Assembly: GCA_017457065.1 (NCBI GenBank)
Contig: JAFTIE010000121.1
Location: forward strand, 1 to 52,685
Length of the DNA stretch: 52,685 bases
From: Lentisphaeria bacterium
GTDB lineage: Bacteria > Verrucomicrobiota > Lentisphaeria > Victivallales > Victivallaceae
Reading direction: 5' to 3'
Below, in pieces: positions 1 to 52,685 of the stretch. Numbering within the stretch: the first letter of the stretch is position 1; every line of letters begins with the position of its first letter. Made by a program: the position numbers and the translations under genes. Under the pieces are notes generated by a model. The model was given only the letters and a program-made list of their open reading frames with translations. It was not told where the DNA came from and made no database searches.

Positions 1-924
1 TCCGTTGATTATCTGTAAACCTGTTATTTGTATATTGTAGTCCTCTCCCTGTAAAGCATTGTAACGGAACTGCTCACAGACAACAGTAATACCATTATTG
101 AAAAAGTAAAAATTATCCCTCTTGGAATCAGAACAAAGAGTATTGGCAATTGCTGTATTTACACGATTAGAATGTAACCCTAGATAACGGCGAATATTTC
201 TTTCTAACAAAAGATCATCATGTCTGTTGAATAATGTTGCAATTTGTGTAACAGGTATCTTGCCAACAAGCACTCGTTTATAATTGAAATTTTCTATTAT
301 AGCTTTGCCTTTCAGGGTGATTGAATCATTAATTTTTTTTCTGCTACGCAAAACTTCAACAATATTGTCATGGTTATAGTGCGAAAAATAAACTTGATCT
401 TTGGGGAACTTTGCGTTATTTATATGTTGCTCAGCAGTTGCAGTCCAACGTGCACCATTGTTACACAAAATAAAACGAACATTAGGAATTAAACCTTCAC
501 GTACCAAAGAACGAATCTCTTCAATACGAGGTGAAAGTTTGTCGTTTAAGGTAATTTCTTTGTAAGGATCAAATAAGGCTTGAACCGTCGTTATTGCAGC
601 TTTAATTCCGTTTTCCGAAAAATTTGCTTTTCCGGATAGATCATTTACTTTGTATTTACCTTGGAATATTGTTACTGTAAATTCTCCATCGTCCTCTTCG
701 CCTATATGCAATCCGTCTACTCCAAAATCATTCCCTCCATCGGTTAGTAACTCTTCGGCATCTTCAATACTTAAATTCAAGGATGTTTTGATACATAAAA
801 GTACAAAAGCCAAAGCCTTTTTTTTGTTGGTGTCATTGGTCTTATCAAAAATATGTGGATATTCTTTGATTATCCCCCCGATTTGCTGATCTACGATACT
901 TGCATTGATGTTTAATTCAGACAT
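1..924 (-). CDS. AIPR-family abortive-infection protein (3' part missing, cut by window edge)
   Basis: An open frame starts at 924 (ATG, with GGAGAT just upstream) and runs 308 codons without a stop to position 1, so the C-terminus lies outside the window. The protein begins MSELNINASIVDQQI. It has an acidic GNDFGVDGLHIGEEDDGEF stretch near residues 60-80. Close to the window edge it carries FFNNGITVVCE followed by QITGLQIING, which is the hallmark of the AIPR domain (abortive infection phage resistance). Members are anti-phage proteins, often within or next to restriction systems, and their biochemistry is poorly defined. It shares a promoter-side position with the XRE regulator at 990-1196 (same strand, 65 bp upstream), so the two may form one transcription unit. 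The family call rests on motif recognition only. Confidence 0.75.
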   Translation of the reverse strand, partial: MSELNINASIVDQQIGGIIKEYPHIFDKTNDTNKKKALAFVLLCIKTSLNLSIEDAEELLTDGGNDFGVDGLHIGEEDDGEFTVTIFQGKYKVNDLSGKANFSENGIKAAITTVQALFDPYKEITLNDKLSPRIEEIRSLVREGLIPNVRFILCNNGARWTATAEQHINNAKFPKDQVYFSHYNHDNIVEVLRSRKKINDSITLKGKAIIENFNYKRVLVGKIPVTQIATLFNRHDDLLLERNIRRYLGLHSNRVNTAIANTLCSDSKRDNFYFFNNGITVVCEQFRYNALQGEDYNIQITGLQIING

Positions 925-989
925 TTTTTATCTCCATTTATAACTTGTTTTTAGAATCCCCCTACATTGAAGAAAATTCAAGTAAATTT

Positions 990-1196
990 TTACTCTTCCG
1001 GTCTCATCTCCATAATGTCGCCGATATCGCACTGCAGAGCTGTACAAATCTTTTTAAGTACATTCATATTAACGTTCTCATCTTTCCCCAACTTTGCAAG
1101 CGAACAAGTACTTATTTGAGCGGATATTCTCAAATCGCTCCGTTTCATTTTGCGGTCGATTAGAAGTTTCCATAATTTATTGAAACAAACTTTCAT
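990..1196 (-). CDS. Small XRE/Cro-type helix-turn-helix regulator
   Basis: A 68-residue protein with a single helix-turn-helix fold. The pattern LWKLLIDRKMKRSDLR, ISTCSLAKLGKDENV, then VLKKICTALQCDIGDIMEM is typical of the small single-domain Cro/C1 family. Such proteins usually act as dimeric DNA-binding repressors. I chose the ATG at 1196 because GGAG lies 6 nt upstream; a GTG 12 nt earlier (1208) is in frame but has no ribosome site. It is divergent from the clamp-like gene at 1395, with a 198-bp AT-rich gap, and lies upstream of the AIPR gene on its own strand. That is the usual place for a regulator of a defence gene or of the accessory operon. The target is not known. Confidence 0.8.
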   Translation of the reverse strand: MKVCFNKLWKLLIDRKMKRSDLRISAQISTCSLAKLGKDENVNMNVLKKICTALQCDIGDIMEMRPEE

Positions 1197-1322
1197 GCTG
1201 AACTCCACTCGTTAATATAAAAAATATAGCACAAGTTTCTTTAATTTCAAATTTAAAATACGCATCAGCAAACTTTTTGCCGTATATCATCTGATTTCAT
1301 CTATATATTACCTCCACGAATA

Positions 1323-1355
1323 CAGCCTCATCGGTCTTTTTGATCGGTGAGGCTG
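1323..1355 (+). promoter_or_regulatory. Stem-loop in the leader of the clamp-like gene
   Basis: Positions 1323-1336 pair with 1342-1355 over 14 bp (two G-U pairs) around a TTTTT loop, followed by AACTGTTTTTG. This looks like an intrinsic terminator or attenuator 40 bp before the start codon at 1395, which has a strong AAGGAGG site. A weak promoter-like TTGCCG...TATATA lies at 1277-1307 with 19-bp spacing, so the hairpin may be in the transcript leader. Confidence 0.55.
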
Positions 1356-1394
1356 AACTGTTTTTGTAACTCTAACCAAAATTAAGGAGGTTTT

Positions 1395-2648
1395 ATGAGA
1401 GTTGAAAAGCGTGTTTTGAATGATGCCCTGCGGGTGCTGGGCAAGGTGGTGTGCCAGACAAGTCCGGTGGAACTGTACCGTTCTATCCGGTTTGTCGGCG
1501 ATGCCGATGGAGTTATGGCAATGGCTACGGATGGCGTCGAAATCGTTTCGGTGATTCTGGATGCGTTCGCTGAAAGTGAAATCGACTTTTGCGTGCCGTT
1601 TAAGGAGCTGAAAGATCTGGTCAGAATCGGACGGAGTGAAACGATCGAATTAAATGGGACGTTCATTGAGTTTCCGGAACTGGAAGAGCCGTCAGCTGAT
1701 GCTGTTTCTGCGATACTTCCGGTGAACTTTGGAGAATTGCTGACACAGGCGGCTTCGGTTGTTGATCGCAGCAATTATCGGCGGTTACTGCAGGGAATCA
1801 ACCTTTCCAATGCAGGGGTGACTGCAACGGATGGTAAGCAACTGCTTCATCTTCCTTGCGTGTTGTCGCTGGCGAAAGATGTTACGATTCCGTTTCCGTC
1901 AGCGTTGCTGTCTGCCAAAACTTCTGAAATGGGAACGCTTCAGGTTTGGGACACCTTCTTTCAGATTGAGATTGGCAACTTCAAATGGCAAGGCAAACTT
2001 CTGGAAGGTCAGTACCCCAACTGGCGTGGTGTAATTCCATCACCTGAAAGTCACGATTACAGCATCACTCTGCACGACATCGAAAAAGTCCTGAACTGGG
2101 TCAAAACGATACCCGGTCAGAAGAATACCAATGGCGTGGAATTGAACGTAATGCCCGATGGTTCGGTTACGCTTGTTTCGTGTATTCAGCCGAATTTTGA
2201 GCTGAATACTTCTGCGACTGTTACCGGTGTTCAGCCCCGAGCGGTTCTGACTCTTGATCGTGAAATTATCTTGCGGATGCTGCTGCAGGGATACACCACT
2301 TTCAAGGCACATTCGGACGGTCTGGTTCCGGTCATTGCTTCAGGTGGAGCCGGTCAGTATATCGCCATGCCCATTCGTACAATTAACCAAAATCCCATTC
2401 AACCTAAACAGGAGGAAAAGAAAATGGAAATTGAAAACAATGTTGTGGAGCAGACTGCTCCGGTCGTAAATCCGCTGGATGAACTCGGTGCTGCGGTCGA
2501 GGAATTCAAACTTAAGATCAAAGCGATGTTTGATGAATCAACCGCCTTGAGCCGCAAAGTCAAAGAGGTCGCACTCATTCAGAAGCAGAAAGAGCGTGAC
2601 TTCATCCAAGCCCGCCGTGCCATCGAGCGTATCCGTATGGCGATCTGA
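1395..2648 (+). CDS. DNA sliding-clamp (DnaN beta)-like protein with C-terminal coiled-coil extension
   Basis: A 417-residue protein. Residues 1 to about 345 look like a bacterial beta clamp: an ATDG motif occurs in two successive domains (residues 44-47 and 144-147), and KLLEGQYPNW (201-210) matches the conserved clamp signature seen as R-L-I-E-G-x-F-P-x-Y in DnaN. Clamps encircle DNA and tether polymerases and repair enzymes. Residues 345-417 are a charged helical tail absent from DnaN (LGAAVEEFKLKIKAMFDE onwards), probably a coiled coil. An in-frame ATG at 2424 is preceded by AGGAGG at the correct distance, so this tail may also be made as a separate 74-residue protein. It heads the accessory block and precedes a nuclease and a DUF932 protein, consistent with a role in element replication or recombination. 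Confidence 0.7.
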   Translation: MRVEKRVLNDALRVLGKVVCQTSPVELYRSIRFVGDADGVMAMATDGVEIVSVILDAFAESEIDFCVPFKELKDLVRIGRSETIELNGTFIEFPELEEPSADAVSAILPVNFGELLTQAASVVDRSNYRRLLQGINLSNAGVTATDGKQLLHLPCVLSLAKDVTIPFPSALLSAKTSEMGTLQVWDTFFQIEIGNFKWQGKLLEGQYPNWRGVIPSPESHDYSITLHDIEKVLNWVKTIPGQKNTNGVELNVMPDGSVTLVSCIQPNFELNTSATVTGVQPRAVLTLDREIILRMLLQGYTTFKAHSDGLVPVIASGGAGQYIAMPIRTINQNPIQPKQEEKKMEIENNVVEQTAPVVNPLDELGAAVEEFKLKIKAMFDESTALSRKVKEVALIQKQKERDFIQARRAIERIRMAI

Positions 2649-2681
2649 GCCGAACGTCGGCTTCGTTATGTCGCGGCGGCT

Positions 2682-2774
2682 GCCCTCCTGCGTTAAAACT
2701 GCGGAGGGCGACTCGCCTTGATCGAAATGTTAAACACCCCATGAAGGACAGACGGTATCGTGCCGCCTGTCCTT
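2682..2774 (+). terminator. Two tandem stem-loops between clamp-like gene and next gene
   Basis: Hairpin one pairs GCCCTCC (2682-2688) with GGAGGGC (2703-2709). Hairpin two pairs AAGGACAG (2744-2751) with CTGTCCTT (2767-2774) and continues inward as CGG/CCG after a one-base internal loop, then runs into TCATTTTAGGAG, the ribosome site of the next gene. They could be a terminator, a processing site or an attenuator. There is no long T-tract, so strict intrinsic termination is uncertain. Confidence 0.5.
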
Positions 2775-2796
2775 CGTCATTTTAGGAGAAATAATT

Positions 2797-3207
2797 ATGT
2801 TGAAACTCAATGCATCCTACAGTAAAAAAGTCCCTGCTGATGGAGAATACACCAGCCAGAGCTATCACGCCAGTATCGAAGTTGAATTGCCAGACGGTTT
2901 GTCTGCTGAACAGCTCAATGGTAAAATCCATGAGACTTTTGAAATGGTGCGTAATTCTGTCGAAGCTGAATTACACGGAAATACTCCTGCGAATCATGGC
3001 AGTTATGTTCCGCAGGAAACTCAAAATCAGTCCGCCCTGAACAATCCTCCTGCCAGTCCGAAACAGATCAATTATCTGCTCACGTTGGCAAGCCGTCGCG
3101 GTATCACTCCGGCGCAGATCGCAGCCCAGAACAATGTCGCCAACATCAATCAGTTGAGCAAGAAGCAGTGCTCGGCTCTGATTGAACAATGGAAGGTCGC
3201 AGCATGA
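2797..3207 (+). CDS. Hypothetical phage/plasmid-type protein with C-terminal SPKQINYLL motif
   Basis: A 136-residue protein. The N-terminal half (residues 1-70) is a beta-rich segment with an acidic, amphipathic pattern. The C-terminal half contains SPKQINYLLTLASRRG followed by INQLSKKQCSALIEQW. This short helical motif recurs at the ends of phage and plasmid DNA-metabolism proteins and looks like a helix-extended-loop-helix DNA or protein docking module. The ribosome site TAGGAG lies 8 nt upstream. The stop codon overlaps the next gene's start as ATGA (3204-3207), so translation with the downstream nuclease is probably coupled. A role as recombination or ssDNA-binding partner of that nuclease is inference from position only. 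Confidence 0.6.
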   Translation: MLKLNASYSKKVPADGEYTSQSYHASIEVELPDGLSAEQLNGKIHETFEMVRNSVEAELHGNTPANHGSYVPQETQNQSALNNPPASPKQINYLLTLASRRGITPAQIAAQNNVANINQLSKKQCSALIEQWKVAA

Positions 3208-3965
3208 GAATAGATAAACTCCGTGAGATGCCGCATTGGTCGTATTCTGCAATGCAGTGTTATTTAACCTGTCCGCTGAAGTACAAATTCCGTTACATCA
3301 ACAACGCAGAGCCGGAGCGTACCGGCTCCTGCTTCCCTTTTGGACGTGCGTTTCATGCAGCACTTTCAGAGCGTGCCAGAATCGGTAAGGATATGTCGGA
3401 GCGTGAGGTTTGCGACGTCTTTGAAGACTACTTCAAGGCTGAAACCGATGCTGCAGAAAACCTTGTTTACAAGCCCAACGAGGACTACGACAGCCTTTTG
3501 CAGACCGGCTTCAAGATGGTGGAGGTTGCCTGTAAATACTGGCAGGATGACTTTGCAGTTCAGCGAGTGGCTGAAACGTTTTCGGTAACGGTGCCGGGCT
3601 TGAGCAAACCGCTGATTGGAGAGTTTGACTGCGTGGTGACGGACGGACACGACAACTGTATCGTGGACTGGAAGACTGCTTCTGCGAAATGGCCGGTCGG
3701 TAAAGCCGACAAGGATCTGCAGGCAACCGCGTTCAGTTACGCTTTCAAAGAGAAGTACGGAGAAAAGCCGTTGTTCCGATTCGATGTTTTCACCAAAGCG
3801 AAGTCGCCGACCGTCAACAACTATTACACGTTGCGTACAGATGATGAGCTTGATCGATTTGTTTCGCTTGCCAATGGCATCGAAAAGAGCGTCAACAGCG
3901 GGAACTTCTACCCCAATGAAAGCTGCTTCGGCTGTGGCGAGTGTCCTTACCGTGACAGTTGCTAA
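3204..3965 (+). CDS. PD-(D/E)XK nuclease, Cas4/RecB type with Fe-S cysteines
   Basis: A 253-residue protein with the Cas4/RecB-like exonuclease plan. SYSAMQCYLTCPLKYKF near the N-terminus holds the first cysteines and the QxxxY-like helix. FGRAFHAAL supplies the His motif, IGEFDCVVTD the catalytic Asp, and IVDWKTASA the D-x-K motif. The C-terminus has CFGCGECPYRDSC, giving the cluster of three to four cysteines that binds a 4Fe-4S centre in Cas4 and AddB. Such enzymes trim DNA ends. I chose the ATG at 3204 (ATGA overlap with the previous stop, GGAAGG upstream) over an ATG at 3189. No cas1 or cas2 gene and no repeat array is present, so this is not a CRISPR gene but probably a phage-type recombination nuclease. 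Confidence 0.8.
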   Translation: MRIDKLREMPHWSYSAMQCYLTCPLKYKFRYINNAEPERTGSCFPFGRAFHAALSERARIGKDMSEREVCDVFEDYFKAETDAAENLVYKPNEDYDSLLQTGFKMVEVACKYWQDDFAVQRVAETFSVTVPGLSKPLIGEFDCVVTDGHDNCIVDWKTASAKWPVGKADKDLQATAFSYAFKEKYGEKPLFRFDVFTKAKSPTVNNYYTLRTDDELDRFVSLANGIEKSVNSGNFYPNESCFGCGECPYRDSC

Positions 3966-3979
3966 AAGTGTAGGTAACT

Positions 3980-4705
3980 ATGGGACTGATGATGTGCGAT
4001 GGAAAGTTTGTCAGCCGTGATGAGATCGCTCTGGTGCCGACACCCAGCGGTACTGAAAGTTGGAAACCAGTTCCGCATATGGAGGTGATTGACGCCGTAA
4101 CCGATGTGGTCAAGGCGCACAACTGGCAGATTCTGGATGAAAACTTCGGACTTGCCAGAGAGGGGCAAAAGATGTTCGGCGTAATGCGAATCAATAAAAG
4201 CAACAGTTCCGACTGGTCACGATGTATCGGTCTGCGTAACAGCCACGACAAGAGTTTTGCTGTCGGTCTTTCTGCCGGTATCTGTGTCACCGTGTGCAGC
4301 AACCTTGCTTTCGGAGGGACTACCGTCATCAAGCGCCGTCATACCTCACGGATAGAACTGACCGAACTGGTGGACGTGGCAATGAATGAGTTGGAAAATG
4401 AATTTCTGATGTTGGAAACGGTCTGCGAAGATCTCAAAATCATCTATTTGAAAAACGATGATGAAGCTCGCAGCTGTATCGTCAGAGCCGCCGAAATGGG
4501 AGCAATCAACAGTTCCGATATCGTACCGGTTTTTAAAGAGTTCAAGAACCCGCGGCATCCGGAGTTCGCTGAACCGACACGGTATTCGCTGCTCAACGCT
4601 TTTACGGAGACGATCAAAAAGTACACGCCGCTACGGGTTGACCAATCCCACATGGCACTCAACCGTTGTTTCGGACTTGACGGTCACCGTCCTGAACTTT
4701 GGTAA
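3980..4705 (+). CDS. DUF932 (phage/plasmid-like) protein
   Basis: A 241-residue protein of the DUF932 family, which is widespread in phages, plasmids and integrated elements and has no settled function. Recognisable parts are FGLAREGQKMFGVMRI, WSRCIGLRNSHDKSFAVGLSAG, then CVTVCSNLAFGG, and a C-terminal helical half with LRVDQSHMALNRCFGLDG. The size is shorter than the roughly 300-390 residues of many members, so the C-terminal part may be reduced. It starts 14 bp after the nuclease stop with only a weak ribosome site (TAGG), suggesting read-through translation. In many elements DUF932 genes sit beside recombination or anti-restriction genes, in keeping with this context. Confidence 0.75.
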   Translation: MGLMMCDGKFVSRDEIALVPTPSGTESWKPVPHMEVIDAVTDVVKAHNWQILDENFGLAREGQKMFGVMRINKSNSSDWSRCIGLRNSHDKSFAVGLSAGICVTVCSNLAFGGTTVIKRRHTSRIELTELVDVAMNELENEFLMLETVCEDLKIIYLKNDDEARSCIVRAAEMGAINSSDIVPVFKEFKNPRHPEFAEPTRYSLLNAFTETIKKYTPLRVDQSHMALNRCFGLDGHRPELW

Positions 4706-4767
4706 ACACCAGAAGCCCGACCTGGCTTTCAAAGAAGTGGTGCACCTTTGGAAGTATAAACGTACCC

Positions 4768-4788
4768 CGGGAGTTCACTCTCCCGGTC
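4768..4788 (+). promoter_or_regulatory. Stem-loop upstream of zinc-ribbon gene
   Basis: CCGGGAG pairs with CTCCCGG across a short loop, ending 16 nt before the start codon at 4805 and next to its AGAGG ribosome site. It is one of several leader stem-loops in this block. It has no T-tract. Confidence 0.4.
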
Positions 4789-4804
4789 ATTAAAAGAGGT
4801 TTAT

Positions 4805-5104
4805 ATGAATTGTAAAATATGTGGAGAAAAAGCCTATGTTGTAACGCAGACCCGTGGAGCGACCACGCTTCTCGGAGCCGGTGCAGGAGGCTATGTCGCA
4901 GCGACAGCAGGAGCGAAGACCGGAGCGGTTGTCGGTTCGTTTGTCTGTCCCGGTTTCGGAACGGTGATCGGTGGTCTGCTTGGAGTCCTTACCGGAGCCG
5001 CCGCCGGAGCTGTCGCTGGAAACACCATTGGAAAACTGATTGACGACAATGTTCTTCGCATCTGGAAATGCGGAACTTGCGGTCACACTTGGAGGGCTGC
5101 ATAA
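4805..5104 (+). CDS. Glycine-zipper membrane protein framed by a split zinc ribbon
   Basis: A 99-residue protein. The N-terminus has CKICG and the C-terminus has CGTCG followed by HTW, so two CxxC knuckles flank a long hydrophobic centre (residues about 20-80) rich in Gly and Ala with repeated GxxxG and GA steps. A likely form is two or three membrane-inserted glycine-zipper helices whose ends meet at one zinc site. The function is unknown. It overlaps the next zinc-ribbon gene by 1 bp (TAATG), so the two are co-translated. The glycine-zipper composition recurs in four other proteins of this element (8409, 8976, 11430 and, weakly, 14091). Confidence 0.75.
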   Translation: MNCKICGEKAYVVTQTRGATTLLGAGAGGYVAATAGAKTGAVVGSFVCPGFGTVIGGLLGVLTGAAAGAVAGNTIGKLIDDNVLRIWKCGTCGHTWRAA

Positions 5105-5217
5105 TGGAACGCTGTCCTGAATGTAATTCAGATGATATAATTCCGTGGGATGATGGATACATCTGCTGCGACTGCGGAACGGAGTTTGATGAACCGCAAA
5201 CTGTCATCAATTATTAA
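5104..5217 (+). CDS. Tiny zinc-ribbon protein (37 residues)
   Basis: Starts at the ATG overlapping the upstream stop by one base (TAATG) and ends at TAA 5215-5217. The product is MERCPECNSDD followed by a short linker and ICCDCGTEF, so CxxC and CxCG knuckles form a single rubredoxin-like zinc ribbon. Proteins of this size bind a partner or nucleic acid rather than act alone. The tight overlap and the shared zinc-knuckle theme suggest it works with the 99-residue membrane protein before it. A terminator follows 10 bp downstream, closing the 2797-5217 operon. Confidence 0.75.
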   Translation: MERCPECNSDDIIPWDDGYICCDCGTEFDEPQTVINY

Positions 5218-5227
5218 CCATAAAATC

Positions 5228-5257
5228 AAGAGAGTTTTTCCGGACTCTCTTTTTTTT
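5228..5257 (+). terminator. Intrinsic terminator
   Basis: AAGAGAGT (5228-5235) pairs with ACTCTCTT (5244-5251) around an 8-base loop and is followed by a T-run to 5257. It closes the clamp-to-zinc-ribbon operon before the gene at 5319. Confidence 0.85.
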
Positions 5258-5318
5258 GATTTGTTTTTTTATCTGTTTGGGTGTACTTTATAAAAGCAAT
5301 TAAGGAGATACGCCAAAA

Positions 5319-5912
5319 ATGTCCGAAAACAAATCTGCTATTATTCTGTCGGGATTGTCTAGTCGCGACCTCTGTAAGCAAAATTCTCCAGAGCTTGCAG
5401 GATACATTTACATTGTTGACAAAGTCAGTCTTTCGGAGTTGACGGAGTGCGAGTGGAGTGCCGCAGTCAATATTGAATTTTTTAAAATGCTACTTGCAGG
5501 CGAGCGACATCCGCATCAAAAAATTTTTGAATTTTTTATTTCGGTAATTAATACAGGTTTTGTGCCCCTTGAATTTCCGAAAGCAGAAAATGCCTTTGTT
5601 GATATTGATTTTATCAACAGGTCAGATAACTTATGGTATAAACTTACCATTACTTGCGTGAAAAGTCAAGATGCTGGCGGTTCTACTTTCTCTCAAGGAT
5701 TGACTTGGCACATAAGCGAATATTTTGGAGAACAGGATGCCGATCCGGAAACTTTTTTTCTCGACTCAACTATTGACGATGCTGTACTTATGGGAAAAGA
5801 AGTTTTGCAATGGAACCGTGCCGCAATTCATTTAACAGAAGTAAAACACCCCTTTGCAAAAAAAATGATTGCTGTTTTTGGACAAAGCGAAAGGATTGTT
5901 GTATGTCCCTGA
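5319..5912 (+). CDS. Hypothetical protein upstream of sigma factor
   Basis: A 197-residue protein I do not recognise. It appears soluble and mixed alpha/beta, with no signal peptide or membrane segment. Notable pieces are IILSGLSSRDLCKQN at the N-terminus and VDIDFINRSDNLWYKLTITC in the middle. A ribosome site AAGGAG lies 10 nt upstream. Its last 10 bp overlap the start of the sigma-factor gene at 5903, so the three genes 5319, 5903 and 6501 form a translationally coupled set. That makes it a candidate anti-sigma, effector or substrate partner of the sigma/kinase pair, by position only. Confidence 0.6.
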   Translation: MSENKSAIILSGLSSRDLCKQNSPELAGYIYIVDKVSLSELTECEWSAAVNIEFFKMLLAGERHPHQKIFEFFISVINTGFVPLEFPKAENAFVDIDFINRSDNLWYKLTITCVKSQDAGGSTFSQGLTWHISEYFGEQDADPETFFLDSTIDDAVLMGKEVLQWNRAAIHLTEVKHPFAKKMIAVFGQSERIVVCP

Positions 5913-6511
5913 AATACCCGACAACTTCTAAAACTCTGTTGGATAAAATCGCTTCCGGCGATGAGATCAGCTGGGATGAGTTTTATCAGAAATACTCCCC
6001 CATCGTCAAAGCGATTGCGTGCTTCAAAGGTTTGAATGAAGTTGATGCCGATGACATTTGCCAACAGGTAATGATGCAGTTTTTCAAACAGAGCAGAACT
6101 TTCAGATTCGATCCGGATATTGCCCGGTTCAGAACTTACTTCGGCAGGATCGTCCGTGGCAGGATCATTGATCACTTCCGCAGGAAAAAAGAAATTCCAG
6201 TCGCTGAATTTGAAGCCGAGCCGATTGATCCTGATACCGAAAAACTTTACATGGATGAATGGCGGAAGATGGTCATTAAGGAGGCTGAACAGGAGTTGAA
6301 ACAGCGGGTGTCTCCGGAAACTTTTCAGGCGTATCAACTTTATGCGGTACAAGGACGTCCGGTGGAAAAAGTCGCCGCGTTTCTGGATTGTTCGACCAAT
6401 CAGGTCTATCAGGCAAAGAAACGCTGTTTCAAAATGATGCGTGAAATCCTGCTGTCGATGAATAAACAGGATTCAGAATTGCAGTTGGAGTTGTCGGAAT
6501 ATGAGTTATAA
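5903..6511 (+). CDS. ECF-like sigma-70 family sigma factor
   Basis: A 202-residue sigma factor with regions 2 and 4 only. Region 2 spans about residues 20-95: FYQKYSPIVKAIA, then DADDICQQVMMQFF, then FDPDIARFRTYFGRIVRGR and IIDHFRRKKE. Region 4 has VSPETFQAYQLYAVQGRP and a recognition helix VAAFLDCSTNQVYQAKKR. It would recruit core RNA polymerase to a dedicated promoter set. The ATG at 5903 has AAGGA 7 nt upstream and falls inside the end of the preceding gene. Its last 11 bp overlap the kinase start at 6501. The sequence style resembles planctomycete and verrucomicrobial ECF groups that pair with Ser/Thr kinases instead of anti-sigma factors. Regulation by phosphorylation is inference. Confidence 0.85.
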   Translation: MSLKYPTTSKTLLDKIASGDEISWDEFYQKYSPIVKAIACFKGLNEVDADDICQQVMMQFFKQSRTFRFDPDIARFRTYFGRIVRGRIIDHFRRKKEIPVAEFEAEPIDPDTEKLYMDEWRKMVIKEAEQELKQRVSPETFQAYQLYAVQGRPVEKVAAFLDCSTNQVYQAKKRCFKMMREILLSMNKQDSELQLELSEYEL

Positions 6512-7973
6512 CGTTGGCGATACAATTTGTAACTGTACCCTTTTGCAAAAGTGCGGCGAAGGGGCTTACGGCGAAGTCTGGCTTGCTCACGATGCTATCG
6601 GAACCCGTGTCGCCATTAAAATTCTCTATAATCGCAACCGTTATTCAGAACGCGAGCTTGCAGGGCTTAAAAATTACAAAGATTGCAATCACCCAAACTT
6701 GCTGAAAATACGCCATGTTGAAATCACTGACAATGCGATTTATTACACCATGGATGCTGCTGATGACCTCAATCACGGCAACGGCGAATATCAGCCCGAT
6801 ACCCTTGCCAACCGTTTGGGAAAGTATGGCAGGCTGGATGGTAAAGAAATTACTGATATGCTCGACGGTTTGCTTTCAGGTCTTGAAGAACTCCACAAAC
6901 ACGGACTGGTTCACCGGGATATCAAGCCTGATAATATTCTGTGGGTAAATGGCAGAGCCATCCTTGCCGATGTGGGGTTGATCGCCTTTGAAGGAGCTGG
7001 TTCTCTGGTGGGAACACCGGGCTTTCTTTCGCCACGGGTGCTTGAGGGGAATCCAGCCGAAGCCAGTGACGACTTTTACGCTCTGGGCAAAGTTATCTAC
7101 TGCGCTTTGACCGGACTTGCAGTTACCGAGTATCCGAGTTTGCCGATAGATGTAACGATCAGTATGGATGCCAATTTGAATAAAGCCCTGCGGGAAAGTT
7201 GTTCGCATCCGATAAAATCGACTGCCGAATTCCGGAAGTTGCTGAATGGCAAAAGCGTTTCCGTTCCGTCTGAACCCAAAATCAGAAATCCATTCCCGAT
7301 AAAAAAACTTGTAATGGTATCGGGAATTGTGGTTCTGATCGGTGCGTTCGTTTATCTTTTTATTCAACAGCAGAAAATGGCTGAAAAACATATCGTGCAA
7401 CCGGTTCCGGTCGATGTCGAAGCAGAAAAAAAATTGACACAACAGCAAAATATCGACCATGATTTTCAAAAAGAACTGCAAAGTAATGTGCAAACCTTTT
7501 TCCGCAAATCCGGTTGGCTTGATAATGGAAAGATGCTGCCTTTCTTGCTGAATTATGAAGTAATGGATGCTTCTTTAATGCGGGAACTGATTACAGGAGG
7601 CAGCGGCAATCCCCGTCTGCAGCCATCCGCCGGAGCATATCGGAAAACGGTTCGGATTTCCACATCATTGGAAATTAAACTTTTGGGTATGCTTCACGGC
7701 GTACACTATCCGGATTTTGATGTTGCGAAGGTTCAGGAGCGGCAGAGTTATTGGAAAAATCGTGCAGATATAAAATTGATGCTGACCACAGACCCGGTTA
7801 TGCAGGCTGTTGCATTGGATGCGGTTATCCGTAACGGGATCAATAAGGTATTGGAACATGGTTCATTCCGTGGCAATGAAGAAGCTGAACTCAAGAATTT
7901 GATTTATATGCGTCATGCTCTGCTTGACCCGGAATGGGGTAAACTGCAGTTTATGTCAAGAAATTTTCATTGA
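6501..7973 (+). CDS. Membrane-anchored Ser/Thr protein kinase
   Basis: A 490-residue protein. The N-terminal kinase domain has the Gly loop GEGAYGEVW (19-27), the VAIK lysine (40), HRDIKPDN (138-145) and an ADVGL metal-binding motif (156-160) with Val in place of the usual Phe of DFG. GTPGFLSP follows in the activation segment. One membrane helix lies at about 270-288, followed by a roughly 200-residue C-terminal domain I cannot name, probably on the other side of the membrane as a sensor. The 11-bp overlap with the sigma-factor gene implies coupled synthesis. Together they look like a signalling pair in which the kinase senses an envelope cue and controls the sigma factor. The catalytic Lys, Asp and HRD residues are present, so it is probably active. 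Confidence 0.9.
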   Translation: MSYNVGDTICNCTLLQKCGEGAYGEVWLAHDAIGTRVAIKILYNRNRYSERELAGLKNYKDCNHPNLLKIRHVEITDNAIYYTMDAADDLNHGNGEYQPDTLANRLGKYGRLDGKEITDMLDGLLSGLEELHKHGLVHRDIKPDNILWVNGRAILADVGLIAFEGAGSLVGTPGFLSPRVLEGNPAEASDDFYALGKVIYCALTGLAVTEYPSLPIDVTISMDANLNKALRESCSHPIKSTAEFRKLLNGKSVSVPSEPKIRNPFPIKKLVMVSGIVVLIGAFVYLFIQQQKMAEKHIVQPVPVDVEAEKKLTQQQNIDHDFQKELQSNVQTFFRKSGWLDNGKMLPFLLNYEVMDASLMRELITGGSGNPRLQPSAGAYRKTVRISTSLEIKLLGMLHGVHYPDFDVAKVQERQSYWKNRADIKLMLTTDPVMQAVALDAVIRNGINKVLEHGSFRGNEEAELKNLIYMRHALLDPEWGKLQFMSRNFH

Positions 7974-8288
7974 ATCGGATTTAATATTTATGAAAATCTC
8001 AACTTCTACTTGAGATTTGCATAAAAAAAGAAAAAAATCACAATTCTGCGACAAATTGCAGAAAAGTTTGCGAATAATAGGGTGAAGAAAGAAATTTCTT
8101 CCATGCAGACAGAGATGCGATTTGATTTTAAAGGATTGTGGTGCTATGTTATTTACCGAACTTAAAAAAGAGGTGAAAAACAAAAACAGTAATCACAAAA
8201 ATTTGAAAATCGAATAATTCGCAGTCTTTCAAGACGGTTACTTCGGGAAACGCCAAAAACACGAGTAAAACTGATTGCTTGAAGGGTG

Positions 8289-8385
8289 CGTCTGTGTGCA
8301 TACACAGACGTACTCTGTTTGCATGGGTTTTACGGGTATTGGCGTACCTCCGAAGTCATGAGAATGGAGTACGTCTTTTTTTGTG
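8289..8385 (+). ncRNA. Candidate structured leader RNA / attenuator with competing pairings
   Basis: The gene-free stretch 7974-8408 (435 bp) is AT-rich at first and then carries this structure. Pairing A joins CGTCTGTGT (8289-8297) to ACACAGACG (8302-8310) with a GCAT loop. Pairing B joins AGACGTACTC (from 8306) perfectly to GAGTACGTCT near 8368-8377, followed by a run of Ts. The two share bases, so only one can form. A third option joins GGCGTAC(C)CTCC near 8340 to the same GGAGTACGTC. This is the layout of an attenuator or riboswitch placed just before the gene at 8409. No known RNA family is recognised. A 23-codon ORF at 8146-8217 is possible but unsupported. Confidence 0.5.
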
Positions 8386-8408
8386 TCAAAACATAGGGAG
8401 AAATTGAG

Positions 8409-8960
8409 ATGAGTATTTGGAAAACTATTGGCGGTGCTGTTGTTGGTGGATTGTTGGGAGGTCCTGCCGGAGCTGTTGCAGGAGCGGTGATTGGTTCTGG
8501 GAAGACAAAGGATGTGCTTAAAAAAACGGGAGAAATTGCTAAAGCGACAGCCAAAGGAGCGGCGAAAATTGCAGGAGAAGCTATTGATCAAGCAAGTCGG
8601 AGTGAACCTGCCGTTCGTGGGGTGGTTGTTTCAGATAATGGAGAATGGGGAATATGCTATCCCAATCATAAGATTTTAACCGTATTAACTGAAAATTACG
8701 GTGACTTGTATCGCGGCGATATTGCGATTATTCCGGATACTGCTTTTTGTTCCCGTAATTATTGTTACTTTGTTAATAAAGAAGGGTTTCGATTCTCTAT
8801 TGATAAAGAAACATTTATGACGGCTGTAGATAAAGTCGGAGAACGTTATGATGGTTTTGGCAGTGAAAAGTTTGTTATGGAATTATGTGAAATAAAAGAT
8901 CCAGTTGAAATACAGAACCGTGAATTCTTCAAACATGCAATATGGATAAACAGAAGTTAA
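8409..8960 (+). CDS. Glycine-zipper protein with C-terminal soluble domain
   Basis: A 183-residue protein of unknown function. Residues about 8-35 are an almost pure Gly/Ala/Val zipper (GGAVVGGLLGGPAGAVAGAV) that could form a membrane-inserted hairpin. A Lys/Ala-rich amphipathic helix follows at 40-65. The C-terminal 110 residues look like a compact beta-rich domain (VRGVVVSDNGEWGICYP, then YRGDIAIIPDTAFCSRN). A ribosome site AGGGAG lies upstream, and the structured leader precedes it. The next gene follows after 15 bp, so this heads an apparent operon running to 12437 or beyond. The zipper plus globular domain layout suggests a membrane-docking subunit. Confidence 0.65.
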   Translation: MSIWKTIGGAVVGGLLGGPAGAVAGAVIGSGKTKDVLKKTGEIAKATAKGAAKIAGEAIDQASRSEPAVRGVVVSDNGEWGICYPNHKILTVLTENYGDLYRGDIAIIPDTAFCSRNYCYFVNKEGFRFSIDKETFMTAVDKVGERYDGFGSEKFVMELCEIKDPVEIQNREFFKHAIWINRS

Positions 8961-8975
8961 AACGAAGTGCTATCT

Positions 8976-10667
8976 ATGAATACTAAAAATAATAAAACCG
9001 CATTGCATGCGACATTAGCTGCAGCCGCAGAAGATACTGTCAATCGTTTCGGCAGTGGAATCAAAGAGCATCTTGTTGCATTGAAGGGAATTGACCGTGA
9101 GATTAGCGTAGACAAACTCGCTGTTGGAAAAACAGTTCTGTTTAATTGGAACGGTAATGATATTCCTGTCGTGATAAAAAATATTGCAGGCAGAAACAAT
9201 ATTCAGGTGGAATTTGCGGGTAACCAACTGCATACTCAATTGGATGTCAAAATCAACGAACTTGAGGGAATTGTCAATAAGCGAAGTTTAGCCCAAATTG
9301 CCCAAAGCAAAGTCAATCCGGAATTTGCTGAACAAAATCTGAAACAGCAGGCTGGCTTTTCCGCTGAAGTCAAAGAAGTTGGCAGGCAAAGAGCTGAAGA
9401 AGCTGTTGCCGGTAAAAATCCCAAAACAGTTCGTACAGATGATCTTCCCGGGCATGTCAATGATCCTTTTTTTGATATAACTTGTGAAGTTGATGCCAAA
9501 GGCAACCCCATTCCCGGAGCCAGCGCGCAAATGAAATTTGTCGGCAGCTCACCTGAGGCTGCTGTGGACAAGATGCTGACAAAGCAATATCAGAAATACC
9601 ATGACAATGATGTAAAGATCATGGTTCCGAAAGATTATTATCCCGGAATGAAAGAGGCTTTGCAGAATAAAATTACTTCTCTGGAAGATCAAATCTCCAC
9701 AATGCGGGCAAGAGGATATTCGCAGGATGCAATCAATGCCAAGGTAAAGCAGCTCGAAAATTGCAAAACTCTTCAGAAAAATTTGCTGGAAAGCAAAGTT
9801 ACCAATGCTGAAGCAATGGAAGCAAGAACCAATCCAACGCTTTCCACGGCAAAGGATATTGCCAAATTGGCTCATCGTGCCGGAGTACAACAGGCTGCGA
9901 TTGGAGCTGCTGTTGGCGGCGGAGTTTCCATTGTAAGAAACGCGGTTGCTTTATACAAAGGCGATAAACGAAGTATTGAAGCTCTTAAAGACGTAGCAGT
10001 AGATACAGCAGGAGCCGCCGGAGTAAGTTATGTTACCGGTTTCGGCGGAGCTGCAATAAAAGGTACTATGCAAAACTCGTCATCTGCGATGTTAAGAGGC
10101 ATTTCCAAAACAAACCTTCCGGCTTATATTGCTACATCCACTCTGGAAATCGGTAAAACAATGCATTCCTATTTTTCCGGGAAAATAGATGGCACAGAAT
10201 GCCTTGAAGAATTGGGCGAAAAGGGATATGGCATGGTAACAAGTGCTATGTTTGCAGCTGTTGGGCAAGTTGTGATTCCCATTCCCATACTTGGAGCAAT
10301 GGCTGGCAGTATGCTGGGATATGCTTTGAGTTCAGCTTCTTACCATATTCTTCTTGACAGCATGAAAGAGGCAAAACTTGCCAGAGCTGAACGGATCCGG
10401 ATTGAAAAAGAGTGTGCAGAAGCAGTAAAAATGCTTCAGGAATACCGCAAAGAACTGGAAAAATTCATTGATGATTATTTGAAAGAGGCTGAAGATACTT
10501 TCAATGAAGTTTTTGCAGAGATCAAAGATAAACTTGCAATCGGCGATGCCGACGGCTACATAAGATCTGTAAATAAAATTACAGAATTTTGCGGTAAGAA
10601 TCCCATTGCAAGTAATCGTAAGGATTTTGATCTGCTTATGCAAAACGATGCTCCCATAAAATTTTAA
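8976..10667 (+). CDS. Large helical protein with two hydrophobic hairpins (possible membrane-acting effector)
   Basis: A 563-residue protein, not assigned to a family. The N-terminal 60 residues include a small beta segment (VGKTVLFNWNGNDIPVVI). A long helical region with coiled-coil character follows (ALQNKITSLEDQISTMRARG). Two glycine/alanine-rich hydrophobic stretches come next, near residues 305-350 (AAIGAAVGGGVSIVRNAVAL) and 420-455 (IPIPILGAMAGSMLGYALSS). The C-terminal coiled coil is highly charged. There is no signal peptide. This arrangement of soluble helices around buried hydrophobic hairpins resembles pore-forming or membrane-remodelling proteins, by analogy only. The ATG at 8976 is preferred over a GTG at 8967; neither has a strong ribosome site, which suggests coupling to the upstream gene. 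Confidence 0.65.
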   Translation: MNTKNNKTALHATLAAAAEDTVNRFGSGIKEHLVALKGIDREISVDKLAVGKTVLFNWNGNDIPVVIKNIAGRNNIQVEFAGNQLHTQLDVKINELEGIVNKRSLAQIAQSKVNPEFAEQNLKQQAGFSAEVKEVGRQRAEEAVAGKNPKTVRTDDLPGHVNDPFFDITCEVDAKGNPIPGASAQMKFVGSSPEAAVDKMLTKQYQKYHDNDVKIMVPKDYYPGMKEALQNKITSLEDQISTMRARGYSQDAINAKVKQLENCKTLQKNLLESKVTNAEAMEARTNPTLSTAKDIAKLAHRAGVQQAAIGAAVGGGVSIVRNAVALYKGDKRSIEALKDVAVDTAGAAGVSYVTGFGGAAIKGTMQNSSSAMLRGISKTNLPAYIATSTLEIGKTMHSYFSGKIDGTECLEELGEKGYGMVTSAMFAAVGQVVIPIPILGAMAGSMLGYALSSASYHILLDSMKEAKLARAERIRIEKECAEAVKMLQEYRKELEKFIDDYLKEAEDTFNEVFAEIKDKLAIGDADGYIRSVNKITEFCGKNPIASNRKDFDLLMQNDAPIKF

Positions 10668-10691
10668 CCCAAAAATGAAAGGAATAAATAA

Positions 10692-11405
10692 ATGGGAAAA
10701 ATGTCAACAACTGATCGTGCCATGCTTAAGGTAGCTTATTTACTTTCAAGCATAAATGGCGAAATCGGCAAATTGGAGTGCGAAGCATTCAAAGCTTTAT
10801 GTTTTAACAATGCTTCTGCAATTCCAGGAACAGCAGAAGTTAATGCTTTTCTGGAAGAAGTAGTGACTGAAGCTGAAAAATTTCAGAAACTGAAGAAATT
10901 TTATAATGCGGAAGAACAAATTCTTGCATTTATCTCAAAAGTCGGTGCCGATTGTGAAAAGTTGAAAGCAGATCCCGTTGTCAGCAGAAAAGCTTTTGCG
11001 GTTTGGATCGGCTTGTGTATGGCAGATGGTAAATATTCCGAAGTTGAACGGCAGTTGATAAAGACTCTTCAGCAGATATTTATCAGAAAAATTGATTTCA
11101 GCAATGTATCATCTGAATTGCGTATCGGAGCACTTATGGGGGCTTTTATGCCCGGCGTGGGAAGTTTGATTACCGCAGGAAAAATCGGGAAAGCTATCGT
11201 TTCCGGCGAATACAAAGCCCAGGAATCTGAACAGGTGATTTCGGATGAGTTTCTGAAACAACTTGAGGATGATTGCAAGATGCTTAATGATTTAAAAATG
11301 CAAATCGATTCAACTGCTGATGCTGTCCAAAAAGCAAGTTTGCAGAATTCTTTCAACTATATTGAAGACAGCCTCAAAGAACTTATCAAAAATGGTTTGA
11401 ATTAA
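10692..11405 (+). CDS. TerB-like protein
   Basis: A 237-residue helical protein. Its first 130 residues show the TerB (tellurite-resistance B) pattern: LLSSINGEIGKLECEAFKAL, then AFAVWIGLCMADGKYSEVERQLI, where the A-D-G-x-x-S-x-x-E signature is characteristic. TerB-type domains are acidic helical bundles found in stress and phage-related membrane complexes. After residue 140 a short Gly-rich hydrophobic stretch (IGALMGAFMPGVGSLITAG) could touch membrane, followed by a C-terminal helix pair. A ribosome site AAAGGA lies upstream. It sits 24 bp after the 563-residue protein and 24 bp before the 335-residue one, so all are probably co-expressed. Confidence 0.65.
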   Translation: MGKMSTTDRAMLKVAYLLSSINGEIGKLECEAFKALCFNNASAIPGTAEVNAFLEEVVTEAEKFQKLKKFYNAEEQILAFISKVGADCEKLKADPVVSRKAFAVWIGLCMADGKYSEVERQLIKTLQQIFIRKIDFSNVSSELRIGALMGAFMPGVGSLITAGKIGKAIVSGEYKAQESEQVISDEFLKQLEDDCKMLNDLKMQIDSTADAVQKASLQNSFNYIEDSLKELIKNGLN

Positions 11406-11429
11406 CATATCAAAAAAGGAGATTTTATT

Positions 11430-12437
11430 ATGCCGTTACCTCTTATTCCCATTATACTCGGTGCGATTGCTGTGACTACCGGCGGCGTCGGAGTTGCCAA
11501 AGGAGTCAAAGCTGTTATGGATAATAACGAAGCAAATGACATCAATGAAAGTGCACAGAATATTATTGACAAAGCCCAAGATGAATTGAAGACTGCCAGA
11601 GATAATACATCAAAAGCATTGACTCAACTTGGTAATAAAAAAATTGATATTTGCGATAAACACCTCGCTCATTTTATTGCCAGCTTTGAAAAATTGAAAA
11701 ATGTTGAACTGGAAACTTCCATCGGTCTGGAAGAGCTGGCTAAATTCAAGATCGATAAGCAATCCATTACTGACTTGAAGAAAGTTACTTTGCTTGCCAC
11801 ATCCCTTGCTTCCGGAACTGCCGGAGGTGCAGTAGCCGGAGCCGCAGTTGCATTCGGAGCTTATGGTGCAGCCGGAGCATTGGCAACTGCCTCAACGGGA
11901 ACGGCGATTGCCACCTTGAGTGGAGCCGCCGCAACTAATGCTACTCTGGCATTTTTTGGCGGCGGAGCATTAGCCGCCGGAGGTTTGGGGGTCGCCGGAG
12001 GAACGATGGTTCTCGGTGGCTTAGTTGCTGGACCGGCGCTGGCAGTCCTCGGATTTGTTATGGGAGCAAAAGCTAGCAGTAATCTGGATAATGCCCGTTC
12101 AAATCTTGCAACTGCCAAAAAGGTAAAAGCTGAATTAGCAGTTCTGACAACTGCTTGCAATGGAATCAAGAAACGGTCTGATCTCTTTACTAGAACGCTG
12201 ATCAAACTGGAATCAATTCTCAATATGCAGCTGGCTAAATTTGAGTACATTCTCGCCACCGAAGGTATAGATTATTCAAAATTCAGCGATTCATCAAAAA
12301 ATCTTGTGGCGATGCTTCTGGGAACTGTTCAGGCAGTCAAAGCATTGCTCGATACACCTTTGCTGAATGAGGCGGGTGCTCTTACCGATGAATCAGAAAA
12401 GGTTGTCAATACCGTAAAAGGTCTTTTGGAAGCCTGA
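11430..12437 (+). CDS. Coiled-coil / glycine-zipper membrane protein
   Basis: A 335-residue protein of unknown function. It opens with a hydrophobic segment (LPLIPIILGAIAVTTGGVGVAKG), then a heptad-like coiled coil (residues 35-110). A remarkable stretch of about 100 residues (135-230) made largely of Gly, Ala and Val comes next, long enough for three to four packed glycine-zipper helices. A second coiled coil closes the chain (ARSNLATAKKVKAELAVL). This two-sided plan resembles proteins encoded beside bacterial dynamin-like GTPases, but no GTPase gene is visible here. The ribosome site AAAGGAG is strong. Its stop overlaps the next start (TGATG). Confidence 0.65.
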   Translation: MPLPLIPIILGAIAVTTGGVGVAKGVKAVMDNNEANDINESAQNIIDKAQDELKTARDNTSKALTQLGNKKIDICDKHLAHFIASFEKLKNVELETSIGLEELAKFKIDKQSITDLKKVTLLATSLASGTAGGAVAGAAVAFGAYGAAGALATASTGTAIATLSGAAATNATLAFFGGGALAAGGLGVAGGTMVLGGLVAGPALAVLGFVMGAKASSNLDNARSNLATAKKVKAELAVLTTACNGIKKRSDLFTRTLIKLESILNMQLAKFEYILATEGIDYSKFSDSSKNLVAMLLGTVQAVKALLDTPLLNEAGALTDESEKVVNTVKGLLEA

Positions 12438-12700
12438 TGGATTTTCAATGTGATAAATGTGGCATTTGCTGCAAGCTGCTGAAAGGTATTCCACAGCTTG
12501 CAGCGTTTGACCGCGGCGATGGGGTGTGCATTCATTTGAAGGATAATTTATGTTCTATCTATGAATCACGCCCTGATATTTGCAATGTAGAAAAAATGTA
12601 TCCTTTTTTCAAAGATCAGATGACTGAAGAAGAATATATTCAGTTGATGACAGAGTCTTTCAGATGCTTAAAGCAAACATTTGACAAGAAGCAAAGTTAA
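12437..12700 (+). CDS. YkgJ-family cysteine-cluster protein
   Basis: An 87-residue protein of the YkgJ (putative zinc- or iron-chelating) family. It has CDKCGICCKLL at residues 5-15, the C-x-x-C-G-x-C-C pattern that defines the family, and conserved later cysteines in GVCIHLKDNLCSIYESRPDIC and FRCL. The role is unsettled; members are proposed metal chelators or Fe-S proteins and are often found near modification enzymes. It starts on the last base of the preceding stop codon (TGATG). The next two genes encode a small peptide and a radical-SAM enzyme, so a supporting role in peptide modification or Fe-S supply is plausible but inferred. Confidence 0.8.
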   Translation: MDFQCDKCGICCKLLKGIPQLAAFDRGDGVCIHLKDNLCSIYESRPDICNVEKMYPFFKDQMTEEEYIQLMTESFRCLKQTFDKKQS

Positions 12701-12720
12701 AACATAGAAAGTTTTTCGAT

Positions 12721-12933
12721 ATGGATGAAAATAAAAAGTTTAATACCGAATATAATGACAATGGAAATAATGAAATAAAATCTTCCTGTAGACTTCAGGG
12801 AAATATGGTTTGTCCTACTCCAAAAGAAGATAACCGGGAAAATGAAGTAAAAACAAACGCTTTTCAGGGAAGTTTTGTTGATACTTCAAATAGTGGTTTA
12901 TTAGGCGTATTAAAGAAATTATTCGGTAAATAA
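12721..12933 (+). CDS. Small peptide; candidate RiPP precursor
   Basis: A 70-residue, hydrophilic, Asn/Glu/Lys-rich peptide immediately upstream of a radical-SAM/SPASM-like gene (TTG start 2 bp after this stop). It contains two loosely similar segments: C23, RLQGNMVCPTP (24-34) with C31, and AFQGSFVDTSN (47-57). They share an aromatic/aliphatic-QG-x-x-V core. The C-terminus is an amphipathic helix LLGVLKKLFGK. The length, the Cys content, the repeated motif and the neighbour fit a ribosomally made, post-translationally modified peptide precursor. The evidence is contextual, the ribosome site is weak (AGAAAG), and it could simply be an unknown small protein. Confidence 0.5.
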   Translation: MDENKKFNTEYNDNGNNEIKSSCRLQGNMVCPTPKEDNRENEVKTNAFQGSFVDTSNSGLLGVLKKLFGK

Positions 12934-12934
12934 A

Positions 12935-13813
12935 TTGTTGAATCAGTTCAAAAAATTATTATGCTTTGATAACCAAACGCATACAGCAAAAAAGTTACCC
13001 TGGTATTTACCGCATTATTTTATGCTGGAATTGACTGCCCTGTGTAATTTCAACTGTCCTTATTGTTATTGTTTATGGCACGAGTTTCCTCAATTAAGCA
13101 ACAAGCATTTATCTACGGGTGAGTGGAAGAATATTATTGCTTTTTTAAGCAAGAAAAAAGTGGATTCACTTTTATTTACCGGTGGGGAAGTTTTATTGCG
13201 GCAAGATATAAAAGAGATCGTTTCTTTTGCAAGAGAGCAATTACCGCAGGGAAAGTTATCTTTATTTACTAACTCGTCACTGTTGAATGAAGATTTATTT
13301 CACTTTTTCAAATCTCTGGAAGTAAAACTTTTTACAAGTTTACAGGGCTTGAAAACCTATTCAGATATGACAGGTTCCCGTTGTTCGGCAGAGCCTTTAC
13401 TTGCCAATGTACGCTATGCAAAAAATAATGATTGGCCGATGGCGGTAAGCATAACGGTAACGCATCAAAATAAGTATGAGATATGTGATATATTTGCGGC
13501 GGCAGCAGAAGCCGGAGCCTGTACGATTCAAGTCGGAGCAATGATGCCGCAAGGCAGAGGCAAACAACATCTTGAGTTGACTTTATCCAGAAATGAATGG
13601 GAGCACATAAAAAACCAAATCCGCAATATGCCAAACTGCGGTGTACCTTACACTTTTTGTGATGAAATGATTTGTGAATGCCGAAAACATAATGAGGATA
13701 TATTCAATCGGTTTCACAATCCCGATAAAACCATTTGCCGAGCAGGAAAAGATTACGGTGTTATTTCTCCCAACGGTCTTTACAGAAAATGTTTTCATTT
13801 CTACGAAGAGTAA
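12935..13813 (+). CDS. Radical SAM protein with SPASM-like C-terminal cysteines
   Basis: A 292-residue radical-SAM enzyme. The 4Fe-4S/SAM motif CNFNCPYC occupies residues 37-44 (C37, C41, C44). FTGGEVLLRQD supplies the GGE motif that binds the SAM amino group, and FTNSSLLNE and SITVTHQNK are the next barrel strands. The C-terminal 100 residues hold further cysteines (CDEMICECRK; CRAGKDYGVISPNGLYRKC), a pattern like a shortened SPASM/twitch domain that binds auxiliary clusters in peptide-modifying maturases. The reading frame begins at a TTG (12935); the first ATG in frame is just before the SAM motif. The non-ATG start next to the peptide stop suggests coupling. The likely substrate is the peptide at 12721-12933 (inference). 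Confidence 0.85.
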   Translation: MLNQFKKLLCFDNQTHTAKKLPWYLPHYFMLELTALCNFNCPYCYCLWHEFPQLSNKHLSTGEWKNIIAFLSKKKVDSLLFTGGEVLLRQDIKEIVSFAREQLPQGKLSLFTNSSLLNEDLFHFFKSLEVKLFTSLQGLKTYSDMTGSRCSAEPLLANVRYAKNNDWPMAVSITVTHQNKYEICDIFAAAAEAGACTIQVGAMMPQGRGKQHLELTLSRNEWEHIKNQIRNMPNCGVPYTFCDEMICECRKHNEDIFNRFHNPDKTICRAGKDYGVISPNGLYRKCFHFYEE

Positions 13814-13841
13814 AATTTTTCAATCCGGCGACCAAAAGACA

Positions 13842-13888
13842 ACCTCCTTGCGAATAATAGAGCAGAAAACTTTAATTTGCAAGGAGGT
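13842..13888 (+). promoter_or_regulatory. Stem-loop that hides the ribosome site of the next gene
   Basis: ACCTCCTTGC (13842-13851) is perfectly complementary to GCAAGGAGGT (13879-13888). The right arm is the Shine-Dalgarno sequence of the gene starting at 13895, and TTTTT follows. The stem could silence translation, or act as a terminator after the radical-SAM gene (T-run 13890-13894). The loop is 27 nt. Confidence 0.6.
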
Positions 13889-13894
13889 CTTTTT

Positions 13895-14074
13895 ATGAAA
13901 GATGCTTTAAATGTTATCGGGTGTCTGATCGCTGTTCCGGTTATCATAACGATCGGGTATTTCATCATTGGAACGTTGATTTATTTCATCCCGTTTCTAC
14001 TGGCAGTCGGAGTCATTTTATTGGTATTGTATCTGATTTCTTGCGGTATCAAAAGCGTAATTGGAAATAAATAA
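13895..14074 (+). CDS. Small two-helix membrane protein
   Basis: A 59-residue protein made almost wholly of hydrophobic residues: a first membrane helix (VIGCLIAVPVIITIGYFIIG), a short turn, and a second (LIYFIPFLLAVGVILLVLYL), ending in a Lys-containing tail. There is no recognised family. The ATG at 13895 follows a consensus AAGGAGG site. That site is the right arm of a 10-bp stem, so expression may be conditional. Small two-helix proteins in mobile elements are often toxins, holin-like proteins or regulators of membrane complexes. Here the function is not known. Confidence 0.7.
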   Translation: MKDALNVIGCLIAVPVIITIGYFIIGTLIYFIPFLLAVGVILLVLYLISCGIKSVIGNK

Positions 14075-14090
14075 AAAGGAGGAATGATTT

Positions 14091-14459
14091 ATGAAAAAAT
14101 GTTTTATCATCGCAATGTGTCTTTGTTCCATACTCGCATTTGCCCGCAGTCCACATCACGGTTGGCATCGCCATCATCGTGGCGGTGATGGCGTGTGGCT
14201 TGCCGCCGGAATAACCGGTATTGTCGCCAACAGTATCAATATTCTCAATGCGGTAACGACTCCAAGATATGTTGCGCCGATCCGTACGGCTCCGGTCGTT
14301 ACAACTCCGCCTGCGGTTCAGCCGGTGACTGTCAGCCAACACTGCTACCCGGGACAATATGTTCCGGTAACCCATACTGTAATGGTTCCAGTCTATATCA
14401 ACGGTCAACTTTATTACCGTCAGGAACAGAAAATTGTTTATGTAAAGCAAAGGTATTGA
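14091..14459 (+). CDS. Secreted/envelope small protein, His- and Pro/Val-rich
   Basis: A 122-residue protein with a clear signal peptide (MKKCFIIAMCLCSILAFA, cleavage after AFA). A His/Arg-rich stretch follows (HHGWHRHHRGGD), then a short Gly/Ala hydrophobic segment, a Pro/Val/Thr-rich linker (TAPVVTTPPAVQPVTV) and a C-terminal beta-type segment (VYINGQLYYRQEQKIVYV). The His cluster suggests metal binding. The ribosome site AAAGGAGG is strong. It follows the small membrane protein by 16 bp and precedes the Sel1-like gene by 2 bp, so all three are probably co-transcribed. The family is not recognised. Confidence 0.7.
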   Translation: MKKCFIIAMCLCSILAFARSPHHGWHRHHRGGDGVWLAAGITGIVANSINILNAVTTPRYVAPIRTAPVVTTPPAVQPVTVSQHCYPGQYVPVTHTVMVPVYINGQLYYRQEQKIVYVKQRY

Positions 14460-14461
14460 TT

Positions 14462-15616
14462 ATGGATAAAAAAAGTAGCAAGAATAAAGCTGTTTTGAGT
14501 TCCGCGATCATCATGTTCGATGAACAAAATTATGTTGCAGCGGCACAAATACTGGAGAACGGAATCAAACTTGCGATTTCTGCCAATAATCTTGATGCAG
14601 AAGAACGCATGGATATAGGAGATATGTATTTATTTTTGGGCTGCTTGTATTTGTCACCTTGGACAAAAGAGATGTATATGTGGGGGGGAATGGGGGAAGA
14701 TGAATTATCACTTACCCCGGTTGATGACAGCAAACGTATTATACGGAATATACCTAAAGCAATCGATTGTTTTAGAATAGCAGCGGAATACGGTAATGGA
14801 GACGCCAGTTTCGGGTTAGCAGAAATTTATTCCGATGCAAGTTACGGTATGGTGAATTTAACTCGTGCAGTTTCATATTGTCAAAAAGCCGTTGAAAACG
14901 GTGTTGAAGATTCTGAAGAATTTTTGGAGAAATTAAAGAAAAGGTATAATAAAACAATGAAAAAAGAGTTTGCTGAATTGCAGAAAGAAATGGCAGAACT
15001 GAACAAAACTTTCGATGAGTATGAAAACTGGATGAAAATCGAAGGTGCAGAGTTTGGAGACATGTACGCTCAATTACAATTTTTGAAAGAGTCAGAGCAT
15101 GATACAGTTCCGGAACATCCATTTCGTTTGCCGGACGATTATCCGCTCCCGAGAACAATATTGCAGCAGCACTTTCCCAGAACCGCCAATCAATGCAACT
15201 TTTCCGGTGGCTGGGGATATGATGTTGAACACGCAACCATTGTCAAAGAATTCGATCCGGAAATCAACCCTGATGAAAAATTCGACGGTGTTTCTCTGGA
15301 ATACGCTTTTATCGACAAACGCATCCGCGAAGAGTTGATCTTCAACCGTCCGGAAGATGATCGGTTTGCAGGATTGAATTACAATACCATTCAACATGCC
15401 TTGTCCCGTATAGATGGAGTACCTTACGATTATATTCTGGTCGAAGTTACCGCTTTTCCGGAACGCGAGTGGAACGAACTCAAAGAAGATTGGGAGTCTC
15501 ACGACAGTTACAAAGATGATCCAGAGGGCCGCAAACGCAACCTCGAACGGAAAGCAGCGTGCAAGATCACCTATCAAGCAGAATACTACTTCAATATCAG
15601 TGACTTCATGTCCTAA
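14462..15616 (+). CDS. Sel1/TPR-like repeat protein with unknown C-terminal domain
   Basis: A 384-residue protein. Residues about 95-150 contain Sel1-like helical repeats (IPKAIDCFRIAAEYGNGDA, then LTRAVSYCQKAVENGVEDS), a scaffold for protein-protein contacts. A coiled coil follows (KEFAELQKEMAELNKTFDEY). The C-terminal half (about 210-384) is an acidic, aromatic-rich domain I cannot place (NQCNFSGGWGYDVEHATIV; VEVTAFPEREWNELKEDW). I chose the ATG at 14462, 2 bp after the previous stop; a longer frame upstream only overlaps the real gene before it. There is no signal peptide, so it is probably cytoplasmic. Confidence 0.65.
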   Translation: MDKKSSKNKAVLSSAIIMFDEQNYVAAAQILENGIKLAISANNLDAEERMDIGDMYLFLGCLYLSPWTKEMYMWGGMGEDELSLTPVDDSKRIIRNIPKAIDCFRIAAEYGNGDASFGLAEIYSDASYGMVNLTRAVSYCQKAVENGVEDSEEFLEKLKKRYNKTMKKEFAELQKEMAELNKTFDEYENWMKIEGAEFGDMYAQLQFLKESEHDTVPEHPFRLPDDYPLPRTILQQHFPRTANQCNFSGGWGYDVEHATIVKEFDPEINPDEKFDGVSLEYAFIDKRIREELIFNRPEDDRFAGLNYNTIQHALSRIDGVPYDYILVEVTAFPEREWNELKEDWESHDSYKDDPEGRKRNLERKAACKITYQAEYYFNISDFMS

Positions 15617-15636
15617 TTAACACAGGAGAAAACATT

Positions 15637-15912
15637 ATGTCTTACATCCCGCCGTGGGCAGGTATGCCCAAATGGAAACTGAAACTTATGGATATGCTGA
15701 CTCCTGCTGCAGATGTTCAGGACCGTTTTGATACATTATTGCTCTACGATCCGAAAAAGTTGCGTGTACAGATAGAGGATAATGCTGTTTTCATATTAAA
15801 AGAGAACTTAATGCGTATACCTCCGCCTAATCCGGAACGCTTTCCAATTTCAAAATTGCGTAAAGACCAACTGGACAAACTCTACGAAATCATGGAAAAA
15901 CAACAGGCGTGA
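15637..15912 (+). CDS. Hypothetical protein (91 residues)
   Basis: A short soluble protein with a good ribosome site (ACAGGAG). It starts MSYIPPWAGMPKWK and has two probable helices; the C-terminus (ISKLRKDQLDKLYEIMEKQ) is a charged helix. No family is recognised. It is the last gene of the long plus-strand block and is followed by strong hairpins before the convergent minus-strand genes. It follows the Sel1-like gene by 20 bp and is probably in the same transcript. Confidence 0.55.
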   Translation: MSYIPPWAGMPKWKLKLMDMLTPAADVQDRFDTLLLYDPKKLRVQIEDNAVFILKENLMRIPPPNPERFPISKLRKDQLDKLYEIMEKQQA

Positions 15913-15932
15913 TCAGTAGCCCTGACATGTGT

Positions 15933-15981
15933 AACAGCTATGCTGTTTCTGATGTTTACCCCCTTGCTGCAAGGGGGTAAA
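15933..15981 (+). terminator. Paired stem-loops after the plus-strand block
   Basis: AACAGC/GCTGTT with a TAT loop (15933-15947) is followed by a perfect 12-bp stem, TTTACCCCCTTG (15955-15966) with CAAGGGGGTAAA (15970-15981), around a CTG loop. There is no T-tract, but the second stem is very stable and probably serves as 3'-end stabiliser or terminator. Confidence 0.55.
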
Positions 15982-16032
15982 ATGCTCTTAATTGAGTCTT
16001 ACCAAATCGTGAAGCAAAGCGTTATAAGAGGC

Positions 16033-16070
16033 CCATAGTCAGCGGAGATACAAATCTCCGCTGACTATGG
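16033..16070. terminator. Bidirectional terminator, 17-bp perfect stem
   Basis: The left arm 16033-16049 and right arm 16054-16070 are perfectly complementary over 17 bp with an ACAA loop. It lies between the convergent genes 15637-15912 (+) and 16080-16643 (-). It is the strongest hairpin in the element. Confidence 0.75.
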
Positions 16071-16079
16071 TTTACTTCT

Positions 16080-16643
16080 TTAGTTCAGAATGATTTCCAT
16101 ACCTTTGCATTCACTTTTGCTTTGGACTCCTGCTTCTTGTGAAGCATGTTCCCAGCCATCTCTTAATATGGACTGAATTACAGGCAGTGGATCATGAAAT
16201 TCATTGATTTTACCGATGAAAGTCACTGTATCTTTACCCAGAATCGTATGGTTCAGCTCGAAGCTCTGTTTCAAATTGCGACCATACTCTGCTTCCATAT
16301 TGTTCTCCATCGTTTCAGCGAGTCGCTTGATCGCCGCTTTCTGCATTTCAACCGTTGGAGTTGACGGACAAATGGAATATGAAAGTTTAAGCATCGGTTG
16401 AATCCACGTGCACTCTCCGCGTGGATCTAAATAAGGTTTGCTGACAATTGAATCAATTGCATTTGCCACTTCATTGTTTTCCAAGTCCTCAAAGAGTTGA
16501 GTTAATGCATCTTTTGCAATGCCTTTATTTTCCTCTTCGATAACTGCACTTTCATCTGTTATCTCAGGTTCGTTTGATGTTACGATTGCCAGAGACACGC
16601 TGTCAGTGACAGCACCAACGTTTTCTTCTGTTTCCTTTGCCAT
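16080..16643 (-). CDS. Hypothetical protein downstream of helicase
   Basis: A 187-residue acidic protein, not recognised. The first 50 residues are low-complexity and Glu/Ser/Thr-rich (likely disordered). The remainder has a helical segment with conserved-looking patterns such as MQKAAIKRLAETMENNM and a short C-terminal beta stretch. The ribosome site AGGAGATAG lies 5 nt upstream. It lies downstream of the helicase gene on the same strand across a 98-bp gap with a CTGGGAT/ATCCCAG hairpin. The acidic tail and position would fit an accessory to the replication module, but nothing in the sequence proves it. Confidence 0.6.
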   Translation of the reverse strand: MAKETEENVGAVTDSVSLAIVTSNEPEITDESAVIEEENKGIAKDALTQLFEDLENNEVANAIDSIVSKPYLDPRGECTWIQPMLKLSYSICPSTPTVEMQKAAIKRLAETMENNMEAEYGRNLKQSFELNHTILGKDTVTFIGKINEFHDPLPVIQSILRDGWEHASQEAGVQSKSECKGMEIILN

Positions 16644-16741
16644 AGTCTATCTCCTATTTTTAGGATAAAGTTTTACTGGGATCACATCGGCTATGCAATC
16701 CCAGAAGAAGCACCGTACCTCTCATATAATGGTTGTCAGAT

Positions 16742-18337
16742 TTATTTCTTGGGAGAATAAAGCTTATTGGCAATAGCTCCCAGAGTCGTCATAGTATCAA
16801 CAAGATCCAATGGACGGTTCAGGTGCAGATTACAAGCATACTGATATAATTTTTCTTCTAGATACTGCAGGTATTCATCTGAAGGAGGCTCGCTATTCGG
16901 CGCATTCTCATCGCTATCAAATTCGTCCAAATAATTGCTTATAAAGAACTGCAGAAACTGAGCAGCATAATCTTGATTCAGCGACAACATATCCAGTTGT
17001 CCGCCATCAAGCTTTTCCAACTCTTTCCACAATATCCGATGGATAAGTGTATTATCGACCTTCCAGAAAATCTCTTCATCAATAATGTCTGTATCTACAA
17101 AAACATCATCTTCAGAAATAGCTTGTTTCAAGTAAAGTGAGTTCAGAGATCGGCAGCGTGACACTGCAACATACAGCTGTCCCGAAGCGAAGCATCCAGA
17201 ACCGATATCCAAAACCACGCTTGATAAGGTCATCCCCTGCGACCGGTGTATCGTAATGGCATACCCGGGAACCAATGGTAGCTGGATGAAACTTCCACAT
17301 TTGAAAACGATGATTTTATCTTCTCCATTTTCGTTTTTATCTATCCTGCAGGAGTACTGCAGTGTTTCGATAGGAAGAAGCTCGGTTCGTACTCCGGAAT
17401 CAAATTCAATCATTGCACCACTGGGCGTAAAATCAATGACGGTGCCAAGATCTCCATTACAAACGTCCTTGGTATTGGCGGTAGATATTACCCGCTGACC
17501 TACTTTCAGAACCAACTCGGAATCTGTTGGATATTCCTTCGGGTTAAACTGACCGCTGACCTTTGCTGTAAAAGTTTTTATCTCTCCATTAAGTTCTGAA
17601 AACTTTTCTGCATTTCTGGCAGCAGCAATACGCTTGGTGGTGCAAAGGTATACCGCTTTATCAGGTATCTTGTCCGTCACTAGAGTATTTAATTTTTCCA
17701 GCACTTCCGGTATTTCTTCTTCACTATTGGTTCGGAGTACATTGAGGATCCTGATAAATTCGGGATCGGTCTGACGCATGATCTGTTTAAAGTAAATCGG
17801 TTTAATATCGGCGCATTGCCAGGAGTCGGTCTGGAAAGCGTAAACCCCATTCTCGTCGTGAAAGGTGTCCAGATCGGTTCCAACAGAAAGTCCGTTTATC
17901 ACCGGAGGTAACTGGAAGAAATCTCCAACAAAGACCATATTCTTACCGCCGAAAGGCTTCTGCGCATCCTCAAAAGATTTGGCACATTGACGCAGTCGAT
18001 GATTAACTGCACGGAGAACATCACCACGCAACATAGAGATTTCGTCAATAACAACGGTCTGAACCTGTTTCAGTAGCTTTCGTTTCAATCTTCCCAATGG
18101 CGACAGCATTTTAACGTCTACGATTGGATAAGGAGGTATCTGGAACATCCGGTGAACTGTAAATCCGCCGATTAGTCGTGCTGCTGATCCGGTCGGCGCA
18201 CAGAAGATCACGTTTGGGAGTTCAGCCAGTGCTTTGATCAATGTTGTCTTACCAGCCCCCGATTTTCCTGTTATAAAATAATTTCCCCCGTTTTGTATGC
18301 GTTCTAATGCGTTGAGTTGTTCGATATTTAATTGCAT
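16742..18337 (-). CDS. Pif1/RecD-like superfamily 1 DNA helicase
   Basis: A 531-residue ATPase/helicase. Walker A is GKSGAGKT (24-31); APTGSAARLIGG is motif Ia; VVIDEISMLRGD is Walker B (motif II). VFVGDFFQLPPV is motif III, QIMRQTD motif IV, and YAITIHRSQGMTLSSVVLD with LYVAVSRCRS are motifs V and VI. This is the Pif1 order, giving 5'-to-3' unwinding at forks or structured DNA. A C-terminal 90-residue acidic helical extension (GGQLDMLSLNQDYAAQFLQF) is not part of the helicase core. I chose the ATG at 18337, one base after the previous stop with AGGAAA upstream. An earlier in-frame start would overlap the upstream gene. It probably supports replication of the excised element. Confidence 0.9.
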   Translation of the reverse strand: MQLNIEQLNALERIQNGGNYFITGKSGAGKTTLIKALAELPNVIFCAPTGSAARLIGGFTVHRMFQIPPYPIVDVKMLSPLGRLKRKLLKQVQTVVIDEISMLRGDVLRAVNHRLRQCAKSFEDAQKPFGGKNMVFVGDFFQLPPVINGLSVGTDLDTFHDENGVYAFQTDSWQCADIKPIYFKQIMRQTDPEFIRILNVLRTNSEEEIPEVLEKLNTLVTDKIPDKAVYLCTTKRIAAARNAEKFSELNGEIKTFTAKVSGQFNPKEYPTDSELVLKVGQRVISTANTKDVCNGDLGTVIDFTPSGAMIEFDSGVRTELLPIETLQYSCRIDKNENGEDKIIVFKCGSFIQLPLVPGYAITIHRSQGMTLSSVVLDIGSGCFASGQLYVAVSRCRSLNSLYLKQAISEDDVFVDTDIIDEEIFWKVDNTLIHRILWKELEKLDGGQLDMLSLNQDYAAQFLQFFISNYLDEFDSDENAPNSEPPSDEYLQYLEEKLYQYACNLHLNRPLDLVDTMTTLGAIANKLYSPKK

Positions 18338-18338
18338 T

Positions 18339-18959
18339 TTATTTTCCTTTCCTGTCACAGAGGCTGAAGCCGAACTCACGAATATGCTTTTCTTGCCAGT
18401 TACCCTTGGTTTCTACTTTTGCCAAGTACGAGAGCCAGCCGATTATGTTCTCTCGCTGCTCCTTGAACCCCGGGTAACCTTTTCTTATTTTCAAGGTCTG
18501 ATTGGAAACGCAATTCAGGTCAATTTGGCGGTCAAGAATTGGGTTAGGCGGGTTAACGTTTACACAATGGTGATGTTCCGTAAGATTTAAGGCTTCTGTC
18601 AGTTGAGAGTTGAGCATAATTGCGATTTTTAATGCTCTCTGGATTTTGTAAGAGTCCCACATAAAACCTATGTGGAAATGTTCTTTATCAGAGGCAACCT
18701 CCCGTACCCAGCCAGCCTGACTTTCGATTTCCATAGCCTTCAGTTTCCTACGAAGAAGTGAGATGCTTTGTCCAACGATTTTTGCTGCAATTTCTGATTG
18801 CACCGGGAGCGTTATAGTCAGGTGGCAGACGGACACTTGAAAGTGGCGGGCTGTCAGATAATCGAGTCTTTGGACGAACCCTGTAAGGATTTGTTCAATA
18901 ACGAGACGTTTTGATTGCGCTGGTGATGCTTGGAATGGAATAATTCTTTGTCTTGGCAT
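18339..18959 (-). CDS. Inovirus Gp2 / YagK-YfjJ-type replication-like protein
   Basis: A 206-residue protein resembling the inovirus-type Gp2 family, found in satellite prophages and filamentous phages and related to rolling-circle initiators. Diagnostic pieces are KEHFHIGFMWDS (His94-x-His96, the HUH-like metal motif), a middle segment with LTEHHHCVNVNP, and IIGWLSYLAKVETKGN near the C-terminus, which matches the conserved Y-L-x-K element of this family. I chose the ATG at 18959, with AAAGGA 7 nt upstream. It is in an operon with the helicase (1-bp gap). An initiator plus helicase is a sensible minimal replication unit. Whether it nicks DNA is not shown. Confidence 0.7.
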   Translation of the reverse strand: MPRQRIIPFQASPAQSKRLVIEQILTGFVQRLDYLTARHFQVSVCHLTITLPVQSEIAAKIVGQSISLLRRKLKAMEIESQAGWVREVASDKEHFHIGFMWDSYKIQRALKIAIMLNSQLTEALNLTEHHHCVNVNPPNPILDRQIDLNCVSNQTLKIRKGYPGFKEQRENIIGWLSYLAKVETKGNWQEKHIREFGFSLCDRKGK

Positions 18960-19047
18960 CGTAGGTCCTTTCTTGTTGTGCAAATTATTACTTATGAATA
19001 CTTCCATATTACCTGTGCATTTTTGAACTCAACTCCTGCTCAAAAAA

Positions 19048-19075
19048 TTGCAAAGATAGTACGGTATCGTACAAT
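19048..19075 (+). promoter_or_regulatory. Promoter with central palindrome (Xis-like gene)
   Basis: TTGCAA (19048-19053) and TACAAT (19070-19075) are separated by 16 bp. The spacer holds GTACG-GTAT-CGTAC (19059-19072), a palindrome typical of a repressor site. AGTACGGTAT here matches 9 of 10 bases with AGTACCGTAT in the control region at 21203-21266, suggesting one regulator for both. Confidence 0.55.
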
Positions 19076-19104
19076 GGAAAGTAGTCAGTAGTTTTTAACA
19101 AAAA

Positions 19105-19149
19105 TGGACTGCGGTCATCCTCTGCCAATAACGGCAGAAAGGATGTCCA
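19105..19149 (+). promoter_or_regulatory. Leader stem-loop before Xis-like gene
   Basis: Inner stem CTGCC/GGCAG (loop AATAAC) extends through CATCCT/AGGATG and TGGA/TCCA with small bulges, ending just before the likely start at 19155. It may be an attenuator or protein-binding site. An ATG at 19104 inside it is in frame but lacks a ribosome site. Confidence 0.45.
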
Positions 19150-19154
19150 TTAAA

Positions 19155-19478
19155 ATGAACGATGTGAAAATCACGATGGAGACTGTCAGGATGTTTAAAA
19201 GAATTATGAGGCCGGTAGCAGAAGAAGGAATTATACCACTTCCGGAATTTAATGAAGCAATCAGTCAGCTCACGAGCTTAGCTGAACACGGTAACCCAAA
19301 GCCGGTAATTATTCCACGGCTTATTGACATGAAGGAAGCGTCCGAAATACTTGGTATCGGTTTGTCAAATTTCAAAAGGTTGGAAGCTGAAGGCGCATTC
19401 CCATTCCGGAGAAAAATGGTCGGCAGTTCCGTAAGATACCGAAATACCGACCTGTATGAGTTTTTGTTATCAGTGTAA
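19155..19478 (+). CDS. AlpA/excisionase-type helix-turn-helix protein
   Basis: A 107-residue protein. The C-terminal 55 residues form an AlpA/MerR-like winged helix: PRLIDMKEASEILGIGLSNF, then RLEAEGAFPFRRKMVG, then VRYRNTDLYEFL. These proteins bind att sites or promoters and act as excisionase or activator of integrase. The N-terminal 50 residues are helical and unassigned. I prefer the ATG at 19155; an upstream in-frame ATG at 19104 would add 17 residues but overlaps the leader stem-loop. It is divergent from the Gp2/helicase operon and convergent with the Toprim-like gene, overlapping its 3' end by 9 bp. It probably controls excision with the integrase at 21333. Confidence 0.75.
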   Translation: MNDVKITMETVRMFKRIMRPVAEEGIIPLPEFNEAISQLTSLAEHGNPKPVIIPRLIDMKEASEILGIGLSNFKRLEAEGAFPFRRKMVGSSVRYRNTDLYEFLLSV

Positions 19479-21191
19479 ATATTCAACTGGTTTACGTTTG
19501 GGATGCTTCGGGGCTCGGTTTGGAACTTTCTTGCTGACCCCAGCCAGTCCCCGAAGTTTCTTTATATACGATATTGACACGCCCAAAGCCGCCGCAGCGT
19601 CCTTGATTTCCATATCTTTGTGCTGCTTTATATACTGGATTTTCTCTTTTACAGAAAGTTGACGAATGGCGCGATATTTCCAGAACTTATCCTGGTTGTT
19701 TCGCGTAAGGCGTACTGTATGCTGTTTATGTTCAACATCATCGCGTTCGAATACAAGGTCAATATTAGTGGCTTCTGGCGTGTCGCTTTTTCGCTGGAGT
19801 TTAATGATTTTATCAAACGGAAGGTTCCTGATCAGGTCACGTTGTTTCACCATTGGAATATTCGTTGCCAGTATAACCGAGTATCGGGAACGTAAATCAT
19901 ACAAGAACTGTGCTAAATTAGCCATCGAAATACCGAATGTCCAGAATCCAGGAATATCCAAAACTATGATTTGGGTATCTGGATGATATTTCTCAAAATT
20001 TTTAATAAAGCTTATCAAAATTTTGATTGCAGCGTGCGTTGAATCCGCATATACCTTCAGTGCGGTGTAATGAAAATTATTTGGAGTCTGCAAGAAAGGA
20101 TTGTCTGTTACCGGGTAACTTAAAAACAAATCTGACTCTGTTATTTTCCAATATGCATCCAACACTGATGCTGGAGTTTGTGGAAGTGCGGCTTCGGAAA
20201 ATTTACTGTCAAATACTGTTTCAAACCCGGCTTGTAGACCGGAGGTAAAACCATCATCAAAGTCGTTGATATAAAAATAAGCAATATTACACGGAGAAAC
20301 TTCCTGATAAGTTTGTATATTTGCTTTGCCAACTGATATTGTAGCAGCCCAATGAGTCAGATATTGCGTCCGGAATGCAGGACTGGCATCATAGATCCAG
20401 GTCAATGTTTTTTTCAAAACACCTATTGCAATTTGCTCCCGCTCCAATGACAGAGGATTGCTCCAGTTAACTGATGGCGTGAACGCCGGTTGCGTTTTCA
20501 ATTTTTCAACTTCTTCTTCAAACTGCTGTTTTGTAGAAAGAAAAACCGGGTATTTTGCAATATCCGGGCAATTATTTGTTTCCGGATAACTCATGACATA
20601 AACCGTCGTGTCTTCCGGGAAGCGGTCAATAATATCCCACGCATTCAAACAGGAAGTTCGCCAATCGTCTCCGGAATGTTCCACCAGATAGTAGATCACC
20701 GTTTTTCCGGAAAAAACAGAAAAAACCAAATCTTTCAAATCTGATTTTTGGAGAAATGATGTTGCACTCCATAACGACTCCCGTTCCAAGTGACGTTGGA
20801 TCGCTTCTGCAAAAATCGGATTGTCAGAGAAAACAATGTACGGAACTTTTGACAATGACTCCTGATAACAAAAAACTGGAGTCTCCGGAAGAGCAAAGTG
20901 CAACGTATCCTGAGTCCTATATTGTGCCGCTACCAAAGCATTTTTGTGATCATTTGTGAAGCCATACAACATATATCTTATTCCAGATCGAGAATCGAAC
21001 ATAGGAATATAAATTGTATTTTTCCACTCGTTCCCATTGGGACGTGCTTTGTGAAAAGTGTCCTTTAATCCATACAACTCTTTTTCTTTGGCGGCATCCC
21101 GTGGAAACGCAGACTGTGGAGACGGGCGGAAGAAACGTTGAAGCATTCCGTATATATATTTCGTTTCATCATTTATTTTAACATAATTCAT
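19470..21191 (-). CDS. Degenerate Toprim/RecA-fold replication-type protein with C-terminal HTH
   Basis: A 573-residue protein with the outline of a phage or satellite primase-helicase (Toprim plus RepA/DnaB-like core). The N-terminus has NTIYIPMFDSRSGIRYMLYG and later VPYIVFSDNPIFAEAI, which resemble the Toprim strand order. The middle holds IIVLDIPGFWTFG, in the position of a Walker B/strand 3, with YSVILATNIPMV after it. No P-loop (GxxxxGKS/T) is visible and the catalytic acids look incomplete, so enzymatic activity is doubtful. The C-terminus is a helix-turn-helix (IKDAAAALGVSISYIKKLRG) and a basic tail, so it may bind DNA. It is expressed from a strong promoter overlapped by palindromes. 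The assignment is structural analogy, not a family match. Confidence 0.5.
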   Translation of the reverse strand: MNYVKINDETKYIYGMLQRFFRPSPQSAFPRDAAKEKELYGLKDTFHKARPNGNEWKNTIYIPMFDSRSGIRYMLYGFTNDHKNALVAAQYRTQDTLHFALPETPVFCYQESLSKVPYIVFSDNPIFAEAIQRHLERESLWSATSFLQKSDLKDLVFSVFSGKTVIYYLVEHSGDDWRTSCLNAWDIIDRFPEDTTVYVMSYPETNNCPDIAKYPVFLSTKQQFEEEVEKLKTQPAFTPSVNWSNPLSLEREQIAIGVLKKTLTWIYDASPAFRTQYLTHWAATISVGKANIQTYQEVSPCNIAYFYINDFDDGFTSGLQAGFETVFDSKFSEAALPQTPASVLDAYWKITESDLFLSYPVTDNPFLQTPNNFHYTALKVYADSTHAAIKILISFIKNFEKYHPDTQIIVLDIPGFWTFGISMANLAQFLYDLRSRYSVILATNIPMVKQRDLIRNLPFDKIIKLQRKSDTPEATNIDLVFERDDVEHKQHTVRLTRNNQDKFWKYRAIRQLSVKEKIQYIKQHKDMEIKDAAAALGVSISYIKKLRGLAGVSKKVPNRAPKHPKRKPVEYLH

Positions 21192-21202
21192 GTTACCATA
21201 TC

Positions 21203-21266
21203 TTCAGCAGTAATTAAGTTACTATAAGTACCGTATAAGTATACTGCTGAAAGGCGCAAAAGTCAA
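21203..21266 (-). promoter_or_regulatory. Strong sigma-70-type promoter overlapped by a 49-bp palindrome
   Basis: On the minus strand TTGACT (21266-21261) and TATACT (21243-21238) are separated by 17 bp, near consensus. The region is flanked by a perfect 10-bp inverted repeat TTCAGCAGTA (21203-21212) / TACTGCTGAA (21242-21251) and contains two TATAAGTA direct repeats 12 bp apart. This looks like an operator, Xis/integrase arm site or replication origin. The AGTACSGTAT motif is shared with the promoter at 19048-19075. Confidence 0.65.
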
Positions 21267-21276
21267 GTGAAAACAC

Positions 21277-21316
21277 AAAAAACTCCGACGAATATTGCTG
21301 TCCGCCGGAGTTTTTT
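21277..21316. terminator. Bidirectional terminator after integrase
   Basis: AAAAAACTCCG (21277-21287) pairs with CGGAGTTTTTT (21306-21316), with an inner CG/CG step. It follows the integrase stop on the minus strand and would also stop transcription in the other direction. Confidence 0.8.
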
Positions 21317-21332
21317 AAGATTTTTTCAGGGA

Positions 21333-22652
21333 TCAATTTTTGAGGATTTTTTCGACCGCAAGCAACTCGGCTGACGGTTCCGATATGGAGGCGATATATT
21401 CCAGTGCCCGTTTGATTTTGGCTACCGGAGTTGATTCGGCAGAACCGGAAATCGCTTCGACGGCAGCACGCTGGGCATCTTCTCCAACGTGGGTATAGAA
21501 GGAATCTATAATTTCGCTATTGGCGCCGAGGATCGAGGTGACCACCGCCTTCGGCACACCAGCTTCGGCGCAAAAACTGGCGAAGGAGTGCCGCAAACTG
21601 TGGAAACCCAGAACAGTGGTTTTCTTTTTCCGTCCCTCTACTGCAACGGAAGTTTCCACGCCTATCCAGCGGATAACCCGCATCGTGTCGATGTTGACCA
21701 GTCCATCGCCAATACACTTACCTCTTTTATCAGTTTGTTTGTAACGTGCCGCAACTTTGGGATTAACATAGGCATCTACCTTACGTTCTTGAGCTTCAAG
21801 CAGAACCTGATAAAGCAGCGGAGCAATGGGAATAGAGACTTCTTTGCCTGTTTTAAATTGCTTTACAAAAATCTTATGATGTTCCACATCCACATTCTGC
21901 CATTGCAACAGTACACAATCTTTGAGTCTCTGCCCAGTAAACATACCGATATAGAAAACCACCTTGAGTTCTGTTTTATTAAGAATGCGGTATTGGGGAT
22001 CATCCAAAACAGCACGAATTTGTTCTTCCTGCTCTCTGGTAAAAGCAATACGCCGGACAGCGGTATCCTGCTCTTCCCGTTCTTTGCGCAGCAAAACTTT
22101 TAAAGCAAAAGGATTACCATCTTCGCGGTACTCCTGCAACGTGGTAAAGATTTTTCGCAAACGGACGATTTTCCGATTGTGAGTGGAAACGGAAATTTGA
22201 GTTGTTCGCAGATAATCAGCAAATTTTATAACGTGCGATTCGCTGATTTGGGCGAACTGTGTAATTTTTCTGTCAAGAAACCGTAGAAATTCCGCCAGTG
22301 TAGCTTCATAAGAAAGCTGTTCTCTGACCGTTGCGGGCAAGGCTCGCTGGGGATGTTCAGAATACGTTTTCCAAATTTCAGATACCGGCAATGATTTGGT
22401 TTGAGCCGCCAGTTTACGGGCAACTTTAACGTGAGAGGCAATTACTTCCAGATTAGTAGCCTGAACGGTAGGAAGCAATTCTTTAGCTTTGCGTATTGCT
22501 TCTTCCCTGTTGGCTGTTTTCAGACTTACACATTTGCGTTCACCCCTGACCTGATAACGGAAATAGTAGTTGCCGCCCTTACTGGTCTGGTAAACAGTAC
22601 CCTTGTCTAATTTGATGCGGTGAAGATCTGAATCCATTTTGCGCTTTCCCAT
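21333..22652 (-). CDS. Tyrosine recombinase (integrase)
   Basis: A 439-residue site-specific recombinase. The core-binding (SAM-like) domain lies at about 90-190 (PVSEIWKTYSEH onward). The catalytic domain follows with the first Arg in MFTGQRLKDCVLLQWQNVD, the His/Arg pair in LGFHSLRHSFASFCAEAG and the Tyr nucleophile in DSFYTHVGED. All four key residues are present, so it is probably active. It would cut at attB in the 3' end of tRNA-Tyr, which lies 108 bp upstream of its start. The ATG at 22652 has GGGAG 7 nt upstream. It sits at the right end of the element beside the attachment region, as expected. A terminator follows its stop. Confidence 0.93.
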   Translation of the reverse strand: MGKRKMDSDLHRIKLDKGTVYQTSKGGNYYFRYQVRGERKCVSLKTANREEAIRKAKELLPTVQATNLEVIASHVKVARKLAAQTKSLPVSEIWKTYSEHPQRALPATVREQLSYEATLAEFLRFLDRKITQFAQISESHVIKFADYLRTTQISVSTHNRKIVRLRKIFTTLQEYREDGNPFALKVLLRKEREEQDTAVRRIAFTREQEEQIRAVLDDPQYRILNKTELKVVFYIGMFTGQRLKDCVLLQWQNVDVEHHKIFVKQFKTGKEVSIPIAPLLYQVLLEAQERKVDAYVNPKVAARYKQTDKRGKCIGDGLVNIDTMRVIRWIGVETSVAVEGRKKKTTVLGFHSLRHSFASFCAEAGVPKAVVTSILGANSEIIDSFYTHVGEDAQRAAVEAISGSAESTPVAKIKRALEYIASISEPSAELLAVEKILKN

Positions 22653-22724
22653 GATTTACTCCCGACTGACTGATTCAACTTAATATAACTCAAGTTTCGG
22701 GAATTGAAAGCGTATATGGTAAAA

Positions 22725-22746
22725 AACGGCAACGATTGTTGCCGTT
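22725..22746 (-). terminator. Terminator of the tRNA operon
   Basis: AACGGCAAC (22725-22733) pairs perfectly with GTTGCCGTT (22738-22746). Read on the minus strand, the stem is followed by a run of six Ts (22719-22726 in reverse), an intrinsic terminator just after tRNA-Tyr. Confidence 0.8.
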
Positions 22747-22759
22747 CTGAGGTTAAAAA

Positions 22760-22844
22760 TGGTGGTGGGAGATGGATTCGAACCATCGAAAGCTGTGCTA
22801 GCAGATTTACAGTCTGCCCCCTTTGGCCGCTCGGGAATCCCACC
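22760..22844 (-). tRNA. tRNA-Tyr (GTA)
   Basis: An 85-nt tRNA with a long variable arm. The acceptor arms GGTGGGA (5') and TCCCACC (3') pair, the anticodon loop CTGTAAA gives GTA, the T-arm reads GGTTCGAATCC, and the 3' CCA is encoded. It is the third and last gene of the tRNA operon. Its 3' end is the likely attachment site for the integrase. Confidence 0.95.
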
Positions 22845-22852
22845 GATCGTAA

Positions 22853-22926
22853 TGGAGCGGGTAAGGGGGGTCGAACCCCTATAACCAGCTTGGAAGGCTG
22901 GTGCACAGCCGTTATGCCATACCCGC
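22853..22926 (-). tRNA. tRNA-Gly (TCC)
   Basis: A 74-nt tRNA. The 5' arm GCGGGTA pairs with the 3' arm TACCCGC, the anticodon loop CTTCCAA gives TCC (reads GGA), the T-loop is GTTCGAC, and CCA is encoded. It lies 8 bp upstream of tRNA-Tyr. Confidence 0.95.
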
Positions 22927-22944
22927 AGTTTTTTACAGAAAATT

Positions 22945-23030
22945 TGGTGCCGTCGGGGGGAGTTGAACCCCCACTCCGGTGAAAGAACTTGGACCTGAAC
23001 CAAGCGCGTCTGCCATTCCGCCACGACGGC
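22945..23030 (-). tRNA. tRNA-Leu (CAG)
   Basis: An 86-nt tRNA with a long variable arm. The acceptor arms GCCGTCG and CGACGGC pair, the anticodon loop TTCAGGT gives CAG (reads CTG), the T-loop is GTTCAAC, and CCA is encoded. It is the first gene of the operon, 45 bp downstream of a near-consensus promoter. Confidence 0.95.
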
Positions 23031-23074
23031 TTCCATCAATCTGTATCAGCTGCACGAATCTCTTCGTGTTCCAT

Positions 23075-23103
23075 AATATAATACTTCATGATGACTTTTT
23101 CAA
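23075..23103 (-). promoter_or_regulatory. Promoter of the tRNA operon
   Basis: On the minus strand TTGAAA (23103-23098), 17 bp, then TATATT (23080-23075): a near-consensus sigma-70 promoter 45 bp before tRNA-Leu. Confidence 0.75.
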
Positions 23104-23155
23104 GCCGCCTTTTTAATTTTTTTTGATTTTTTTACCTTTTTTGCTTCTCGCCCCC

Positions 23156-23172
23156 CCGCTCTGACTGAGCGG
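23156..23172 (-). terminator. Short hairpin directly after the BatD/E gene
   Basis: CCGCTC/GAGCGG around TGACT, ending at the stop codon of the 23173 gene. No T-tract follows on the minus strand, so termination is uncertain. Confidence 0.35.
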
Positions 23173-25650
23173 TCAGAAAAGTTTTCCGGGAAAAGCACGC
23201 TTGAAACTTGTTTCAGGAAGCCACCCCTCACGACCGTTGATCCTGACACGGCAGAAGTCGGAACTGTCACGCTGGATCAATTCTCCTTCACTCCCTCCCC
23301 GGAGCGTGCTTTCTGTGCTGCCCGCATTGAAGCCCGGCAAAGTACGCAGTTCCGCAGAACGCTGCGTGATGATGATCCGGCGCGGCGAATAATTGTCATT
23401 CAACTGCCCCCCGCAGCTCAGCAAACATACCACGATCACAAATATCAACGCTCCGCCGCTGCCGTAAAACAGCCCAGGACCCAATTTCCGGCGGAAACTC
23501 CACACCATCCACAGCAACCCCCAGCAGAAACTGCCGAAAAGCAGGTATTGGTCACAACGGAAATGATCCCGCAATCCGCGCAGAAATCCCCTCAGAGAAC
23601 CGGGAGCAGAAGCATTTTCAAACAGACGGCTGTTCACATGTTCAAGATTGGCACGGATCTCACCGTCGCCGGGAGCAAGCAGATGGGCAAGATTCAGCGC
23701 CCATCGCGCCTCAGGAAGATTATTCAGATAATACCGGCTGTTTCCGTAATTGTAAAGCATCGCCGGACGGTATCCCGTATCGTTCCCCGCAAGATCCAGG
23801 TAGCGGAGTGAGGCTTTGGCAAACTCCCCTCTGTTGAACTCCTGATTCAATTCAGCACCTCCCGCTCCGGAAAAACATGCAAAACATATCAGCACTAATG
23901 AATACTTTTTCAAAAGCCGGAGCAAAGCTTTTCTGGTCCCTTCACTCAAAACACTCCCCGAAGTACCGCCGGGGATGTAGCTTGAACTTTCGATCCCCGC
24001 AAAGTAACGGCACAGTTCAGGATCTTCCACCTGACGGGCAAGATCTCCCGCAGATGCTCCCGCAGAAAGCCCCATGGATTCTCCCAGAAGAGGGATCAGA
24101 CGCTGACGGAACTCAGGCGTATCACCCTTGCGCCGCAGTTCCGCAGCAAGGGCTGCCAGGGCTTTTCTGCGCCGCCGCTTTGCTGACAGTTCCGGCGCAG
24201 CGTTCTCCTTTTCCCGGCGGCGGAAGTACAACTCAATTCCTGCTGCTGCAACCGGCATCCCGAAGATGAAAAACAGCAGCAGGAAAAGATTGTTGCGGAT
24301 CAAAGGCAGCTCCACCACCGCTCCGGGAGCATTTTTCTGATAAAGGAGCTGCTGACCGGCAGTTGCAGGAACTTCACTTCTCTCTTTTGACCTCTTTGCC
24401 GCAACTGAAGTCCCGAAGTTCTTCTGTACCGCAGGGACCGTTGCCGTTTTTCCGGGGGCTACGGCGGCTTTGAACTCTATCTTGCTTCCCACCCATTTGT
24501 TCTGCACAGGAGAAAAACTCACAGGAGTCAGTTCAAGGACCTTTTCCCCTGATTCCAGAGGAATGAGGGCGTACTTGGCGGTGATCTCATTCTTTTTCTT
24601 CTGCACTTCAGGGGGATAAAGCCGGAATCCCGGGAACTGCAGTTCAGGCGCTTTGAAATTTTCCAGGGCTCCTTCGCCCTTGAACTTCAATTCCAGTTCC
24701 GCAACCTCCCCCTGACGGAGCGACTTTGACGAAAGCGCTCCGCTGATCTGCCACTGCCCCACCAGTCCGCAGCTTGTCACACCCGCAGGGAGCGGCGGCA
24801 GTGCCTTTATTTCCACCGGCGGTGCCGGGGTGAATTTCAGTGTGTAAGGCATGACTCTGTCAGTGCTGAAAAGTCCGCCACCGAAGCCGAACCCACCGAA
24901 AAAGTCATCTTCCTCCACGGCGTTTTTCCGGACGATCCCCAACCGGATCGTCGCCCCCGGAGCGAATGTCCCGGGAATCAGCACCCGGCACCGGGCTGTA
25001 AATCTGTGACAGATGAAAACATTCTCCTTTTCCACCACTTCCGAAGGCGTGCCGAGCTGAAATCTGATCCTGCCGCCCCGGTAGTTGTAGAGTGTGAAAA
25101 CTGCATTCCCGGTGTTGAGAAGCTCAGGCAGGTAATTGGCGCGGATCTGGGTCATAAAGCGCTCGTCAATGAGAAGATCACAGTGGATCACCAGCTCTTC
25201 GCCCGCATAGTAACTCTTCTTCTTCCCGGCAATGCTGACTTTCCCTTTGACCACGTCGGCGATCTTCACTTCACCGCCGCCGCCGGCACTGCGGGGAAGC
25301 ACACGGATCCTGATCTCTTTCGTCAAAGCGCTTTCTTTTCCCGCATGGACCCTGAACGGTGGGATCGTTACTGTGCCTTCCTGTGAGGGGATCAGCATAA
25401 GTGTACGGGTGTAAGTCACTTTGCCGTTGATACTCCTCATGCCGCTGGAACTGTAAGAATTTTCCCACTGTGCCCCTGATACTTCAGGGGTGTCGATCTT
25501 AGTGATCCTTTTATCGGAACTCAGCTGCAGCTGAATGAATTTACCCATCTGCACGTTGCGTCTGACAGGTTCAAGACCTACTTCAAGTGCCGGAGACATT
25601 GCGGCGCACAAAAGCACTGCACTCAGAAAAAATCCCGTGTAACTTTTCAT
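23173..25650 (-). CDS. BatD-BatE fusion (aerotolerance operon protein)
   Basis: An 825-residue protein. After a signal peptide (MKSYTGFFLSAVLLCAAMSPA) comes a BatD-type tandem beta-domain region (residues about 25-440) with PFRVHAGKESALTKEIRIRVLP and EVAELELKFKGEGALENF, then a membrane helix (NNLFLLLFFIFGMPVAAAG). The second half contains a further hydrophobic segment, a TPR unit (AMLYNYGNSRYYLNNLPEARWAL), another membrane helix, and a C-terminal SH3-like domain (RSAELRTLPGFNAG, then CRVRINGREGWLP). TPR plus SH3 is the BatE layout, so BatD and BatE appear fused. Bat proteins act in the cell envelope with MoxR ATPases in stress tolerance. The gene follows the VWA gene by 6 bp. No moxR, DUF58 or batA gene is in view. 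Confidence 0.8.
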   Translation of the reverse strand: MKSYTGFFLSAVLLCAAMSPALEVGLEPVRRNVQMGKFIQLQLSSDKRITKIDTPEVSGAQWENSYSSSGMRSINGKVTYTRTLMLIPSQEGTVTIPPFRVHAGKESALTKEIRIRVLPRSAGGGGEVKIADVVKGKVSIAGKKKSYYAGEELVIHCDLLIDERFMTQIRANYLPELLNTGNAVFTLYNYRGGRIRFQLGTPSEVVEKENVFICHRFTARCRVLIPGTFAPGATIRLGIVRKNAVEEDDFFGGFGFGGGLFSTDRVMPYTLKFTPAPPVEIKALPPLPAGVTSCGLVGQWQISGALSSKSLRQGEVAELELKFKGEGALENFKAPELQFPGFRLYPPEVQKKKNEITAKYALIPLESGEKVLELTPVSFSPVQNKWVGSKIEFKAAVAPGKTATVPAVQKNFGTSVAAKRSKERSEVPATAGQQLLYQKNAPGAVVELPLIRNNLFLLLFFIFGMPVAAAGIELYFRRREKENAAPELSAKRRRRKALAALAAELRRKGDTPEFRQRLIPLLGESMGLSAGASAGDLARQVEDPELCRYFAGIESSSYIPGGTSGSVLSEGTRKALLRLLKKYSLVLICFACFSGAGGAELNQEFNRGEFAKASLRYLDLAGNDTGYRPAMLYNYGNSRYYLNNLPEARWALNLAHLLAPGDGEIRANLEHVNSRLFENASAPGSLRGFLRGLRDHFRCDQYLLFGSFCWGLLWMVWSFRRKLGPGLFYGSGGALIFVIVVCLLSCGGQLNDNYSPRRIIITQRSAELRTLPGFNAGSTESTLRGGSEGELIQRDSSDFCRVRINGREGWLPETSFKRAFPGKLF

Positions 25651-25656
25651 TTCAGA

Positions 25657-27720
25657 TCACCAATCCCTTTCTGTCTGCGGTCTGCTCATGCGTTGACGCT
25701 GTTTGATGGCGGAACGCATTTTTTTATCATCTTCGCCCATCATTTCCAGCATCTGTTCTGCTCCTTTGCGGTTCTCCTGTTTCTGCATACTGCCGGGGGC
25801 AGGGGTGTGCCGGGCGTTTTGCTGAGCCTTGCTTTGAGGCGGTTCCGGAGTCCCCCTTGAGTTCTGAGGCGGGGAACCTTCTGCTTTTTGCTGTTGACCG
25901 CCCTGCTTCGCCAGCTCCCGGAGCGCCTTTTCAAGATGGCGGGAACTTTGTTGATCCTGCCCCTTTTTTTTGGCTTCAGAAGCTTTCTGCAGCTCCTGAG
26001 AAGCTTTTTGGGCAGACTGTGCCAGTTGTGACTGTTTCAGCTGCTGCGCCTGATCCCGGAGCTGATTGCTTGCCTGCTGTGCCTTGTTGATGGACTGCTG
26101 CTGCTGTTGGCGCTGCTGCTGATTCCGGGGCTTTTGCTGATTCTGCTGCTGTGCAGAGGCGGTTTGATCTTGTGCCTTCTGCTGCTGTTTCAACAGTTCT
26201 TCGATTTTTTTCTTCAGCTCTTCAAGAGCTTTGCGTTCACGGAAAAGGGTGGTGAGGTTGGAGCTCAGGACCTTTTCAGGAGGTGCTCCGCCTGAAACAG
26301 AGGCACTGTACAGCTCTTCAGCTCCGTCAGAAAGGGTGAGAGACTCCTTGATGGTTTTCAAAGCTTCTGCCGGACGCTGCTGTTTGAGCTGTTCACCGAT
26401 ATTTTTTTGCAGACTGCGGCTGTCGTTGTGGAGTCCTGTTCCCAGATTGAGAAAACTTTTGGCGCGCAGAGGGGAATCGGCGGGCAGACGGGAGATCAGT
26501 TTGCGGTAAAGCTCTTCGCAGCCTTTGTTGCCTGATATCTGCATGTTCCGTGCCAGATTGTAGGTCTCTTCCGGAGTCTTGGGCTCAGTTATGACAGTCG
26601 GCGCCGGGGCACTCCCCTTGCCCTTTTCTGCAAGGAGAGGGACACTCTTTTTTTCTGCTCCCTCAAGACCCGGAAGTGCCATGAATACTGACAACCCCAG
26701 AAGCAGGGAAGAAAGGGGAACTGCAGGGCTCTTTCTCTCTGACAGAAGCAGAAAAGCAAACAATGCCGCCAGTGCCGCCGCCAGAGCTTTTGGGAACTCT
26801 TCAACGGGGAGCTTGTGCTTCACATTTTCCCTGCTGAGGCGGTCAAGACCGTCAATGGCGGACTGCAGCTGGGGAAATCCGGAATCCGTCGCCGTGGTGC
26901 GGATATAAATCCCCTTGGTGGCGGCGGCAAGAGAACTCAGAAGCTTTTCATTGAGCCGGGTGGTGACGATCTTGCCTTTCCGGTCACGGATCAGAGCACT
27001 TTCCCCCGGAGTCCGGGGGATCACGGAACCGTTGACGGGATCCCCGAAGCCGATGGCGAAAACGGGGATGTGCCGTTTGACCAGCTCTTCTGTGACCTTT
27101 TTGATGCTGCCCTGAAGCTCTTCACCGTCGGTCATCAGTATGATGGCACGGTTGCCGGACTCTGAGCTTTCAAAAGCTTTGAGCGCCACCTGGAGCGCCC
27201 GTTCAAGGTTGGTCCCCCCTGCCGGAACGCTGTCGGTGGAAATGTCATCCACATACTCGTTGAAGGTCACCGGATCTGAGGTCAGAGGACAGCTGAGATA
27301 AGCGTTCCCCGCAAAGAGGATCAATCCCAGACGGTCCCCCCGGTCACGGGCGGCAAGCTGATGAAGCAGAAATTGGGCGTGGCGGAGCCGGGAGGGGGCG
27401 ATATCGGCGGCATTCATGCTCCGGGAAACATCGCAGAGCACCAGCAGATCCCTGCCTTTTTCTTCAAAGGGCAGCAGTTTGGCATAGAAAAAGGGGCGTC
27501 CGCAGGCGATAACGATGAAAATGACCGCTGTGCAGAGCAATATGATCCGCAGGAGTCTGCGCCCCCGGGAAAGGTGTACGGCTTCCGGGGAGTCGGCATT
27601 GGCTCCCAGAAGTATATTGAGGCGTTCTTTCCTGCGCGCTCTGCCGATCAGAGCAAGAAGGGGCATCAGTACCAAAGGGAGTATCAAAAGATAAAGCCAG
27701 TCCGGGGCAATAAAGTTCAT
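25657..27720 (-). CDS. BatB-BatC fusion: VWA-domain membrane protein with TPR and Gln-rich tail
   Basis: A 687-residue protein. Two N-terminal membrane helices (DWLYLLILPLVLMPLLAL; LRIILLCTAVIFIVIACG) precede a von Willebrand A domain with the MIDAS motif DVSRS, GGTNLERAL and MTDGEE. A third membrane helix follows at about 310-330, and then a signal-like hydrophobic stretch. Next come TPR-like repeats (NLARNMQISGNKGCEELYRKL) and a long Gln/Lys-rich low-complexity coil (500-640). BatB is VWA plus membrane helices and BatC is TPR, so this is a BatB-BatC type fusion. I chose the ATG at 27720 (GGAGGAAGA just upstream) over a longer frame. It is co-transcribed with the BatD-BatE gene. Confidence 0.8.
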   Translation of the reverse strand: MNFIAPDWLYLLILPLVLMPLLALIGRARRKERLNILLGANADSPEAVHLSRGRRLLRIILLCTAVIFIVIACGRPFFYAKLLPFEEKGRDLLVLCDVSRSMNAADIAPSRLRHAQFLLHQLAARDRGDRLGLILFAGNAYLSCPLTSDPVTFNEYVDDISTDSVPAGGTNLERALQVALKAFESSESGNRAIILMTDGEELQGSIKKVTEELVKRHIPVFAIGFGDPVNGSVIPRTPGESALIRDRKGKIVTTRLNEKLLSSLAAATKGIYIRTTATDSGFPQLQSAIDGLDRLSRENVKHKLPVEEFPKALAAALAALFAFLLLSERKSPAVPLSSLLLGLSVFMALPGLEGAEKKSVPLLAEKGKGSAPAPTVITEPKTPEETYNLARNMQISGNKGCEELYRKLISRLPADSPLRAKSFLNLGTGLHNDSRSLQKNIGEQLKQQRPAEALKTIKESLTLSDGAEELYSASVSGGAPPEKVLSSNLTTLFRERKALEELKKKIEELLKQQQKAQDQTASAQQQNQQKPRNQQQRQQQQQSINKAQQASNQLRDQAQQLKQSQLAQSAQKASQELQKASEAKKKGQDQQSSRHLEKALRELAKQGGQQQKAEGSPPQNSRGTPEPPQSKAQQNARHTPAPGSMQKQENRKGAEQMLEMMGEDDKKMRSAIKQRQRMSRPQTERDW

Positions 27721-27765
27721 TCTTCCTCCTGTGAAATATCGCTTTCTCCAATTCTTTTTCCACAT

Positions 27766-27931
27766 GAGGCAATTTCAAAACTCCTCAAAATTGTCAAAGC
27801 GCCCTCGCTTCGATCTGATAAAGGGAGCGTTTTCGGCTGTTACCTTAAAGGTAGCAACCTCAAACTACCCTTTACAGCTCTTTGCGAATGGCATCTTTGT
27901 CATTTTTTGAATGACTTTTGAAATTACCTCC
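27766..27931. repeat. MITE-like palindromic repeat, about 165 bp
   Basis: In the gap 27721-28100, GAGGCAATTTCAAAA (27766-27780) faces GAGGTAATTTCAAAA on the opposite strand (27930-27916). The inverted ends stay similar for about 38 bp (TTGTCAAAGCGCC against ATGACAAAGATGCC). The right arm, as its reverse complement (27931-27892), matches 40121-40160 at 39 of 40 bases. GAGGCAATTTCAAA also occurs at 42012. The inner part has TACCTT/AAGGTA and other small palindromes and no ORF. No copy is seen in the mobile element. Confidence 0.65.
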
Positions 27932-28033
27932 ACATCTTAGAAATATAGTATAAAACGCCGAAAAATCAAGTCCTTTATGGCGATATCCCGTAAAATTGTT
28001 TCTCTGAAGCTTTCTGCCCCAACAACTGAAAAA

Positions 28034-28070
28034 GGCTGCGGCTCACCTTTTTCAAGGTTTTGCAACAGCC
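28034..28070 (-). terminator. Terminator of the propeller-glycosidase gene
   Basis: On the minus strand GGCTGTTGC...GCAGCC encloses ACCTT-GAAA-AAGGT and is followed by TTTTTC. The same sequence plan, GGCTGTTGCAAAACCT then AAAGGT then AGCC and Ts, recurs at 52384-52426. Confidence 0.7.
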
Positions 28071-28100
28071 CTTCCGGAGGATCTCCAAAGCATCATTTCA

Positions 28101-28991
28101 TCAGAAAAAACTTGCAAAAAGTTTTGCCATTGTCCCGTTGTACCAGCAGGTATAGCGGTCTTTGATCCCCAGCTGGTTGCCCCCTGCGCTGCAGGCTTTG
28201 ACTCTGCCGCCGATCTCGATGAACTCCGCATCGCTGGTGTTGATCTCACGGATACCGGCGCTTCCGAGAATGATATGGGAGTAGTCAGGGAAAAGAATGG
28301 ACTTTTTGCCCCGTTCCCAGTGGAAAAGATCACGGCTCCGGGCGATATGGGTGTCGTAGTTGAGGTCGCCGGTCTCTTCGTTGGTAAATTCATTGAGGTA
28401 GGTGATGTAGTAGTAGCCGTCCTCAGGGATGAAGTAGATGGCGCCCGCTCCCAGATAGGTGATATTGTTGCGGAAAAGGGCTCCGTCGATAAGAGACCAG
28501 TTTTTCAGATCCCGGGACTCAAGGAACTTGACGGAAAAGGGTTTGCCCGTGTCACGCAGTTCCACAAGCATCACATATCTTTCGCCGTCAAAGGTGACTC
28601 CTGTGTTGAGCAGAGAACCGCTGTTGTAGTTTTCGATGACGGGGGCGGGATCGCTCCAGTGGATCAGATCATCAGAAGAGATGTAATCAATGGCGTGTCC
28701 TGTCATCCACGCCCGGGGCTTGTCAAAGCGGGGGGCGAAACAGTAGACTTTGCCGGAGCGGGGATCGCTGTAGGCGGAAATGAAGTAGTACCCTTCCATA
28801 AGGGGCGCACCGCATTTTCCGGTGGCGGCATGGAAGATTTTAGCGTGTTCTTTCGTGCCTTCGGGAAGCTTGTCGTGGGCGGGGGAAAAGTTCAGCAGAT
28901 AATACTCCTCACCTCTGAACATGAAAGGGGTAAGTTCGGCACCTTCAGGAAAATATTCGATATTTTCCCAGATATCATCTTTACGGGGCAT
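28101..28991 (-). CDS. Five-bladed beta-propeller glycosidase-like protein (GH43/GH32/GH130 type)
   Basis: A 296-residue protein without a signal peptide. Blade-like repeats of aromatic and Asp motifs run through it: AELTPFMFRGEEYYLLNFSP, then YYFISAYSDPRSGKVYCF, then IDYISSDDLIHWSDPAPVI, ESRDLKNWSLIDGA, YYYITYLNEF and ARSRDLFHWERGKK. The S-x-D-L-x-x-W pattern is typical of GH43/GH32/GH130-like propellers. Which Asp and Glu are catalytic cannot be settled. It is probably a cytoplasmic glycoside hydrolase or phosphorylase for imported oligosaccharides. AAAGGAATC lies upstream of the ATG at 28991. It is in line with dtd and the M24 gene on the same strand. Confidence 0.65.
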   Translation of the reverse strand: MPRKDDIWENIEYFPEGAELTPFMFRGEEYYLLNFSPAHDKLPEGTKEHAKIFHAATGKCGAPLMEGYYFISAYSDPRSGKVYCFAPRFDKPRAWMTGHAIDYISSDDLIHWSDPAPVIENYNSGSLLNTGVTFDGERYVMLVELRDTGKPFSVKFLESRDLKNWSLIDGALFRNNITYLGAGAIYFIPEDGYYYITYLNEFTNEETGDLNYDTHIARSRDLFHWERGKKSILFPDYSHIILGSAGIREINTSDAEFIEIGGRVKACSAGGNQLGIKDRYTCWYNGTMAKLFASFF

Positions 28992-29017
28992 AATGACAGA
29001 TTCCTTTATGATCCAGT

Positions 29018-29464
29018 TTACACTTCAGGGAACTCCACCATTACGGTCACAGGACCGTCATTGTGGATCTCAACTTGCATATCAGCACCAAAAATACCGG
29101 TTTCCACCGGGATCCCCCTGCTGCGGAGTCTTTGGATAAAATACTCGTAAAGGGGTTCAGCTACTTCCGGACGTGCCGCAGCATCAAAAGAGGGGCGCCG
29201 TCCTTTGCGGGTGGCGGCATAGAGAGTGAACTGTGAAATCAGCAGTATACTGCCGCCGATATCTTCAAGACTTTTGTTCATCTTGCCGTTTTCGTCTTCA
29301 AAGATCCGCAGATCCACACATTTGTCGGCGACGAAATCGGCATCCTTTTCGGTATCGGTGTGGGTGACGCCCAGCAGGATCACCAATCCCTGTTCAATAG
29401 CGCCGTTGACTTTGCCGTCAATGGTGACGCTGCCTTTTTTGACTCTCTGTACCAACGCTCGCAT
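29018..29464 (-). CDS. dtd: D-aminoacyl-tRNA deacylase
   Basis: A 148-residue protein matching Dtd over its full length. It starts [18 protein letters not shown]; the SQFTLYA active-site motif lies near residue 77 and NDGPVTVM at the C-terminus carries the Gly-cisPro element that excludes L-amino acids. It hydrolyses D-Tyr and other D-aminoacyl-tRNAs and also Gly-tRNA-Ala, a proofreading task in the cytosol. The length is normal for the family. It lies 26 bp from the neighbouring propeller gene, in the same direction. The start at 29464 has a GGGAG ribosome site. Confidence 0.95.
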
Positions 29465-29482
29465 AATGGCTCCCTGTAAAAA

Positions 29483-29516
29483 ACTTCCGTTCCTCCCCTG
29501 AAGGAGAAACGGAAGT
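29483..29516 (-). terminator. Terminator of the M24 gene
   Basis: ACTTCCGTT (29483-29491) pairs with AACGGAAGT (29508-29516) and inner CCTCC with GGAG. On the minus strand it runs into TTTTTT after the M24 stop at 29537. Confidence 0.8.
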
Positions 29517-29536
29517 CATATTGCCTTAAAGGAACA

Positions 29537-30700
29537 TCAATCCAGTTTGCAATCCTTGAGGGACATGAACTTCTTGGAGAAGAGTTCGCATCCTCCTTCC
29601 TTGATGACGCAACCGCGCTCCCAGCGCAGACCGTATCCGTCACCGGTGAAGAAGGTGTCGATCTGATAGGTCATGTTGGGTTTGAGTTTGTAGTTGCTGG
29701 TGGTTTCGATCCAGGGGGACTCAGTTTCCATGATACCGAGACCGTGGACAGGTCCGTAGAGCATGTAGTCGCCCCAGCCCTGATCGATACCCCACTGGGT
29801 GTAATCTTTGGCGATGCTGGCGGCATCGGCGCCTGCCTTCATGAGTTCAAAGGTGTACTTGTGGGCACGGAGACCGAACTCCACCAGAGCCATCTGAGCC
29901 TTGGGCAGCTTGCCGAAGTAAACGGGCAGACCGATGGAGGAGCTGTAACCGCCCACACGGGCACCGATGTTCAGCTGGATGATCTCGTTCTTTTTCAGTT
30001 TGGCGGAGGTGGGACGGCTGATACCGTTGCTGGTACGGTCGCCGCCGAAGCAGTAGAGGCTGTGACCTTCGTATTCACCGCCGTTGGCGTAGATCTCACG
30101 CTGGGCGATACCGATAGCCTGAAACTCAGTCATTCCGGGTTTGATCTCGTTGAGCATGGCCTGAACAGCCTTTTCAGCGACTTTGAAGGCTTTGCGGTGG
30201 CAGGCAAGTTCGTTTTCGCTCTTGATCCAGCGCAGTTCTTTGAAGACATCGTCAGCCTTGACCAGTTCCACACCGGGGAGCTGGGCGGCAAGAGCGTCGA
30301 GGGTGGGTTTGGTCATGACGGCAGTGCCGACCAGACCCAGTTTTTTCAGCTTTTTCCTGCCCAGAGCAGCCTTGGCGACCACGTCAAAGGTGGAAAGAGG
30401 GATACCGGGGTAGTCGGGCTCAGCGGATTCACGGTAGTTGAGCATGAGCATGACATTGGGCAGCACACTGCGGCCGCGGGCATACTTTTCACTCTCAGGA
30501 CCGATCAGCAGAATGGCGTCCCCTTCGGCGGGAACAAAGACACCGGCCTGCTCAAAGGTGGGCCAGTACTCGGAAAGGTAACGGACGTTGGCGAAGTCGG
30601 ATTCGGTTCCATGGACCAGACAGGCATCAAGACCTGCCTTTTTCATATTGGCCTGGAACTTGGCAATACGATCGAAATACTCCTGTGTCGGGATCTTCAT
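29537..30700 (-). CDS. M24 family creatinase/Xaa-Pro-peptidase-like protein lacking metal Asp ligands
   Basis: A 387-residue protein with the two-domain creatinase/prolidase plan: an N-terminal creatinase_N fold (to about 150) and a C-terminal pita-bread domain (about 160-387). In metal aminopeptidases the pattern V-x-x-D-x-G-x-x-x-x-x-x-x-x-D supplies two Asp ligands. Here it reads LNIGARVGGYSSSIG, with Asn244 and Ser255 at those places. His319 (VHGLGIMETES), a Glu at 325/327 and Glu361 (GLRWERG) are kept. The loss of both Asp with retention of His and Glu resembles creatine amidinohydrolase-type, metal-free members. The substrate is unknown: creatine-like or other amide. It lies 46 bp downstream of the deacetylase gene and is followed by a terminator. 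Confidence 0.75.
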   Translation of the reverse strand: MKIPTQEYFDRIAKFQANMKKAGLDACLVHGTESDFANVRYLSEYWPTFEQAGVFVPAEGDAILLIGPESEKYARGRSVLPNVMLMLNYRESAEPDYPGIPLSTFDVVAKAALGRKKLKKLGLVGTAVMTKPTLDALAAQLPGVELVKADDVFKELRWIKSENELACHRKAFKVAEKAVQAMLNEIKPGMTEFQAIGIAQREIYANGGEYEGHSLYCFGGDRTSNGISRPTSAKLKKNEIIQLNIGARVGGYSSSIGLPVYFGKLPKAQMALVEFGLRAHKYTFELMKAGADAASIAKDYTQWGIDQGWGDYMLYGPVHGLGIMETESPWIETTSNYKLKPNMTYQIDTFFTGDGYGLRWERGCVIKEGGCELFSKKFMSLKDCKLD

Positions 30701-30745
30701 AGTTGGTTCTCCTTTGTTTAGGGGTTGTTTATATTTTCAAGGTTA

Positions 30746-31627
30746 TCAATCAACGGTGATGTCGCCAGCCTGATAGAATTCGTAGCCCTCTTTCTGGAGC
30801 ATTTCTATCAAGCGTTCAAACTGGATGGCGGAGTATTCGCCGCAGTTCTTGATGATGAAGGGATCAGGCAGCACAGCGCCTTCGCCGGAGTGGATGAGAC
30901 CTTCGGGCATTTTTGCAAACTCCCAGGGATGGGCGTAGAAGCAGAGGAAGGGCTCAGTATTGCGTTCAGCGCAGTATTTGCTGTAGCCTTCCACATGTTT
31001 CATGACCGCTTCGGCGTTTTCCGTTCTCCACAGGGGCCACTGGTCCATATCTCTGCCGTACTGGTCCTTGGACTCCATGGAAAGGTCAGCGAAGTTGGGG
31101 ATCTCAACCAGCTTCATGTCGCCCTTTTTGGTCCAGTCGTCGGCGCTGGGATGGTAGGGAACAAGCTGCTCTTTGTAGAAGTACATGGGATAGGTGGCAT
31201 CTGCCTTGTAGTTCAATCTTTCAAGGGCGCGGACCACCTGGGTGGAGCCGAAAAGACGGGGGCAGCGGAAACTGGTGGGGTGAACTCCTGCAATATCTTC
31301 AACGATCTGAGTGCAGAGTTCGATGCGGTGCTCCACTTCCTCAGGGAGAATGGGCAGCATACCGGGGATCTCAAAGAGAGAGTCGCCGATGGTTTCGTGG
31401 AAAAGGGTGTGGCAGCCGATCTCATGACCGGCATTTTTCACCATCTTCACCATGTCGGGGTTCTTCTGAGCGGAGTCCGCAGTGAAGAAGAAGGTGGCGG
31501 TAACGCCCCGGCGGTCAAGGATCTCAAGGATCTTGGGGGTGCCGATACGGAACCCGTCATAGAAACTGGTCCAGCTGCCGATATCGGTTTCCATATCGAA
31601 ACCGAGAACTGTACGGATTTTAGACAT
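30746..31627 (-). CDS. Polysaccharide deacetylase (NodB/PuuE type)
   Basis: A 293-residue cytosolic protein, with no signal peptide. The NodB fold starts with VLGFDMETDIG, whose Asp is motif 1 (metal). GVTATFFFTADS, then MVKNAGHEIGCHTLFHE with the H-x3-H metal ligands, is motif 2, and TSFRCPRLFGS is motif 3 (R-x-P). The last part, AVMKHVEGYSKYCAE, CFYAHPWEF, is motif 4-5. The length and architecture resemble PuuE-like allantoinases and other amide hydrolases rather than peptidoglycan enzymes, so the true substrate is uncertain. It lies directly upstream of the M24 gene (46-bp gap) and both may act on the same nitrogen compound. The ribosome site ACAGGAG is strong. Confidence 0.8.
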   Translation of the reverse strand: MSKIRTVLGFDMETDIGSWTSFYDGFRIGTPKILEILDRRGVTATFFFTADSAQKNPDMVKMVKNAGHEIGCHTLFHETIGDSLFEIPGMLPILPEEVEHRIELCTQIVEDIAGVHPTSFRCPRLFGSTQVVRALERLNYKADATYPMYFYKEQLVPYHPSADDWTKKGDMKLVEIPNFADLSMESKDQYGRDMDQWPLWRTENAEAVMKHVEGYSKYCAERNTEPFLCFYAHPWEFAKMPEGLIHSGEGAVLPDPFIIKNCGEYSAIQFERLIEMLQKEGYEFYQAGDITVD

Positions 31628-31965
31628 TTTTACATACTCCTGTTATATGAAATCTTTATAGGAAATAGAAATTCAAAAAAGTGTTGCCTCTGACAACAAC
31701 TGCAAAGAAGGAGCGCTTCAAGGCAAAAAAGAGAAAGTGCGCTTCTTCCTTCATCGGGGCAGAAGAAAAAGCCGCTTCAAGTCCCGGCAGGGATATAGTT
31801 CAGTGAGAGCATCCACTTGCGGCTGTGCCCCACATCAAAGTTTCTTTTTTTCTCAGGATCCATAAGACCAAAAATGTTTTTCTGCTTCGTTTTACGGTTT
31901 ACCTGTAAGATAACACCGTTTTGTGCAAATTGCAAATCCAAAAGAGACTTTTTGCTAAAGTTCCC

Positions 31966-31993
31966 TTGATTTTTGCCCGGAACCGCTTATCTT
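31966..31993 (+). promoter_or_regulatory. Candidate promoter of the Hsp20 pair (in gap 31628-32044)
   Basis: TTGATT (31966-31971), 16 bp, TATCTT (31988-31993), 50 bp before the first hsp20 start. No CIRCE inverted repeat and no clear sigma-32 box are visible. The rest of the 417-bp gap shows no gene except a doubtful 28-codon reading frame on the minus strand (31777-31863). Confidence 0.45.
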
Positions 31994-32044
31994 GATTGTT
32001 GCGGTACGGAATCAGCCGCCGCAAAAAAAAGAGGAGGATCTTTT

Positions 32045-32515
32045 ATGAATCTGCTTGCCAGAAGGGAGAACGAGTTCCCTGTGGAACTGGAACACACCTT
32101 TCCCGGTGTGGAAGAGTTTTTCCGGAGCATCTTCGGGAGCCCCGATCCCGAACTGCTCCGCCGTCACCATCCCTGGGGACCTGTCCACGATCTGAAGGTG
32201 GGAGAAAAAGAGGTGACGCTCCTTTTCGCCTGCCCCGGACACAAGGCGGAAGACTTTGACGTGGAGATCACCGGCAATCTCATCAGCGTCAAGACCTGCT
32301 GTCACTGCGAAGATGAACATGCAGGGGAAAAACACAACTACATGTTCAAAGAGCGTTCCTGCATGAGCTTTGAAGAGTCGCTCCACCTGCCGGTGAAGGT
32401 CATAGGCGCCGAAGCGAAGGCTTCTTACGAACACGGGATCCTGCAGGTCACGATCCCCCGGGAGCTGAAAAAGGAGTCTCAGCCCCGCACCATCAAAGTC
32501 ACCTGCGGAAAATAA
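32045..32515 (+). CDS. Hsp20 / alpha-crystallin family small heat-shock protein
   Basis: A 156-residue small chaperone. The alpha-crystallin domain lies at about 50-145: VHDLKVGEKEVTLLFACPG, then FDVEITGNLISVKTCC, then FEESLHLPVKVIGAEAKASY and GILQVTIPR with the A-x-x-x-n-G-v-L-like ending. A short N-terminal arm (1-45) precedes it, and a C-terminal tail follows. It holds unfolded proteins in a refoldable state in the cytosol. It is unusually Cys/His-rich (CCHCEDEH at about 98-105), which could bind metal or respond to oxidation. I chose the ATG at 32045, with GAGGAGG 8 nt upstream, rather than the longer open frame. The second hsp20 starts 35 bp downstream. Confidence 0.88.
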   Translation: MNLLARRENEFPVELEHTFPGVEEFFRSIFGSPDPELLRRHHPWGPVHDLKVGEKEVTLLFACPGHKAEDFDVEITGNLISVKTCCHCEDEHAGEKHNYMFKERSCMSFEESLHLPVKVIGAEAKASYEHGILQVTIPRELKKESQPRTIKVTCGK

Positions 32516-32550
32516 ACTTCACCGCACCAAGCAGAAAGGAGCTGTTTCTT

Positions 32551-32892
32551 ATGAAAGACAAGGAAAAAACTGAAAAACATGCCACCCCCGAATATGTGAC
32601 TCTCCGTCCCCCTGCCGACGTGGAGGACACCCCTTCCGGTGTCGAGATCGCTTTTGAAATGCCCGGAGTCAAGACTTCAGACATCCAGATCGAAGCCGGC
32701 AACGGCATGTTGAAGATCGAAGGCAAAAGCACACTCCAGCGCCGGGGGCTCCCCGTAGTCTTCAAACGTTCCTTCTACATTTCCGACGCCGTGGACATTG
32801 GAAAGATCTCAGCCTGCGCCAAAGACGGTGTACTGACTCTTTCACTGCCCAAGGCTGAACACGCCATCCCCCGCAAGATCACCGTCAGCTGA
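32551..32892 (+). CDS. Hsp20 / alpha-crystallin family small heat-shock protein
   Basis: A 113-residue protein, essentially an alpha-crystallin domain alone. PSGVEIAFEMPGVKTSDI, then GNGMLKIEGKSTLQRRGL, FKRSFYISDAVDIGKISACA and DGVLTLSLPKAE give the family pattern (A-x-x-K-D-G-V-L-T-L). There is almost no N-terminal arm, so large oligomers may need the upstream partner at 32045-32515. The ribosome site AAAGGAG lies 9 nt upstream. It shares a transcript with the upstream hsp20 and is closed by the strong terminator at 32905-32949, which also serves the convergent paaK gene. Confidence 0.9.
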   Translation: MKDKEKTEKHATPEYVTLRPPADVEDTPSGVEIAFEMPGVKTSDIQIEAGNGMLKIEGKSTLQRRGLPVVFKRSFYISDAVDIGKISACAKDGVLTLSLPKAEHAIPRKITVS

Positions 32893-32904
32893 TCTGACAC
32901 CACA

Positions 32905-32949
32905 AAAAAGGAACTGCCTTTTCCCTTTTCAGGGGGGCAGTTCCTTTTT
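32905..32949. terminator. Bidirectional terminator (14-bp perfect stem)
   Basis: AAAAAGGAACTGCC (32905-32918) pairs perfectly with GGCAGTTCCTTTTT (32936-32949), lying between the convergent hsp20 and phenylacetate-CoA ligase genes, with T-runs in both directions. Confidence 0.9.
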
Positions 32950-32966
32950 GACTCTGAAGCGGAAGA

Positions 32967-34277
32967 TCAGTCGCGGACGCGGTTGTCGATGACCCGTTTG
33001 GCTTTGCCTTCGCTTCTGGGGATGGATCCGGGAGCGACCAGGGTGAGAGCCATACGGATACCGGTGACGGACTCCACCATGGCAGAGACCTGGCGGCGGA
33101 AGGGCTCCTGATTGTCGCCCAGTTCGTTGAATTTTTCCTGAGACAGTTCAACTTCAACAGACACATTGTCCATACCCTTTTCGTTGGAAAGGGTGATCAT
33201 GTAGTTGGGGGTGGTTCCCGGAACGTTCAGCAGAGCGGCTTCGATCTGAGAGGGGAAGACGTTGACGCCGCGGATGATGAACATATCATCGCTGCGTGAA
33301 GAGATGCGGTCGATACGGCGGATGGTTCTGCCGCAGGCGCACCGTCCGGGGATGATCCGGGTCAGGTCGCGGGTCCGGTAGCGGATCATAGGCATGGCGT
33401 ATTTGCTCAATGTGGTGAGCACCAGTTCACCGAATTCGCCGTCGGGGAGGACCTTGCCGGTGTCGGGGTCGATGATCTCAGGATAGAAATGATCCTCATA
33501 AATATGCAGACCGTCATGGCAGGGACATTCGATAGCCACACCGGGACCGATGATCTCGGAAAGTCCGTAGATATCAAATGCTTCGATACCGGCGTTTTCT
33601 TCCACATACTTGCGCATGCCTGCGGTCCAGGGTTCGGCGCCGAAAATACCGGCACGGATGGGGAGTTCACGCAAGTCGATGCCGGTCTTGGCGGCTTCGT
33701 CGATAAGGTGGATGAAGTAAGAAGGGGTACAGCAGATGGCGTTGACGCCGAAGTCACGCATGAGCATGATCTGACGGCGGGTGTTGCCGCCGGAGGTGGG
33801 AACCACAGTTGCTCCCAGATCCTCGGCACCGTAATGGGCGCCCAGACCGCCGGTGAAGAGTCCGTAACCGTAGGAGACCTGAACGATGTCAGAGTTGGAA
33901 AGTCCGCAGTTTGCCATGGCACGGTGGACAACTTCGGTCCAGACCTTGAGGTCCTCTTTGGTGTAGGCGACGACGATGGGTTTGCCGGTGGTTCCGCTTG
34001 AAGCGTGGAGACGGACCACTTCGGACTGGGGCACAGCCAGCAGACCGAAGGGATAGGTGTCACGCAGATCCTGCTTGACCATGAAGGGGAGCTTGGAAAC
34101 ATCGTCAAGAGTCTTGATGGAATCGGGGGTGAGATTGTACTTTCTCATGCGGTTGCGGTAGAACTCCACATTGTTGAAAGCGTGGCGGATGATTTTTTTC
34201 ATCCGTTCCAGCTGCATGACTTCAAGATGATCGCCGTCGATGAAGTCCATAGCATAGAGATTTGATTTTTTGTCCAT
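32967..34277 (-). CDS. paaK: Phenylacetate-CoA ligase-type AMP-forming enzyme
   Basis: A 436-residue acyl-CoA ligase of the PaaK type. LHASSGTTGKPIVVAYT is the AMP-binding P-loop, FDIYGLSEIIGPGVAIEC the A5-type motif, and MPMIRYRTRDLTRIIPGRCACGR the A8-like region typical of PaaK with its C-terminal Cys. It would activate phenylacetate or another aryl acid to its CoA thioester via an acyl-AMP. The length matches the family (430-440). I chose the ATG at 34277 (AAGG 10 nt upstream); a longer frame upstream adds a non-homologous stretch. No other phenylacetate genes are nearby; anaerobes often carry such single ligases for aromatic amino-acid fermentation products. It lies 22 bp after the phosphodiesterase gene. 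Confidence 0.9.
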   Translation of the reverse strand: MDKKSNLYAMDFIDGDHLEVMQLERMKKIIRHAFNNVEFYRNRMRKYNLTPDSIKTLDDVSKLPFMVKQDLRDTYPFGLLAVPQSEVVRLHASSGTTGKPIVVAYTKEDLKVWTEVVHRAMANCGLSNSDIVQVSYGYGLFTGGLGAHYGAEDLGATVVPTSGGNTRRQIMLMRDFGVNAICCTPSYFIHLIDEAAKTGIDLRELPIRAGIFGAEPWTAGMRKYVEENAGIEAFDIYGLSEIIGPGVAIECPCHDGLHIYEDHFYPEIIDPDTGKVLPDGEFGELVLTTLSKYAMPMIRYRTRDLTRIIPGRCACGRTIRRIDRISSRSDDMFIIRGVNVFPSQIEAALLNVPGTTPNYMITLSNEKGMDNVSVEVELSQEKFNELGDNQEPFRRQVSAMVESVTGIRMALTLVAPGSIPRSEGKAKRVIDNRVRD

Positions 34278-34299
34278 TGTATGTAAACCTTTATGATAA

Positions 34300-35031
34300 T
34301 TATTTGAACATTTCCTGAAGCCAGGCGGCACGGTTGCTGGTGATGGCATCCACCTTGAGATCAAGGAATTTTCTCGCCACTTCGGGGATATCCACGGTCC
34401 AGACGGCAAAAGAGAAGCCTGCGGCACGGACCTTTGCCACATACTCTTCGTCGATATTATCTGCACAATAGATATCCACACCGTCGGCGTGGCAATTTTG
34501 CAGTCTTTCGATGACCTCTTCTGCGGGGGCAACGGGTCTGCCGCCCACCAGAAGCAGAGCTTTGCGCTCGGGGGCAAGCTCCTTGTAGAACTTCACCACA
34601 GCATCGTCAAAGCAGATCATGACGAACTGCTCTTTGGGGATCCCGCAACTGTCAACGATCCGGATCAGTTCAGGTGCCATGTTAAGGTCGCCTTTTTTGA
34701 TCTCCACATAGTATTCCCGTCCGGGTCCCAGATAGGGGAGCGTATCGGTGAAAAGGGGGATACGGGCACCGGCGTAACCGGCTTTGCCGTTGGAAACATC
34801 GATGCACTGCAACCCTGCGTAGGAGCTTTCGGAAACACTTGCCTTGATAAAGTTGCCGGAGACTCTCCCCGTATCGCCGTCATGGTTGCAGACCACTTTG
34901 CCGTCATTGGTAAAGTAGATGTCGCACTCCATGCCGTCAGTTTTCTTTTCCTGAGAGAGCCGGAAGGCGGGCACAGTGTTTTCCGGAGCGTCGTAAGACT
35001 CTCCGCGATGAGAGATCCATTTGGTTGCCAT
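34300..35031 (-). CDS. Glycerophosphodiester phosphodiesterase
   Basis: A 243-residue TIM-barrel phosphodiesterase of the GDPD/UgpQ family. WISHRGESYDAPENT has the catalytic His-Arg and the E-N-T signature; DGMECDIYFTNDGKVVCNHD contributes E-x-D metal ligands and the second catalytic His. FAVWTVDIPEVARKFLDL close to the C-terminus is the conserved W-T-V-D strand. It releases glycerol-3-phosphate and an alcohol from lipid head groups. It has no signal peptide, so it is cytosolic. The ribosome site AAGGAG is strong. It precedes paaK on the same strand by 22 bp. Confidence 0.92.
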   Translation of the reverse strand: MATKWISHRGESYDAPENTVPAFRLSQEKKTDGMECDIYFTNDGKVVCNHDGDTGRVSGNFIKASVSESSYAGLQCIDVSNGKAGYAGARIPLFTDTLPYLGPGREYYVEIKKGDLNMAPELIRIVDSCGIPKEQFVMICFDDAVVKFYKELAPERKALLLVGGRPVAPAEEVIERLQNCHADGVDIYCADNIDEEYVAKVRAAGFSFAVWTVDIPEVARKFLDLKVDAITSNRAAWLQEMFK

Positions 35032-35136
35032 AATAGTAAAAACTCCTTAAAATTCACACAAATTACTATAACATAGCACCGCTTTACTGTTTTTTCCACC
35101 GTTTTACAGCAAAAAAATCATAAAGTTGCAGCTTTT

Positions 35137-37083
35137 TCAGGGGAGCTCCACTCTCTGATAAGAGCGGGGAGCCATTTTTCCTGAAAGGTTTTCAAACTTC
35201 CACTCCTGTTCATCGGGGGTGTAGTTGGCAAGGATCAGGCACCTTCCCCCTTGGGACCTTTGCCAGACGCTGTGGCAGATGGCAGGGAGGGACTCCTTAT
35301 GGATCGTCCGCAGATGCTCCTTGTGGGTGAAGATGCCGCGGACGATGAAGTCCACAGGGATCTTTGCACACTCAAGTTCCCCCGGAGTTACCATCTCAGC
35401 ACTGTAAAGCACATCACGGTTCTGATAGTAGAACCGGGCTGTGTCAAGGATATATTTGTACACTTCAGCAAACTTGGGGTCTTCGATGTGCTTCATCTGG
35501 AAGTTGCAGATCATGGGCTGCATACCCCAGGTGATATCCCGCGCCAGCTCAAGGAAGAACTGACAGGGATAGAGGGCGTTCCAATCCTGTTCGTCCTCTG
35601 CGGGGAACCGGTCTTCTGCGGGCCAGAGCTCATCCCACGGCGGAATGGCATCAGGGAGGGCATAACTGCCGAAAAGGGCGTTGGTTCCGTGGTAAATGGC
35701 GCTGAAGGCGGGCACGAACTCAGTAGGATCCCCCATGCGCTCGCTGCTGGTGGAAAAGAGCACGATCATGGAGTCAAAGAGATCCAGCCAGTTTTCCGCA
35801 CAATCCTCGGTGGAAAGGAGTTTTCCGGGATTTTCCTCCCGGATCATTTTTATCATATCACGGTAGCCGTTTATATTGTAATCCCCGCCCCCCCGGGCAT
35901 GTTTGTGTTTGGGATTGTAGCAGTTGGTTCCGGTGGTGCATCCGATCATATCCATGTAGACACCGGGGAGTCCCGCATCGCAGAGAGTCTTGACCAGATC
36001 CGCCATTTTCCGCCGGAATACGGGAGCTTCGCCGCACATATATCCCAGACGGTGGTGGTTGTAGCTGTTGAAGGCAACAGCATAGTCGGAGCCGTCACGC
36101 TTGATCTCGATCTCATCACCGCCCCCTTCGTGGTAGGAAGGTCCATCCAGATCCCAGGTGCGTCCGTTGATGTAGACCTGAGTGTAGATCCCCTTGTCAT
36201 TCATGCGCTGCACGGCGTTTTTGAAGGCCTCAACGCCTTCACGGGGGGGCCAGAAGTCGGGGTAATCGGTGTCGTAGGGGTTGTGGTGCCACCAGTACCA
36301 GTCAAGGGCGATGGGCACTTTTGAATCCTCCGCCAGACGCTCGGTAGGGGGAAAAACATAATCGATGCGCCCCCGGTTCCAGAGCCACATGGAAACATCT
36401 TTCAGAGGATTCTTTTCCCGCAGGGCGTTCTTGTACCAGATCTGTTGGCGTGCCCATTTTTTGTAGATCATGGCAGTTTCAAACCATCCGCCTTCAAATT
36501 CGGTGACACCGCAGCGGTAGGGCAGCGTGAACTCCCCTCTGCCATCAAGGGGGAGATAGTGGATGTGTCTGTAGACAAGGTTTTCTCCCTCTTTCCGCCA
36601 TTTGTAGCCTTTGTTGTAAAACCTTGAGTCCCGGCAGTCAAAGTAGATCCCTTTGCCCTTTGCGTAAACAGAGGTGCAGCGGAATGAACGGTAGCGCCCT
36701 TCAGTACGGCTTAAAGTGGATTCGTCCCACTCACCGGTCAGGTTTTTCATCACTCTGCCCTGACTCACAGGGAGCAGTATGCAGCTTTCCTCATCAAGGG
36801 GCATTTCGGCACGGGGAAAGATCACCTCTTCAATAGGGTCATTCACCCCGTCATTGCCGGAAAAAGAGATAACGCCCTGAAGTATGCCGTCGATCTCAGC
36901 GTATTCCACGGTAACGCTCAAGGAGCCTTTTTCCCATGTGCCGCCATTGGGGGCGGGGAGAAAGGAGTCCATATCCTGAGGACCGATATATTTGATTTCT
37001 TCCTCTTTTTTGCCGCTGCCGAATCCCAGTTCCCAGCTCAGCCGGGCGGGACCGACACACAGTGTTCCGTTTTCAAATTTCAT
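35137..37083 (-). CDS. DUF6259-type glycoside hydrolase-like protein
   Basis: A 648-residue protein resembling DUF6259 proteins that are common in Lentisphaerota and other gut bacteria. An N-terminal beta domain (1-230) precedes a TIM barrel like that of clan GH-D (GH36-like). VPIALDWYWWHHNPYDTDYP forms an early strand, IYTQVYINGRTWDL follows, and GLPGVYMDMIGCTTGTNCYN carries the likely Asp. A C-terminal beta domain ends LILANYTPDEQEWKFENL. There is no signal peptide, so it is probably intracellular. It probably cleaves an alpha-linked sugar, but the substrate is unknown. It lies 7 bp after the discoidin gene, on the same strand. Confidence 0.65.
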   Translation of the reverse strand: MKFENGTLCVGPARLSWELGFGSGKKEEEIKYIGPQDMDSFLPAPNGGTWEKGSLSVTVEYAEIDGILQGVISFSGNDGVNDPIEEVIFPRAEMPLDEESCILLPVSQGRVMKNLTGEWDESTLSRTEGRYRSFRCTSVYAKGKGIYFDCRDSRFYNKGYKWRKEGENLVYRHIHYLPLDGRGEFTLPYRCGVTEFEGGWFETAMIYKKWARQQIWYKNALREKNPLKDVSMWLWNRGRIDYVFPPTERLAEDSKVPIALDWYWWHHNPYDTDYPDFWPPREGVEAFKNAVQRMNDKGIYTQVYINGRTWDLDGPSYHEGGGDEIEIKRDGSDYAVAFNSYNHHRLGYMCGEAPVFRRKMADLVKTLCDAGLPGVYMDMIGCTTGTNCYNPKHKHARGGGDYNINGYRDMIKMIREENPGKLLSTEDCAENWLDLFDSMIVLFSTSSERMGDPTEFVPAFSAIYHGTNALFGSYALPDAIPPWDELWPAEDRFPAEDEQDWNALYPCQFFLELARDITWGMQPMICNFQMKHIEDPKFAEVYKYILDTARFYYQNRDVLYSAEMVTPGELECAKIPVDFIVRGIFTHKEHLRTIHKESLPAICHSVWQRSQGGRCLILANYTPDEQEWKFENLSGKMAPRSYQRVELP

Positions 37084-37089
37084 TTTATT

Positions 37090-40000
37090 TCACTTTCCTT
37101 TGGGAAATTTCAAGATTTCGGCGATGATGTTGTTCCGTTCTTTTTCCATTTTTTCAGGAGCCCACCAGCAGTAGTGGTGCACGTCGATGGGGAGTCCGAA
37201 CCGTTTTTTGTAGGCATTGAGATCCACGCAGGTCTCTTTGCGCAGCCGTGCCAGAAGCGCCTTTGCGGATTTCGCCGCAGGAGCGTTGGGGTATCTGGCA
37301 ATGAGTTTCTCAAGCATATAGATGTAACGCAGATCGTCAAGTCCCTCACGGATAGCTTCCCACTGTATTGTGGAACGGATCTTCTCGTCGATGATATAGA
37401 CGGCGTTGTGGTCGTGGGCTCTTGAATCGAAGTCGTTCCAGAGATCGTTCCCGGTGTTGTCGTATGCCCAGTAAAGCTGTCCGGAGCTGCCGCAGCGCCA
37501 GGCAAAGAATCCCGCCTTGTAGCGGTTGGCATCGGGATATTCCCGTCCGGCGTTGGAGTACCAGTAGAAGTGTGCCTTATCTTTCTTGCAATCCTTAACG
37601 ATCCGGTCGGGCTCGAATTTAGCGTAACCGGTGATCATGTAGGTACGGAAATCAAGGTACTTGCCGAAACTTTTGATATCCTCCTCGGTGACGGTGCTGT
37701 AGCTCCGGGTGCCGGGGACGCTCTTCACCAGAGGATACATCTTTTCTGCGATATGTCTTCTGCCGAAATGGGGTTCATCCACGGGGTAGTAGAGTATTTC
37801 CCGCAGTCCGGTTTCCTTCACCATCTGCTGAATGAATTTCACCTCTTCTGCGGTGAAGTTCTGATTGTGCCACGCCATGGGCAGACGGGGGAATCCGCAC
37901 TCGTCAAGGCGTTTGTTCACCAGAAGGTAGAGTTTTTTTACCTGCTCTTTTGTGGTGAAGCGCCCGGCGGGGAAGAGGATGGAGTTCATATTGTGTTTCC
38001 GCATATCAAGCAGGCGCGCCCGGTCAAAGGCGGCGTTGGAACTCAAGGTGACAAAGGGATTGTGGATGTCCGCATTGTACATGGCGGCATACTGGTTGCG
38101 GTCGGCACGCTCCAGAGTGAAAGGAAGCACCTTGAACTCAACGGGGATCACCGTTGCGGGGATACCCTTGCCGGTGACGGTCAGGGTACACTTGTAGACA
38201 CCGGCTTTGGTTCCTGCGGGGATGTCAAAGAGAAGGTAATACTGCTTTGTGTTCCCTTTGAGGGCGTAGAACTCTTTGTTTTCTTCAAGAACTTCGGGAA
38301 CCAGAGCAAAGGTGCGTGCACTTCCTTTGTGTCCTGTGCGCTGGAGCCAGTTTTTCACCGGATGGAGCGTGGCTTTGAGTTTGCCGGAACAGGTGACCTT
38401 GAAATCAGGGATGTTTTTAAGAAAGTGGAAACTTGTGGTCACAGCCTTCAAAGCGTCGGCGGCACTTTGTGCTTTGAGCGCTTTGCCACGCTGTTCCGGT
38501 TTCGCAGTGGTGTTCACAAAGACCCGCTGGTCGATGGGGGTGGTGAAGTTCACAAATCCCTGTTTTACTTCAGCGGCAGTTGCCTTGAAGGGAACGGTAT
38601 ATGTTTTCTGGGGATCGGGTCTGAAGTGTTTGTGATTTTTCCCGATGATCAGATCGGCAAGCTCCGGACGGAATCCCTTTGCCTTTTCAAGAGGAATGAG
38701 GATGAGGGCGTTGATGATCCAGTTGCCTTTGAATGTGATGTCAACACTTTTTTCCGCCTCCACAGTAAAGATATCTCTGGGGAAATGATACTTGGGGGCG
38801 GCGGGCAGACGGAACTTTTTGCCGTTGATGAGAAGATCGGTGCCCCTGACGGCGGCAAGCTGATCTCCCCCCATGACGAAAACCTGATAGATCCCGGGCT
38901 TTTTCACGGGGATGGATAAAGCGGCATCTCCAAATCCTGCGGCAAAGTAACGGCGCAGACCGTCGGGGTGTCCCCGGTCAACGAAATAGATCTTCCCCTT
39001 GCTTTTAAGCTGCGGACGGACGAACCCCGGCATAAACTCCGCTCCCGCCGGGGCAAAGGAGTAACGCACGATACCGTCGTTGAAGGCCTTGGGGGCGGCG
39101 GCTTTCGGAATGACCGGGCGCTTTTTGAAAAAGAGAACACTCATTTCATCCAGACGGGCAATGGCATCCATGGTGGAAAAACGCACTTTGCTTCCTGTCA
39201 CAGCGGGGAAGTGGAACACCGGGTGGGCATCCGGGATCCGTGCCTCATAGCGCTTCTGAGGATCTTTGTTCTTCATGGCACTGAAAAATCTGGCGGTGTA
39301 GCGGGGTTCATGGACCAGCACTTTCCATGTTTTGCCGTCGAAGTACTCCACCTTGAAATTACCGCAGAGCACCGAAAAGTTGTAACGCTCCACCATATCC
39401 AGCTTCACGGCGTTGAAGGTGACATTTCTGCCGAAGTCGAAACAGACCCAGTGGGGGGCGGGCGCCTTGTTTTTGAAGTCGCTTGCCCAGTAGGCGTTGT
39501 AGTCACCGGTCTTGCCATCGCCCACAAGTTCGGGGGTATGCTTTTCTCTTTTGTTCTGAGCGGTGAAAAAGCTGCTCCCTGTGATTTTGAGAGGCTTCAA
39601 TATCTTTCCCCCTGCCAGAGGAGAGATCTTTTCACGCGCCGCCGGGCGGGGGGCAAGTTTTTTCACCTTCTGCCCGTCGGGACCGTAAAGCTCCAGTTCG
39701 CAGACGTGGACGCCCCGGTTGGTCTTGTTGTGGAGCATGGTCAGTTTCAGATACTGCATGGGGCGCTTTTCAAAGGATTTTTCAAAAAACCCTTTGACAG
39801 TGCCGGAACAGAGTTCTTTGTAGGAAACATTGTCAAGGGAGTACTCCGCCTTGAAGGTGTAGACCCCTGTTTTGTAAAAGACCAGTCTGATTTTGTCGAT
39901 CCGGCAGACATTGCTGAGTTTCAGGACGATGCTTCTGGGGTAAGGATCCACCCCCCAGTAGGTGTTGACATTTCCGTCAATAGCGCGGTACGCCATTTCT

Positions 40001-40101
40001 TTGCCCACGAAGGAGCTGCCGTTGGTACGCAGGGCATAGTTGGTGCTGCCGGAACAAGTCAGTGCAAGCACTGCCGCTGCAAGGATAAAAAATTTACACA
40101 T
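37090..40101 (-). CDS. Secreted discoidin (F5/8 type C) domain protein with DUF4091 catalytic region
   Basis: A 1003-residue protein. A signal peptide (MCKFFILAAAVLALTCSGS) is followed by a discoidin/F5/8C sugar-binding domain (about 22-150: AYRAIDGNVNTYWGVDPYPRSIVLKL) and a second similar domain (about 180-320). A beta-sandwich region comes next, and a C-terminal TIM-barrel-like region with DUF4091. The last contains REILYYPVDEPHFGRRH, HFYWYSNAGREYPDAN and AGFFAWRCGSSGQLYWAYDNTG. Such proteins are glycan-active enzymes at the cell surface. The catalytic residues are not settled. It is preceded by a 73-bp tandem duplication of its own start region (40084-40192). It is co-oriented with the DUF6259 gene. 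Confidence 0.75.
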   Translation of the reverse strand: MCKFFILAAAVLALTCSGSTNYALRTNGSSFVGKEMAYRAIDGNVNTYWGVDPYPRSIVLKLSNVCRIDKIRLVFYKTGVYTFKAEYSLDNVSYKELCSGTVKGFFEKSFEKRPMQYLKLTMLHNKTNRGVHVCELELYGPDGQKVKKLAPRPAAREKISPLAGGKILKPLKITGSSFFTAQNKREKHTPELVGDGKTGDYNAYWASDFKNKAPAPHWVCFDFGRNVTFNAVKLDMVERYNFSVLCGNFKVEYFDGKTWKVLVHEPRYTARFFSAMKNKDPQKRYEARIPDAHPVFHFPAVTGSKVRFSTMDAIARLDEMSVLFFKKRPVIPKAAAPKAFNDGIVRYSFAPAGAEFMPGFVRPQLKSKGKIYFVDRGHPDGLRRYFAAGFGDAALSIPVKKPGIYQVFVMGGDQLAAVRGTDLLINGKKFRLPAAPKYHFPRDIFTVEAEKSVDITFKGNWIINALILIPLEKAKGFRPELADLIIGKNHKHFRPDPQKTYTVPFKATAAEVKQGFVNFTTPIDQRVFVNTTAKPEQRGKALKAQSAADALKAVTTSFHFLKNIPDFKVTCSGKLKATLHPVKNWLQRTGHKGSARTFALVPEVLEENKEFYALKGNTKQYYLLFDIPAGTKAGVYKCTLTVTGKGIPATVIPVEFKVLPFTLERADRNQYAAMYNADIHNPFVTLSSNAAFDRARLLDMRKHNMNSILFPAGRFTTKEQVKKLYLLVNKRLDECGFPRLPMAWHNQNFTAEEVKFIQQMVKETGLREILYYPVDEPHFGRRHIAEKMYPLVKSVPGTRSYSTVTEEDIKSFGKYLDFRTYMITGYAKFEPDRIVKDCKKDKAHFYWYSNAGREYPDANRYKAGFFAWRCGSSGQLYWAYDNTGNDLWNDFDSRAHDHNAVYIIDEKIRSTIQWEAIREGLDDLRYIYMLEKLIARYPNAPAAKSAKALLARLRKETCVDLNAYKKRFGLPIDVHHYCWWAPEKMEKERNNIIAEILKFPKGK

Positions 40102-40192
40102 GGACGATTCCTTTTTTTATGGAGGTAATTTCAAAAGTCATTCAAAAAATGGCAAAGATGAAAAATTTACGCATGGACGATTCCTTAATTTA
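40084..40192 (-). repeat. Duplicated gene 5' end split by a dispersed 40-bp repeat
   Basis: A 36-bp block at 40084-40119 recurs at 40157-40192 with 32 identical bases and a 73-bp period. Both copies contain AAGGAATCGTCCATG (minus strand), i.e. the ribosome site, start codon and first codons of the 37090-40101 gene. The upstream copy encodes an aborted MRKFFIFAIF-stop. Between them lies GGAGGTAATTTCAAAAGTCA and onward (40121-40160), a 39/40 match to the right arm of the MITE-like repeat at 27892-27931. This looks like insertion with target duplication. Confidence 0.7.
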
Positions 40193-41083
40193 CGGATAAA
40201 TTGATTTCTTCCAGCCGGTCCACATCAGTGAATCTTTGCGGTGGAGTGCGATATCTTCTGCTTTGCGGAACTGGGCATGACCTGACAGATAAAGTATGCT
40301 CACCTGTCCGTTGTGCCCGTAATAGAGGGTGCTCTGCTGCATGAAGTTGCCGGGGCTTTTGCTGTCCCCCAGGACCATCAGCACCGAGGGCTGATCTATG
40401 AAGGAAAGCTTGTACCCCTTTTCAAAGGTCAGAGTCCCCCCTTTGGCGCCGTTGGGGTAGTAGCCGTTGTACATGTAACTGCCCCATGAAGAAGTAAAAA
40501 ATCTATTTTTGTTCATGCCGTCGGAAAAGGGTGCGGTCACATTGCAGATCAAAGTTTTGGGGACTCTCTGGACCTGGAGAGGAGTTGCAAAATAGCCGCC
40601 CTGCATCAGTTCCCGGCGGTAATCAAGCCAGCAGATATTGCTCAAAGCCTTACCCTCAAAGGTGTAGCTGCTGTACTTCTGGGCGAACATATAATCATTG
40701 TTGTCATTGCAGTAATTGGCGAAAATCACGCCGCACTGTTTCAGATTGTTCTGGCACTGGGCGCCGTGGGCGCGCATTCGCGCCTGTTGAAGAGCGGGCA
40801 GCAGCATGGCGGCAAGGATGGCGATTATTGCAATTACGACCAGAAGTTCAATCAGCGTGAACGCTGATCGAATGAAGTACGGCTCCGCCGTATGAAGCAT
40901 TTTCCTGCGGAAAATATGAAGCGCCCCGTTGGGGCATGAAGCGCTTTCTTCGCAAGCATAATAAGGCATTTTTTTGTTCTCTTTTTTCAGGTAATACAAC
41001 GGCAAAACCCTAACTTTGCAAGCAGCACTCACCAATAGCTCGATCAGCGTGAAGTTTCTTGGAGGCATGGGGGGATTTTTCAC
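40190..41083 (-). CDS. DUF1559-type prepilin-like protein with internal mobile insert
   Basis: A 297-residue protein with a GTG start at 41083 (AAGGAG 8 nt upstream). It contains the prepilin processing motif twice: [10 protein letters not shown] near residue 10 and [20 protein letters not shown] near residue 75, the second followed by the classic hydrophobic alpha-1 helix. The C-terminal 210 residues ([18 protein letters not shown] onward) look like the DUF1559/type-IV-pilin-like pseudopilin family abundant in Planctomycetes and Lentisphaerota. The segment between the motifs (about 64 residues) is Cys/Lys-rich and unlike pilin sequence, and corresponds to an insert carrying a hairpin array. 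If the first motif were processed, the product would lose the pilin helix. It may be functional from an internal start or inactive. Confidence 0.75.
40861..41050. repeat. In-frame insert with 11-bp inverted ends and ATGAAG-spaced hairpin array
   Basis: ACGCTGATCGA (40861-40871) and TCGATCAGCGT (41040-41050) form perfect 11-bp inverted ends. Inside, ATGAAG occurs at 40872, 40892, 40916 and 40936. Each is followed by a small stem-loop: TACGGC/GCCGTA, ATTTTCC/GGAAAAT, GCCCC/GGGGC and GCTT/AAGC. The FTLIELLV codons are duplicated at both sides (40838-40861 and 41030-41053), exactly 192 bp apart, so the frame is kept. No ORF is specific to the insert. Confidence 0.7.
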
Positions 41084-41106
41084 AGTGTTCTCTCCTTTTT
41101 GTTGCT

Positions 41107-41850
41107 TTATCCGAAATTTTCAACTGTTATGATATCAGATAATTTTGAAGCGCATTTTCTGAGTGCCTGAAAAATAAACTCTCTTTTTCCGTCATTCTCT
41201 TCCCGCCAGACAGCACCGATACCCATATTGATCCCCCTGTTCCCTTTCAGGGGGATGGCGGCGGCAAACTTACTCTTGTGGCTGTCGATGCAGATCTCAA
41301 CGTCTCTCATGGAACGCAGTTTTTCCAGGATCTCTTCACAGCTCAGCCCTTGGAAGACTCCTTTTTCCTCTCCCCATGAAGCGATGATATCTTTCTGTTC
41401 CTCAATGGGAGCATAACTTAAGAGCATCCGTCCTGAAATGCTGGTATTGAGATCGTAACGGCGTATGCGGCGGAGCTCCAGATTGAGAAGTTCGTCCCCG
41501 TTGAATCCGCAGAGCACCAGACGGCAGTTGCCCCACCGCATGAAAAACTGCATGGAACAACCTGTTTCACGGCTCACCGCCTCAAGCAGTGTTTTGGCGT
41601 GAACAGTCAGGCGGTGACGGTAGCAATCCCCGCTGCCCAACAGATAAAGGAGCGGTCCCACAGTGTAACCTTTCCTCGGGGAAAGCTGCTCCAGATACCC
41701 CTTTTCAGTCAGGAGCTTGAGCAATCGCACACAGGTGGAGCGGGGCATATTCAGCACCTCAGCCGCCTCCCCGGGGAGAACCGGCTGCGGGGAATACTCA
41801 CGCACCAGTTCCAGCAGATCAAAGGTTTTATTAAGTACTTTTATTTCCAT
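41107..41850 (-). CDS. IclR-family transcriptional regulator
   Basis: A 247-residue regulator. An N-terminal winged helix ([15 protein letters not shown], then [23 protein letters not shown]) is followed by an effector-binding GAF-like domain ([20 protein letters not shown] to [20 protein letters not shown]). IclR proteins respond to small carbon metabolites. I prefer the ATG at 41850; a GTG 9 nt earlier is in frame. It is divergent from the NagA-like gene, with inverted repeats TTCAC-ATC-GTGAA (41855-41867) and AACTG-TTTG-CAGTT (41887-41900) in the gap, which would suit autoregulation and control of the sugar genes. It is adjacent to the prepilin gene on the same strand. Confidence 0.88.
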
Positions 41851-41854
41851 ATAT

Positions 41855-41900
41855 TTCACATCGTGAACAATAATGCTCTTATTATGAACTGTTTGCAGTT
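41855..41900. promoter_or_regulatory. Candidate operators between iclR-like and nagA-like genes
   Basis: Two short inverted repeats: TTCAC-ATC-GTGAA (41855-41867), overlapping the regulator's start, and AACTG-TTTG-CAGTT (41887-41900). They are inferred binding sites for the IclR-type protein. Confidence 0.4.
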
Positions 41901-42035
41901 AATATACAACTTGCCGAAGTAAAATGCAAGACCGGATGAAAAAATTTTTCCGGGGGGAGTTGCTCCGTCAACAGGAGCAGGATACCCGAATTGGGAAAAA
42001 TCATCTCATTTGAGGCAATTTCAAATGAAAAAAGG

Positions 42036-42064
42036 TTGAATACTCAACAGGACGATGATATATT
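42036..42064 (+). promoter_or_regulatory. Promoter of nagA-like gene
   Basis: TTGAAT (42036-42041), 17 bp, TATATT (42059-42064), about 35 bp before the ribosome site. GAGGCAATTTCAAA (42012-42025) just upstream is the end sequence of the dispersed repeat at 27766. Confidence 0.65.
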
Positions 42065-42105
42065 ACCTGCATCCATTCGGAAAACAATTCAGGAGAATCA
42101 CCCCC

Positions 42106-43245
42106 ATGAAAAAAATCACCGGCAACATGGTCAGCAGTAATGAATATTTTTTCGGAGAACTTACCATTGAAAACAATATCATCACCCGGGTCCGGAAAAT
42201 ATCAGCTCCCGAGACGGATGCTGATATAACACTTCCGGGATTCATCGACACTCATCTTCACGGTCTGGGGGAATACTCTGCCGAATCCCAGGAAGGGATC
42301 AGGGGCATGGCGGCTTTCGCCCCGGTCTGCGGGACCACCGCCATCGTGCCGACCTTTGCCAGCGAACCGGAAAAATTTTACACGGAAATGCTCGCCGCCG
42401 TGAGGGATATGGTCAGAACACCTCCGCCCGGAGCAAGGATCCCCGGATGCCACATGGAAGGCCCCTTTCTTTCACACCGTTTCAAAGGGGGCATGGTTGA
42501 AGAGAGACTCCGGCTCCCCTCTGTTGAACTTATGGAAAAATTTCTTGACATTGCGCAGGGCACTTTGAAGATCGTCACCATCGCCCCGGAACTTCCGGGG
42601 GCAAAAGAGGTGATCGAACTCCTCTGCAGAAATCGGGTGGTGGTTTCCGCCGGACACACAGACTGCCCCCCTGAACTCTTCCCTGAAACAGTTTCATGGG
42701 GCATTTCACGGGTCTGCCACCTTTTTGATGCCTGGGATTCCCCCCAAACAAAAGGAGGTGTCAGGCAGGCTGCCGTCACCGATCTTGCCCTGACAGATGA
42801 CAATGTGATGAAAGAGCTCATCGTTGACGGACTCCATGTCCCCCCTGAGCTGATCCGCCTTGCCCGCCGTGCCGCAGGGGCGGAAAAAATCATCGCCGTC
42901 AGCGATGCCATGCAGGGAGCGGGGTTGAAGTCGGGAAGATTTCATGATTGCGGAGAGTGGTTCATCATCCGTGACGGGGATGTGGCACGGCGTGAAAGAG
43001 ACAACGCCATCGTGGGCTCTTCCTTGTCGATGAACCGTGCCTTTTACAACATGGTCACCCGCTTCGGATTCACCATCCCTGAAGCAAGCGTTTCTCTTTC
43101 CGGGAATCCGGCACGTTCAGTCGGTCTGGGGGAGGTGACAGGCTCCATCGCCCCCGGCTTTGAAGCGGATCTGACCTGCCTTGCACCGGATATGCTCACG
43201 GTCAAAAGATGTTTTGTCAGAGGAGAAGAACTCTACCGGTCGTAA
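42106..43245 (+). CDS. N-acetylglucosamine-6-phosphate deacetylase-like amidohydrolase
   Basis: A 379-residue amidohydrolase with the NagA plan. GFIDTHLHGLG carries the first metal His pair; PGCHMEGPFLS the E-G-P-F-L signature; VSAGHTDCP another ligand; DGLHVPPEL and AVSDAMQGAG the later His/Asp sites. NagA usually has H-L-F-N-A-M; here the sequence is HLFDAWDSP, a change in the substrate loop that could shift specificity. It converts GlcNAc-6-P (or a related amide) to GlcN-6-P and acetate. I chose the ATG at 42106 with AGGAGA upstream. Its 3' end overlaps the convergent GH127-like gene by 13 bp. No nagB or transporter is next to it. Confidence 0.8.
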   Translation: MKKITGNMVSSNEYFFGELTIENNIITRVRKISAPETDADITLPGFIDTHLHGLGEYSAESQEGIRGMAAFAPVCGTTAIVPTFASEPEKFYTEMLAAVRDMVRTPPPGARIPGCHMEGPFLSHRFKGGMVEERLRLPSVELMEKFLDIAQGTLKIVTIAPELPGAKEVIELLCRNRVVVSAGHTDCPPELFPETVSWGISRVCHLFDAWDSPQTKGGVRQAAVTDLALTDDNVMKELIVDGLHVPPELIRLARRAAGAEKIIAVSDAMQGAGLKSGRFHDCGEWFIIRDGDVARRERDNAIVGSSLSMNRAFYNMVTRFGFTIPEASVSLSGNPARSVGLGEVTGSIAPGFEADLTCLAPDMLTVKRCFVRGEELYRS

Positions 43246-44906
43246 TCGGAGCTGCTGTAAAAATGTTTGGGGAGCAGTTTTCTGAACCAGACGTTGAAAT
43301 AACTTCCGCAGTCAAAGGGTTTTCCGGCAGAGGCAAAGTCCACCCACGAAAGTTTGTTGTGTACTGTTCCTGCCGTCGCATGGGGGACCTGTGCGCCTCT
43401 TTTATCCACCGCCAGCACCAGAGGACCCCGTATAAAAGCCTGAAGGGGTGAACCGTCGGGAGCAGTGACCGCCCGGACACGGGGATCGAATTCAAGGGTC
43501 AGCACCTCATCGGGCTCCCAGGGACGGTTGATGGTCAGATAGGAGTTTTTCTTCCAATCCAGCAGACAGTCACAGTAGTAGACACCGGTACAGTATTCAG
43601 GGATCCGCAGGGAGATCTTGAAAGGATCTCTGCTGCGGATACTTATATGCGCCCTGCAGCTGCCGGGATATCCTCCTGTGATTTGTATATGGGTTTTCCG
43701 GGGAAGGTGCGCTTCCATTTCCTCATAGAGATTCAGCACCGCTCCCTCTTCCGTGGGCACAAACGCCAGGGAAGGCGCAAGTACCAGCGCTTCTCCCCCA
43801 CGGAGTCTGTCATAGCAGATCCCCTTTCCGGAGCTTCTGTACCGCAGACTGTTTTCTCCCATAACACAGTCATTGGGCTCCCACTCCCCCGTGACGGGGT
43901 CCCATGCTCCCAGCAGAGCGTTGTAAAAGGAGCGTTCCGCCAGAGCAAGGGGCATAAGGGGATCTTCGGCAAAGGAGCTCATTACATGGAAAAATTCGAT
44001 ACACCCTGCCGTCACACCGGTACTGCCCATGGCGCCGCCGCAGCAATCATTGCCGGTCTGGTGAAATGCGCCCCGGCACCAGCGGTCCCCCGCAGTGTTG
44101 ATGCCTCCCCCTGAACCTGTGATAAAAAGCTCTTCGGCGGCAATGCGTTCCATATAAAGTTGGCAGAGCTCCCTGATGCGTGGCGTTTGCTCCCCATCGA
44201 AAGTGCCCAGCAGGGCGGCTCCCTTGAAACAATCGGTCAGCCCCACGGCACTGCCGTTGGCGAGCAGGGCGGGGGCGATCCCTTTGGAGAGGGCATAAAA
44301 GATGTCGTGCTGCTGGGAACAGCCGCAACTGAAGATGTAGCGGGCGAACTCCAGAAAACGGCGCTCCCCGGTCAGGCGGTATACGCAGGTGATGACATCC
44401 ATCAAAGCAGAGCTGTCGAGTCCCCCCAGAACGCCGCAGTGAAGAATGGAGCGCTTACCGGGTCCGATGAGAGTCATGATCTGATCGCACATCCGGATAC
44501 AGCACTCTTTGATCTTTTCGTCTGCGCCGGGCATGGCAGCGGCAAGAAGCAGAGCTTTCAAAACATATCTTCTGCCGGGGATATCCAGCCCCTGAAGCTG
44601 CTGATGTCCGGGAAACGCCGTGATCGCCCCGTCAGGCTGCTGAAGTTTCATAAGCTCCGCCACGCTCCGGCGGATCTTTTTGTCAAGAGTTCCCGGTTCT
44701 TCCAGATGGGGAAGAGCCTGAATGGCGCAGCTGAGACACTGCCCCCAGAGAAGCACCTCTTTGCCGCAGCAGGGACCGGTCCGGTTGCGGTAGGGATCAA
44801 GAAGCCGGTCAAAGTCCACTGCCGCCAGACGGGCGCTGCAGAATTTTTCCAGGGCCGTCCCCAAAGCTCCCCGGAGCCTTATCTTCCATGTCTGCTTTCC
44901 AACCAC
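43233..44906 (-). CDS. GH127/DUF1680-like protein (beta-L-arabinofuranosidase fold) with altered Cys motif
   Basis: A 557-residue protein. Alpha/alpha-barrel helices precede ALAERSFYNALLGAWDPVTGEW, the R-x-x-Y-N-x-x-L-G-x-x-D-P-x-T-G signature of DUF1680/GH127, and a C-terminal beta domain ending RVRAVTAPDG and FIRGPLVLAV. In characterised GH127 enzymes a Cys nucleophile sits with a C-C pair and Glu on zinc. The only C-C pair here is GNDCCGGAMG, upstream of the usual place, and the usual C-C-x-G-T is absent. The catalytic status is therefore uncertain. I prefer the GTG at 44906 with GGAGGAG upstream over a TTG at 44921. There is no signal peptide. It is divergent from 45123 over a region with operator-like repeats. 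Confidence 0.6.
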   Translation of the reverse strand: MVGKQTWKIRLRGALGTALEKFCSARLAAVDFDRLLDPYRNRTGPCCGKEVLLWGQCLSCAIQALPHLEEPGTLDKKIRRSVAELMKLQQPDGAITAFPGHQQLQGLDIPGRRYVLKALLLAAAMPGADEKIKECCIRMCDQIMTLIGPGKRSILHCGVLGGLDSSALMDVITCVYRLTGERRFLEFARYIFSCGCSQQHDIFYALSKGIAPALLANGSAVGLTDCFKGAALLGTFDGEQTPRIRELCQLYMERIAAEELFITGSGGGINTAGDRWCRGAFHQTGNDCCGGAMGSTGVTAGCIEFFHVMSSFAEDPLMPLALAERSFYNALLGAWDPVTGEWEPNDCVMGENSLRYRSSGKGICYDRLRGGEALVLAPSLAFVPTEEGAVLNLYEEMEAHLPRKTHIQITGGYPGSCRAHISIRSRDPFKISLRIPEYCTGVYYCDCLLDWKKNSYLTINRPWEPDEVLTLEFDPRVRAVTAPDGSPLQAFIRGPLVLAVDKRGAQVPHATAGTVHNKLSWVDFASAGKPFDCGSYFNVWFRKLLPKHFYSSSDYDR

Positions 44907-44960
44907 AGTTTTCTCCTCCAAATCCAGCCGTTTTTACCCGGGTTTTTAATGTGGAAATTA

Positions 44961-45073
44961 ACACTGTCAAAGTGTCACTCAGTTAAATATACACTGTCAA
45001 AGGATGAAATAACAGTGAAATTTGAAAAAAAAGCTTTTTTTCTCTTGCAGAATGGATAAAACTTTGTTATATT
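44961..45073 (+). promoter_or_regulatory. Repeats and promoter in the GH127-like/45123 divergent region
   Basis: ACACTGTCAAAG occurs at 44961-44972 and 44991-45002 (30-bp period). The first copy extends to ACACT-GTCAA-AGTGT, an inverted repeat. They are followed by TTGCAG (45045-45050), 17 bp, TATATT (45068-45073), a good promoter for the plus-strand operon. The repeats look like an operator for a sugar-responsive regulator, which is not encoded beside it. Confidence 0.55.
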
Positions 45074-45122
45074 ATCGAAAAGTAAACAGCTGAACCGCTC
45101 CCAAGACAGAAAGATTTTTTTC

Positions 45123-47309
45123 ATGAAAGCATCAGAACTCCCCTCAGGCAGTGCACCTGCCCCCCTTGTCAACCCCTGTTTCCCCCGACGGTGGCAAAAT
45201 TTCATCTGGCGCAACTGGGGACTGATCCCCCTGAGCCGCCTTGCCGCCGTGCTCAGGACACCGGAAGAAGAGGTGCTTCAAAAGGCGGCAGAAATGGGGT
45301 TGCCCCATCCGGGGGAAGTTTCCTGCCAATGGATCACCAGAGGCTATCTGACTCTGATCCGGGACAACTGGCACTTGCTCAACTATGAACAGCTGCTGGA
45401 ACTTCTTGACTGGACTCCTGAAAAAATGGCGTACACGTTAAAGGAAGAGGACTTTTTCTGGCACAAACTGGGAAAGCTCAAACCCGACTGTCCGGAACTG
45501 CGGATAACGCCCCTTGATGATGAGGAAAAAAAACGCACCGCACACATCAGAGAAGTTGTGCAGAAATTCTTCCCTGCGGATCGTTTCGGATATCAGGAAG
45601 AACCCTTCTCTTTCGTTGATAAGTTCGGAGCCAAACCCGGTACCGTCAAAAAGAAAACTCCTTTTGATTTCAGTTTCATCCACTCCTACGCCGCCAGCTG
45701 CGGTGATGTGCTGGGGGAAGCTGAAACCAATGATCCCGTCCCCGAAAATCTCATGGCACAGTACAGCTCCATGGGGATCACCGGGGTCTGGTTCCACGCC
45801 ATACTCTACCTTCTCTGCCCCATTCCGGGGGCGGAAGAGTTTTCTCTCAACTGGGAAAAACGTCTGGAAAATTTGAAAAAAATCACCGCCCGTTGCGAAA
45901 AATACGGCCTCAAGCTCTATCTTTATCTCAACGAACCCCGCTGTATGCCTGAATCCTTCTATCAGCGTAAACCCCGCTGGCGGGGCATTTTTACCCGCAA
46001 CGCCATTGCAAACTGCACCACCGGAGCGCCTGAGATCCTCGAATACCTTGAAAACGCTTTGGAAAAAATCTTTACCGCCGTACCCGGTCTGGGGGGGATC
46101 CTCACCATCACCAAGTCCGAAAACGCCACCTCATGCTGCAGCGGCAGTGATGTGGAAAAGTGTCCTTACTGCAGCAAGGTCCCTCAGGAAAAGATCATTG
46201 CTGACATCAACGCCGCCATGGAACGCGGGATGCACCGTGCCGCACCCGAAGCGGAAATGATCTTCTACGACTGGGCATGGCGGGGAAGTTCTCAAGCTGA
46301 AGAGCCTGCCGAATTCAAAAAAAGGGTCATGGATCTGCTCCCCAAAACGCCCCACTGTCATGTCAACTGCGTTTCAGAGTGGGGACTGGAAACGGCTGTG
46401 GGGGGTGTCAAAGGCTATCTGCAGGACTACTCCATCTCTCAGACAGGTCCCAGTCCTGAATCGGAAAAGGTCTGGCGCCACGCCGCCTCTCTCGGACTGG
46501 GCAGAGTCGCAAAAGTCCAGATCAACAACTCCTGGGAACTTGCGGCAGTGCCTTATCTGCCGGTGCCCTACCTGATCCGGGAACATCTGGAAAAACTGCA
46601 GAAAGCAGGAGTCAGTGCTTTGATGCTCAGCTGGACTCTCGGTGGATATCCGGGGGGGAATCTGGAACTCCTGGGAGCATCTCCCGAAGAGATCGCCGCC
46701 GCCCGGTTCACTTCTGACACAGCTGAAAAGGTCTGCCGTGCCTGGAAATGTTTCAGCGAAGGCTTCAGAAATTTCCCCTTCTGCGTGGGCACAGCCTACA
46801 ACGCCCCCACCAATTTCGGTCCCATGAACCATCTTCACCTGACACCTACAGGATACACTTCCACCATGGTGGGGTTCCCCTACGACTGCTTGAAGGGGTG
46901 GCGCTCCATCTACCCGGAAGATATCTTTGAAGAGCAGTTCCGCCTTGTCACCACCATTTGGAAAGAGGGGCTGGATATCCTTGACGCCGCCGCTCCCCTG
47001 ACAGCAGATGAAGAAAGGGAGTCCTTTGAAGAGCTGCGCCATGTGGCAACTGCCGCCTACTGCCACTTGAACAGTTGTTATCTGCAGGTGCGTTTCACTG
47101 CCGCAAGAGATCATGGCGCTGATACACAGATCATGGCTGAATGTGCCCGGAAAGAGCTTGAAAACACCCTCTGTCTCTATGAGATCTGCCGCCGGGATTC
47201 CCGTATCGGCTTTGAAGCAAGCAACCACTACTTCTACACCTTGAACGACCTGCGTGAAAAGGTGCTCAACTGTCAATATGTCATTGATACTTTGGAAAGG
47301 AGAAATTGA
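45123..47309 (+). CDS. Large uncharacterised glycosidase-like protein
   Basis: A 728-residue cytosolic protein I cannot assign to a numbered family. An N-terminal helix-turn-helix-like segment (WGLIPLSRLAAVLRTPEEEVLQKA) may be a DNA-binding or docking module. The middle (about 230-520) has the look of a TIM barrel: LMAQYSSMGITGVWFHAILY, then KKITARCEKYGLKLYLYLNEPR, GGILTITKSE and AEMIFYDWAWRG, with Asp and Glu at strand ends. A CxxC-rich patch (SCCSGSDVEKCPYC) may bind metal. The C-terminal 200 residues are helical. It heads an operon with the SGNH hydrolase (4-bp gap) and the gene at 48380. A role in sugar breakdown is inferred. Confidence 0.6.
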   Translation: MKASELPSGSAPAPLVNPCFPRRWQNFIWRNWGLIPLSRLAAVLRTPEEEVLQKAAEMGLPHPGEVSCQWITRGYLTLIRDNWHLLNYEQLLELLDWTPEKMAYTLKEEDFFWHKLGKLKPDCPELRITPLDDEEKKRTAHIREVVQKFFPADRFGYQEEPFSFVDKFGAKPGTVKKKTPFDFSFIHSYAASCGDVLGEAETNDPVPENLMAQYSSMGITGVWFHAILYLLCPIPGAEEFSLNWEKRLENLKKITARCEKYGLKLYLYLNEPRCMPESFYQRKPRWRGIFTRNAIANCTTGAPEILEYLENALEKIFTAVPGLGGILTITKSENATSCCSGSDVEKCPYCSKVPQEKIIADINAAMERGMHRAAPEAEMIFYDWAWRGSSQAEEPAEFKKRVMDLLPKTPHCHVNCVSEWGLETAVGGVKGYLQDYSISQTGPSPESEKVWRHAASLGLGRVAKVQINNSWELAAVPYLPVPYLIREHLEKLQKAGVSALMLSWTLGGYPGGNLELLGASPEEIAAARFTSDTAEKVCRAWKCFSEGFRNFPFCVGTAYNAPTNFGPMNHLHLTPTGYTSTMVGFPYDCLKGWRSIYPEDIFEEQFRLVTTIWKEGLDILDAAAPLTADEERESFEELRHVATAAYCHLNSCYLQVRFTAARDHGADTQIMAECARKELENTLCLYEICRRDSRIGFEASNHYFYTLNDLREKVLNCQYVIDTLERRN

Positions 47310-47313
47310 TATC

Positions 47314-48360
47314 ATGTATACCAGACCCCTCTGGGATCCGCAAAGCCGCCTTGTTTACGGCGAATCCGGACTTTTCAAGGGCAGCGAAGGAGTAAAGCTG
47401 CTCTTCCCTGCCGAAGAGATCCTGCATCTGTACAACCCTTCACTGGAAAAAGAGTACCTTCCGGGCGTCCACTTCAACCATACCCCCGGCAGTGATCTCA
47501 TCACCCCCGTCTCCGGTTCCGGGATCTGCGGACTGGGTCCCGACGGGATCTTCCCCGCGCCTGAGACCGCCATCCTTTTTCCCAAACCCGGCGCCAACGC
47601 CATCGGCGGCGGCCCTGACGGGAAACTTGTGATCTTTGACAACGCCCACTTTTTCGCATATCACCAGTTCAATGTGGACTACCGGGCGGTCAAAGGAACA
47701 GTTTTCCCTGAGATCCCCGTTCCGGCAGCTCCCCTGCTCCCCCGCTGCCGCGCCGCACTCAAAGCGGGAAAGACCATCAATGCCATTCTCATCGGAGACA
47801 GTATCAGCGAAGGCTACAACGCAACAGAGTTCGTCAAAGTCCCTCCCTTTGCGCCCCCCTATTTCCATATCTTCGTTCAGAAGCTGATGAAAAAATTCCA
47901 CACCCACATCAACGCCCGCAACGGCGCCATCGGCGGTACCGGATGCCGTCATGCCTTTTCCATCACAAGCCGCTGGCTTGAAGCACCCTGTGATCTTCTT
48001 GTCATCGCCTACGGCATGAACGACCTCAACGCCATGACTCCTGAGGAGTACAAAGATCAGCTCCGCAGGATCATGGATGCCAAACGCGCCGTACACCCTG
48101 AAACAGAGTTCATACTGGTCGCTCCAATGACCCGTAACCCCATCTGGCTGGGGGAAAGTCTGGAGATCTCACGGCGCTTCGCAGAGGTCCTGCAGGAACT
48201 CGTTTCCCCCTCCTGTGCCGTTGCAGATGTCTTTACGCTGTGGACAAAGATCCTTGAGAAAAAGGATTTTTACGATCTGACCGGCAACGGTGTCAACCAT
48301 CCCAACGATTACGGACACCGTATCTACAGTGCCGTTCTGGAAAATATTTTCAACATCTGA
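47314..48360 (+). CDS. SGNH/GDSL-type hydrolase (esterase)
   Basis: A 348-residue protein. An N-terminal beta domain of about 150 residues (GESGLFKGSEGVKLLFP) precedes an SGNH catalytic domain. GDSISEG near residue 170 is block I with the Ser nucleophile, GAIGGTG is block II, YGMND block III, and NGVNHPNDYG block V with the Asp-His pair. All four catalytic blocks are present. Such enzymes remove acetyl or other ester groups from glycans. There is no signal peptide. I chose the ATG at 47314 with AAAGGAG upstream. It follows the 728-residue protein by 4 bp and precedes 48380 by 19 bp. Confidence 0.88.
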   Translation: MYTRPLWDPQSRLVYGESGLFKGSEGVKLLFPAEEILHLYNPSLEKEYLPGVHFNHTPGSDLITPVSGSGICGLGPDGIFPAPETAILFPKPGANAIGGGPDGKLVIFDNAHFFAYHQFNVDYRAVKGTVFPEIPVPAAPLLPRCRAALKAGKTINAILIGDSISEGYNATEFVKVPPFAPPYFHIFVQKLMKKFHTHINARNGAIGGTGCRHAFSITSRWLEAPCDLLVIAYGMNDLNAMTPEEYKDQLRRIMDAKRAVHPETEFILVAPMTRNPIWLGESLEISRRFAEVLQELVSPSCAVADVFTLWTKILEKKDFYDLTGNGVNHPNDYGHRIYSAVLENIFNI

Positions 48361-48379
48361 TCGAAAAGAGGAAAACAAT

Positions 48380-49384
48380 ATGCTGCCCAACCTTGAAGAA
48401 GCCGCACAAAAACTCCACGAAAGATCACGGATCCTCCGTGAGATCCTGAGAAACGCCACAGGGGAGACTGCCGCCCCCGGCTACTGGATGCGCTGTGCCA
48501 CCGCCGATGCCACAAGAACGCCTCTCCTTGAAGAGCTGGACCGGCAGATCCATGCTGAGCTTGACAACTTTTCAGAAGCTGTTCGTTTTGAGATCGAAAA
48601 GCGCGGTCCCTGGTCTCCGGGTATTCCCCTTGCCAAAGACAAGGTGTGGCTCTGGGGCGGCCCCACACCTGAATGGGGCGGCTCCATGCAGCCTGATACG
48701 CTGGTTTCCAACGCCCGTTATTTTGATATCGAAAACGGCGTTTACGTCTACGGTGCCACCAGCGAAGAGATGATCAAACGCCATGCCGACATGAAACAGC
48801 TGCTCTGTATGGTCAGTTCCACCTGCCGTGCTCCCGGGCAACAGCCCGAAACGGATGCCGAATGTGCCGAAAAGTTGAGCCTTCTTTCTTTGAAATATCC
48901 CAACATCAGGGGAGGTATGATGGATGATATGACCAACGGCTCCGTCACCATTTCCAAAGAGAAGGTTGAGCAGATCCGCACCATCAGTGCCAATCTCAAA
49001 AAGCACAATCCTGCTCTGGAGCTTTACGGCGTGATCTATCAGCACGAACTTGCGGAAAAGGATTTTACTGAGATCGTCCCCTGCCTTGACGGTGTCAATC
49101 TCTGGTTCTGGAATCAGGAAAAACTTCTGGATCTGGAAAAAAGCGTTGACCACTGCCGCTACCACTTCCCCAAAAAGAAGATCCTGCTGGGACTCTTTAT
49201 CCACGACTACGGCACCGCTGATACGGGGACGTTGCCCGAACTGCTTCTCTATGAGCTCAAAGGTGCCCGTGCCCTTCTGGCAAAGGGCAAGATCGACGGA
49301 CTGGTGATCCTGGGGGACCGGGAGGTTCTCAAGTGGCCCGAACAGGCCGCACTGGTCCGGGGATTTCTTGAAGCTCAGCAGTAA
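48380..49384 (+). CDS. Uncharacterised protein of the carbohydrate operon
   Basis: A 334-residue protein not recognised by family. The sequence suggests a TIM-barrel-like enzyme: GGPTPEWGGSMQPDTLVSNA near residue 95, MKQLLCMVSSTCRAPG, GGMMDDMTNGSV with a D-D motif, then ELYGVIYQHEL and VPCLDGVNLWFWNQEKLL, and a final GKIDGLVILGDREVLKWPE. There is no signal peptide. It may hydrolyse or epimerise a sugar, but nothing specific is visible. The ATG at 48380 has AGAGGAAA upstream. It is the last gene of the 45123 operon; murA starts 13 bp downstream, so murA could be co-transcribed. Confidence 0.6.
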   Translation: MLPNLEEAAQKLHERSRILREILRNATGETAAPGYWMRCATADATRTPLLEELDRQIHAELDNFSEAVRFEIEKRGPWSPGIPLAKDKVWLWGGPTPEWGGSMQPDTLVSNARYFDIENGVYVYGATSEEMIKRHADMKQLLCMVSSTCRAPGQQPETDAECAEKLSLLSLKYPNIRGGMMDDMTNGSVTISKEKVEQIRTISANLKKHNPALELYGVIYQHELAEKDFTEIVPCLDGVNLWFWNQEKLLDLEKSVDHCRYHFPKKKILLGLFIHDYGTADTGTLPELLLYELKGARALLAKGKIDGLVILGDREVLKWPEQAALVRGFLEAQQ

Positions 49385-49397
49385 GGAGACAACTGAC

Positions 49398-50678
49398 ATG
49401 CCATCACTTATCATCAAAGGTAAACAGCCGCTGGGGGGCACCATCAGAGTGGGAGGCAACAAAAACGCCGTTCTCCCCATGATCGCCGCTCTCATGCTGA
49501 CCGATGAACCCTGCACCCTCACCAATGTGCCCGATATCCTCGATGTGCGCACCATGCTGGATATCGCCGTCCATCTGGGAGCTGAGGTCAGTTTTGAAAA
49601 AAACACCCTGCACTTTCACTGTCCCAAAGTGACCCGGAGCGATGTTCCCAAAGAGCTTTGTTCCCGCAACAGGACAAGCATTCTCTTTGCCGGTCCCATG
49701 CTGGCACGCTGCGGCAGGGTGGAACTGGGGCGTCCGGGGGGGGACTCCATCGGCAGAAGGCGCCTTGACGGACACTTCTACGGTCTTGAAAATCTGGGAG
49801 CCAAGATCTCTGTTGATGCCTCTTTCCGCTTCATCCGTCAGGGGAAAAGACTTCAGGGAAGGGAACTCTTTCTGGATGAACCCAGTGTCACCGGTACGGA
49901 ACAGATCATTTCCGCCGCCGTCACCGCCGAAGGTACCACCACACTTTACAACGCCGCCAGCGAACCTCACGTCAGTGATTTGGCTGAAATGCTCAACAAG
50001 ATGGGGGCACGGATCAGCGGTATAGGCAGCAACATTCTGACCATTGAAGGGGTGGAAAAACTCCACGGTGTGGAGCACGAAGTGATCTTTGACCATATCA
50101 ATGCCGGAAGTTTCGTGGCTCTGGCGGCTGCGACAGGCGCCGATCTGACCATTGAAGGGGTACGCCCCAGAAGTTTCTGGATGCTCCGGCGTGTCTATGA
50201 AAGACTGGGGATCAACGTGGGACTTTACGACAACCGTATCTCAGTCAGTTCGGAGCAAAGCCGCCGTATCAAGTATGATGCAAGCGGTCCTTTCCTTCAG
50301 ATTTCCGACGGTCCCTGGCCCCAGTTCCCCACAGATATGATGAGCTGTACCATCGTGGCAGCGACCCAATGTCAGGGAACGGTGACATTTTTTGAAAAGA
50401 TGTTTGACGGAAGGATGAACTTTGTGGACCGTCTCATCGATATGCGTGCCAACGCCATCATCTGCGACCCCCACCGGGTGGTCATCACCGGTCCTTCCGA
50501 ACTTCACGGCACTGACCTTGCAAGTCCGGACATCCGGGCTGGCATGGCGCTGGTCATCGCCGCTCTCTGCGCCAAAGGTGAAAGCCGTATCCACCGTGCA
50601 GAGATCATCTACCGGGGATACGGCAATCTGGTGGAAAAACTCCGTTCCATCGGCGCCGCAGTTGAAGAAATCGATTGA
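49398..50678 (+). CDS. murA: UDP-N-acetylglucosamine 1-carboxyvinyltransferase with Asp in place of catalytic Cys
   Basis: A 426-residue protein matching MurA throughout. It catalyses the first committed step of peptidoglycan synthesis, moving enolpyruvate from PEP to UDP-GlcNAc. RVGGNKNAVLP has the key Lys22-Asn23. The active-site loop reads GRPGGDSIGRRRLDGH, so Asp116 stands where E. coli has Cys115. Later motifs EGTTTLYNAASEPHVSDLAEMLNKMG and DRLIDMRANAIICDPHR are normal. Cys-to-Asp MurA occurs in Chlamydia and Mycobacterium and is insensitive to fosfomycin, while remaining active. I chose the ATG at 49398 with AAGGAG 10 nt upstream. A cupin gene follows 10 bp downstream. Confidence 0.95.
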   Translation: MPSLIIKGKQPLGGTIRVGGNKNAVLPMIAALMLTDEPCTLTNVPDILDVRTMLDIAVHLGAEVSFEKNTLHFHCPKVTRSDVPKELCSRNRTSILFAGPMLARCGRVELGRPGGDSIGRRRLDGHFYGLENLGAKISVDASFRFIRQGKRLQGRELFLDEPSVTGTEQIISAAVTAEGTTTLYNAASEPHVSDLAEMLNKMGARISGIGSNILTIEGVEKLHGVEHEVIFDHINAGSFVALAAATGADLTIEGVRPRSFWMLRRVYERLGINVGLYDNRISVSSEQSRRIKYDASGPFLQISDGPWPQFPTDMMSCTIVAATQCQGTVTFFEKMFDGRMNFVDRLIDMRANAIICDPHRVVITGPSELHGTDLASPDIRAGMALVIAALCAKGESRIHRAEIIYRGYGNLVEKLRSIGAAVEEID

Positions 50679-50688
50679 GGAAAGAGTA

Positions 50689-51051
50689 ATGAACCGGAAA
50701 AGCAATGAATACGCAGTTGAGTTCCGTCAGGATATGAAAGGCGGGAAAGGAAAAGTGAAATTTGAACACATCTGGAAAAAGAACTCCGATGAAGAGATGC
50801 GTTCCTCATGCCGCCAGTTTTCCCGTCTGACTCTGGAACCGGGGTGCTCTGTGGGGATCCACAGCCATGAGGGGGAGGAGGAGATCTATTACATCCTCTC
50901 AGGACACGGACGTTCATGGGACAATGGCGAATGGGTGGAAGTAGGTCCCGGCGATGCCACCATCTGCCGCTCAGGTGAAGAGCACTCCATGGAGTGTACC
51001 GGCAGTGAACCGCTGGTTTATCTCGCCTGTATCCCCGTTTATCAGAAGTAG
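50689..51051 (+). CDS. Cupin-domain protein
   Basis: A 120-residue single cupin barrel. LTLEPGCSVGIHSHEGEEEIYYILSG is cupin motif 1 with the His-x-His and Glu metal ligands, and GPGDATICRSGEEHSMECTG is motif 2 with the last His. Small cupins of this kind bind a metal and a sugar, acid or other small ligand. The substrate is not shown. GAGGAAAG lies upstream of the ATG at 50689. It is probably co-transcribed with murA and ends the operon; a new promoter lies directly after it. Confidence 0.88.
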   Translation: MNRKSNEYAVEFRQDMKGGKGKVKFEHIWKKNSDEEMRSSCRQFSRLTLEPGCSVGIHSHEGEEEIYYILSGHGRSWDNGEWVEVGPGDATICRSGEEHSMECTGSEPLVYLACIPVYQK

Positions 51052-51054
51052 CCT

Positions 51055-51084
51055 TTGCCTGAATTGTATGAATTTTGATATAAT
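51055..51084 (+). promoter_or_regulatory. Promoter of the SDR gene
   Basis: TTGCCT (51055-51060), 18 bp, TATAAT (51079-51084, perfect -10), followed by a roughly 110-nt leader before the start at 51196. Confidence 0.7.
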
Positions 51085-51195
51085 ACTTGCAATTGCGGAA
51101 AAAGTGGTGTATATTAAGAAATATGTTTGCATCTTAACAAAACTTTCGGATGTGCACCGCTGCGGCATATCCGGCATAACCCTGAGGTAGAAAAC

Positions 51196-52359
51196 ATGAA
51201 GAAAGTCTTCCTGACCGGAATTACCGGACTTGTCGGCAGCGCTTTTGCAGTCGCATTGCTGCGTGAGCGTAAGGATTATGAATTCGTCTGTCTGGCGCGT
51301 CCTTCAGGCGGCAAGAGCGCCATGGAGCGTACAGCTGAGATCATACGTGATGAATGTGCTTTTGACGGATGCCCTGAAGTGGCTGACGAGGTCCTGTCTC
51401 ACATCACTGCTATTGACGGTGACGTGACCACCATCGACCCTGAAGCAATGGCAAAGGATCCCCTGCTGGCAGGTGTCGATATCGTCTTCCACTGTGCCGC
51501 CGACGTGAATCTGGGCAAAGACCCCACCGGCAGAGTCTTCAAGATCAACTACCACGGTACCGAAAATGTGGTCAAGCTGGCACAGTTGCTCAAGGTGAAG
51601 GAGTTCCACTATGTGGGGACCGCCTACATCGCCGGCAAGCTCTGCGGCACTGCCATTGAGGACACCCCCGTTGATAACGGTTTCAACAATCCTTACGAAG
51701 AGAGCAAATTCAAAGCTGAATTTCTGGTCCGCAACTCCGGTATTCCTTTCTCAGTGTACCGTCCTGCCATCGTTACGGGGCGCCGCAGTGACGGAAGGAT
51801 CCGCAAACCCCTTGCTTTCTACCGTATCCTTGAATTTCTGGGCAAGTTCAAGAGCCACAACTGTTCCCGTGCCGGGATCGCTCCTACTGAGTGGATCGAA
51901 CTGAGCATGACCTTTTCCACCACCCCCTCCGAGCACGTTTATTTCGTGCCTATCGACTATGTGCAGGAGGCGATCACGGCTCTCTTCCAGAAGCCTGTGA
52001 CCAACACCGCCTATCACATCACCGGTGACAGTCCTCTGAGCGTCAAAGAGATCAGAGATACCATCTGCGGCGTGCTCCGTATCGACGGACTCACCGTAGG
52101 TGTCAAAGAGAGCGAAAAGGTGGACAGCAAACTCATGGCACGTTTTGTGGGTGACCTCTTCCCCTACTTTTCCTCTGACATCGTCTTTGACCAGAGCAAT
52201 GTGAAAAAGGCTATGGGTGAGGAGTTCCTGAACTGGGAATACGGCACCAAAGGTCTTGAGACACTGATCCGCTCCTACTACAAAGATCACTTCCCCAACG
52301 TTGAGTGGATCCAGACTCTCGCTGCTGAACCCATTCAGCGTGCCCCCAAAGACAACTGA
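51196..52359 (+). CDS. Extended short-chain dehydrogenase (NAD-dependent epimerase / thioester-reductase type)
   Basis: A 387-residue protein with an N-terminal Rossmann fold: VFLTGITGLVGSAFAVALL is the nucleotide-binding G-x-x-G-x-x-G motif and VDIVFHCAADVNLG the following strand. YVGTAYIAGKLCG and NPYEESKFKAEFLV carry the Y-x-x-x-K catalytic pair, and FSVYRPAIVTGRR is the conserved R-P motif. The C-terminal 160 residues form the substrate domain of the extended SDR family, with resemblance to male-sterility/thioester reductase-like proteins. It would reduce or epimerise a nucleotide sugar or fatty acyl/thioester group. The ATG at 51196 has GAGG upstream. It has its own promoter and a terminator, so it is a single-gene unit. 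Confidence 0.85.
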   Translation: MKKVFLTGITGLVGSAFAVALLRERKDYEFVCLARPSGGKSAMERTAEIIRDECAFDGCPEVADEVLSHITAIDGDVTTIDPEAMAKDPLLAGVDIVFHCAADVNLGKDPTGRVFKINYHGTENVVKLAQLLKVKEFHYVGTAYIAGKLCGTAIEDTPVDNGFNNPYEESKFKAEFLVRNSGIPFSVYRPAIVTGRRSDGRIRKPLAFYRILEFLGKFKSHNCSRAGIAPTEWIELSMTFSTTPSEHVYFVPIDYVQEAITALFQKPVTNTAYHITGDSPLSVKEIRDTICGVLRIDGLTVGVKESEKVDSKLMARFVGDLFPYFSSDIVFDQSNVKKAMGEEFLNWEYGTKGLETLIRSYYKDHFPNVEWIQTLAAEPIQRAPKDN

Positions 52360-52383
52360 TCCTGACTGAAAATCCGGAATAGG

Positions 52384-52426
52384 GGCTGTTGCAAAACCTC
52401 AAGAAAGGTAAGCAATAGCCTTTTTT
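52384..52426 (+). terminator. Terminator of the SDR gene
   Basis: GGCTGTTGC (52384-52392) pairs with GCAATAGCC (52412-52420) with one wobble, followed by TTTTTT. It is similar in sequence plan to the terminator at 28034-28070. Confidence 0.8.
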
Positions 52427-52685
52427 ATTGTGTAAGCAGAAAAGGAATGGTATGCTCAACTCCCCAAGGTGAATGGCTATACTCTTTTTTACTTTGCTCA
52501 AACATTTTGGTTGAGGAGAATACTTGAGGCGGATTTTATTTCATTGCGCCCGGGGAGTTTGGGGGCAAGAGGCGTCAACGCCTCTCTCCCCCAAGCCCCC
52601 TCTCTTGCAGCGCTCCCGGCGCACCGGTATGGTGCAAAGGTGATACTTTTTTAGAATGTGTGCGGCTCCGAACTCAGGTGGTACA
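52427..52685. other. Intergenic region, no gene recognised
   Basis: The last 259 bp hold no convincing coding region on either strand. The stretch near 52565-52590 contains the hairpin AGAGGCG-TCAA-CGCCTCT in a C/G-rich context. No tRNA or promoter of consensus quality is seen. The next gene is probably just beyond the window. Confidence 0.5.

Follow-up and report, generated by a model that had tools for sequence, protein, structure and literature searches.

A likely new class of cis-acting RNA switch with terminator and antiterminator folds in one bacterial phylum

In a 52,685-nt stretch of DNA from a Lentisphaeria bacterium (hereafter the window), we identified a structured RNA of ~145 nt, located ~90 nt downstream of a sigma70-like promoter, with hundreds of relatives across one bacterial phylum. 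According to our comparative analyses, it most likely represents a previously undescribed type of RNA switch that acts in cis, in the manner of a transcriptional attenuator or riboswitch. Its two mutually exclusive folds share one strand, and the RNA, probably transcribed from a sigma70-type promoter of its own, would precede the downstream operon as its leader and act on it in cis as a terminator/antiterminator switch. RNA classes in which both folds covary, copies reach ~20 per genome and the distribution extends over much of a phylum are rare.

Competing folds in the window and its homologues

A sequence-only reading of the window had described a 9-bp hairpin with a 4-nt loop. This hairpin is present letter for letter, with arms CGTCTGTGT (8289–8297) and ACACAGACG (8302–8310) and loop GCAT (8298–8301), as the tip of a larger structure: the minimum-energy fold of the region comprises helices P1, P2 and P3 (from 8240) and a 15-bp tip hairpin with arms A and B, longer than first described and including GGGTGCGTCTGTGT and ACACAGACGTACTC. 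The folding of the region exceeded that of shuffled sequences (z −6.5), none of 200 shuffles being equally good. The same reading had proposed a perfect 10-bp competing helix before a T-run, and AGACGTACTC (8306–8315) is indeed perfectly complementary to GAGTACGTCT (8367–8376), followed by a T7 run (8376–8382) that ends 26 nt before the ATG at 8409; the helix is real, but the terminator hairpin is in fact much longer than 10 bp. The larger P1–P3 fold, the longer terminator hairpin and a conserved upstream promoter all go beyond the first description.

The structured domain spanned by our two covariance models, R1 and R2 (8236–8382, plus strand, like all features of the RNA; score of the window copy 150.9 bits, E 5e-37), is organized in three segments. 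Segment 1 contains the 5' strands of P1 (8240–8247), P2 (8250–8256) and P3 (8265–8272), with an AA linker (8248–8249) between the first two, and arm A (8284–8297). Segment 2 begins with arm B (8302–8317) and continues with the 3' strands of P3 (8326–8333), P2 (8339–8345) and P1 (8349–8356), with GGT (8335–8337) and ACC (8346–8348) flanking the P2 strand. Segment 3 is strand C (8366–8376), the 3' strand of the terminator stem. Arm B is thus shared, its partner being A in the antiterminator (fold 1) or C in the terminator (fold 2), and it is sequestered when segment 1 pairs with segment 2.

Fold 1 was evaluated in 97 distinct, structurally aligned members, in a model alignment fitted to the fold-1 structure, B:C being included in neither covariance model. 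In this alignment, 94.3% of the cells are paired (P1 97.7%, P2 99.8%, P3 97.3%, A:B 91.4%), double changes occur at every pair of each helix (37 of 37), as in pair 8250–8345, which covaries AU/CG/UA, and the AA linker is near-invariant (98–99% conserved). With the reservation that shuffle-based scores are inflated by relatedness among the sequences, the covariation score of fold 1 was 0.747, versus 0.226 in shuffles and at most 0.114 in slid alignments; moreover, in a sequence-only alignment of 37 members, where P1–P3, B:C and GGY:RCC were scored jointly, 93.9% of cells were paired and 23 of 38 pairs displayed double changes, a level reached by none of 500 shuffles. The A:B duplex is also more stable with its own partner (−16.9 kcal/mol) than with swapped partners (−11.2 kcal/mol).

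The terminator hairpin of fold 2 (8306–8376; −34.0 kcal/mol when folded alone) comprises ~25 bp and abuts the T7 run, or U-tract (8376–8382). Runs of at least four T are found in 97 of 99 members, and an 8-mer with at least six T in 98 of 99, versus 10% of random stretches. In a MAFFT sequence-only alignment of 37 homologues, the B:C helix is paired in 98.0% and 7 of its 12 pairs carry double changes; in the 97 distinct members, whose alignment was made without B:C, the corresponding values are 89.5% and 10 of 12, and sliding this helix there by one to three columns leaves 37–70% paired. Further, B:C reappears in an independent consensus obtained with MAFFT and RNAalifold, where 9 of 11 pairs covary, and the mean duplex energy is −20.5 kcal/mol for own partners versus −13.4 kcal/mol (sd 0.34) when partners are swapped among members.

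When segments 2 and 3 were folded alone in 94 members, the B:C hairpin was formed in 93 (mean z −5.1), with a median of 18 pairs joining both ends. A stem extension, which in the window corresponds to TTTGCATG with CATGAGAA, was found in 91 of the 94, and 92 have a GGY...RCC hairpin at the apex, closed in the window by GGT:ACC; the GGY:RCC pairs are 94–95% paired, the third covarying UA 50/CG 33. Since 39% of simple shuffles reach seven end-to-end pairs, the weight rests on energy, covariation and constancy, and not on the bare presence of a hairpin. The AA, GG and CC positions are near-invariant, and as GG and CC are paired in the terminator fold, few unpaired invariants are left.

Two other pairings were considered and set aside. 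A local terminator formed by C with GTACCTC (B') displayed similar energies for own and swapped partners (−15.3 and −14.2 kcal/mol) and was weak in the G043 family, which indicates that the conserved stem is B:C. An H-type pseudoknot of GGY:RCC with P2 was not favored, since segments 2 and 3 alone show the terminator-state apical hairpin instead; a pseudoknot alongside P1–P3 is possible.

As judged from the aligned homologues, both folds are under strong selection. With both conserved and B common to them, A and C are rivals for B and, in a wider sense, segments 1 and 3 for segment 2. The sequence-only reading had made its claim depend on covariation of both competing stems in homologues, and in both stems it was found.

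Promoter, leader and spread

The sigma70-like promoter (8122–8150, plus strand) consists of a −35 box TTGATT (8122–8127), a 17-nt spacer and a −10 box TATGTT (8145–8150), and is conserved in the alignment of homologues, where TTGAyTTTT, 17 nt and TGnGCTATGTT are followed by a leader that is rich in A and contains a purine motif, and then by the RNA and the T run; past the T run, the sequence differs between loci. Promoter scores of at least 10 of 12 were obtained in 30 of 97 members versus 3 in shuffles, mostly 60–120 nt upstream of P1. Among close homologues, a conserved element, CCATGCAnACAGAG (8101–8114, plus strand), precedes the −35 box and is possibly an operator or other regulator site.

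Between promoter and RNA lies the purine-rich, Shine-Dalgarno-like motif GAGGTGA (8170–8176, plus strand). Matches of at least 5 nt are present in 71% of members versus 32% of shuffles, at a steady place ~67 nt before P1. This enrichment and constancy would fit ribosome-dependent attenuation, in which a ribosome that translates a leader peptide, stalls on it or sits at the motif covers segment 1 and favors the terminator. Against this, a start codon follows the motif in only 12 of 69 cases, most such frames span 1–11 codons, no conserved peptide was found among them, and the one 23-codon frame considered in the window was discarded, its own ATG (8146) falling within the −10 box; we regard this alternative as very improbable, and the preferred reading continues to be a cis-acting switch between the two folds.

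Regarding its distribution, a DNA search with a 309-bp query gave matches in 40 of 149 related genomes, the named matching records being Lentisphaeria and Victivallis metagenome-assembled genomes, mostly from gut samples, and one contig labelled Clostridia. Covariance model R1 detected the RNA in 71 of the 149 relatives; in the class it did so in 69 of 198 genomes, and in the phylum in 56 of 388. The second model, R2, built from 94 members, was positive in 136 of the 387 genomes sampled from the phylum, which we infer to be Verrucomicrobiota in the GTDB sense. In 50 kb of E. coli sequence no model match was found, and in 651 kb of loci the matches were confined to the expected sites. The contig labelled Clostridia (L050) gave a strong match (124 bits) and is probably misbinned; otherwise, it would be a sign of wider spread. 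A viral contig (L068) was rejected as a member, as it matched a 17-nt pattern only and neither R1 nor R2.

Copy numbers ranged from 1 to 20 per genome in 12 chosen genomes, with more candidates scored, and four genomes of one genus contained 18–20 copies. In one genome (G078, L189–L197) the A:B tip has a much longer arm, giving an RNA of ~210 nt, and in another locus (L029) two RNAs of different subtypes (3567–3717 and 4293–4439) are arranged in tandem at a distance of ~720 bp, both immediately preceding a gene. Among the six copies of a closed genome (G043, L105–L110), the B and C strands are nearly identical and P1 and P3 differ.

Multiple copies in some genomes, the identity of certain copies that have common following genes (L190–L192 of G078) and the location of the window copy in an apparent integrated element would be compatible with a mobile DNA repeat, namely a MITE- or REP-like palindrome that folds by chance. 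However, helix sequences vary between copies while pairing is kept, copies are placed directionally before genes, and covariation is observed in both folds, so that we give this explanation almost no weight in comparison with a conserved RNA switch.

Downstream genes and genomic neighborhood

A same-strand gene start with a ribosome-binding site was found within 250 nt downstream of the RNA in 84 of 99 loci (median 55 nt; 49 within 60 nt), the remaining 15 having no clear start by the rule used, some for want of flanking sequence. In the mirror-image upstream control, 21 gene starts lay within 250 nt and none within 60 nt. In the window, the first downstream gene (8409–8960, plus strand), which has the Shine-Dalgarno sequence GGGAG and starts 26 nt after the U-tract, encodes a 183-aa protein with a glycine-rich N-terminus and no Pfam family.

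These short distances bear on the possibility of a small RNA that acts in trans and has a promoter and terminator of its own, for which the neighboring gene would be incidental. Although a promoter and a strong terminator hairpin are present, the gaps between RNA and gene leave little room for a second promoter. In addition, the location of the RNA across the 99 loci is strongly tied to the downstream gene, a plain small RNA would have no need for the second complete, terminator-destroying fold that is conserved here, and up to 20 divergent copies per genome preserve pairing and not sequence. A trans-acting function is accordingly improbable, and a leader function of the RNA is preferred.

The rest of the likely operon in the window (8967–12437, plus strand) includes relatives of PDC-M09A and PDC-M09B, which in PADLOC form a two-gene candidate phage-defence system: a PDC-M09B-like gene (8976–10667; E 4.1e-18) and a PDC-M09A-like gene (11430–12437; E 7.2e-30), between which lies a gene for a 237-aa protein with no family assigned (10692–11405), all on the plus strand. 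Across loci, the first downstream genes are diverse, including zinc ribbons (10 of 80), Sel1, dynamin-like and other proteins; tRNA_anti-like was matched by four downstream proteins, and PADLOC matches among downstream genes comprised JukA, LeoA, DrmD-like and candidate systems. In a genome with ~20 copies, the RNA precedes genes for PEP-CTERM exported proteins, an ISP-type restriction-modification enzyme, a cytosine methylase, a BspA-like LRR protein and a glycosyltransferase, and in the closed genome G043 the six copies precede, at +69 to +77, six related genes, which encode paralogous ~171-aa secreted proteins. The common theme, as we provisionally see it, is one of accessory, surface and defence-like genes, although upstream kinases would confound any estimate of PADLOC enrichment; no pathway common to the downstream genes that would name a ligand was found.

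Upstream of the promoter, Pfam identified in the window a sigma-70 region 2 (ECF-like) protein and a Ser/Thr kinase with a transmembrane segment (5810–7973, plus strand), and Ser/Thr kinases account for 21 of 93 upstream proteins, recurring upstream of the RNA in roughly one locus in four. This arrangement suggests a kinase-sigma-RNA-effector module. Further along the window, a tyrosine-recombinase-like integrase gene (21333–22652) adjoins three tRNA genes (22763–23030), and DNA-clamp-like and helicase-like genes are also found within positions 1–22700, a stretch whose content suggests an integrated mobile element containing the RNA.

The occurrence of the same RNA before many unrelated accessory, surface and defence-like operons would also fit general control of elongation, that is, a protein-responsive or processive-antitermination leader (put RNA or LoaP-type) enabling polymerase to pass local and later terminators in long accessory operons, and the near-invariant AA, GGY and RCC could form a protein site. 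Conversely, the local terminator fold, superfluous for a purely processive device, is kept in nearly every member, and no partner protein was found, the upstream kinase being limited to the quarter of loci mentioned. We consider such a leader rather unlikely, and the local terminator/antiterminator switch is the reading developed below.

Proposed switch and known RNA systems

The conservation of both folds and of the U-tract, the close same-strand genes, the promoter, the wide spread in the phylum and the absence from Rfam are results of the analysis; that the hairpin terminates transcription, that the fold is chosen while the RNA is being transcribed and that a signal makes the choice is what we infer. 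Transcription from the sigma70-type promoter would place the RNA at the 5' end of the operon transcript as a leader, in which segment 2 would be contested by segments 1 and 3. Pairing of segments 1 and 2 would prevent terminator formation, allowing polymerase to read into the operon, whereas pairing of segments 2 and 3 would form the ~25-bp hairpin before the U-tract and stop transcription ~26 nt before the gene. Mean energies over the whole RNA were −56.9 kcal/mol for fold 1 and −41.6 kcal/mol for the nested fold 2, although static values of this kind predict cotranscriptional folding only poorly. As these energies favor the antiterminator, read-through is expected by default, and with fold 1 ~15 kcal/mol more stable, fold 2 would need kinetic help or a trigger. 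Thus, a signal acting on segment 1, by destabilising or capturing it, or one favoring invasion by C, may promote termination, this direction being uncertain.

The sequence-only reading had suggested the logic of attenuation or of a ligand-sensing RNA. Since covariation, U-tract (26 nt before the gene in the window) and placement hold across homologues and loci, attenuation logic is well supported at the level of sequence. As for the trigger, a small ligand or second messenger, as in a riboswitch, has about an even chance, an RNA-binding protein or elongation factor is distinctly less probable, and other signals are less probable still. Under a broader reading, to which we assign slightly less than even chances, the RNA would be a new signalling class, widespread in one phylum, whose input is a common signal inside the cell (e.g., a second messenger, or a cue of infection or stress) and whose complete refolding into a terminator turns accessory, cell-surface and defence operons, several to ~20 in each genome, on or off. 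If the attenuation reading holds, this RNA would broadly control the accessory, surface and defence genes of Verrucomicrobiota, gut Lentisphaeria among them. The consensus, models and locus list open a direct hunt for the ligand or factor.

The sequence-only reading had recognised no known class, and our searches agree: with Rfam 15, neither the window RNA nor 13 further loci gave a match above a family's gathering threshold, and at lax E-values chance matches only were obtained. Acido-Lenti-1 (RF01687), a candidate RNA from Acidobacteria and Lentisphaerae, is the one Lentisphaerae motif listed in a large RNA survey (PMC2864571), which classes it as probably not cis-regulatory; it is included in Rfam and did not match our RNA. 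Verrucomicrobia and Lentisphaerae are not mentioned in the main text of another such survey (PMC11109978). An earlier description outside Rfam is possible, the literature check having covered openly accessible published papers.

The RNA displays the features of an attenuator, namely exclusive folds that share a strand, a hairpin followed by a U-tract, and a position 5' of a same-strand gene. The trp leader, the classical attenuator, shares with it the logic of 1:2 versus 2:3 pairing and the U-tract; unlike the trp leader, the RNA described here has no conserved leader peptide, and its segment 1:2 fold is much more elaborate. The put and EAR elements are processive antitermination RNAs, with which it has in common the use of one leader type before diverse long accessory or surface operons. 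This likeness extends to systems using LoaP, a processive antitermination factor (PMC12691694); in contrast to all of these, a local U-tract terminator is built into our RNA, which has no Rfam match.

Transcriptional riboswitches with a terminator/antiterminator platform, such as the Bacillus subtilis yxjA purine riboswitch (PMC9756952) and the crcB and pfl motifs (PMC2864571), likewise consist of a conserved structured leader RNA overlapping a terminator; in them, too, strands compete and a U-tract lies shortly before the gene. Unlike in these, B and the 3' strands of the domain are reused here in a near-complete refolding, both folds covary, and the genes that follow have no common metabolic pathway. 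The HMP-PP (thiS) riboswitch, a terminator-embedded aptamer (PMC6478431), resembles our RNA in that sensing domain and terminator have sequence in common; however, thiS is tied to thiamin genes, whereas unrelated genes follow the RNA described here, whose domain is larger (~145 nt) and includes an antiterminator as a fold of its own.
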